From an uncultured Flavobacteriaceae bacterium (lineage in GTDB: Bacteria > Bacteroidota > Bacteroidia > Flavobacteriales > Flavobacteriaceae), in contig CANLCJ010000007.1 in assembly GCA_947489085.1 (NCBI GenBank), positions 1 to 36,466 on the forward strand: a stretch of DNA of 36,466 nt, given 5' to 3'. Below are positions 1-36,466 of this stretch, one piece after another. The notes under the pieces are model-generated. The model was not told where the DNA came from. It searched no databases and saw only the letters and a program-made list of their open reading frames with translations. Position numbers and translations under genes: made by a program. Each line of letters opens with the position of its first letter. Position 1 is the stretch's first letter.

Positions 1-225
1 TACTTTTAACAACCGATCTTCTTTTAGTTCTGCCTCACTCTTTTTTGAACTCTTTTGCTTCTCAAATACGGTTGAAGCATCATTTAAAAACTCGCGCTTC
101 CATAAATTGACCTGTTGAACGCTAATCTCAAAGCGTTGGGCTAATTCCTTAGTTGTTGAGCGTTCCTTTAATGCTTCTAAAACGACTTTCGTCTTAAATT
201 TTGAAGTGAATTTTCTTCGTGTCAT
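1..225 (-). CDS. IS3-family transposase OrfA, N-terminal part
   Basis: This is the first 75 codons of an IS3-family OrfA, cut by the window edge. The protein begins MTRRKFTSKFKTKVVLEALK and continues through a helix-turn-helix (about residues 25-48, with ELAQRFEISVQQVNLWKREF) into a lysine/glutamate-rich helical segment (residues 55-75). This is the usual DNA-binding half that recognises the inverted repeats, normally followed by an OrfB integrase made by frameshifting. The ATG at 223-225 is the first in-frame start and lies just inside the presumed inverted repeat, as expected. The family assignment is firm. Whether the gene is intact is unknown. Confidence 0.85.
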   Translation of the reverse strand, partial: MTRRKFTSKFKTKVVLEALKERSTTKELAQRFEISVQQVNLWKREFLNDASTVFEKQKSSKKSEAELKEDRLLKV

Positions 226-292
226 ATCAGTAAATTTAATGTTTTTTTTGAACTTAATTTACTGTCCTATTTTTGGGGGAATGATTAGTACA
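1..292 (-). mobile_element. IS3-family insertion sequence, left end (partial)
   Basis: The minus strand carries the start of an IS3-type orfA at 225. About 65 bases upstream is a likely terminal inverted repeat reading TGTACTAATCATTCCCCC on the minus strand, whose outer TG falls at about 292. The motif of C-rich then A-rich then GGACAG (about 262-283) is typical of IS3-family ends. The rest of the element, including orfB and the other end, lies beyond base 1, so its integrity and target duplication cannot be judged. The exact outer base is uncertain by a few positions. Confidence 0.7.
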
Positions 293-627
293 CCAAACTA
301 CATGAACTGTTAATTTGGAAACTGTATGTCAATTGACACGTTGTACTGACATTTTGCTAAGGTAGGTATTTTTAGAAGCTAAAGCGAAATGCACTAAAGT
401 GCATAGTTTGAACTACACCTGAGACCAATCAATGTCAAATCGAACACACTAAACATAGAAGCTTTGATAGCTTTATAACTAATCTTATCTCTGAACTGAT
501 TGCTTATGTCTTATATCAAACAAAACCAAATATCAACATCGACAACGTACAGACAATTGGGTAATTCTCATATCAAACTAACGTTAACACAGTTCTTAGT
601 TGTTAATAAATGTTATAACTACAATAT
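293..627. other. intergenic, no gene seen
   Basis: No convincing reading frame is present between the insertion sequence and the TPR gene. The only structure noticed is a 16-base palindrome at 389-404 (ATGCACT, AA, AGTGCAT). Nothing ties it to a particular gene. Confidence 0.5.
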
Positions 628-1809
628 TTAAAAAGAAATTTGTTTTAACTCTTTAATGAAACTACTGTCCTTTAATTTGAAGCATCCGTATTCATATTTG
701 TTTTTTCCAAAAATAACAATATTCGTATCCTCCAAAAAAATGACTTGTAAAACTTCTTTCTGCGCTAAAGAAAACAAGCTAGGCTTTGAATAATCTTTTT
801 TATATAGTGTAATTGAAGTTATATTTTTGGTGTCAAAATTATAATTTGGTTTGAAGTTTTTATCAATTTCAATTTTATCAAAAATTTTCACAATAAGTTT
901 TTCAATTTTTTTTGATTTGGCTAACGGTATTTTTTTTTGTATTCTAATTGAACTTTTTTCATCTATTTTATTAGTAGTGTAAGTGTAGTTTAAAGAGTCT
1001 TTAATATCAGTAAAATCAGTAAAATATTTTTTAAAAATAATTGATTCTTTTATTTCTTTTACCGTGAAATCTATTTTCGATATCTTCCAACTGTTTTTAG
1101 GTCTATAAATTTTTAATACTAATTTATCTCCAAGTAAATAATCTTCAAAATTGAACACATATCTAGTGTCTGTTTTTTCAATTATTTTTGGTAATATACA
1201 GTAAGAAATATTATTGTGGTATATAGTTGCTCTGGGCTTTAATTGTTCAACTTGGCTAGGAGTATTATTTATTTGTTTCAAGTATGATTTTTTTAAAACA
1301 CCGTGGATAGCTGAAATAATTTTCTTTAATTCACTTCGACTATGTTTTTCTTTATATTCATCACCTGTCAACTCCCATACTTTATCGAAATCATTATCTT
1401 TAATACTTTCTATTATAGTTTCTAATATTTTTTTTGAGTCAAGAGACTTTTTTATGATGTTTTCATAATTATTCCACCCCTTGTTTTTTCTCAAAAGTTT
1501 CAAATCACAATCAGACTTCAGGTGTTCCCAATCAGAATATCCATTTTTAATTGCTAAATCTAAATAAAAAGATGCTTTTATTGAGTCCTTTGACAAAGCA
1601 GCTGAACAAGCAGCATTATATAAATCTATTCTATTAGATTTATTAATTTTAAATGCAGTTTCGTAATATCTTAGTGATAAGTTAAAATCATTATTGATAT
1701 AAAGTTTTTCAGCTTTTTTAATTATATCGTCATATTCATTAATATTTTGAGCCATTAATTTTGAGCTACTTAAAACAATAATAAACAATATGTAAATAGT
1801 GAACCTCAT
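628..1809 (-). CDS. secreted TPR-like protein of unknown function
   Basis: A 393-residue protein starting MRFTIYILFIIVLSSSKLMAQ, which is a clear signal peptide with cleavage expected after AQ. An in-frame ATG 13 codons upstream (1846-1848) would place a polar stretch ahead of the signal peptide, so the 1807-1809 ATG is preferred. Residues about 20-95 look like tetratricopeptide repeats (alternating helices with YINNDFNLSLRYYETAF and NAACSAALSKDSIKASFYLDLAI), with the NAACxxAxxxD pattern common in Bacteroidota periplasmic proteins. The remaining roughly 300 residues are lysine-rich, probably alpha/beta, and I do not recognise a domain. It stands alone, AT-rich, between an insertion sequence and tRNA-Arg. 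Role unknown. Confidence 0.75.
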   Translation of the reverse strand: MRFTIYILFIIVLSSSKLMAQNINEYDDIIKKAEKLYINNDFNLSLRYYETAFKINKSNRIDLYNAACSAALSKDSIKASFYLDLAIKNGYSDWEHLKSDCDLKLLRKNKGWNNYENIIKKSLDSKKILETIIESIKDNDFDKVWELTGDEYKEKHSRSELKKIISAIHGVLKKSYLKQINNTPSQVEQLKPRATIYHNNISYCILPKIIEKTDTRYVFNFEDYLLGDKLVLKIYRPKNSWKISKIDFTVKEIKESIIFKKYFTDFTDIKDSLNYTYTTNKIDEKSSIRIQKKIPLAKSKKIEKLIVKIFDKIEIDKNFKPNYNFDTKNITSITLYKKDYSKPSLFSLAQKEVLQVIFLEDTNIVIFGKNKYEYGCFKLKDSSFIKELKQISF

Positions 1810-1831
1810 TATATTTGCTAACAATCGAATG

Positions 1832-1875
1832 TGTGTACTGGTACACATATTTTTATTAAATTTTCTTCAAATTTA
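1832..1875 (-). promoter_or_regulatory. candidate promoter -7 box and palindrome ahead of the TPR gene
   Basis: On the minus strand TAAATTTG (1868-1875) matches the Bacteroidota -7 consensus TAnnTTTG. No TTTG is found at the usual distance upstream. Between it and the ATG is a perfect palindrome at 1832-1847 (TGTGTAC, TG, GTACACA), which would lie in the untranslated leader. It could be an operator or a leader hairpin. Neither role is shown. Confidence 0.3.
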
Positions 1876-2035
1876 GTGCATTTCTAATTGATTTAAAATT
1901 ATTTAGCAAAATTGTAAATAAATTCTTTTTTATACTACTATAACCCAGTTAAGGTTTGAATATGGCTCCAAGAGTTCTAACCAACAATCCACTCAAAACA
2001 AAGCCTTTACAACAAAAAATACAACTCAAAGTAAA

Positions 2036-2074
2036 ACAAAAAAATCGCCCTAAACATCTCGTTTAAAGCGATTT
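2036..2074 (-). terminator. Rho-independent terminator after tRNA-Arg
   Basis: On the minus strand the sequence 2074-2061 pairs with 2055-2042 over 14 bases (AAATCGCTTTAAAC with GTTTAGGGCGATTT, two G-U pairs), with a five-base loop and a following run of T. It lies 12 bases past the tRNA 3' end, so it is the natural terminator of the tRNA transcript. Confidence 0.8.
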
Positions 2075-2085
2075 AAATAAATCTG

Positions 2086-2159
2086 TGACCACGCCAGGAT
2101 TCAAACCTGGAACCTCTTGAGCCGTAATCAAGTGCGCTATTCAGTTGCGCCACGTGGCC
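2086..2159 (-). tRNA. tRNA-Arg (anticodon ACG)
   Basis: Read on the minus strand, the acceptor stem GGCCACG pairs with CGTGGTC (one G-U). The D arm has the GCGC/GCGC stem, the anticodon stem CTTGA/TCAAG encloses loop TTACGGC giving anticodon ACG, and the T arm contains GGTTTGAATCC. The discriminator base is A. CCA is not encoded. ACG reads CGU, and CGC/CGA if A34 is converted to inosine. The gene is 74 bases, with a promoter at 2174-2204 and a terminator at 2036-2074. Confidence 0.95.
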
Positions 2160-2173
2160 GTTTTTTGTGGGTG

Positions 2174-2204
2174 CAAATATATACTTTATTAATACTATAC
2201 CAAA
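2174..2204 (-). promoter_or_regulatory. Bacteroidota-type promoter of tRNA-Arg
   Basis: On the minus strand TTTG (2201-2204) is followed after exactly 19 bases by TATATTTG (2174-2181), an exact fit to the TTTG-N19-TAnnTTTG consensus of the primary sigma factor of Bacteroidota. The tRNA begins 14 bases after the -7 box. This is the best promoter in the window and supports the phylum assignment. Confidence 0.75.
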
Positions 2205-2354
2205 ACTTATTTGAGAAAATATTTATCATATCGAGCTCTTAAATATTGGTGTTAATAATTTACATTTGGAAGAACGGTTAAAACCCTTTGAAAAACAGTA
2301 CTTTTAGCTATTGGATCTGCTAGTTGGATTAAAATTTTAAATCTGTGAATTGTC

Positions 2355-2705
2355 ATGTTCCAAATACAACGCATAAAATTTATTCTATCCCAAAAATTAA
2401 TTGTTTGGCATTTTATCTTGGTGGCAATAACTACAATTGGTCTAGCTGTGGCGTTGTATTTCTCTAGCATTATAATAGGGTGGCTTTGTTGCATGGCACC
2501 TGCTAATGCAGCTCAAATATTTTCTAATGCTACGTTGTTTGGTTTAATAACAATAGATTTTATGATAATGCTAACCTTACTTGTGGGGCTTTGCAGAACA
2601 TTTGAAAATATTAATTTTAAAAAATCGTATCTCATTACAATTTTTATTTTAGTAGTAATGTATGCGGTTTATATGCCCTATTTATTAATAGCTAATACGT
2701 TTTAA
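2355..2705 (+). CDS. small multi-pass membrane protein of unknown function
   Basis: A 116-residue frame with an ATG start and three or four hydrophobic segments: about residues 18-45 (WHFILVAITTIGLAVALYF and on), 58-78 (TLFGLITIDFMIMLTLLVGL) and 90-112 (YLITIFILVVMYAVYMPYLL). The cytoplasmic-type linkers carry lysine and arginine. I recognise no family. It stands between the tRNA and dps, on the same strand as dps but over 100 bases from it. A shorter frame on the other strand overlaps the first part but lacks protein-like character. The membrane pattern favours this being a real gene. Confidence 0.55.
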   Translation: MFQIQRIKFILSQKLIVWHFILVAITTIGLAVALYFSSIIIGWLCCMAPANAAQIFSNATLFGLITIDFMIMLTLLVGLCRTFENINFKKSYLITIFILVVMYAVYMPYLLIANTF

Positions 2706-2818
2706 AAACACTTTTGTATCTTGTTATTCGAGCAAATATTTATTCTAATAAACAAATGCCTATCTTATTATATTAAACTATTTTTACTAGAATAATAACA
2801 ACTTTAAAGTAAATAACT

Positions 2819-3286
2819 ATGAAAAATTTAATTGGTATAGATACTGCTGGTGCAGAAAAACTTAGCAGCATGCTAAACCAACTATTGGCCGACTACCAAC
2901 TATTTTACCAAAACTTAAGAGGCCTACATTGGAATATAAAGGGGAAGGATTTCTTCGAATTACACGTAAAATTTGAAGAATATTATAACGATGCTGTTGT
3001 TAAAATAGATGAGATTGCAGAACGTATTTTAACTCTAGAAGGGGAACCTTTACATACATTTTCAGATTACTTGCAGCAGTCTAAAATAAAAGAAGAAAAA
3101 AGTGTTACTAACGGTGTAGAGGGCGTTAAAATTATAGTAACTAATTTCTCTACAATTATTGACTTAGAAAGAGATATTTTAAGCGTTGCGGGAGAGATTA
3201 ACGATGAGGGTACTCTAAGCTTAATGAGCGATTACATATCGGAAACCGAAAAAACACTTTGGATGTTAAATTCCTACCTGCACTAA
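2819..3286 (+). CDS. dps: Dps family DNA-protecting ferritin
   Basis: A 155-residue cytoplasmic protein of normal Dps length. Dps forms a hollow dodecamer that oxidises and stores iron, using up hydrogen peroxide, and so protects DNA in starvation and oxidative stress. The inter-subunit ferroxidase ligands are visible: His37 in LHWNIKG, His49, Asp64 and Glu68 in KIDEIAERI. Their spacing (12, 15, 4) equals that of the well-studied Listeria protein (His31, His43, Asp58, Glu62). The start MKNLIGIDTAGAEKL is unambiguous. The following lipoprotein starts 41 bases after the dps stop and may be cotranscribed. Confidence 0.93.
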   Translation: MKNLIGIDTAGAEKLSSMLNQLLADYQLFYQNLRGLHWNIKGKDFFELHVKFEEYYNDAVVKIDEIAERILTLEGEPLHTFSDYLQQSKIKEEKSVTNGVEGVKIIVTNFSTIIDLERDILSVAGEINDEGTLSLMSDYISETEKTLWMLNSYLH

Positions 3287-3327
3287 GTTTAAATAGCAGC
3301 TATCACGAAACCAAGTACATCTCTTTA

Positions 3328-3894
3328 ATGCGCTATTATACAACTTTATTGCTAATTCTAATCCTGTCCTTCAGTTGTACCAATAGAAAAACACCTTCTC
3401 CTGAAGCAGCTGTGAGACAGTTTTACAAAGGGTTTACTACAGGTAATTTTAATGCTATCGATGCTGTGTTATCCGATACTGTAAAGACCAAAGAAGGTGA
3501 TTATCTAAATTCCTACTCTAAAACCGATTTTCACAGCTTATTCCAATGGGATTCTGTTTTTAAAACGAGTTATGAAATTCAAGACCTACAAAATATTGAA
3601 AATGAAATTGTGGTTACTATAGCATCTCGATCTTTGCGATACGAATTTTTAAAAAATAATCCATTAGTTTACAGACGCAAATTTAGTTTTAAAGCTAACA
3701 AGATAGCTTTTACTGAGACTTTAAATTATCTCGATACAGATTGGAAGGTATGGGAGAACAGGCGTGATAGTTTAGTCGTTTGGACCAAAGCCAAACACCC
3801 AGAAATCGACAGTTTTATCTACGATTTAAGCAAAAACGGTGCTACTAACTATTTAAATGCTATTAAGCTTTACAATGCAGAAGTTCTACATTAA
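3328..3894 (+). CDS. small lipoprotein of unknown function
   Basis: A 188-residue protein beginning MRYYTTLLLILILSFSC, a type II signal peptide with lipidation expected at Cys17, so it should be anchored in the outer or inner membrane. The frame is open 23 codons further up, overlapping dps, but the ATG at 3328 gives the signal peptide and is preferred. After a short linker, residues about 25-110 resemble an NTF2/SnoaL-like or DUF4878-type fold (SPEAAVRQFYKGFTTGNFNAIDAVL is a common opening of such domains). That is inference from pattern only. It ends 62 bases before the shared terminator hairpin. Confidence 0.8.
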   Translation: MRYYTTLLLILILSFSCTNRKTPSPEAAVRQFYKGFTTGNFNAIDAVLSDTVKTKEGDYLNSYSKTDFHSLFQWDSVFKTSYEIQDLQNIENEIVVTIASRSLRYEFLKNNPLVYRRKFSFKANKIAFTETLNYLDTDWKVWENRRDSLVVWTKAKHPEIDSFIYDLSKNGATNYLNAIKLYNAEVLH

Positions 3895-3956
3895 ATCCAG
3901 ATTAAAATACAATGCTGTTTCCTTTTTTATTAATTAAATATGGGGCATATTACACA

Positions 3957-3993
3957 AAAGACTTTCTGGTATAAACTACCGAGAAAGTCTTTT
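3957..3993. terminator. bidirectional Rho-independent terminator
   Basis: A perfect 12-base inverted repeat (AAAAGACTTTCT and AGAAAGTCTTTT), with a further GGTA/TACC pair in the loop, lies between two convergent units. On both strands it ends in a T run. It would stop the dps/lipoprotein transcript from the left and the rhamnose operon from the right, whose last gene ends at 4043. Confidence 0.85.
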
Positions 3994-4042
3994 ATGTTTT
4001 TGGCATCAAAAGTAATTTTGATTGCCGTATGTTTTGTTGTTA

Positions 4043-4210
4043 CTACTCTTCTTTCATCCAAAAAGGTGTAGCAACGAACCATAATATTGTACCTACTAGC
4101 ATGAGCACTTTTACTGTACTGGCTTCCATCTTTCCTAAAAATGAAAGTATACTCACCAATAATATTAAAACGGCTATAGATACACCACTAATTAATTTTA
4201 GTATTTTCAT
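4043..4210 (-). CDS. 55-residue membrane protein coupled to the NCS1 permease
   Basis: A short frame, ATG at 4208-4210 and TAG at 4043-4045, beginning MKILKLISGVSIAVLILLVS and ending FVATPFWMKEE. It has two hydrophobic helices (about residues 5-27 and 34-51) and a charged tail, so it is probably a hairpin membrane protein. Its start follows the permease stop by only 3 bases, which implies translational coupling, and the operon terminator lies 50 bases further on. The opposite-strand frame over the same bases lacks comparable features. I infer it is an accessory subunit or stabiliser of the upstream transporter. Small two-helix proteins next to transporters are common, but I cannot name a family. 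Confidence 0.75.
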   Translation of the reverse strand: MKILKLISGVSIAVLILLVSILSFLGKMEASTVKVLMLVGTILWFVATPFWMKEE

Positions 4211-4213
4211 AAT

Positions 4214-5599
4214 TTAAGATTTTTGAAGTTTCATAATAAGGACATATAACGCACTAGATGCAATCCAACATGGTATTACGGCATAGGCTGCAAAAACATC
4301 TTTCGTAAAGATAAAATATAAACCTAGGGCTACGGGTATAACCCAAGCTAATAACACAGCTGTGTTAAAACTAGACCCTTTTCCTTCGGCATAATCTTGT
4401 GTAAAGTTCATCTTTTTAGCTAAATAGTGGTTTACAAAAATAACCCCACCCATAGGGCCTAAGATGGTACCATATAGCCCTACAAAACCAAGTAATTGAC
4501 TTGATAATGCTGGGAATATACCAGCTACAGTAGCTATTACACCTGCTAAAATAACACCTGAATAGGTTTTTGCATTAGAAGGGAATAAACTTTGAAAAGC
4601 TAAACCTGCACGGTAAATGGTAGGATTCGCTGTAGTCCAACCTGCTACAATCACACAGATAATACCTGTCCAACCCACTGCACTCCATGCTAAAGCTCCT
4701 GGGTTAGCAGAGATATCTCCTGTTAATTTAATTTGAGCGGCTAACATAAAAGACGCACAGATCCATGCCATATAATGTCCTAAAAACATGCCTATAGAAG
4801 GGCCCCATCCTGCACGTACGTCTTTAGCAAAACGCATAATCGATAAATCGGCCATTCCAAAGTGCATTGCTGCATTACATAACCATGAAAAAATTACAAT
4901 TTTCCAAAATCCGAAATCTACTTTACCATTTGCAGACTGTACAACGCTTACACCTTTATCCCACTCTGTTAATAAACTTTCCCAAGAATCTACCTCCATT
5001 TGAGTTAATGCAGATAAACCACAAGCTGCAAAAACAACAATCATCCAAGGTGCAGCTATATTTGCAAATTTAGATACTGTATTGTATCCCGCAGCGGCTA
5101 CAATTGTCATTACTAAGCCTACAATAATTACAATAGTAGAAAATGCAGGAGTACTTAATCCAAAAATAGACTCAGGAACCGTGAAATTTACATCAAAAGG
5201 AATCCCAACAGCACTAGCAGAAACCGTAATCATGGCTCCAGCTAAAAAACAGAAGAGTACACCATTAACTACATTATACACCTTTACTAGATGTTTTCCT
5301 GCAATTTTTTCTAATTGGTAGTACAAGGTTAGTTTACTAGATACAGCTATAGGCGCTACTAAATACCGCCATGTAAGTATGGCTAATATATTACCTATAA
5401 GTAATCCAAAAATTAAATCTTTTAAACTAGCACCTGCTGCTAAAAACAAAGGCCCAATCATAAATTCTGTACCGGCTGCATGCTCACCTGCATACATGCC
5501 TAAAAAAGATTTCCAACCTTTTAATTTTGAAGCTGGTATTGGACTTCTTTCGAATTCTCCACCACCAACATCTTCTATTTCTACTGCTGTTTCACTCAT
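4214..5599 (-). CDS. NCS1-type permease (purine/cytosine permease family), candidate rhamnose-pathway transporter
   Basis: A 461-residue integral membrane protein with about 12 hydrophobic segments after a 30-residue acidic cytoplasmic N terminus (MSETAVEIEDVGGGEFERSP). The general pattern (small-residue-rich helix 1 with GPLFLAAGASLKDLIFGLLIGN, and GYNTVSKFANIAAPWMIV in mid-protein) is that of the nucleobase-cation-symport-1 family, whose characterised members carry cytosine, purines, hydantoins or vitamins with Na+ or H+. It sits in the rhamnose operon, 29 bases after the L-lactate dehydrogenase gene, with no nucleobase gene nearby. The context argues for L-rhamnose, lactate or a locus-derived oligosaccharide as substrate. 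The substrate is not deducible from sequence alone. Confidence 0.8.
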   Translation of the reverse strand: MSETAVEIEDVGGGEFERSPIPASKLKGWKSFLGMYAGEHAAGTEFMIGPLFLAAGASLKDLIFGLLIGNILAILTWRYLVAPIAVSSKLTLYYQLEKIAGKHLVKVYNVVNGVLFCFLAGAMITVSASAVGIPFDVNFTVPESIFGLSTPAFSTIVIIVGLVMTIVAAAGYNTVSKFANIAAPWMIVVFAACGLSALTQMEVDSWESLLTEWDKGVSVVQSANGKVDFGFWKIVIFSWLCNAAMHFGMADLSIMRFAKDVRAGWGPSIGMFLGHYMAWICASFMLAAQIKLTGDISANPGALAWSAVGWTGIICVIVAGWTTANPTIYRAGLAFQSLFPSNAKTYSGVILAGVIATVAGIFPALSSQLLGFVGLYGTILGPMGGVIFVNHYLAKKMNFTQDYAEGKGSSFNTAVLLAWVIPVALGLYFIFTKDVFAAYAVIPCWIASSALYVLIMKLQKS

Positions 5600-5628
5600 A
5601 TTTTATTTAGTTTATGTTTGTTCTATTT

Positions 5629-6777
5629 TTATTTTACCAAATGCTCTGGAAAATCGGATGTTTTTTCACAACATAATTGCTCCATAACCTGCTGTAATTC
5701 GGTTTTTAATAACGAAATGGTATGATCGCCACCTTTATTACCTAATGCAGATACGCCATACATGAAAGAGCGTCCCATAAATGTAAATTTAGCACCACTA
5801 GCCATAGCTCTGGCAATGTCTGGTCCTGAACGTACACCACTATCCATCATCACTTCTATTTGGTCTCCGTATTTCTCGGCAATAGTTGCTAATGGTTTTA
5901 CTGTAGATTCTCCCGCGTCTAATTGTCGCCCACCATGGTTAGATACAATAATACCATCTAAGCCTAAACGAATGGCTTGTTCGGCATCATATTCAGAAGC
6001 TACACCCTTCAATACTAATTTCCCTTTCCACATGTCGCGAATCGGCTTAATTTTATCTTCATTAAGGCGTCCTGAAAAAGTTTGATCCATAAATTTACCT
6101 AACTGTTTCAAGTCTAAATTTTTAGGCATATATGGCAATAGGTTCGCGAAATTAGGAATACCGTGCTTAAGCGTTTGAAGACTCCAATGCGGACGTCCAA
6201 ATGCTTGTAATATATTAGAGATATTCATTTTTGGTGGCATGGCCAGACCGTTTCTAATATCTCTTGGTCTAAAACCAAAACTAGGCACATCACACAGAAT
6301 AACTAAAACAGGGCATTCTGCAGCTTCAGCACGCTTTATAATATCATCTCTAAGACTATCTTCGGTAGGGTGGTATAACTGAAACCAAGCTTTACCTTCT
6401 GTTAATTCTGCGGCACGTTCTATGCTTGTAGTCGTTACGGTACTTAGAATAAACGGAATGTTATGTTCGAAAGCTGCTTTCGCTAAAATTTCTGGAGAGT
6501 TAGGCCACATTAAGCCTTGTAAGCCTACTGGCGCAATACCAAAAGGGGCATCGTATTCTATACCAAATAAATTGGTTTTTTGAGACGATCCGTGGTGCTT
6601 TCTCAAATAATTTGGCTTCAATTGCACCTCTCTCAATTCGGCAGTATTACGAATTAAATTGACATCTTCATTACAACCACCATCTAAATATTCAAAAGCA
6701 AATTTTGGAATTTTTTGCTTTGCTCTTGTTCTTAAGTCATCTACCGATGGATAACGCGTATCGAACTTTAAAGCCAT
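5629..6777 (-). CDS. lldD: FMN-dependent L-lactate dehydrogenase
   Basis: A 382-residue alpha-hydroxy-acid dehydrogenase that oxidises L-lactate to pyruvate, passing electrons to the respiratory chain. Visible are the N-terminal SVDDLRTRAKQKIPKFAFEYLDGG, the FMN-contacting Lys257 in KLVLKG, the catalytic His281 and substrate Arg284 in SNHGGRQLDAG, and the C-terminal FMN-phosphate segment MDSGVRSGPDIARAMASGA. Length matches the family. It follows rhaB by 78 bases. In this operon its substrate is most likely the L-lactate formed from L-lactaldehyde by the upstream fusion enzyme, so the pathway ends in pyruvate. Other (S)-2-hydroxy acids are possible for the family. Confidence 0.88.
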   Translation of the reverse strand: MALKFDTRYPSVDDLRTRAKQKIPKFAFEYLDGGCNEDVNLIRNTAELREVQLKPNYLRKHHGSSQKTNLFGIEYDAPFGIAPVGLQGLMWPNSPEILAKAAFEHNIPFILSTVTTTSIERAAELTEGKAWFQLYHPTEDSLRDDIIKRAEAAECPVLVILCDVPSFGFRPRDIRNGLAMPPKMNISNILQAFGRPHWSLQTLKHGIPNFANLLPYMPKNLDLKQLGKFMDQTFSGRLNEDKIKPIRDMWKGKLVLKGVASEYDAEQAIRLGLDGIIVSNHGGRQLDAGESTVKPLATIAEKYGDQIEVMMDSGVRSGPDIARAMASGAKFTFMGRSFMYGVSALGNKGGDHTISLLKTELQQVMEQLCCEKTSDFPEHLVK

Positions 6778-6855
6778 ATCTTTTTATTTTTTAATTTAAA
6801 AATTTTCTCTTAATTTTTATGCTCACGATTGTTTAAGTAAAGGTGTGCAATCACA

Positions 6856-8226
6856 CTAGCTTACTATAAACGGCACGTGCTTTTTAAGTGCGTAATTCTT
6901 TTTTAAGAATTTCGAATTTAGGCGTGTATCCGAAATGGATATTGCAGCACCTAATGCAGACCCTAAAGAGGCCTGTGTTGTTCTTAATTTCTTGTCTCTA
7001 AAATAATGAGAAAGTAATTTAATGTATAGATCGTTATCACTAAAACCACCATCTACATACAATCTGCTAATAGTGTCTTCGCCAATGGCTTTCTTAATGC
7101 ATTTGATTTGTAACAATACCAACTCCGTCATTAATTGATGGTAGGCATGTTCGTATTCTGTAAAGGAAATCTTTGTTTCTTCTGGCATATCTTCGTCTAC
7201 CAGTCCTTCCCATTTAAACGAGTGTTTAAAATCTTTTATCAGCTCGAAATACGTATCGTAATTAAACTTCACGTTTCTATGGTAATCGTCATCTACACCA
7301 TAACGTTCGTTTAATTTTTGTACCTGTAATTTATATTCATTTCCTAAGAATAGTCGCGCTGCTTTAACAGGCTTTCCATTAATACGCATGTAATTAATGG
7401 CATCGCTATCGTTAGTGTCTTTCGAAATTGGATTTTCGGTAAACGGATTAAAGGCAATACTCCAAGTTCCTGTAGAGACTAAAATAAATTTTTTCTTAAT
7501 ACTTCTTACATAAGGTAATAGTGCCGCAGAACTATCGTGTATACCTACACCAATTTTAATACGATTACCGTTGTAATTCATATTAATACTAGTTTCTGTA
7601 GACACGATAGGCGGCAATATTTTATCTAAACCTTCTTTATATACCCACGAGTGGTAATCTTTTTCGGCATAATCCCAAAGCGCTGTATGGCAACCAATAC
7701 TGGTATACTCACTTAAAGGAATACCCGTAAAAACGTAACTTAAATACTGTGGTAAATGTAAAGAGTACTTAATCTTTTTAAAGACTTCTGGTTTTGTAGT
7801 CTTTAACCAATACAATTGCAATCCAGAATTTAACATGCTTAAATCTGCACATCCTGTTTGTTGCAAAAACTCTTCTTTTGGTCCGTAGTTTTCAAAAAAT
7901 GAAGTTACGACCTCTTGAGGTAACGGCTTTGTATAATTATAAAGTGGTGTTACAGGGTTTCCATTTTCATCAAGATGTACAAAACTGGCACCGTAAGTAG
8001 AAAAGTTTATCGCTTTTACTTTAAATTTTTTAGCATTTAATATTCTGTTAAATACTTCCTTAAGCCATTTCTGCAATGCTGCTAAGTCTTCTGTAGGGTG
8101 ACCATCTTCATCCTCTATTTCATCGAATGAAATGTATTCTTTATGTACTTCTTTAAAATCTTTATCGAATAGAAAAAACTTTTTATTCGTTTTTCCTATA
8201 TCGAAAACAGCCGTTACGTTCTTCAT
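6856..8226 (-). CDS. rhaB: L-rhamnulokinase (FGGY carbohydrate kinase)
   Basis: A 456-residue cytoplasmic sugar kinase that phosphorylates L-rhamnulose to L-rhamnulose-1-phosphate with ATP. The N terminus has the phosphate-binding motif FDIGKTNKKFFLFD (from residue 8). The C-terminal half has the second ATP-binding elements LVSTGTWS and LYVDGGFSDND and the family end motif LGSALGAAISI. FGGY members act on many sugars. The assignment to rhamnulose rests on its position between a rhamnose isomerase (9 bases upstream) and the lactate dehydrogenase. It is somewhat shorter than the enterobacterial enzyme but within the family range. Confidence 0.88.
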   Translation of the reverse strand: MKNVTAVFDIGKTNKKFFLFDKDFKEVHKEYISFDEIEDEDGHPTEDLAALQKWLKEVFNRILNAKKFKVKAINFSTYGASFVHLDENGNPVTPLYNYTKPLPQEVVTSFFENYGPKEEFLQQTGCADLSMLNSGLQLYWLKTTKPEVFKKIKYSLHLPQYLSYVFTGIPLSEYTSIGCHTALWDYAEKDYHSWVYKEGLDKILPPIVSTETSINMNYNGNRIKIGVGIHDSSAALLPYVRSIKKKFILVSTGTWSIAFNPFTENPISKDTNDSDAINYMRINGKPVKAARLFLGNEYKLQVQKLNERYGVDDDYHRNVKFNYDTYFELIKDFKHSFKWEGLVDEDMPEETKISFTEYEHAYHQLMTELVLLQIKCIKKAIGEDTISRLYVDGGFSDNDLYIKLLSHYFRDKKLRTTQASLGSALGAAISISDTRLNSKFLKKNYALKKHVPFIVS

Positions 8227-8235
8227 ACTATTTTA

Positions 8236-9516
8236 TTATAGACCTGTTGCTATTGTATTTCTACCTCTTTCTTTAATTAATTGTCCTCTTACATCTAAAC
8301 TTCTGTAGGCATCGATAGGGCTTAATACACCACCTGCGTTTAAACGCGCTTTTTCTAACAATGGTCTAACATCTGTTCTATATGCACCTTGTAAAATCTC
8401 TTGACATTTTACAACATCGTTATCTAGCTGTGCTGCTCTTAATGCTTTTTGGTCTATTAACATCGCTTTAGCATAGGCTTCTTGTATTGCTTCTAAAGAT
8501 TGAATTAAATCTTCTAATGGATCTTTTATGTTATGACTTGCATCAATCATCCATGCTAAATCTGGGTTTTGAGGATTGTTTTCCATACCGTAAACCAATT
8601 CGTTGAAAATTAAGAACAACGCATAAGGTTTGATACTTCCTACTGTTAAATCGTCATCACCGTATTTACTATCGTTAAAGTGGAAACCACCTAATTTACC
8701 TTTTAATTGTAAGATAGATACAATTTGTTCTATATTAGAGTTTGGTAAGTGGTGTCCTAAATCTACTAAAGTGTATGCTTTATCACCACAACCATTAGCT
8801 AACATTAAAGATGCTCCCCAATCTTGGATAACTGTACTGTAGAAGTTTGGCTCGTAAGGCTTGTACTCTACTAATAGTTTCCAATCGTCTGGCAACCCTT
8901 TGTAAATGTCTATTAAACTGTCTTGTGTATTTTGAAACGCTGTTTGGAAGTTATTTTGACCTGGAAAAGAAGACCCGTCTGCTAACCATACAGTTAAGGC
9001 TTTAGACCCTAATTTATCACCAATTTTAATAACGTCTAGGTTATGCTGAATGGCTTGTTCTCTTACAGCTTGGCTTGTGTTGCTTAACGAACCATATTTG
9101 TAACTCTCTGAAGCGTCTTTTTGATCTTGAAACGTGTTAGAGTTTACAGCATCAAACTTTATATTTAAAGCATCAGCTTGCTCTTTAATTGCAGCATAAT
9201 CAGAAGGGATGTCCCATGGAATATGTAATGATACTGCTCCAGCAGTTTGTGTTAAGCTATGTAACACTCCTATATCTTCTATTTTTTGTTCTAGACTAGA
9301 AGGTTCTCCATAAAAAGAAAAACGCCCAAAACGCGTTCCACCTGCTCCTAAAGCCCAACTTGGTATTGCAACTTGAAAGTCTGCTAACTTAGATACAATT
9401 GCATTAACATCTTTACCTTGTTTTGTTAATTTATTGGCTAGGAAATCGAAATTATCTTTATGATTGTCTAATCCTGATTTGTTTGATTCTGATACTTGAT
9501 CTTGATTTATTTTCAT
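8236..9516 (-). CDS. rhaI: L-rhamnose isomerase, RhaI type
   Basis: A 426-residue TIM-barrel aldose-ketose isomerase converting L-rhamnose to L-rhamnulose. It resembles the Pseudomonas stutzeri-type enzyme rather than enterobacterial RhaA. The metal-site region is clear: Glu217 in LLVEYKPYEPN, Asp252 in LVDLGHHLP, His279 in GFHFNDSKYGDDDL and the acidic DDD at 287-289. Substrate-barrel residues GAGGTRFGRF lie at 58-66. It is separated from the upstream aldolase gene by 101 bases containing a strong hairpin, and from rhaB by 9 bases. The ATG at 9514-9516 is the first good start. Confidence 0.93.
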   Translation of the reverse strand: MKINQDQVSESNKSGLDNHKDNFDFLANKLTKQGKDVNAIVSKLADFQVAIPSWALGAGGTRFGRFSFYGEPSSLEQKIEDIGVLHSLTQTAGAVSLHIPWDIPSDYAAIKEQADALNIKFDAVNSNTFQDQKDASESYKYGSLSNTSQAVREQAIQHNLDVIKIGDKLGSKALTVWLADGSSFPGQNNFQTAFQNTQDSLIDIYKGLPDDWKLLVEYKPYEPNFYSTVIQDWGASLMLANGCGDKAYTLVDLGHHLPNSNIEQIVSILQLKGKLGGFHFNDSKYGDDDLTVGSIKPYALFLIFNELVYGMENNPQNPDLAWMIDASHNIKDPLEDLIQSLEAIQEAYAKAMLIDQKALRAAQLDNDVVKCQEILQGAYRTDVRPLLEKARLNAGGVLSPIDAYRSLDVRGQLIKERGRNTIATGL

Positions 9517-9544
9517 TTTTGTTGATTACTTAAAAATCAAAAAG

Positions 9545-9586
9545 ATACTTACAAGAACATTAAACTATGAATGTTCCTGTAAGTAT
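9545..9586 (-). terminator. strong intercistronic hairpin between rhaEW and rhaI
   Basis: Bases 9545-9561 and 9570-9586 form a 17-base stem with a single G-U pair and an 8-base loop. On the minus strand it is followed by a T-rich stretch (CTTTTTGATTTTT) 28 bases ahead of the rhaI start. It resembles an intrinsic terminator placed inside the operon. It could act as a partial terminator, or as a 3'-end stabiliser that sets a higher level of the aldolase fusion than of the downstream genes. Confidence 0.7.
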
Positions 9587-9617
9587 GCTTTATAAAATTA
9601 TTTTGAATATTTTAAAC

Positions 9618-11723
9618 TTATCTTACAAAGGCATTAGCCATTCCCCCATCAACATTAATAATGTTTCCAGTAGATTTATCTAATATACCTACTAATGAGA
9701 ATACACCGTTTGCAATATCGTCTGGAGTGATGATAGCGTGTAGTAAGTTTCTCTTAGCGTAAAATGCTGGTAATTCTTCTACGGTAATACCGTTTGCTTT
9801 AGCACGTCCTTCGGCCCAAGCACCTTCCCATATTTTACTACCTACAATAACACCATCTGGGTTTACTGTATTTACTCTTACTTTATCTTTTGCTAATTCA
9901 GCAGCTAATAAACGTACCATGTGCTGTTGTGCTGCTTTTGCAGTACCGTAAGCTACGTTGTTTGGTCCAGCTACTAATCCGTTTTTACTAGCAATAGCGA
10001 TATAATCTCCACCAAGTCCTTGCTGACGAGCGATTGCTGCAAATTGTTTTGCTAAATCGAACTGTCCTTTTACAAGAATGCTTTGTAAAATATTCCAATC
10101 TTTATCTGTAGTATCTTCAATTGGTTTAGAGATTGCTAATCCTGCACTGTGTACAATGATATCTACACCACCAAATTCTAAAATTGCTTTTTTATAAGCA
10201 CTTGCTATAGATTCTGTACTTGTAACATCACATACAGCATATGTAGAAATATCGCGTTTGTATGTTGCGTTAGCTTCTATAAGTGCTTCTTCGTTAATAT
10301 CTGTAAGTACAACATTAGCACCTTGAGCTGCTAATTTATCTGCAATTGCTTTACCAATTCCACCACCTGCACCAGTAACTAAAGCTACTTTACGAGATAA
10401 TGGTAATTCTTTTGGCATACGTTGTAATTTTGCCTCTTCTAGTAACCAATACTCAATATCGAACGCTTCTTGTCTCGGTAAAGATGTATATTCTGTTATA
10501 GCTTCTGCACCACGCATTACGTTAATAGCGTTAATGTAAAACTCACTAGCTACACGTGTTGTTTGCTTGTTTTTTGCAAAACTAAACATACCTACACCTG
10601 GATAAATAATAATTACTGGATTTGCATCACGTATTGCAGGACTGTTGTCTTTTTTACATGTGTTATAGTAATCTACGTATTCTTGACGGTAAGCAGCGAA
10701 TGCTGGCTCTAATTTCTTTAATACGGCATCAGCATCAGATAAATCTTCGTTTTTATCTAATTCTAATACTAAAGGCTGAATTTTTGTTCTCAAGAAGTGA
10801 TCTGGACAAGAAGTACCCATAGGTGCCAATCTTTCTAAATCGTTACTGTTGATGTATTCCATCACCACGTCTGTATCAGAGAAATGTCCAATCATTCTAT
10901 TTTCAGAAGAACATAAACCTCTTAATAACGGCATTAATTGAGACGCTTTTTCTAAACGCTCTTCTTGTGGTAAGCTCTCTACTTTTTGTCCTCCAAAAAC
11001 AGAACCGTTAGCTTCGATCTTTTTTGTAATGTAGTCTGAAGCCATTTCAATAACTTCTAAACTATTCATATAACACTCGTAAGATGTATCTCCCCATGTA
11101 AATAAACCATGGCTACCTAAAACGATACCTCTAATACCTGGGTTATCAGCTAAACACTTTTCTAACTGTAAACCTAAATCGAAACCTGGCTTTTGCCAAG
11201 GCACCCATCCCATTGTGTCTCCCCAAATTTCTTTGGTTACTTTCTCACTATCTTTAGCAGCTGCAACAGCAATAAGTGCATCTGGGTGTAAGTGATCGAT
11301 GTGCGCAAATGGTAATAAACCGTGTAATGGTGTATCGATAGATGGTGCTTTACTATCTAAATCATATATACAGTGATTAAAAAGTCCTACCATACGATCT
11401 TCATCGTGTAACCCTTGGTAAACATTTTTTAAGTCTCTTAATCGTTTTGTGTATAAGCCTGCAATACCAGATCTTGTTAATGTTCCTATGTCTCCACCAG
11501 AACCTTTAACCCACATTACCTCAACTTCCTCATTTGTTAAGGGATCTGTTTCAATAGTTTTACAGCTTGTGTTTCCACCTCCATAATTCGTAATTCTTAA
11601 ATCTGCTCCTAAAATATTAGAACGGTATAAGAATAATTCAACTTGATTGTCGCCTAACGCTGCAGCTTTCTCATCATCCCACAGGTAATCAACATATTTA
11701 AAAGTCTTTGTAATGTTTTCCAT
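9618..11723 (-). CDS. rhaEW: bifunctional L-rhamnulose-1-phosphate aldolase / L-lactaldehyde dehydrogenase
   Basis: A 701-residue fusion. Residues 1-430 form a class II aldolase: the phosphate-binding NYGGGNTSCKT at 46-56 and zinc histidines in FAHIDHLHPDA (141-146) with a further His205 in GSHGLFTW. Residues about 441-701 form a short-chain dehydrogenase: TGAGGGIG at 450-457, Ser579, Tyr592 and Lys596 of the catalytic triad. The first half splits L-rhamnulose-1-phosphate to dihydroxyacetone phosphate and L-lactaldehyde. The second oxidises lactaldehyde to L-lactate with NAD+. This fusion is known from comparative genomics of rhamnose pathways in Bacteroidota and Bacillus. It is the first gene of the operon, with a -7 box 27 bases upstream and the regulator gene divergent. 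Confidence 0.93.
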   Translation of the reverse strand: MENITKTFKYVDYLWDDEKAAALGDNQVELFLYRSNILGADLRITNYGGGNTSCKTIETDPLTNEEVEVMWVKGSGGDIGTLTRSGIAGLYTKRLRDLKNVYQGLHDEDRMVGLFNHCIYDLDSKAPSIDTPLHGLLPFAHIDHLHPDALIAVAAAKDSEKVTKEIWGDTMGWVPWQKPGFDLGLQLEKCLADNPGIRGIVLGSHGLFTWGDTSYECYMNSLEVIEMASDYITKKIEANGSVFGGQKVESLPQEERLEKASQLMPLLRGLCSSENRMIGHFSDTDVVMEYINSNDLERLAPMGTSCPDHFLRTKIQPLVLELDKNEDLSDADAVLKKLEPAFAAYRQEYVDYYNTCKKDNSPAIRDANPVIIIYPGVGMFSFAKNKQTTRVASEFYINAINVMRGAEAITEYTSLPRQEAFDIEYWLLEEAKLQRMPKELPLSRKVALVTGAGGGIGKAIADKLAAQGANVVLTDINEEALIEANATYKRDISTYAVCDVTSTESIASAYKKAILEFGGVDIIVHSAGLAISKPIEDTTDKDWNILQSILVKGQFDLAKQFAAIARQQGLGGDYIAIASKNGLVAGPNNVAYGTAKAAQQHMVRLLAAELAKDKVRVNTVNPDGVIVGSKIWEGAWAEGRAKANGITVEELPAFYAKRNLLHAIITPDDIANGVFSLVGILDKSTGNIINVDGGMANAFVR

Positions 11724-11749
11724 TTTTATATCATAAATAAATAATGATC

Positions 11750-11799
11750 CAAATATACAGTAGACTAAGATTTCTCCTATCCTGTACTGTACCGTATAC
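11750..11799 (-). promoter_or_regulatory. candidate promoter of the rhamnose operon with operator-like sequence
   Basis: On the minus strand TATATTTG (11750-11757) matches the Bacteroidota -7 consensus and would give a leader of about 20 bases before the rhaEW ATG. No TTTG is present at the expected -33 spacing. That place is instead taken by GTAC-rich symmetric sequence (GTACTGTAC at 11784-11792, GTATAC at 11794-11799). A promoter lacking a good -33 box with symmetric sequence there fits control by a dedicated regulator. The regulatory role is inference. Confidence 0.45.
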
Positions 11800-11975
11800 T
11801 TTTTTCAATATGTTGTTTTATCATAAAAGTTAACTCTCAAGAAACATTTTTTTCATGTTTTTGTGTTTTTATCTAATTATTACAACATTTTATCCGATTG
11901 AATTTAGAATTTGATAATTTCACTTTTCTTTACTCTTGTTTTTGTTAACGTTAAATTAACACACCTCTTTTTTAC

Positions 11976-12211
11976 TTAAAACTGTTTTTTTACCTATTTC
12001 AACAATAAGCACTGTAGAATTTTAAATCGGGACTACATCGTAAATTTCTATTTTCATGCATCCAGTTTCACATCTAAACAATTACAATTCAAAAAATTGA
12101 TTAACAGATCTTTAACTAAAACAGTACCATAGTACACAGGCAACTACGCAGTAAGCCCTTGCAGTAAAACTGTTGCTATTTCCTTCAATAATCGGGTCTG
12201 TTAAAACAGTA
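11976..12211. promoter_or_regulatory. cluster of four TAAAACWGT sites in the divergent rhaEW/gntR region
   Basis: The 9-base word TAAAAC(A/T)GT occurs on the plus strand at 11977-11985, 12117-12125, 12165-12173 and 12202-12210. The last lies in the palindrome CTGTTAAAACAG (12198-12209). Another symmetric sequence, GTACCATAGTAC, is at 12124-12135. All are in the roughly 600-base region between rhaEW and the regulator gene, where the operator of a GntR-family protein would be expected. No other gene is seen in this region. Which motif, if any, is the true operator cannot be decided by eye. Confidence 0.4.
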
Positions 12212-12280
12212 AACTTTTTGATTACATGGACTTTAAAAAAAATTATATGCATTATCTATTTTCCATTATTAATATCTTCT

Positions 12281-12288
12281 TAAATTTG
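12281..12288 (+). promoter_or_regulatory. candidate -7 box of the GntR regulator gene
   Basis: TAAATTTG on the plus strand fits TAnnTTTG. Transcription starting a few bases later would give a leader of about 40 bases to the ATG at 12332. A TTG at 12302 would leave almost no leader, which supports the ATG start. No good -33 TTTG is visible. Confidence 0.4.
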
Positions 12289-12331
12289 CTTTATTAGTTA
12301 ATTGTATTTTTTTCGAAAAATTGACCCTGAA

Positions 12332-13375
12332 ATGATGAAATTTATAAAAATTGATGAGAATTCTAGGATCCCTAAATATCAACAAATTATAGATTCTATC
12401 ATACACAACATCTCTATTGGCAACCTTACTATAGACCAAAAAATACCTTCTATTAATATGTTTAGCGAGGAATTTTACCTCTCTAGGGATACCGTAGAAA
12501 AAGCATACGGCATATTAAAAGAGCGCAATATTATTACGTCTATAAGAGGCAAAGGGTTTTACATTTCTAGAACTAAATTAATTTCCAAGGTTAACATCTT
12601 ATTTTTAGTTAATAAATTAAGTACTTACAAATTAAGAACTTATAACCATTTTATAGATGCTATTGGTGCCAACTCGCATACAGATTTGCACATATACCAT
12701 TGTAGCGAAACGCTTTTTTTAAATTTACTGAACAAAAACAAGTCTGCTTACGATTACTTTATAATCATGCCGCATTTTAAAACAGAAGACTTAAAACACG
12801 TAAGTTTTACTGAAAATGTGCTGGAAGCCATGAGAGGACTTCCCAAAAACAAGCTTATCGTTTTAGATAACATAAAACCGCAAATTGATGGCTCTACAGA
12901 AATATATCAAGATTTTGAAAACGATATTTACAACGCTTTAAAGTTAGGCCTCTCTAAAGTTAAAAAGTATGAAAAAATTATGCTTATTTATCCTGAAAAA
13001 TCTGAGTACCCCTACCCTAGAAGAATTTTACGTGGCTTTAGAAAGTTTTGTGTAGAACATCAATTAGATTTTGAAATTTTAGACAAAATTTATGACGATA
13101 TGATCTTAAAGAAGGGCGATCTATTTATTACTATCGAAGAGTCTGACTTGGTTAACCTTGTAAAACAGGTTCGTGAAGACGAGTTTCAACTAGGTAAAGA
13201 TATTGGCATTATTTCTTATAATGACACCCCTTTAAAGGAGTTATTAGGCATTACTGTAATGTCTACAGATTTTAAAGTTATGGGAGAAACTGCCGCAAAT
13301 ACAATTCTACAAAAGGACACTAAAAACTCTAAAGTAAAAGTTCCTTTTAATTTTATAGAACGCGAATCGCTCTAA
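12332..13375 (+). CDS. GntR-family regulator with periplasmic-binding-protein-like domain
   Basis: A 347-residue transcription factor. The first about 80 residues are a GntR winged helix-turn-helix: PKYQQIIDSIIHNISIGNL, then KIPSINMFSEEFYLSRDTVEKAYGILKERNII and the wing RGKGFYIS. The rest (about 85-347) resembles the LacI/periplasmic-binding-protein fold used for ligand sensing, ending with DIGIISYNDTPLKELLGITVMSTDF, typical of that fold. Two adjacent ATGs (12332 and 12335) are possible starts. An upstream TTG at 12302 is unlikely. It is divergent from the rhamnose operon and convergent with the lyase gene. By position it should sense rhamnose or a downstream metabolite and control the operon. 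Its ligand is not shown by sequence. Confidence 0.88.
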   Translation: MMKFIKIDENSRIPKYQQIIDSIIHNISIGNLTIDQKIPSINMFSEEFYLSRDTVEKAYGILKERNIITSIRGKGFYISRTKLISKVNILFLVNKLSTYKLRTYNHFIDAIGANSHTDLHIYHCSETLFLNLLNKNKSAYDYFIIMPHFKTEDLKHVSFTENVLEAMRGLPKNKLIVLDNIKPQIDGSTEIYQDFENDIYNALKLGLSKVKKYEKIMLIYPEKSEYPYPRRILRGFRKFCVEHQLDFEILDKIYDDMILKKGDLFITIEESDLVNLVKQVREDEFQLGKDIGIISYNDTPLKELLGITVMSTDFKVMGETAANTILQKDTKNSKVKVPFNFIERESL

Positions 13376-13402
13376 CCCTCATAACCTAATGATTACGGAT
13401 AG

Positions 13403-15898
13403 CTATTTATAGTCTTTATAAAAAGATTTTGAACTGCTTAAATCTACAGTAGTCTCTTTAAATTTTAAGGCATCACCATCTCCTACGTAGATGCTTTTTA
13501 AATTTTCGCTAGCATCTAACGTAATAACCGCAAAAGTCCCTTTAAAATAGAGGTCTAAATCCGTACTCTTAAATGTTTCGCCTTTAGATTGGGTAATAAT
13601 GTATTGGATCAATTTTGTTTTCTTTAATTTACTCACCACCTTTAATCCTTTATACAGGCCGTTCTGTTCTAATTTCGAAACTGATTGTATGGTTGGTTTT
13701 TCTTTTTTCCCAAAGGGTTCGTATACCACTACAAAAGGCGTGTCCCAAGCAGCGCCTTTGTGTCGTATTACCAATGTTGGTGTTGGCAAAGTATTGTAAG
13801 GCACTGGTGCTTGAAATGTATGCGGTGCTTTTACCTGTGTAAACTCTCGCCCTTTAAAACCTGGAATATGCAATTGCATTGCTGCTGCTCCCGTTGCTAA
13901 TTGCTGGGTGTGAAATGTTGCTTTTACCGTTTTATCATAGGCTTGTGATGTTTTAACGGCTTCGAAAAAATGCCATCCTGGATGTCTATAAGTGCCTCTC
14001 GCCCACTCTAAATTGGCATTGGCTTTATAACGCAATGGGGTGTGTTCCAGTTTAAGATCTGTATTTTCTATTTGCAATGTATCTGCAATATTATGATACA
14101 GAAAGTCGTGATACTCGTTGGGTGATGCCGATTTAGAACGAAACACATCGACATAATAGCCTGTTTTTGGAGATGTTCTAATTAGGGCTAAAGTACGCTC
14201 TTGTGTCGCTTCTGCTCTCGTTCCTGCCGTATCTTCAAAACTGGTTTGACTAAACGAGTGGTGTGGTGAAACCCCTGCTGCCCCCACCTGAGGCTCCATT
14301 GTTACCACCTGTACGGTATGCATTCCCAAATTAGCCCATTGTCCTTCGCCTTGCGAAGCCCCATTTACAATAACCGTATTGTGAGCTGCAAAAATTCTGG
14401 AATAGTTTTCGTGTAGGTCTTTGCCATATTTGCCACGGCCGTTATCCACACCTAATACCTGCCCTTCGCCATACAATTCTATATTCATCCCTTCGGCATG
14501 CCCATGTACCATGTGTGCGCCTCCTACAAAACACATCAAACCGTCTTTTGCTTTTCCTGTTGTGCTTAAATTCCGTTGCATTACAATCCCTGCGTGATAT
14601 ACACGGTCGGTTCTAGGCAACTCCAGAGGCGCTACTTTTTCGGTATGAGGGGCGTCGTACCAAAATAGGGCTTCCACCCCAAAACGGGTATATGTTTTGT
14701 CTTGTTGGGCACGTGCAATAAGTGGTTTTAATTTTGCTTGAAGTGCTTCTAGTCCGTCCATTTTAGCCAGTAAGTAAGCATCCTCATAAGCATCATAAGG
14801 TGCGTGTCCAAAACGTTTTCCGTCTCCCCAACGTACCAACTCGTCATTAGGGTACTTAAAATAGTCTAACCGTGGCAATGCATGCAAGATGTTCTCATAC
14901 GTTTTACCCAATTGCAATTCTGGTTTGTATTTGTTCACAACCAACATCAGTCGTGTTAAAATTACAGTGACATGATTTAAGTACTGTGAGGTTTCTGGCC
15001 AGATATCTCCTTTCTCCTTATAGTTTTTCGCCATCACATCAAGGGCATCTTGATTTGCTGTACTCTCCGTTAAAAAATAAGACAGATAGCGCTCTCGTTC
15101 CTCAGGATTGTCCATAGCCAAAGCGTTATAAACTAAACTTGGGGCTTCTAGAACAGGGTGATTGGAATTGGTTTGTCCGTAATTTACAGAGATGTCTATG
15201 TACGTTTTAAAAACCTGCTGGGCTTCTGCTATGGGAAAATCTACAGTGGCTTGCTGTATAATATCAAAGGGCTTTCCGCCTTCATTAAGATAGGGTGCTA
15301 TAAAATCGTAAATTAAAGGCAGCTTATCCCCTATAACACGTACTTCTCTAAAGCCATCATACGGAAAAAGCCATCCGCCCCTACCATGCCATTCTGAGAG
15401 TTTGGTTTTCTGTACAGATTTTACAAAGGCATACAAAATGCTACTGGACACATAAGCGTAGCGCTCGTCTTGAGACAGGTAATACATCACACTACAATCC
15501 AACGCCGCCTGAAGATAGGTTTTTAAAAGCTCTGCGGGTTCCCATTCTTCTGCCGTAGCATTATCTAAATTTTTGTGTACACCATCTTCTACATGATCGG
15601 TTTGATGAAAAGGTGGGTAGGTGTTTTTAGAAGCTTCGTTCCAATTGAACGGTAATTGCTTTATGTAATCTGTAGGGTTGTTATAAAACGCCTTTACATG
15701 GGGTTGTGTTTGCGCTTTCAAATTTGAATACATCTTCTTTGCCCATTTTTGCGTCTTTATTTTGTGTTGTATTTCTGCGCGTTCACTTGCTTTTACCAAG
15801 ATAAAAGGGCGTTCCAACTTTTGGGCATGGCTTGCGCTAACAACAAACAGGAGCACAACTAATTTATAGATAATGTTTTGAGCGTATTGTAATGTCAT
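13403..15898 (-). CDS. secreted heparinase II/III-fold polysaccharide lyase (PL40-like candidate ulvan lyase)
   Basis: An 831-residue exported protein, MTLQYAQNIIYKLVVLLFVVSASHAQ being the signal region. A TTG 23 codons upstream is rejected because it would bury the signal peptide. The N-terminal half is an alpha-helical toroid with Asn246-His247 in TNSNHPVLEAPSL and Tyr306 in WPETSQYLNH, the kind of residues used by lyases of this fold. The C-terminal half is the heparinase II/III beta-sandwich: HAEGMNIELYGEGQVLGVDNG (about 467-487) and AAHNTVIVNG (about 504-513). Lyases of this class cut uronate-containing chains by beta-elimination. With GH106 rhamnosidases, sulfatases and rhamnose catabolism around it, ulvan is the likely substrate, and PL40 the likely family from what I recall of the Formosa ulvan locus. 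Family number unverified. Confidence 0.85.
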   Translation of the reverse strand: MTLQYAQNIIYKLVVLLFVVSASHAQKLERPFILVKASERAEIQHKIKTQKWAKKMYSNLKAQTQPHVKAFYNNPTDYIKQLPFNWNEASKNTYPPFHQTDHVEDGVHKNLDNATAEEWEPAELLKTYLQAALDCSVMYYLSQDERYAYVSSSILYAFVKSVQKTKLSEWHGRGGWLFPYDGFREVRVIGDKLPLIYDFIAPYLNEGGKPFDIIQQATVDFPIAEAQQVFKTYIDISVNYGQTNSNHPVLEAPSLVYNALAMDNPEERERYLSYFLTESTANQDALDVMAKNYKEKGDIWPETSQYLNHVTVILTRLMLVVNKYKPELQLGKTYENILHALPRLDYFKYPNDELVRWGDGKRFGHAPYDAYEDAYLLAKMDGLEALQAKLKPLIARAQQDKTYTRFGVEALFWYDAPHTEKVAPLELPRTDRVYHAGIVMQRNLSTTGKAKDGLMCFVGGAHMVHGHAEGMNIELYGEGQVLGVDNGRGKYGKDLHENYSRIFAAHNTVIVNGASQGEGQWANLGMHTVQVVTMEPQVGAAGVSPHHSFSQTSFEDTAGTRAEATQERTLALIRTSPKTGYYVDVFRSKSASPNEYHDFLYHNIADTLQIENTDLKLEHTPLRYKANANLEWARGTYRHPGWHFFEAVKTSQAYDKTVKATFHTQQLATGAAAMQLHIPGFKGREFTQVKAPHTFQAPVPYNTLPTPTLVIRHKGAAWDTPFVVVYEPFGKKEKPTIQSVSKLEQNGLYKGLKVVSKLKKTKLIQYIITQSKGETFKSTDLDLYFKGTFAVITLDASENLKSIYVGDGDALKFKETTVDLSSSKSFYKDYK

Positions 15899-16132
15899 AA
15901 CTTTTGAGAGTGGGTTAAAACGGATGCTTTTTGCCTTGCGTTGTGGCAAAGCTCTACCTATAATCAAAAATCATACCTTGTTTTTTGTTTGGACATATAA
16001 TGGTGCAAAAAAATATTTTTTATACTCAGAAGAAATATTATTAAATCCTCAAATCATTAATCATTCACTCAAATACGTATTCTCTAAAAAGAAGATGGAA
16101 AACTGACAACAAAGGCTAATGAGACTACATTC

Positions 16133-17968
16133 CTATTGAAGATATTTTGATTCGTCATAAAACAGGTTAACGCATCCCAAGTTATCCTTAACGATTAAGC
16201 ATGCGTCTCTAAAATCTGCACCATAAGGGCATTTTTCTACTTTTAAACTTTTAACAGTATAGAATTCAATATTGTTAACTTCTTCGTCATTTTCAAAATC
16301 ATAATTAGGTAAGTTTTTTACAAAGTTGGAATTTAATATATTGTTATTTAATTTGGATTCGCCTGTATAGAAAAGAGAAATCACATATACTTTATTTACA
16401 TTTTCAAAAAAAGTATTTAATGTTTTTCTTTTCTTTAATAATTTTCTAATTGTTCTTCCGTCATTTACAACATCAGTGATAATTAAAACATTTTTAAACT
16501 TTCTGTCAGAATTATCATAATTCAACTCATTTTCATAATGGTGATGTTCATCGTGTCTATATGAATAAGGTAAAAAGGCATAAGGTTTATTGAATTTAAT
16601 TGTTGCTTTAGAAGAAATTATATTCCCTTCATATCCTAGACCAATAATTAGGTTAATTCTTTTCTGTAATTCTTTTTTTTCTATAACATCTATTATTGCA
16701 TTTTTGACAAAACTTAAATCTTCATTATTTTCAATAAGTTTTGAGGTGTCAATCCAATTATGTGCTCTAGAAGTTTCACTCCAATGAAAATGACCAGAAT
16801 GGAATAGATTTAATTCTTTTACTTTATCATATAAAACATCGGTGTATTCAGAATTATTATATATATCAACATCTGAGTTCGAAATTTCAATTTCTTGTTT
16901 TTTTGAATTCTCTACTGATGATGATTCTTTTTGAGACGAATCAACTAAATCAATTACTTCATCTTCTAAAGTAGGAGGTTTAGCAACAGATATTTCAAAC
17001 TTTTCTTGTTGTTTCGCTCCTGTGTTACTTCTTTTTTGCCAATAATAAGGGTCATCATTACCACCAACTTTTTGTAACCCATAAATATGATTTATTAGGA
17101 TAATATTATCAGCATCATTATTTTCCAGTTCATATATTTTAAAAGCACTGTCATCCTTTTTAGAGGACAAAGTCCCTGAGTCCGATATTGTTATAGAACC
17201 TCCAGCTATTTTTTTACAACCACTAGTATGTTCGTTTCCTGAAAAAATGAATTTAATATTATTCGATTCCAAGGCTGTAGTAAATGCTAATCTATTTTCT
17301 GTATTCCATTGGCCAGAGTTTTTGTCTTCGTAAAGAGAAGTAATGTTATGGTGACAGCAAATCACATTTTTTAATTCGGAATCTTTTGTTATTTCTTTTA
17401 ATTCAAGTTTAAATTTCTGTACATCTATTTTGCCTTCTGTGTTTTCCAAATCTACGTAGTAAGATGAATTTACACCTAACAACAAAAATCTGTTTTCAAT
17501 TTCTAAAGTATCGAATATGACTTTATTTGGATCGAATTTTTTACCCAAAATTGATTTATAGAATGTTGAAAAATTCTTAAGTTTCTCGACATTTATTTCT
17601 TCTTTGTTATAAGTTTCCTTGGAGTATATTAAATTTTCAATATCCTTTCTGTTGATATCATGATCGCCTGGAATTAAGAGAATACAGTCTTTTTTAATGT
17701 TCAATTCAGTGATTATATTTTCTAAATATTTTTTTGCATAATTAAATTCAAGTTCAGCACCACAATCTGTAATATCTCCAGTAACTAATAAATAAATTTT
17801 TTTAGAACTGAATTCTTGTTTCACCTTTTGTATAAGTTTATCAATATATTGTAGAGAAGATTCCTCTTTGGAAGCTCTCAAAAAAGAGTCTGAATTAATA
17901 CGTTCTTCTTTAAGTTTTTTGTCAAGAGATACGTGAAAATCGGAAATATGTAGAATTATACTATCCAT
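16133..17968 (-). CDS. calcineurin-like phosphoesterase fused to orotate-type phosphoribosyltransferase
   Basis: A 611-residue protein, third gene of a coupled operon (its ATG overlaps the stop of the preceding gene by 8 bases). Residues 1-300 are a metallophosphoesterase: D10xH12, GD65, GDH(102-104 DHD), H206-H207 and GNEH (244-247). Two positions differ from the usual motifs: GNHD is GDHD, and GHxH is GNEH. Residues about 310-365 are a charged, Ser/Glu-rich linker. Residues about 375-570 are a type I phosphoribosyltransferase: an orotate-PRT-like opening HSGHFHWSETSRAHNWID, GLGYEGNIIS, and the PRPP loop IITDVVNDGRT (496-506). The tail has Cys580 and Cys590. It lacks a signal peptide, so it is cytoplasmic. 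A role in making or removing a nucleotide-type molecule is inferred; no named family is recognised. Confidence 0.85.
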   Translation of the reverse strand: MDSIILHISDFHVSLDKKLKEERINSDSFLRASKEESSLQYIDKLIQKVKQEFSSKKIYLLVTGDITDCGAELEFNYAKKYLENIITELNIKKDCILLIPGDHDINRKDIENLIYSKETYNKEEINVEKLKNFSTFYKSILGKKFDPNKVIFDTLEIENRFLLLGVNSSYYVDLENTEGKIDVQKFKLELKEITKDSELKNVICCHHNITSLYEDKNSGQWNTENRLAFTTALESNNIKFIFSGNEHTSGCKKIAGGSITISDSGTLSSKKDDSAFKIYELENNDADNIILINHIYGLQKVGGNDDPYYWQKRSNTGAKQQEKFEISVAKPPTLEDEVIDLVDSSQKESSSVENSKKQEIEISNSDVDIYNNSEYTDVLYDKVKELNLFHSGHFHWSETSRAHNWIDTSKLIENNEDLSFVKNAIIDVIEKKELQKRINLIIGLGYEGNIISSKATIKFNKPYAFLPYSYRHDEHHHYENELNYDNSDRKFKNVLIITDVVNDGRTIRKLLKKRKTLNTFFENVNKVYVISLFYTGESKLNNNILNSNFVKNLPNYDFENDEEVNNIEFYTVKSLKVEKCPYGADFRDACLIVKDNLGCVNLFYDESKYLQ

Positions 17969-18980
17969 TAAGCTTTTTTAAGTTTGTATATATGTAATAA
18001 TTTAACTCAACATTGTTTTTATCAGTAATAGAAAATACTGAGATAGTTCTATCTATCGAATCCAAATCTAAATCTTCCCTAGTTAGTGTTTCAATTTTAG
18101 CTAGAGATACATTTCCTAAATATTTACCTCCAGAAAATTCTATTAAATTTTTAGTTATCTTGACTTCAGTTCCTAAACAAACTAAATCAGAAACAACAAT
18201 ATATTTTTTGTTTTCGTAATTATGTTTTTCAAGTTTATTGTAGAGTTTATTTATTGGTCCAATTTTATCGAAAACAAGAATATCTAGTTTTAATAATTTA
18301 GATAACACCGAAACAATAAATGTACTTGTAAGACTTTGACCTACTAGAATTGGTTTGTCTTTGAGATTAGATTCCCAATTTTCTTTAATTTTTATTGCTA
18401 ATCTATATAGTGCGTAATAAATAAATGGAGTTTCAAAACTGATGAACTTTTTTAAATCTATAAATGAATGTAAGTAAACAAAAGAAGAAGCATGCGGTTT
18501 CTTATATTCATCAATATATTTTATTAACCGTTTTTTAAACTCATAGTAAAAAATGTTTCCCCTTTCTATATCTATTTGGTATAAATCAGATTTTTGTTCA
18601 GAGAAAAAATAAAATATATCATAGTCGTCTTTGCTATTAAGTATGTTCTTTGAGTTTTCAATTGTATTTAGTGCTAAAGGTTTAATTAGCTTTTCTGATA
18701 TATTCATTAAAACTAATTTGTGCCCTAAGTCTCTAATTTCAATTATTTTATCAATTATATTTGATTGAACATTTTGAATATTGTTAAAATCAAGAACTAT
18801 ATTATTAAATTGACCTGATGCTTTTTTTAAGAAGTTAAAAAGTCTGTTTACTGTTTCAAATTGTAAACTTGAAATGTAAATACCTTGATTATCATCATTT
18901 AAATAATTAGATGAAATCACTTCTTCTGCATGTAGATTTATGTAGCTGTAATTCAGAGTTTTTATTAGCGATACTATCAT
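17961..18980 (-). CDS. STAS-like domain plus phosphoribosyltransferase-like protein
   Basis: A 339-residue cytoplasmic protein, second gene of the cassette. It starts two bases after the stop of the GHKL gene and overlaps the next gene by 8 bases. Residues about 35-125 look like a STAS-type alpha/beta domain: IVLDFNNIQNVQSNIIDKII followed by GHKLVLMNISEKLIKPL, the strand-helix-strand pattern of anti-sigma-factor antagonists. Residues about 150-330 look like a type I phosphoribosyltransferase: HASSFVYLHSFIDLKKFIS near the start, KPILVGQSLTSTFIVSVLSKLL, and a PRPP-loop equivalent IVVSDLVCLGTEVK (261-274) with Asp265, Gly270 and Thr271. The loop is not canonical, so activity is uncertain. Domain calls are by eye. 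Confidence 0.75.
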   Translation of the reverse strand: MIVSLIKTLNYSYINLHAEEVISSNYLNDDNQGIYISSLQFETVNRLFNFLKKASGQFNNIVLDFNNIQNVQSNIIDKIIEIRDLGHKLVLMNISEKLIKPLALNTIENSKNILNSKDDYDIFYFFSEQKSDLYQIDIERGNIFYYEFKKRLIKYIDEYKKPHASSFVYLHSFIDLKKFISFETPFIYYALYRLAIKIKENWESNLKDKPILVGQSLTSTFIVSVLSKLLKLDILVFDKIGPINKLYNKLEKHNYENKKYIVVSDLVCLGTEVKITKNLIEFSGGKYLGNVSLAKIETLTREDLDLDSIDRTISVFSITDKNNVELNYYIYTNLKKLNG

Positions 18981-18982
18981 AA

Positions 18983-20203
18983 TTAAGCAGTTGGTATTTC
19001 TACTTCAATGTGAACTCCTTTAAATCTTACATTATAAAATCTAATTGAAGAATATTTGAAATCATTGTTATACTTATTACATAGGTTGTGATAAAATTTC
19101 ACAAAGAACTCTAGAATATCATTTTTAATGGAAATCATTTCTCCATTATATCTTTCATCGTCTATTTTGTTGATTACAATATTTTTGTGCAAATCAAACA
19201 AAGTGTTTCTGAGAGAACTTAATTCTTTCAGCTCATCTCTCATTCGATTAGAGATAATAATTTGAGCATTATTTGAATGTAGTCTAAAGTATCCATTAGA
19301 GTTTAAAACAACAGAAGTCATTAAATCAAATAAACCTCTTCTATCTTTTAAAGAAGAAAAAAATAATGTTTCAATTATGTAGTTCAAATTATTTAGAATT
19401 TTATCATTTACTTGTAAAATTTTAATAGAATCCAGTTTGTTTTTTAATTCTAAGGGTTTGTAAATAACACTTTCTCTTTTAGTGTTTAAAGATTCTTCAA
19501 AACCAATACCGTTATCTGAAATTGAAAATTTAGTTGAAAATTTATTAACAAACATCAATGCAAAAGTGTTTGATTTTGAGTGCAAAACACCGTTAGTAAT
19601 TAATTCGGAGAGTATTTCAATATAAAAATCAGATTTTAAAGACGTATTAATATTGTCAAATAATAATTCTTGAAAATGTTCTCTTACGATATAAGTGTAC
19701 TCAGAAATAAGGTAGTCTCTTTTTTCATCCTCATTCTCGAATTCTTTAAGTTTTTCAAATAGATTATTGTCATTTAATGAATAGCACCTAACTCTATGCT
19801 CTGGTCTTGGATTATTCTTGTTGAAATCACCCAAAAATCTTTTATCGTAATGTAAAATATTTCTTCCGTATGGAAAATATGGATTTGTGTTATCACCTGA
19901 TATATTGAAGAAATCACTACTCATTAAAAATTTTAAGACGTCTTTTGTCGCCTGATTATTATATAATGATAATTCTATTGGTTTCTTGTAAAACTTACTT
20001 AGTTGTTCTATCAAGCTTAGTAATAATGGAATAGTAATTGGGTCTATTTTATAACTAGATTCATGAACTAGATTGTCGCCATGTTCAACAAATTTAAAAT
20101 CAATGGTATCATTTTCTTTAATATAAAGAGCTACTTCTTTTAAAAAAGAAGTGTAAAATTTGAAAGTGGTTAAGTTTTCATTGTTCTTTAAAATACTTAT
20201 CAT
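18983..20203 (-). CDS. STAS-like plus GHKL ATPase protein
   Basis: A 406-residue cytoplasmic protein, first gene of the cassette. Residues about 1-105 are alpha/beta and STAS-like (ITIPLLLSLIEQLSKFYKKPIELSLYNN and on). The middle is a GHKL (gyrase/Hsp90/histidine kinase) ATP-binding domain: the N box EILSELITNGVLHSKS with Glu200, Asn204 and His208, the G1 box SDNGIGFEES (229-238), and a later DRRGLFDLMTSVV (287-299) that fits the G2 region. There is no dimerisation/phosphoacceptor His box and no membrane segment, so it resembles anti-sigma-type kinases or stand-alone ATPase switches rather than a classical sensor kinase. It is probably the controlling component for the two phosphoribosyltransferase-like proteins encoded just downstream. 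Confidence 0.8.
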   Translation of the reverse strand: MISILKNNENLTTFKFYTSFLKEVALYIKENDTIDFKFVEHGDNLVHESSYKIDPITIPLLLSLIEQLSKFYKKPIELSLYNNQATKDVLKFLMSSDFFNISGDNTNPYFPYGRNILHYDKRFLGDFNKNNPRPEHRVRCYSLNDNNLFEKLKEFENEDEKRDYLISEYTYIVREHFQELLFDNINTSLKSDFYIEILSELITNGVLHSKSNTFALMFVNKFSTKFSISDNGIGFEESLNTKRESVIYKPLELKNKLDSIKILQVNDKILNNLNYIIETLFFSSLKDRRGLFDLMTSVVLNSNGYFRLHSNNAQIIISNRMRDELKELSSLRNTLFDLHKNIVINKIDDERYNGEMISIKNDILEFFVKFYHNLCNKYNNDFKYSSIRFYNVRFKGVHIEVEIPTA

Positions 20204-20408
20204 TTAATTTTTATAAAGTTATTTTGTTTACATCTAACAACTATACCTACTCAAGTACAATCGCACATAGTAGACCCCACCAAAATAACACTTTCCCTAC
20301 AAACAAACCACCCTACTTCAAAAAAAATACCCAAAATCACCTACAAAATCATAGCATAACCTTCGGCTTTATTTATCCATTTGTTATTTCTAACACCATT
20401 TAATGCCT

Positions 20409-20416
20409 TATGTTTG
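20409..20416 (+). promoter_or_regulatory. candidate -7 box of the LRR kinase gene
   Basis: TATGTTTG matches TAnnTTTG and lies 21 bases before the preferred ATG at 20438. A TTTG at 20380-20383 is 25 bases upstream, somewhat farther than usual. The 234-base region is shared with the divergent cassette, for which no clear promoter box could be found. Confidence 0.35.
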
Positions 20417-20437
20417 CAGCCAATTATATCGATAAAC

Positions 20438-21730
20438 ATGGTACATACATTAGAAGCCTTAAAATCTGGTGCACTCGTTGGGACAAAACGCTTAAAATTA
20501 GCCTGTGGTTTAACTGAATTTCCTGAAGAGATTTTAAGTCTTGCTGATACTTTAGAGGTATTGGATTTATCGGATAACGCCATGTCTATCCTACCTGATA
20601 GCATTTCGCAATTAAAAAAGCTAAAAATCATCTTTTTTGCCAAGAACAACTTTACTGTTTTCCCTGCTGTATTGGCAAAATGTCCAGCCTTGAGTATGAT
20701 TGGTTTTAAGTCGAATGCCATCACAACCGTACCAGAGCAGGCCTTTCCGCCTTTATTAAGATGGCTCATCCTTACCGATAATAAGATTGAGGTGTTACCA
20801 AAAAGTATAGGGCATTACCATTTACTTCAAAAATGTGCCTTGGCAGGAAATCGAATTAAAGCGCTCCCTGCTGAAATGGCCCACTGTTTAAATTTAGAAT
20901 TGTTAAGACTCTCTGCGAATGCGCTGCAATCCATACCTGACTGGCTTTTTGAATTGCCACGTTTATCTTGGGTGGCCTTTGGAGGCAATCCTGCGACCTA
21001 TACTCCAAAATCAAAGTCCGCTATAAGCACGTTTGATTGGGACGATTTCGCTATCGACACGTTGTTAGGTGAAGGTGCTTCTGGGTTTATCTCTAAAGCA
21101 CATTGGATTTCTAAATCAAAAGACGTTGCCATCAAAATTTTTAAAGGTGCAGTAACAAGCGATGGCTTACCAGAGGACGAAATGAAAGCGTCCATTTTGG
21201 CAGGTGCACATCCCAATTTAATTCCAGTTTTGGGAAAGATAAGCAAACACCCAGAGGCTAAAAATGGTTTGGTTTTAAAACTTATAGGGACGTCTTTTAA
21301 GAACTTAGGCAACCCACCGAGTTTAGAGAGCTGTACCCGAGATGTTTTTGACGCTACCTCTAGTTTTAGTCATGCTGATATATTGAAAATTGCCAAAAGC
21401 ATAGCCGCTGTTGCCCAACAATTACATCAAAAAGGCATTAACCATGGCGATCTGTACGCGCATAATATATTGGTAGATACTACTGCAGATTGCCTTTTGG
21501 GTGATTTTGGCGCGGCATCTTTTTATGATACCAATACACCTATAGCGCATAATATTGAACGTATTGAGGTTAACGCTTATGGCTGTTTATTAGAAGATCT
21601 ATTGGAACAGTCTGATCTGTCTGAAGCGCTTCAACATAAATGGCAGGCACTCATTGCCAATTGTACTGCAAAAACGGTTAGCACACGTCCTGGTTTTTCG
21701 GATATTGTAAACACGCTAAAGGCCTTTTAA
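20438..21730 (+). CDS. leucine-rich-repeat protein kinase
   Basis: A 430-residue cytoplasmic protein with no signal peptide. Residues about 1-185 contain seven or so leucine-rich repeats of the LxxLxLxxNxLxxLPxxI type (LEVLDLSDNAMSILPDSI, LRWLILTDNKIEVLPKSI and so on). Residues about 205-430 form a eukaryotic-like protein kinase: glycine loop GEGASG (211-216), Lys233 in AIKIF, Glu248, catalytic loop HGDLYAHN (336-343) with Asp338 and Asn343, and DFG at 356-358. All key residues are present, so it should be active. The frame is open to a TTG at 20381, but the ATG at 20438 is preferred. It is divergent from the phosphoribosyltransferase cassette, convergent with the sulfatases, and visibly less AT-rich than the cassette. 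Target unknown. Confidence 0.85.
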   Translation: MVHTLEALKSGALVGTKRLKLACGLTEFPEEILSLADTLEVLDLSDNAMSILPDSISQLKKLKIIFFAKNNFTVFPAVLAKCPALSMIGFKSNAITTVPEQAFPPLLRWLILTDNKIEVLPKSIGHYHLLQKCALAGNRIKALPAEMAHCLNLELLRLSANALQSIPDWLFELPRLSWVAFGGNPATYTPKSKSAISTFDWDDFAIDTLLGEGASGFISKAHWISKSKDVAIKIFKGAVTSDGLPEDEMKASILAGAHPNLIPVLGKISKHPEAKNGLVLKLIGTSFKNLGNPPSLESCTRDVFDATSSFSHADILKIAKSIAAVAQQLHQKGINHGDLYAHNILVDTTADCLLGDFGAASFYDTNTPIAHNIERIEVNAYGCLLEDLLEQSDLSEALQHKWQALIANCTAKTVSTRPGFSDIVNTLKAF

Positions 21731-21787
21731 CCAATTAAAGGTACGGCACTTTAGCGTATTTGTTTTATCAGTCTACCCAACAGGGCT

Positions 21788-23212
21788 TTATTTATAACTA
21801 CTAGCCAGTTCTTTTTTGGCTTTTAGTGCTACTCTCATTTTTTCAAGTACAGCCTTATTGCTATCATCTCCCGCTATGTTTTTATTCTCTTTAGAGTCTT
21901 GTTTTAAATTGTACAGCATCTCTTCTCCGTTTTCGAACAACGAATACGTGAATTCTTCGGTAACTATAGCATCTGCCTTTTTGAAACGTGCATAGGCATT
22001 TGTTCTAAACGCTTGCTTTGGGTTATCCAAAACCGCTGTAAAACTTTTTCCCATAACGTCTTCTGGCACTTTTACGTTAGCCAAATCGCAAAGCGTAGGG
22101 TAAATATCAACACTTTCTACCAAAGCTTTCGTCGCTGTACCTTTGGCTTTTCCTGGCACTTTTACAATTAGTGGCACTTGTAAGGCTTTATGCAAGGTAT
22201 TGTGCTTGCCCCAAAATTCATGTTCTCCTAAATGCCACCCGTGGTCACCCCATAATACTACAATCGTATTTTCTGCCAAACCAAGCACTTCCAATTCGTT
22301 AAGCACTTCGCCTACCATTTGGTCGACATAGCTCACACAGGCATAATACCCATGACGCATCATTTTATGAAACGTTTCCGTATTAGGTTTATAGTCTCCA
22401 AAACTATAGCTTTTAAACTCACCACTACCTCTTAACAAGCGAGGTGCATTTTCTGGCAACTCGCGATTGTCTGCAATCTCAATAGCAGCTCTGTCATACA
22501 AATCCCAATACTTCTTAGGCGCATAAAATGGCATGTGTGGTCTAAAAAAACCGCAAGCCATAAAAAAAGACTCCCCAGAGGCTTTAAATTGGCGTAAATC
22601 ACTAATCGTTTTTTGTGCTATTTTATAATCTGGATAGCCCGTCTCATCAACGTCTGGCGCTTCGTAAATACGGCCATTACCAGATTTCATAAGTACATCG
22701 TTAGTCGTAGGATCGTAAGCCACACGATGTCCGCCTTTAGGCATCCATGGGTTGCGACTCCAACTCGCTTCCTGAACATCTTTGTTGTAATGAAAAATCT
22801 TTCCGTTGGAAATACAGGTATATCCCGCTTCTTTAAAAACCCCAGGCAATGTTTTAGCATTCGGTACATCCTCTTGGGCTTTTGCTTTATAATCTATAAA
22901 ACGAGTTTTGGTCGGTAAAATACCCGTAAGCAAACTCGCTCTAGAAGCGCCACAAACTGGCACATTACAATAAGCGCGGTTAAAGACTAAAGCTTCTTTT
23001 GCAAACTGATCTATGTTTGGCGATTTTACTTGTGGCGCGCCATAACATCCTAATTCGGGTCTTAAATCGTCTATAGCAATAAAGAGTACGTTTTTAGGCT
23101 TTTGCTCTTGGTTTTGACTTTGCTTTTGAGTAACTACCGCGTTTTCTTTGGGTTTACATGCTACCAAAAGCAGTATTGCACTTCCTATACATATTAAAAA
23201 TTTGTTCATCAT
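21788..23212 (-). CDS. family S1 sulfatase, iduronate-2-sulfatase-like lipoprotein
   Basis: A 474-residue formylglycine-dependent sulfatase. It opens with a lipoprotein signal (AILLLVAC, Cys19), so it acts at the cell surface or in the periplasm. The metal-binding IDD (47-49) and the maturation motif CGASR (87-91) are intact; Cys87 would be converted to formylglycine. Later WGDHGWHLGEHEFWGKH supplies further active-site Asp, His and Lys residues. The motif with Ala in place of Pro is accepted in the family. Overall it is close to iduronate-2-sulfatases (probably subfamily S1_7), suggesting 2-O-sulfate on iduronate or rhamnose as target. It is the last gene of a long minus-strand operon, 5 bases after the preceding sulfatase. 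Confidence 0.88.
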   Translation of the reverse strand: MMNKFLICIGSAILLLVACKPKENAVVTQKQSQNQEQKPKNVLFIAIDDLRPELGCYGAPQVKSPNIDQFAKEALVFNRAYCNVPVCGASRASLLTGILPTKTRFIDYKAKAQEDVPNAKTLPGVFKEAGYTCISNGKIFHYNKDVQEASWSRNPWMPKGGHRVAYDPTTNDVLMKSGNGRIYEAPDVDETGYPDYKIAQKTISDLRQFKASGESFFMACGFFRPHMPFYAPKKYWDLYDRAAIEIADNRELPENAPRLLRGSGEFKSYSFGDYKPNTETFHKMMRHGYYACVSYVDQMVGEVLNELEVLGLAENTIVVLWGDHGWHLGEHEFWGKHNTLHKALQVPLIVKVPGKAKGTATKALVESVDIYPTLCDLANVKVPEDVMGKSFTAVLDNPKQAFRTNAYARFKKADAIVTEEFTYSLFENGEEMLYNLKQDSKENKNIAGDDSNKAVLEKMRVALKAKKELASSYK

Positions 23213-23217
23213 TATTT

Positions 23218-24717
23218 CTACCAGTGTTTAATAATCGTGTAATCGGCTTCGTTTAGGGTATTCTTTATAGCATCAGGAATTTTTCGTCTAGGTGTGTCTT
23301 GATCTAGCTTAAACCCTTTTTTACCTTTGGCGGTAATTAACGGCATGTGTCCTATAGTTTCATCTAAGAAATCGCCCTGAGCTTTCATCCAAGCAAACAA
23401 ATCCTTTTTTAAGGTGGCTTTAATCCCTTGTAGTTTGGGATCGTTTGCTAAGTTTTTTTGTTCAAAAGGATCATTTTGTAAATCGTAAAGCACTTCTAAA
23501 GGCTCGTTTTTAAATTTAGTAGCGCCGCGTTTTATAAAATAATCAACATTCGGTTTCCCTGTTAAATTTTTATCTAAAACTTCAATCGAATTGAAATTAC
23601 GAATGTACTTATAGCGGGTGTTACGTATCATTCTTGAAGGAAAAACTTCTGAATTCAAGATATTTTGATTCGTTCTTACCCCGTACACATAGGTGTTCAC
23701 TGGAGCATCTTTACCTTCTAATAAGGGTAAAAAACTCTTTCCATCCATATCGTCTGTAGACTTGCTTCCTGCTATATTCATAAACGTAGGCAGAACGTCG
23801 GTATAATGCACCAACTGATTGGATGTTGTTCCTGCTTTTATTACTTTAGGCCATCTTGCTACAAAAGGCACTTTTAGGCCTATATCTTTTACGGTAAATT
23901 TACCCGACACGCCATGATCTGCACTGTAAATAAATAAGGTGTTATCATCTAAATAACTATCGACCAATTCCAGTACTTTTTCAATTTGTGTATTATCTTC
24001 TTCAATACTTCGGTAATAACCTGCTTTCTTTTTTACAAAGGCTTTATCGGTTTTCTTCTTTTCATTAAACGGAAAAAATTTAATATCCGCTGCCTTTGCA
24101 TTTTTAACATCAAAATACTTTCCATGCGGATACTTTGAGGTGATAAACATACAAAATGGGTTTTTTGTAGTTTTAAAGTAATGTGCCATACTATCTAATG
24201 GAATGTAAGCTCTAGGCACATCTTTTTTAGGTACTGGTGCCCATTCGCGATCCCAATCGTAAACACTAGCTGGTTTTACATGGCTTTTCCCTGCTAAAAC
24301 CACTTCGTAACCCAATTTCTTCATTCTAGATGTTACACTTTCTATAGTAGGTCGTGTGGCACTATGGTTGGCAAAACAGCCATTTTTCAAGGGGTAATTT
24401 CCTGTAAACAATTGTGATCTGCTTGGTGCACAAATGGCTTGCGCGGTAAACGCATTTGTAAATAACATCCCTTCTTTAGCCAAACGGTCTACGGCAGAGG
24501 TATTTACTTTCTCATTGCCATAACAACCATAATCGTAAACGTCTTGATCGTCTGCCAAATAAAAAATCAGATTTGGTCGGTCTGTTTTTGTTTCTGCTGT
24601 ATCGGCTTTAGTTACCGCTTTTGGTGTCGCATCTGCTTGTTTAATTCCAGAACAGGCCATAAGTATAGCAGCTATACAGGCTAGAGGGCCTAAAATCATG
24701 GTTTTTTTATGCTTCAT
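23218..24717 (-). CDS. family S1 sulfatase, sulfamidase-like lipoprotein
   Basis: A 499-residue sulfatase. The open frame reaches a TTG three codons upstream, but the ATG at 24715-24717 is preferred (MKHKKTMILGPLACIAAILMAC, lipidation at Cys22). The metal site LADDQD (55-60) and the maturation motif CAPSR (96-100) are canonical, and SADHGVSGKFTVKD provides the second half of the metal site. The sequence style (YGCYGNEKVNTSAVDRLAKEGM, GKSHV) recalls heparan N-sulfatase-type proteins, perhaps subfamily S1_8. As no sulfamate is expected in ulvan, an O-sulfate of rhamnose or uronate is the likely target. It lies 12 bases after the next sulfatase upstream. Subfamily is unverified. Confidence 0.87.
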   Translation of the reverse strand: MKHKKTMILGPLACIAAILMACSGIKQADATPKAVTKADTAETKTDRPNLIFYLADDQDVYDYGCYGNEKVNTSAVDRLAKEGMLFTNAFTAQAICAPSRSQLFTGNYPLKNGCFANHSATRPTIESVTSRMKKLGYEVVLAGKSHVKPASVYDWDREWAPVPKKDVPRAYIPLDSMAHYFKTTKNPFCMFITSKYPHGKYFDVKNAKAADIKFFPFNEKKKTDKAFVKKKAGYYRSIEEDNTQIEKVLELVDSYLDDNTLFIYSADHGVSGKFTVKDIGLKVPFVARWPKVIKAGTTSNQLVHYTDVLPTFMNIAGSKSTDDMDGKSFLPLLEGKDAPVNTYVYGVRTNQNILNSEVFPSRMIRNTRYKYIRNFNSIEVLDKNLTGKPNVDYFIKRGATKFKNEPLEVLYDLQNDPFEQKNLANDPKLQGIKATLKKDLFAWMKAQGDFLDETIGHMPLITAKGKKGFKLDQDTPRRKIPDAIKNTLNEADYTIIKHW

Positions 24718-24729
24718 CGTCTTCAATTC

Positions 24730-26370
24730 TTATTTTTTGTATGCTTTTACCCTATCTTTTTTAGGATAAGGCACATTTTCACCATTTTTCACCCAGGTTC
24801 CTGTTGGTGCTTTGTTCGCTTTTAACCAAGCCAACATATCTGCATTCATTTGTAAAGCAATTTTTAGCTGCTTCTTGGTGGGGTTGTTTAAAAGATTTTT
24901 CTTTTCAGAAATGTCACTATTTACATGATACATGGCAAAGGTTTCCGTTTCATAAAAATAAAATAGTTTGTAGTAGTCGCTCCCAATTCGTGTTTGAATG
25001 AGTGTTGAAGGTGAAAAACGTTCGTCCATATAGCCCGGTAAATGCCAAAACAAATTGTCTCGAGACAACCATTTTTCTTCGCCTTTAAGAATTTTAGCAA
25101 ACGAAACCCCATCGTATTGTGCTGTACTACCATTGGGCTTTTTTAATGTTGAAAGGTCTACTCCTGTTAATTCGGCTAGTGTGGGTAAAAAATCAATACA
25201 GTGTACCGATTGATTTGTTATCGTATTTTCTTTAATAACACCCGGATATCTAAAAATTAAAGGCACTCTAATACCGCCTTCTGTTAACGTTCCTTTTTTC
25301 CCTGTTAGTGGTTTATTGTCTTTTAACCCGCCATTATCTGAATAAACGATAAAAATTGTATTGTTGGTAATGTCATCAGAGACATCGCCATCGCCATTCG
25401 GATCTTTTATTGCACGGTTAATCTTGCCGATATTTTGATCCAACAACTCAATCATAGACGCATATTCTGCCAAACGCTCATTTAAACCGCGCTTTCTATA
25501 TTTTTCAGTCAAATCTTTTCGACCTACAACTTTAGAATGCACCGCGTGAAAAGGTACATATAAAAAGAAGGGGTGATCCCCATTTGCATTTTCTTTGATA
25601 TAGTCTACTGAAAAATCGCCAATAGCATCCGTAAGGTGTTTTGGTGTGCCCTCTAAAAGTGATAACTCACTTCGTGAAGCATACGGCTTAAGCGTGGTGT
25701 TAATATAGTTTTGATCGTAAGGTGTCGCATACTTATCGACGTATTTGGACTTGAAAGTCCAACCTTTACGATCGGATTGCAAGGCCATATAATACGATTT
25801 TGTACGTTTCCCATCTACAGGTGCAGCGATAATATGGTGAATATCGGCTGGCAAATCAATACCAAAATCGCCTACTAAAGGATGCGGTGTCCCATGACTC
25901 TTCCCTATAAAAGCGGTTTTGTAACCTTGAGTTTTAAGGGCGTCGAAGATATTGATCCCGTCCTCTGCAATTACTTTTTTCTGCTGAAACGGTTTGATTG
26001 GCAAATTAGGGAATCCTTTTGTTCTTTTATCTTGCCTGCTTAAAGAACCTACATTATACACCTGATTATCTTCCCCTGTAGGATACTGCCCGCTAATTAG
26101 AGAAGCTCTAGAGGGTGCACAGTTTTGGTTGGTGTACGCGTAAGCAAAAGACATGCCTTCTGATGCCAATTGATCGATTACAGGTGTCTCGTATCGTTTA
26201 GAACCTCTACCGCCATTGGTATTACCTGTGCTCACATCTACCCATCCTAAATCATCGGCAAATAATAATACGATATTGGGTTTTGCTTTTTTTTCTGTTT
26301 TAGATTGAGAGAAAGCCAATAGCGGTGCTACTGCTAGAACACCTATTGTAATCTTTGAAATTAAGCGCAT
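24730..26370 (-). CDS. family S1 sulfatase, arylsulfatase-like, secreted
   Basis: A 546-residue sulfatase with a type I signal peptide (MRLISKITIGVLAVAPLLAFSQ) in contrast to the lipoprotein signals of the other four, so it is probably periplasmic or released. The metal site FADDLGW (38-44), maturation motif CAPSR (84-88), GKSHG and YSDNGGLKDNKPLTGKKGT are all intact. A 30-residue calcium-like stretch DPNGDGDVSDDITNNT occurs in the middle, a surface loop rich in Asp. It follows the upstream sulfatase by 84 bases, the longest gap in this operon, where a processing site or internal promoter could lie, though I saw no clear promoter. Confidence 0.87.
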   Translation of the reverse strand: MRLISKITIGVLAVAPLLAFSQSKTEKKAKPNIVLLFADDLGWVDVSTGNTNGGRGSKRYETPVIDQLASEGMSFAYAYTNQNCAPSRASLISGQYPTGEDNQVYNVGSLSRQDKRTKGFPNLPIKPFQQKKVIAEDGINIFDALKTQGYKTAFIGKSHGTPHPLVGDFGIDLPADIHHIIAAPVDGKRTKSYYMALQSDRKGWTFKSKYVDKYATPYDQNYINTTLKPYASRSELSLLEGTPKHLTDAIGDFSVDYIKENANGDHPFFLYVPFHAVHSKVVGRKDLTEKYRKRGLNERLAEYASMIELLDQNIGKINRAIKDPNGDGDVSDDITNNTIFIVYSDNGGLKDNKPLTGKKGTLTEGGIRVPLIFRYPGVIKENTITNQSVHCIDFLPTLAELTGVDLSTLKKPNGSTAQYDGVSFAKILKGEEKWLSRDNLFWHLPGYMDERFSPSTLIQTRIGSDYYKLFYFYETETFAMYHVNSDISEKKNLLNNPTKKQLKIALQMNADMLAWLKANKAPTGTWVKNGENVPYPKKDRVKAYKK

Positions 26371-26454
26371 TACATTTATTTTTATTTGATTTTTACTTTT
26401 TTTTTGATATGATATCTATAAATTTTAAACTTCAATTTGATACATCAACACCAA

Positions 26455-27981
26455 TTATCGGTCTGCTCCAATTACCTTTACATGCGTTTTTTGAGCGCCG
26501 TTTACACGTTTTTTCTGCGCTACAAAATAAGGCTGAAAGGTATAATTTGAAGCTGCATCCCAAATGACATTTTTCTGAGGCAACAGCGCTTTTAATGCCT
26601 TCTTTTCAGCATTAAATTTTGCATTACCAGCTTCATTATGCCATTCATTTGGATCTACACGATGGTCGTAAAATTCTTCTGTACCATCTTCATAGCGAAT
26701 GTATCTATAGCCGTCTTTTTTTACAGCATGATTATTCATCGCAAAGGTAGTAATTGCATAAGACTCTGCCACACCTTTATCGCTTTGCATCATAGCGACC
26801 AAACTCTTGCCTTCGTTTCTGGTGTAGGCAGGCAGTCCGCTTAATTCTAAAAGCGTCGGATAGATAGAAAGCATTTCTACTGGTGCTGTTATTTTTTTGC
26901 CTTTAGGCACATTAGGGCCTGCCAATAATAAAGGGGCTTTGGTAGCCGTTTCCCAAAGTGCATGTTTGGCAAAAGTGCCTTTTTCTCCTAAACGGTAGCC
27001 ATGATCGGACCATAAAACAACGATGGTGTTATCGGCATGTTTACTACGTTCTAAAGCATCTAAAACGCGTCCTAATTCATAATCCACATAGCTCATACAG
27101 GCCAAATAGGCTTGCACAATCTTTTTCCACTCGCCACTTTCCTTTGCCCATGCTGTGGATGGCATCATGGGTAAATCATTTATTTGTAGTCCAACCTTAG
27201 GGATATCTTTTAAATCATCGGCTAAATAAGGCGGGGTTTGTATGCCTTCTAAAGGATGCATATCAAACCATTTTTGAGGCACATACAAAGGGACATGCAC
27301 ACGTAAAAACCCCAATCCCATAAAAAAAGGTTTGTCGTACTGGCGTTGCAAACGTTCTACTGCCCAATTTACCGATTGGTGGTCTGGCATTAGGCTGTCT
27401 TGCTCTGGAAAAGCGCCCCAATCTGTACTGGTACGTCCATGTTTCCCCTTAATACCATTACCAAACCCATCCCAGACAAATCGTTCTTTAGGATAAGGTC
27501 CAAAACCTTTTACGCGGCCTCCAGACTCGTCAAAAACACCATCAGGCGCGTGTATATGGAACAGCTTTCCAATTCCCATCGTATGATACCCATTTTGCTT
27601 AAAATACTCGGGGAGAAAGGTGATATCTTTAGTTACAGGATTTCCTGCTCTTCTAATTTTGTTATCAGGCGTCATGCCATAAATCCCTGTTGTCGACGGA
27701 CGTAAACCCGTCATCACAGAAGCGCGCGAAGGTCCACATAAGGGAGCTTGAACATGGGCATTGGTAAAAGTAACGCCCATTTTTGCCAACCTCTCAAAAT
27801 TAGGGGTTTTAGCATTGGAATAGCCATCGATTGGTGTGATCCAATTGTTTAAATCATCCACCGCAATAAACAGCACATTGGGTTTTTCAAGGCTTTTTTG
27901 CGTCTCTGTACTTTTTTTTAGATTACAAGAAAACACAAGTCCCATTACGGCAGCGACTACCAAATAATTATATGTCGTCAT
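26455..27981 (-). CDS. family S1 sulfatase, iduronate-2-sulfatase-like lipoprotein
   Basis: A 508-residue sulfatase with lipoprotein signal MTTYNYLVVAAVMGLVFSC (Cys19). The metal site VDDLNNW (41-47) and maturation motif CGPSR (82-86) are intact; WSDHGYRLGEKGTFAKHALWE gives the remaining active-site residues. It resembles the first-listed sulfatase at 21788-23212 in overall layout (GKLFHIHAPDG, then the HGYRLGE motif), so the two are probably paralogous iduronate-2-sulfatase-type enzymes with different sulfate positions or sugars. It starts 7 bases after the stop of the upstream sulfatase, indicating cotranscription. Confidence 0.87.
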   Translation of the reverse strand: MTTYNYLVVAAVMGLVFSCNLKKSTETQKSLEKPNVLFIAVDDLNNWITPIDGYSNAKTPNFERLAKMGVTFTNAHVQAPLCGPSRASVMTGLRPSTTGIYGMTPDNKIRRAGNPVTKDITFLPEYFKQNGYHTMGIGKLFHIHAPDGVFDESGGRVKGFGPYPKERFVWDGFGNGIKGKHGRTSTDWGAFPEQDSLMPDHQSVNWAVERLQRQYDKPFFMGLGFLRVHVPLYVPQKWFDMHPLEGIQTPPYLADDLKDIPKVGLQINDLPMMPSTAWAKESGEWKKIVQAYLACMSYVDYELGRVLDALERSKHADNTIVVLWSDHGYRLGEKGTFAKHALWETATKAPLLLAGPNVPKGKKITAPVEMLSIYPTLLELSGLPAYTRNEGKSLVAMMQSDKGVAESYAITTFAMNNHAVKKDGYRYIRYEDGTEEFYDHRVDPNEWHNEAGNAKFNAEKKALKALLPQKNVIWDAASNYTFQPYFVAQKKRVNGAQKTHVKVIGADR

Positions 27982-27988
27982 AACTAAT

Positions 27989-29329
27989 TTATTTTGCCCT
28001 AAAAGCCTCTATTTGTTTTTTTAATTTTTCAACGATTTCAGGATGCTGTTCTGCAATATTATTTTTTTCAAATGGATCTTCATCTGTATTAAACAGTTCT
28101 ACCTTGGCCTTCGATTTTCGTTTTGAATCTGGTAGAATTAACTTATACGGTTTTGCTACAGCCATAGTGTAAAACAAACTTGATGCCACTGTATTAAAAT
28201 CGTGTGCATAAATTTCACCAAAAATCGTTTTTCGCGCTGCCAACTGCTTTTCATCTAAAACACTAATTCCTGGTAAAGCTTTTGGTTTTTCTATATTCAA
28301 TATATCTAAAACTGTAGGTACCATATCGATACTACTCACTACGGTTTCTGTATCCATTTTGGGTTTAATTTTACCGGCCCACTTATACATAATTGGGGTA
28401 CGTATTCCTAAATCGTAAGGTGCACGTTTGGAATTTTTTGCAGAACCGCCGTTATCACTATTCTGTACCCATCCGTTATCACACACATAAACAAACAAGG
28501 TGTTTTCTGTAAGTCCTTTGTCTTCTATAATATCGAATAATTGACCACAGGTTTCGTCAAACCATTCGCACATGGCCCAATATTTTGCAAGATATTTAGA
28601 ATCTGTCTTTTTAGAATATTTTTCTAGTAAACGCTTTGGGGGTGTGTGGGGTTTATGTGGTAAAAATGGTGCATACCATAAAAAGAAAGGTTTCTTTTCT
28701 TTGAGGGCTAAATCGACATAGCTTGTTAAGGTATCCATGCCTTTTCTTCCAATCTGTAATCCGTAATCTCCATGACGTCCGCCACGTTTGGGATCGCCAT
28801 GCGTCATCCCATAATCAAAACCACCTATTTTATAATTACCATGCCACCATTTTCCCGTTTGAAAAGAAAGATACCCTTTTTCCTTAAGTAAATCTGGCAG
28901 TGTGGTTATAGCTTTAAAATCTTCTATAACGGCTTCATAATTTTTGGCCCTCCATGCTTTTTTCTCTTCTCTTTTATCTCCAGGTAGTTTCTTGTCATTT
29001 CCTAAAATACCATGATCTTTGGGATACATTCCTGTGATTATGGTTGCTAAAGAAGGTGAGCATAACGAAGTAGGTACATACCCTTTTTGGAAGGTTAAAC
29101 TTTCGGAGGCAAATTGATCTAAACGCGGTGTTTCTATGTTTTTATCGCCCATAAACCCATAATCTGTCCATGACTGATCGTCTGATAAGATAAAAACAAT
29201 ATTTGGCGTGGATGTTGCTGCCTGAGAAGATTGCTTACCTTTAATCTTCTTACCTTTTGGTGTATTGCTACAAGATAACAGTATTATTGCAACTAAAAAA
29301 TGAACACTTACTAATTTACATATTTTCAT
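27989..29329 (-). CDS. family S1 sulfatase with CSPSL maturation motif
   Basis: A 446-residue lipoprotein sulfatase (signal ending AIILLSC, Cys20). The metal site LSDDQSW (48-54) is normal, but the maturation motif is CSPSL (90-94) where the usual consensus is CxPSR: the arginine is replaced by leucine. Other active-site parts are present (TGKWWHGNYKIGGF, CDNGWVQNSDNG). Sulfatases with CxPSL do recur in marine Bacteroidota and Planctomycetes as far as I recall, so this is probably a functional subgroup (perhaps S1_25) and not a dead enzyme. Cys90 remains available for formylglycine formation. It lies 17 bases after the BNR_4 gene. Confidence 0.83.
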   Translation of the reverse strand: MKICKLVSVHFLVAIILLSCSNTPKGKKIKGKQSSQAATSTPNIVFILSDDQSWTDYGFMGDKNIETPRLDQFASESLTFQKGYVPTSLCSPSLATIITGMYPKDHGILGNDKKLPGDKREEKKAWRAKNYEAVIEDFKAITTLPDLLKEKGYLSFQTGKWWHGNYKIGGFDYGMTHGDPKRGGRHGDYGLQIGRKGMDTLTSYVDLALKEKKPFFLWYAPFLPHKPHTPPKRLLEKYSKKTDSKYLAKYWAMCEWFDETCGQLFDIIEDKGLTENTLFVYVCDNGWVQNSDNGGSAKNSKRAPYDLGIRTPIMYKWAGKIKPKMDTETVVSSIDMVPTVLDILNIEKPKALPGISVLDEKQLAARKTIFGEIYAHDFNTVASSLFYTMAVAKPYKLILPDSKRKSKAKVELFNTDEDPFEKNNIAEQHPEIVEKLKKQIEAFRAK

Positions 29330-29346
29330 TATTGTTTAATTTTAAT

Positions 29347-30774
29347 TTATCTACGCTTCTTTAAAATTTTAGCTTCACTTTTTACACGTTTAATAGGACC
29401 GTTATCTCCTAACAAATACATTTTTTTATAGTCTGTTCCAGATGCTTTTTCTCCCACAATAATTCTAGCGTCGGGATGCGGATTATCTATGAGTGAGGAT
29501 ATCACAAATGTGGCATCTTTTCGACGTAAAAACACCGTTCCTTTTTTAAAGGATGCACCGCCATTAAAGCTATCCCACCTACTAACTTCTCCAACATCGT
29601 CACTCGTTCTACTTTCTAAATAAATACTTACTTCGTTTGATGATTTTACTTCTATATCACCATTCCCTCTAGGCAGATCTTTATTATTACTTTTTAGCCA
29701 AGTTGTTCCATTCCATCTAAAATGTTGTATGCGTTTAGGGCCGCTTCTCTTCTCTCCTACATCAGGCCCTACCAATACACAAACTTGCGGGTTTCCATTA
29801 GGATCTACATCAACCACACCTTGAAATGTCCAATCGTCAGGAATTTCCCTTACCAACGTTTTTTGGTCTGCCATTTCCTTAGTTAAAGGCATTTGTAATG
29901 ATTCGTTTTTAACATTTTTCCACACGCCTGTTTTAGTATCAAATACCATGTAATAGATATTATGTCTTTCTGGTATATGCCCTCTAGCATCTTGCGCGTT
30001 TTTATTATCTCTACAAATATGATAATCGAACGCTACAATAATATCATTTCCATTCCCTTTGCTTACCCAAGGGTACCAAGAATCTTCGGCTTCAATATTT
30101 TGCAAGCGTTTATGTTTTAAAAATGAAACAGGCGCACCAAAAGTAACACCATTGTCTGTAGATTTTTGGTACACCCAATCACTCCTGTGTGCGCCATGAC
30201 GGTAAAATAAATACATATCGCCGTTATCCATTTTTACAAACTGACTGTAGGTTCCAAACAATGATACATTATCTAGTGTTTGCCATGAAGAAATATCTAA
30301 AGGCTTTTTAGAAACTGCATGCAAATTTTTACCATAATGATGATTGCCTAACGGATTCTCTCCATCTGCTGGAGTTCCACCATGCCCTCCAAAAGCAATA
30401 TGAATATAGCCTGCATCATCTATAAGTATGGCAGGTTTACCGTGGTTATCTATTCTTTTCTTTCGGTTAGGGTCTTTACCCATTTCACTTACCCCCGCCT
30501 TAAATGGGCCTTTCCATTCTTTTGTGGTATGATTGTAAGACGCTACATAAGGGTCTTCCTTTTCGCCTTGGTAGCATACGTAAGTAATTCCATTATGATA
30601 AACTCCTGCAGGATGTTGTACGATGGCCACAGCATTTCCAAAACCATTATCGGCAAAGTAATCGACCGTTTTATGCGATTTTGTGGTTTTAGTAGTATCT
30701 TTCTGTGTTGATGCACATCCTAAAAGGCAAAAACAAATACATATTATTTTAAAAACGTGTGAATTGAATATCAT
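29347..30774 (-). CDS. BNR_4 beta-propeller lipoprotein, candidate ulvan lyase (PL24/PL25-like)
   Basis: A 475-residue lipoprotein (signal CICFCLLGC, Cys20). The body shows BNR-type blade repeats (SxDxGxTF, as in KSTDNGVTFGAP) and the BNR_4 pattern HNGITYVCYQG, DNHGKPAILIDDAGYIHIAFGGHGG. His111 and His131 are 20 residues apart, followed by FYRHGAHRSDW (His193), WYPWV (Tyr234) and FDYHICRDNKN (His252). Seven-bladed ulvan lyases of families PL24 and PL25 belong to the same Pfam group and use similarly spaced histidines and tyrosine, from memory. Annotators usually leave such proteins as BNR-repeat proteins. It sits 2 bases after the full-length rhamnosidase. A lyase role is inferred; a sugar-binding role is the alternative. 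Confidence 0.72.
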   Translation of the reverse strand: MIFNSHVFKIICICFCLLGCASTQKDTTKTTKSHKTVDYFADNGFGNAVAIVQHPAGVYHNGITYVCYQGEKEDPYVASYNHTTKEWKGPFKAGVSEMGKDPNRKKRIDNHGKPAILIDDAGYIHIAFGGHGGTPADGENPLGNHHYGKNLHAVSKKPLDISSWQTLDNVSLFGTYSQFVKMDNGDMYLFYRHGAHRSDWVYQKSTDNGVTFGAPVSFLKHKRLQNIEAEDSWYPWVSKGNGNDIIVAFDYHICRDNKNAQDARGHIPERHNIYYMVFDTKTGVWKNVKNESLQMPLTKEMADQKTLVREIPDDWTFQGVVDVDPNGNPQVCVLVGPDVGEKRSGPKRIQHFRWNGTTWLKSNNKDLPRGNGDIEVKSSNEVSIYLESRTSDDVGEVSRWDSFNGGASFKKGTVFLRRKDATFVISSLIDNPHPDARIIVGEKASGTDYKKMYLLGDNGPIKRVKSEAKILKKRR

Positions 30775-30776
30775 AG

Positions 30777-33700
30777 TTATAGCGTTGTTTTTTTATAAAA
30801 TTGAAGTTTCACAGGACCCAAAAGTCCTGAAATTTTTAATTCATCATCTTTTTTCCAATGCTTCCACGAAGAAAATGTTTGTCTCTTAGAATCACGAGAT
30901 TCTGGACGTGATAACCAACTAGGAAGTGCCTTGGTTTTATTACCTCTGCGCTGGTAATCTAAAGGTTCTTTTTCGTCGCCAATCAAGCGGTTTACCCATA
31001 AATTTGTGATTTTTAATTGTATGGTATTTTGACCTTTTTTGACATAATTACCAATAGCAACTCTAAAAGGTGCTTTCCATAGGGTGCTTACTTTTTTACC
31101 ATTTACACTAACCTCTGCAATTACCGCTACGCTTCCTAAATCCAATTCAAATGCATTGTCCTTGCATAACTGCTTTTCAGATAGGGTGAATTGTTTTTCA
31201 TAAATTGCAGTACCTGAAAAATGCTGAATATCGTCTTCTGCTACTTCCGACCAAGATGATAAGGTTGTAAAGTGCTGTTTTAGTGCCGTACCATTTTTTA
31301 AAGGAAATGTGACCTCCCAATTTTTAGACAGGTCTATTGATTTTGGAACTGTTACGTTTACTTCTTTTGACTTTCCTGAAGCTGTCGTATACGATAAACG
31401 TCCAGAAAAAGGCGTTTTCCAAATGGTAGTGCCTTTGGTTTTATAAATTTCTGATGCAGGTACAGATCGGTTTAAATTCAAAAATTCGCCTTCTGGAATT
31501 ATAGTGGTTCTTGAGTTGCCATCGGTTTCGAATGTGATTTTTAGAAAATTAGTAGCATTTTTTAATGCTTTACCATGAACCAATTCATCTGAAATTTTGA
31601 TATTCAAATGTCCTGAAGCTACTTGTGCTTTGATGTCTTTGGTAACATCAAAAGCTTCAAAATTTTTAGGCACCCCTTTGGTTTCTGCTTTAAATTTACC
31701 AAACACCGCAGAAATGATTTTGAGGGGTTGATTGCCTGCATCTATTTTAACAAACTCTCGTTCTTCGGCATGTACATGTTCGACGTTATCTCCAATTTGA
31801 TATTCCATTCGAAACTCTTTAACATAGCCCATCGCTGGATCGCAATCGCAAAAAGCTCTAGACATCTGAAAATTTAACGTCCCACCTTTTACCTCGGCTG
31901 CAACTTTAGCTGTTATGTCGATTAAGCCTTCTTGTAAAAAGTTACCATATTCTGCTTTTATGATTTTTAAGTTAGATAGTGGTGCTGGTGTTGGTTTTTC
32001 TAATTTTACATCAGCTTCAACAATATGGTTTTTATCTACTAAATTTCCTTTAAATACTACAAAAACAGACTGTTCGCTATCTAAAGCAATAGGAACATTT
32101 ATAGTCCCATCATCATTACTTTTCCAAACGGCCATTTTTTGAATCTCACCTGTTTCTGCATTCCATATTTCAGGTGATTTATTTGCGACTTTAAAACGTC
32201 CTGTAAATGCTACTTTTTCCTTTTTGGCATTGGCTATAAAATAGATATCGGCATCCTTTGTTTTTCTATGAATAAATCCAATGTCTTCCATATTCGCCTC
32301 GGCAATAGAAAAATCTGGAACAATCTTCTTTTTAGTTAAAAACTCTTGAACGCTAATGGTTTTTATCAACCCATTATCCCAAAGGGCGTTAGCTGTACGT
32401 TTTATATAAGCATCACTTTCGGGGTAATTGCTCAAACTAGGCGATTTTTTAGGTTTGTGCCCTATAACTGTTGCGCCTTTTTTAACCAATGCCTCTATAA
32501 TCTTTAATGTTTCGGGCGTTATCCAATCACTTTCGGGTAAACGTAGCACTTCGTATGCGACTCCAAATTTTGTAACGATTTTACCGTTTTTCACGGATAA
32601 TTCGGGGAGTTTATGAGCTCCGATTAAGTCATAATCATAGCCCGCCGTTTTAAGTTCTGGCAATAAAAATGCGGTGTTGGGAGACGAATCGCCTGTAAAC
32701 ACCAATACCTCTGCAACATTAGTGCCTTGTTGCAATAAGTATTGCGATTTGGCCAAATAGTCCAAATAGCTTTTGCTTTGGCTCCACCAAGTATTTAAAC
32801 GGTTAAAATCAAAACCGTGGTAACTTAAGGCCATACCTGGGGCAACATCCCAAGGTTGATGCACATAGGTATGAAATATAAATCGGGTAATGCCTTCTGC
32901 CCATGCTTTATCACCAATAGATTTTATCGTTGCAGGGTGTTTGTCCCAGCCCCCAATACCGGTAAAAGATTCTGCCCCAACAATGCTGCTTCCATTTAAA
33001 TGGGCTATAGAAGACACAAATTTTGAAGAATCAAAAAATGGGTAGCCCCCACTCCAAAACTCACACATCACGATATCGCCTTTTGCGCCTACTTGCATAT
33101 TATCAAAAGGGCCCCAATAGGGTTCTACAGAAAATTTTAGTTTGTTTTTATGACACAATTCTGCAAAATGGCCATAATAGTTTTCGGCCATGGCATCGCC
33201 AATGGTACGTCTAAAATCCCACTGAAAACGCTCTGTAACTTCACCACTATCTACATAATAGCCTGCTAAGGTTGCCAAATACGGTGTAATATCATAACCT
33301 CTTCGTTTTTTAAATTGCTGTTCAAAACCTGTTGTCCAATTTTGTGCCCCAACCTCGTAGCTATCAATCAAACAATTTGTTACGGTTTCTCCAACTAAAT
33401 CGCCTAGTTTATTCAAAATGGGTTGTACACCTGCTTTCCAATAGGCATCTAAAGCTTTTTTAGACATTTTATCGACTTCTAAACCATGGCCACCATCTAC
33501 TGCGGGTCTGTTTTTTGCACCATTAGGCGTATGCCCTATTCGTAGAATAACCCATTCGCCTTCGGGCGCTTCCCATTCTAAAATACCTTCTTCAGACAAT
33601 TTAGAACTAATGTCTATAATACGTTCCTTTTTTATAATGGCATCTTTTGAAATTGCCTTGGTATCTGGCAATAAATGGTTCCGAATTCTATCGGATAATA

Positions 33701-34253
33701 TTTTATAATCTAAGCCATCAATCTTAACGGATGCCTTAGGTTTAGGAAAGGCTAAAACAGCAATATCTTGGTAATAGGTAAACTTGGTTTCTGGCTTTGG
33801 AAGTGCTTTTTTTAACAGACGCCCTCCATCAACAATAAGCTCGCTAGAAACTACGGTTTGCATGGCATTTTCTTCGGTAACCCAAGGGCCGCCACTAGAC
33901 GACCAGCCTGCACTATTATGAAATGCCAATTCTAAATCTAAACGCTTTGCTTCTGTGGCTGCAAAGTGAAATAAGTCTAACCATTCTTCGCTTAAATAGG
34001 TTATCCCGCCTTTTGGAAAACCTAAATGCACATTAAACAATTGCGCTTCCTGAATGCCCACGTGTTTCATGGCTTCTAAATCTTTTGTTATACCAGACTT
34101 AGAAACGTTACCACTTATCCAATGCCACCATGTTCTGGCTTTTGCTGCATTGGGTGGTGTTTTAAATCCTGCTTCTAAAATAGCAGGTGCCTCTTGTGCA
34201 TAGAGTATGCTACACCATAAAACAGTTATAATGATATGTAGTGTCTTCTTCAT
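30777..34253 (-). CDS. GH106 alpha-L-rhamnosidase
   Basis: A 1158-residue exported enzyme (signal MKKTLHIIITVLWCSILYAQ). The N-terminal hallmark of GH106 is present: ARTWWHWISGNVSKSGITKDLEAMKHVGIQEAQLF (about 39-73), AFHNSAGWSSSGGPWV and IDSYEVGAQNWTTGFEQQFKKRRGYD (about 300). The catalytic barrel is followed by beta-sandwich domains and ends with a GH2-type sugar-binding domain (GTAIYEKQF, VSVNGKKVSTLWKAPF, ITNLWVNRLIGDE). Family members release terminal L-rhamnose with inversion, using calcium. In this locus it should act on rhamnose-ended ulvan oligosaccharides after lyase and sulfatase action, feeding the rhamnose operon. It follows the second GH106 by 10 bases. Confidence 0.88.
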   Translation of the reverse strand: MKKTLHIIITVLWCSILYAQEAPAILEAGFKTPPNAAKARTWWHWISGNVSKSGITKDLEAMKHVGIQEAQLFNVHLGFPKGGITYLSEEWLDLFHFAATEAKRLDLELAFHNSAGWSSSGGPWVTEENAMQTVVSSELIVDGGRLLKKALPKPETKFTYYQDIAVLAFPKPKASVKIDGLDYKILSDRIRNHLLPDTKAISKDAIIKKERIIDISSKLSEEGILEWEAPEGEWVILRIGHTPNGAKNRPAVDGGHGLEVDKMSKKALDAYWKAGVQPILNKLGDLVGETVTNCLIDSYEVGAQNWTTGFEQQFKKRRGYDITPYLATLAGYYVDSGEVTERFQWDFRRTIGDAMAENYYGHFAELCHKNKLKFSVEPYWGPFDNMQVGAKGDIVMCEFWSGGYPFFDSSKFVSSIAHLNGSSIVGAESFTGIGGWDKHPATIKSIGDKAWAEGITRFIFHTYVHQPWDVAPGMALSYHGFDFNRLNTWWSQSKSYLDYLAKSQYLLQQGTNVAEVLVFTGDSSPNTAFLLPELKTAGYDYDLIGAHKLPELSVKNGKIVTKFGVAYEVLRLPESDWITPETLKIIEALVKKGATVIGHKPKKSPSLSNYPESDAYIKRTANALWDNGLIKTISVQEFLTKKKIVPDFSIAEANMEDIGFIHRKTKDADIYFIANAKKEKVAFTGRFKVANKSPEIWNAETGEIQKMAVWKSNDDGTINVPIALDSEQSVFVVFKGNLVDKNHIVEADVKLEKPTPAPLSNLKIIKAEYGNFLQEGLIDITAKVAAEVKGGTLNFQMSRAFCDCDPAMGYVKEFRMEYQIGDNVEHVHAEEREFVKIDAGNQPLKIISAVFGKFKAETKGVPKNFEAFDVTKDIKAQVASGHLNIKISDELVHGKALKNATNFLKITFETDGNSRTTIIPEGEFLNLNRSVPASEIYKTKGTTIWKTPFSGRLSYTTASGKSKEVNVTVPKSIDLSKNWEVTFPLKNGTALKQHFTTLSSWSEVAEDDIQHFSGTAIYEKQFTLSEKQLCKDNAFELDLGSVAVIAEVSVNGKKVSTLWKAPFRVAIGNYVKKGQNTIQLKITNLWVNRLIGDEKEPLDYQRRGNKTKALPSWLSRPESRDSKRQTFSSWKHWKKDDELKISGLLGPVKLQFYKKTTL

Positions 34254-34263
34254 AATCGACGCC

Positions 34264-36466
34264 TTATTTTGTTATTGTTTTTGAGGTTGTAATGCTTACA
34301 GGGCCTAACAAACCTGCGGGTAGTAATTTATCGGTCGCTTTTTGAAACGAGTAGGCACTAAACGTTGTTCTAGGGCCTTCTGGAAGCGGTTTATTATGTC
34401 TGAACCATTCTGGCATTTTTACCATATCGCCTCTAAAATTAGAAGGGCCAAAACCCAGCTTATTTCTCCTAACATCGTATCCCGTTTGGTTGGGTAATTT
34501 TTCATCGCCTATTAAACGGTTGGTCCATTGGTTGGTTACCGCAATTACCAATTCGTTTTCGCCTTCTTGTAATGCTGCTGTAACGTCTAGACTGTAAGGG
34601 GCTAACCAGCTTACGCCTATAGGCTTTCCGTTAAGCGTGACTTCTGCAATAACATGAACCTCGCCAAGATTTAGTGAGAAGTGTCGGTCTGTTTTCAACA
34701 GACCTTTTTTTACATTAAACTTGGTACTGTAAATAGCTGTTCCCGAATAGTGTTTAATGCCTTCGTCTTTATGGGTTGTCCAATCCAATAAGGTATTGGT
34801 TTTTATCTGCGCTTTGTGATGGTCTTCTTCACGGAAATCGATGGTCCACTCGTTAGCAATAGCTATAGGTTTTGGTAAATCGGTAACGTTTATATTCCAT
34901 TTTTCAGTCGTATTGATTAAGCTTGAATAGTTGCCGTTTTCGAAAACTTTCATCTTCAATTTTTGATTGTTTTGATGTATTGAAAATAAAGGTGGCTTTG
35001 AAGCCGTTGTTTCTACAGCAGTAATTTGAGTTGCTCCTTTTGATGATTTTTTAAACACGACAAACACCGATTCTTGAGGTTTTAGATGAATTGATACCTC
35101 TGTTCTCCCCGCTTTATGAGAATAGGCTGCCAATTCAACAATTTCTCCACTGGTACTTTTCCATAATTCTGGTACTTTTTCGTCTACTAAAAAACTACAT
35201 TCTAGCGTTTCAGATTCGGTTAAATTATGATTGTAAATGAAATAAATATCTTCATTCTCGGTACGTCTGTGGTAGTAATTAAAATCGGGTTGTCCTTTGA
35301 CGATAAGGTCTTTTTTAATGTTATTCGTCTTAAATATACGTTCCCATTCGTAAGTACTATAGGTCTTTTTACTAGACCAAATTGCCGCCACTAGGCTTTC
35401 AAATTCTGCTTGCATTGCGGCGGTACGTACATAACCTCCTAATTGCTTTGGTTTTTGCCCTATAATTAAAGCCCCTTGTTTTGCTAATTTTTCAAGTCCG
35501 CGTAATGTCTCTAAACTCATCGCCTGTTGCCTTGGTAATACCAGAGCGTTATAACTAATGCCATTAGGTAATTTTAATTGTCCATTGTCTACCTTTAAGC
35601 GGCTGGTAATAACCTCAGCATTTACACAATCGTATTTATACGCTGCTGGCAATTGCGGTTTGAGTTGTTTTGGATGAATGACATGGTTGGGCGCTCTATC
35701 GCCAACAAATACCAAGAGGTCTACCACAGGATTTCCCTGTCGTAACATATAGGAACCTCGTGCCAAATAACGGATCCATTCTGGGCCTGCATTGTCCCAC
35801 CAAGTTTGGGTACGGTCTATGTGAGAGCCTACAAAACTCATAGACATGCCTGGTTCTACATGGGTGTTGGATTGGTGTGCAAAACGGTGAAACATGTATT
35901 CGTTAATACCGTTTGTCCACTCGTAATCGCCTTTTTGTTTGGCTAAAGCGGGATGAAAACTCCAATTTAATTTGGTACTGGTAAAGGCTTCTGCCGAAAT
36001 TACATTTTTACCATATATATGTCCAGAAGATACGGCGGCTCTTTTGTGTTTATTGGGTTTGCCTAACCAAAATTCGCCCATAGGAATATCGGCATTCCGC
36101 CCTGCATCTAAGCTGTTAAAAGGGCCTACAAAACCATAAGGTTCGATATAAGATAGCAGACCATCTTCATGACATAGTTCGGTAAAATAATCGAAATAAT
36201 TGGTAACCATTAAATCACTGACCAAACGTTTCATATCCCAAAAGACGCCTTCAATTGTGGGAAGGTCTTCAACATATTTCCCTGCAAACAAGGGTAAAAA
36301 CGGTACAAAATCGTAATTATAGGTCTTTTTAAAGGTCTTTTCCATACCGTCTGTCCAGTTTTGAGGGCCTACCTCATAACTATCAATCTCTACATATTGC
36401 AAGGCATTAGGCGCATCTATTTTGGCTTGTTTTACCAATTTACCAACAAAGGCATCGTAGTGTATT
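34264..36466 (-). CDS. GH106 alpha-L-rhamnosidase, partial (5' end outside window)
   Basis: About 733 residues are visible; the frame is open to the right edge (reading IHYDAFVGKLVKQAKIDAP at the edge), so the signal peptide and first third lie beyond it. A TTG at 36438 is not a real start. It aligns by eye with the neighbouring GH106: IDSYEVGPQNWTDGMEKTFKKTYNYD, then GEFWLGKPNKHKRAAVSSGHIYGKNVISAEAFTS, and the same C-terminal sugar-binding domain (GTAIYSTKF, VTLNGKPIGVSWLAPYSL, VTNQWTNRLIGDEKLP). The two are tandem paralogs but clearly diverged, suggesting different linkages or oligosaccharide contexts. Confidence 0.85.
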   Translation of the reverse strand, partial: IHYDAFVGKLVKQAKIDAPNALQYVEIDSYEVGPQNWTDGMEKTFKKTYNYDFVPFLPLFAGKYVEDLPTIEGVFWDMKRLVSDLMVTNYFDYFTELCHEDGLLSYIEPYGFVGPFNSLDAGRNADIPMGEFWLGKPNKHKRAAVSSGHIYGKNVISAEAFTSTKLNWSFHPALAKQKGDYEWTNGINEYMFHRFAHQSNTHVEPGMSMSFVGSHIDRTQTWWDNAGPEWIRYLARGSYMLRQGNPVVDLLVFVGDRAPNHVIHPKQLKPQLPAAYKYDCVNAEVITSRLKVDNGQLKLPNGISYNALVLPRQQAMSLETLRGLEKLAKQGALIIGQKPKQLGGYVRTAAMQAEFESLVAAIWSSKKTYSTYEWERIFKTNNIKKDLIVKGQPDFNYYHRRTENEDIYFIYNHNLTESETLECSFLVDEKVPELWKSTSGEIVELAAYSHKAGRTEVSIHLKPQESVFVVFKKSSKGATQITAVETTASKPPLFSIHQNNQKLKMKVFENGNYSSLINTTEKWNINVTDLPKPIAIANEWTIDFREEDHHKAQIKTNTLLDWTTHKDEGIKHYSGTAIYSTKFNVKKGLLKTDRHFSLNLGEVHVIAEVTLNGKPIGVSWLAPYSLDVTAALQEGENELVIAVTNQWTNRLIGDEKLPNQTGYDVRRNKLGFGPSNFRGDMVKMPEWFRHNKPLPEGPRTTFSAYSFQKATDKLLPAGLLGPVSITTSKTITK

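Follow-up and report, generated by a model that had tools for sequence, protein, structure and literature searches.

The proposal for VapKSC operons is that a STAS-GHKL kinase releases a PIN toxin bound by a STAS holder; the operon confers protection against a phage, according to the part of the report available (PMC13373217). The same text records immune genes within 10 kb of VapKSC/CapK-CapS in 103/289. Metallophosphatases are a further point of comparison: DS-9 consists of the metallophosphatase DS-9A and a HAD protein, DS-8 is a metallophosphatase-NACHT, and phage defence by DS-8 and DS-9A requires the phosphatase catalytic residues, as set out in the accessible sections (PMC13092281).

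A GHKL-STAS-effector layout is already known; undescribed in the searches made is its combination with a STAS-phosphoribosyltransferase (PRTase) and a phosphoesterase-PRTase, the arrangement carried by the window, the whole 36,466-nucleotide stretch of DNA analysed here. The original prediction that this set has no described counterpart holds for the exact combination, which was not found among the papers listed in the literature searches (most subscription journals being outside their scope), and for families, as no named family in Pfam, PADLOC or NCBIfam covers the set. It does not hold for the design, since the close VapKSC/CapKS arrangement exists and was not named.

Gene layout and domain make-up

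The three genes are all on the minus strand, separated by a gap of 2 bases and then an overlap of 8 bases; both coordinates and spacing are exactly as first described. Genes 2 and 3 overlap by 8 bases in 8/12 loci and by 1–23 bases in the others. The features of the locus, in window positions, are as follows.

18983..20203, minus strand: gene 1, GHKL ATPase/kinase-like, 406 aa; GHKL part at about aa 160–406, N-terminal ~135 aa of unproven fold (open reading frame, HATPase_c match, invariant residues)
17961..18980, minus strand: gene 2, STAS-like plus PRTase-like, 339 aa (open reading frame, STAS profile and structure matches, PRTase profile match)
18651..18947: gene 2 STAS-like domain, about aa 12–110
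17964..18551: gene 2 PRTase-like domain, about aa 144–339
16133..17968, minus strand: gene 3, metallophosphoesterase plus orotate-PRTase-like, 611 aa (NCBIfam DS9_1, DS8 and pyrE matches; PDB 2xmo)
17069..17968: gene 3 metallophosphoesterase, about aa 1–300
16136..16846: gene 3 orotate-PRTase-like domain, about aa 375–611
16142..20238: DNA stretch common with Aquimarina latercula, 94% identity (blastn)
15979..20274: stretch swapped in a same-genus relative, G006 (blastn; flanks 91–96% identical)

The product of gene 1 is a predicted GHKL ATPase. Pfam HATPase_c matches 9/10 members, the window copy being below the cut-off, and the GHKL residues E200/N204/H208, D230-x-G232-I-G234, K286 and G290 are invariant in 10/10. 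A STAS-like part had also been assigned to this protein; no STAS match is present in any of the 10 members, so that only the GHKL half of the assignment is borne out. STAT-4 was rejected as the identity of the N-terminus, the match being weak (E 0.18).

Sequence matches of the STAS-like part of gene 2 are to Pfam STAS (E 0.16) and the DauA C-terminal region of NCBIfam (E 0.23). The best structural neighbours of the modelled N-terminus are 6jhk, 3ztb and 6m36, and include RsbS and a chain of an RsbV/RsbW complex. This RsbS-like model suggests, at moderate strength, the STAS identity originally proposed. On a weak alignment and the SpoIIAA motif, the STAS phosphosite would lie at aa 74, which is N in 8/10 members, T in locus L025 and A in locus L030; aa 73 is variable. 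Ser24 and Thr43, kept in 9/10, are candidate alternative phosphosites.

The PRTase half of the gene 2 assignment has weaker profile evidence behind it. A profile that includes the gene 3 PRTases matches with E 0.0055 over 128 columns, and 0/184 usable shuffles are as good; against canonical PRTases alone there is no match (E 0.62), and no Pfam PRTase family is matched in any of the 10 members. Comparison of narrow-alignment profiles aligns the STAS-PRTase with the phosphoesterase-PRTase at the PRPP loops only (E 0.15), and that of the STAS-PRTase with the GHKL protein covers a meaningless 14 columns. A PDB sequence search with the middle protein returned nothing at E <= 10, and no PRTase fold is among the structural neighbours listed for the C-terminal half of the model, which is of low confidence. 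The gene 2 PRTase may thus be a divergent paralogue of that of gene 3, on this weaker evidence. In Pfam, the middle protein also has weak matches below cut-off, to DUF5734, CdiA_C and IMS, which were discarded.

Gene 3 putatively encodes a metallophosphoesterase joined to a PRTase, in agreement with the original description; the first part is a distant relative of DS-9 and DS-8, and the second is orotate-PRTase-like. The NCBIfam matches of the window protein are to DS9_1_antiphage (E 1.3e-21; 77 bits against a cut-off of 420), DS8_antiphage (E 4.1e-20; 71 bits against 790) and pyrE (E 9.2e-6), all under the curated cut-offs. The DS9_1 model matches 11/11 members and the DS8 model 6/11, and the phosphoesterase part has a PDB sequence match to 2xmo (E 1.2e-13). 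The calcineurin-like metal motifs DxH, GD and H are kept in 11/11 aligned rows. In all 11 closer cassettes, GNHD is altered to GDHD and GHxH to GNEH; the divergent copy L030 has GNHD and GDCH, and a solo homologue on viral contig L026 retains both motifs in canonical form, as GNHD and GHEH. A PADLOC 'Effector/Endonuclease' match (PDLC00736) on the phosphoesterase part was set aside as superfamily-level similarity. The C-terminus matches pyrE in 6/11 members and the OPRT-like PRK02277 in 7/11 (E <= 1e-5); the PRTase part of the window copy scores 17.5 bits in Pfam against a cut-off of 26.3. The hood and a C-terminal CPY segment of this PRTase are conserved.

In the copies examined, neither PRTase has the acidic residue that comes first in the PRPP motif. 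The loop reads SDLVCLGTE in the middle protein and T-D-V-V-N-D-G-R-T in gene 3, where T or S takes the place of the acidic residue (L026 has F and L030 has I). Both domains keep the second D and the T, and the G is kept except in one gene 3 copy. By comparison, the first acidic residue is present in 5/5 canonical PRTases of the same genome with the motif examined (seven are above the Pfam cut-off). Its loss makes it doubtful that either domain catalyses as a synthase, and speaks against the earlier suggestion of two PRTases that build a nucleotide.

Recurrence, co-inheritance and mobility

Relatives of the cassette were sought with the products of genes 1 and 2 and with the PRTase part of the gene 3 product. 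The host genome has one copy, and 11 further copies were found, ten in the same taxonomic order as the window and one, the very divergent L030, in another class of the same phylum. Searches with the middle protein were positive in 3/149 relatives, 5/395 genomes of the order, 6/246 of a second family and 1/395 of the class; these draws overlap, are all inside one phylum, and include the host genome except in the draw of 246. In the class of L030, the cassette is present in 1/4 genomes searched. The GHKL profile gave positives in 3/395 genomes of the phylum, one by a short kinase-like fragment only, and the profile of the gene 3 PRTase in 3/395 genomes. The hosts with species names are Aquimarina latercula and Cellulophaga baltica, which point to Flavobacteriales as the order. 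Identity to the window is 44–97% for the STAS-PRTase and GHKL proteins and 41–93% for the phosphoesterase-PRTase in the ten closer copies, and 21% and 23% for two of the three proteins in L030.

The order GHKL, STAS-PRTase, phosphoesterase-PRTase is kept in 12/12 loci examined, window included. Pairwise distances of the three proteins correlate with r 0.96–0.98 across 11 cassettes, with 0/2000 permutations as good, and the single-gene trees are largely concordant; a clear exception is the third gene of L015, which clusters with that of L004 (99% support). In 2/12 copies, one of the three genes has an in-frame stop. The three genes therefore behave as the coherent unit originally predicted, and both recurrence in distant genomes and transfer between genera are borne out.

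Homologues are linked rather than scattered. The sole exception is the phosphoesterase-PRTase of viral contig L026, which is 31% identical and lacks both other genes within its 13.4 kb; this contig carries an rve transposase, AAA_22 and an S24-repressor in a Mu-like layout. This suggests that the phosphoesterase-PRTase may be able to stand alone. Scans of viral contigs with the GHKL and STAS-PRTase proteins were unproductive, and plasmid and phage protein searches with the window proteins and divergent copies gave no match apart from four weak phosphoesterase matches. A short N-box match in genome G486 was dropped, as it lies in a 127-aa ORF with both partners absent from the surrounding 8.4 kb.

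Comparison by blastn reveals 93.8% DNA identity to Aquimarina latercula over window 16142–20238 (4,097 bases) and 85.5% to Cellulophaga baltica over 16143–20205, with no further alignment to either outside the cassette within the 6.5 kb compared. In G006, window 15979–20274 is swapped for a different 4.16-kb segment (L043:7321-11477) with DUF4272, GNAT, DUF2947 and DUF1877 genes, and a search of this genome with gene 2 gave no match. A flanking kinase gene is present only in G006 among 18 other genomes searched. The GC content is 24–29% within the cassette and 39–44% immediately outside. A second low-GC stretch is found in the window at 11.5–13 kb.

When 164 neighbour ORFs from 12 loci are compared with one another (all against all, E <= 1e-5), cross-locus sharing is confined to integrase-like genes (L005, L015 and a fragment in L025; that of L005 is a phage integrase by Pfam) and DUF4365-TPR (L023 and L025). 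As the flanks of different copies share nothing constant, the transferred unit is these three genes alone, and the cassette is a horizontally mobile unit that has passed between genera on its own.

Genomic setting and proposed function

Recognised conflict genes are present in the examined flanks of 7/12 loci (the first seven below). The neighbours of each locus are as follows.

L005: HamB, PtuA-like/PDC-M01 and integrase; one neighbour in the pool of 61 matches HamA
L006: single protein in which an Mrr_cat part is combined with an M78 peptidase part
L015: giant protein that matches methyltransferases and helicases (best E 2.9e-18)
L016: SIR2, HerA and OLD-like
L017: HD-CE-GHKL and KAP
L025: reverse transcriptase and HisKin-conflict
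L030: Cas3, Cas7, Cas6 and ThiF
L023: DUF4365-TPR only, which is not counted as defence here or in L025

The individually family-scanned neighbours were picked by eye; family scans covered the flanks of all loci except L007 and the window, with L004 and L024 scanned in the pool only, where members are unnamed. Conflict-system 'CE' domains are reportedly a subject of work by Burroughs and Aravind.

For a quantitative comparison, ORFs of at least 150 aa within 7.5 kb were taken at 8/12 loci, a scope that leaves HamB of L005 out of the count; control windows were placed half a contig away in eight of these genomes, and their matches are both fewer and more generic. At E <= 1e-25, 84 PADLOC models are found among 61 neighbour ORFs and 5 among 73 control ORFs, a contrast that looks strong but is weakened by the redundancy of PADLOC models per gene. 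By name, among the models listed (25 of 84), six or seven defence genes lie near cassettes and roughly four in controls. The gene count is not significant (one-sided Fisher 0.17–0.27; 0.09–0.36 over all pairs tried). Enrichment in defence islands, as originally envisaged, is suggestive only: defence-type neighbours do occur at several loci, and the count against control windows gives no significant excess.

The cassette is probably defensive. The reading preferred here, tentatively and at rather less than an even chance, is of a mobile conflict module of three genes, most likely directed against phages in an abortive-infection-like manner, with switch, holder and effector in a VapKSC-like layout. 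The phosphoesterase-PRTase would be the effector, hydrolysing a nucleotide or nucleotide-like substrate and so crippling infected cells. The middle STAS-PRTase would keep it inactive, probably via PRTase–PRTase pairing: type I PRTases are usually dimeric, and since the gene 2 PRTase appears paralogous to that of the effector, pairing between them is probable. The STAS domain would be the handle for an ATP-driven switch, the GHKL protein, which may bind it as RsbT/RsbW/VapK-type proteins bind theirs. On a trigger such as phage or DNA stress, the switch would free the effector, with the STAS domain switched by phosphorylation or by binding alone. The kinase version is weakened by the Asn, Thr or Ala at the putative phosphosite. 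The GHKL-STAS switch of the original prediction has a precedent for its layout in VapKSC; its phosphorylation-type form is less well supported, no serine being conserved at that putative site. A narrower form of this reading, in which a pseudo-enzyme PRTase copy with its STAS handle holds the effector, the GHKL protein releases it and the effector has unusual PRPP- or nucleotide-dependent chemistry new to immunity, is possible, if somewhat unlikely.

Alternatively, the PRTase-like domains could be sensors of PRPP or of nucleotides that shift in infection, triggering the switch and leaving the phosphoesterase as the sole enzyme. PRTase folds act elsewhere as ligand-binding regulators (PurR, PyrR), and the loss of the PRPP motif is partial, which would suit a sensor; however, the conserved hood and C-terminal CPY of the effector PRTase suggest that active-site architecture is maintained, and this reading is considered unlikely. 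The PRTases might instead make a messenger that the phosphoesterase removes, gated by GHKL/STAS, in a Ter-like nucleotide signal. A single operon does hold two PRTase-type domains and a phosphoesterase, and Ter systems are proposed, in the portion of the source available, to pair PRTases with phosphoesterases for such a signal (PMC7824862). This is also improbable, given that the flanks of different copies have no receptor or effector gene in common (164 neighbour ORFs), that both PRTases lack the first acidic PRPP residue in the copies examined and that the middle one has no family match in 10/10. A toxin-antitoxin-like selfish module, or a stress module, without any special anti-phage role is more doubtful still: co-inherited, mobile, translation-coupled genes, the in-frame stops and the non-significant excess of defence genes would fit it, but complete multi-gene defence sets adjoin the cassette at several loci.

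If the anti-phage switch–holder–effector reading is true, the GHKL-STAS switch would be a plug-in controller, fitted by bacteria to killing enzymes of very different kinds, and PRTase chemistry or sensing would join the few immune strategies based on nucleotides. The cassette is a compact, naturally mobile unit of 4.1 kb and is directly testable, with the solo phosphoesterase-PRTase of the Mu-like contig as a natural comparison.

Comparison with known systems

The putative effector resembles PyrE in its C-terminus, which matches pyrE, and differs in that the window match is below the cut-off and the first acidic PRPP residue is replaced. The cassette shares with the stressosome and SigB modules (RsbT-RsbS, RsbW-RsbV) a GHKL protein beside a STAS-like protein; its output would be a fused PRTase and a phosphoesterase-PRTase, not a sigma factor or phosphatase. 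As described in the accessible part of the source, operons of Ter-associated PRTases likewise bring PRTases and phosphoesterases together in a conflict setting, but their phosphoesterases are HAD, whereas that of the cassette is calcineurin-like (PMC7824862). Ter families are absent from the Pfam-scanned neighbour proteins.

DS-9 and DS-8 have a metallophosphoesterase domain related to that of the cassette, as far as the available text describes it (PMC13092281). In the cassette, this domain is fused to a PRTase and partnered by a GHKL protein and a STAS-PRTase, and its scores are far below the DS cut-offs. A HAD gene partners DS-9A; no HAD family was found among the Pfam-scanned neighbours of the cassette, a subset of all neighbours.

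With VapKSC, the cassette has in common the gene order kinase, STAS, effector, seen in 12/12 cassette loci, and immune-type genes as neighbours, seen at several of them. In the sections of the report available, the STAS protein of VapKSC/CapKS has a short tail or wHTH, whereas that of the cassette bears a PRTase; the VapKSC kinase has a STAS domain, which is unmatched in the cassette GHKL protein (10/10); and the third gene of VapKSC encodes a PIN nuclease in place of the phosphoesterase-PRTase (PMC13373217). The cassette also differs in having no conserved serine at the putative STAS phosphosite. Because the effector differs, the cassette is not claimed as a VapKSC member; on the part of the report available, VapKSC/CapKS is the closest described design (PMC13373217).

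Exchange site and flanking kinase gene

Comparison of the window with locus L043, from a relative in the same genus, reveals an exchange site (window 15979-20274 versus L043:7321-11477) with the same flanks in both. In the relative, the cassette is replaced by a segment containing DUF4272, GNAT, DUF2947 and DUF1877 genes. At window 20381-21730, leucine-rich repeats and a protein kinase are, as judged by eye, fused in a single gene, which is present in only one of the 18 other genomes searched.

Interrupted cassette copies

In the Cellulophaga baltica copy (L007), an in-frame stop lies near the start of the coding region of the GHKL gene (8778-9998); the STAS-phosphoribosyltransferase (PRTase) and phosphoesterase-PRTase (proposed effector) genes are both open. 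In the copy at L015, the effector gene (8359-9939) contains an in-frame stop within its PRTase part. The effector-gene tree places L015 differently from the trees of the other two cassette genes, which suggests recombination.

Shared neighbours and a solo phosphoesterase-PRTase

Two types of gene are shared between the neighbourhoods of different cassettes.

Genes shared between cassette neighbourhoods
L023:14807-16792, DUF4365-TPR protein gene
L025:5777-7714, DUF4365-TPR protein gene
L005:8286-9530, integrase-like gene or fragment
L015:6583-7818, integrase-like gene or fragment
L025:13151-13606, integrase-like gene or fragment

The DUF4365-TPR genes are mutually related, each near a different cassette, and could encode a recurrent companion. 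The integrase-like sequences, mutually similar and found near three cassettes, represent a possible route of cassette transfer.

A solo phosphoesterase-PRTase with canonical metal motifs is encoded in a Mu-like viral contig (L026:10001-11773), near an S24-type repressor; the same contig carries a reverse transcriptase gene (206-1237).

Genes beside other cassettes

Immediately downstream of the very divergent cassette at L030 is a 414-aa gene (7178-8422). A Pfam scan matched it to no family; it shows faint similarity to the STAS region of the middle protein (E 0.0011, in a small sequence set). At L025:15203-17711, a reverse transcriptase is followed directly by a HisKin-conflict protein, possibly forming a retron- or DRT-like defence pair.
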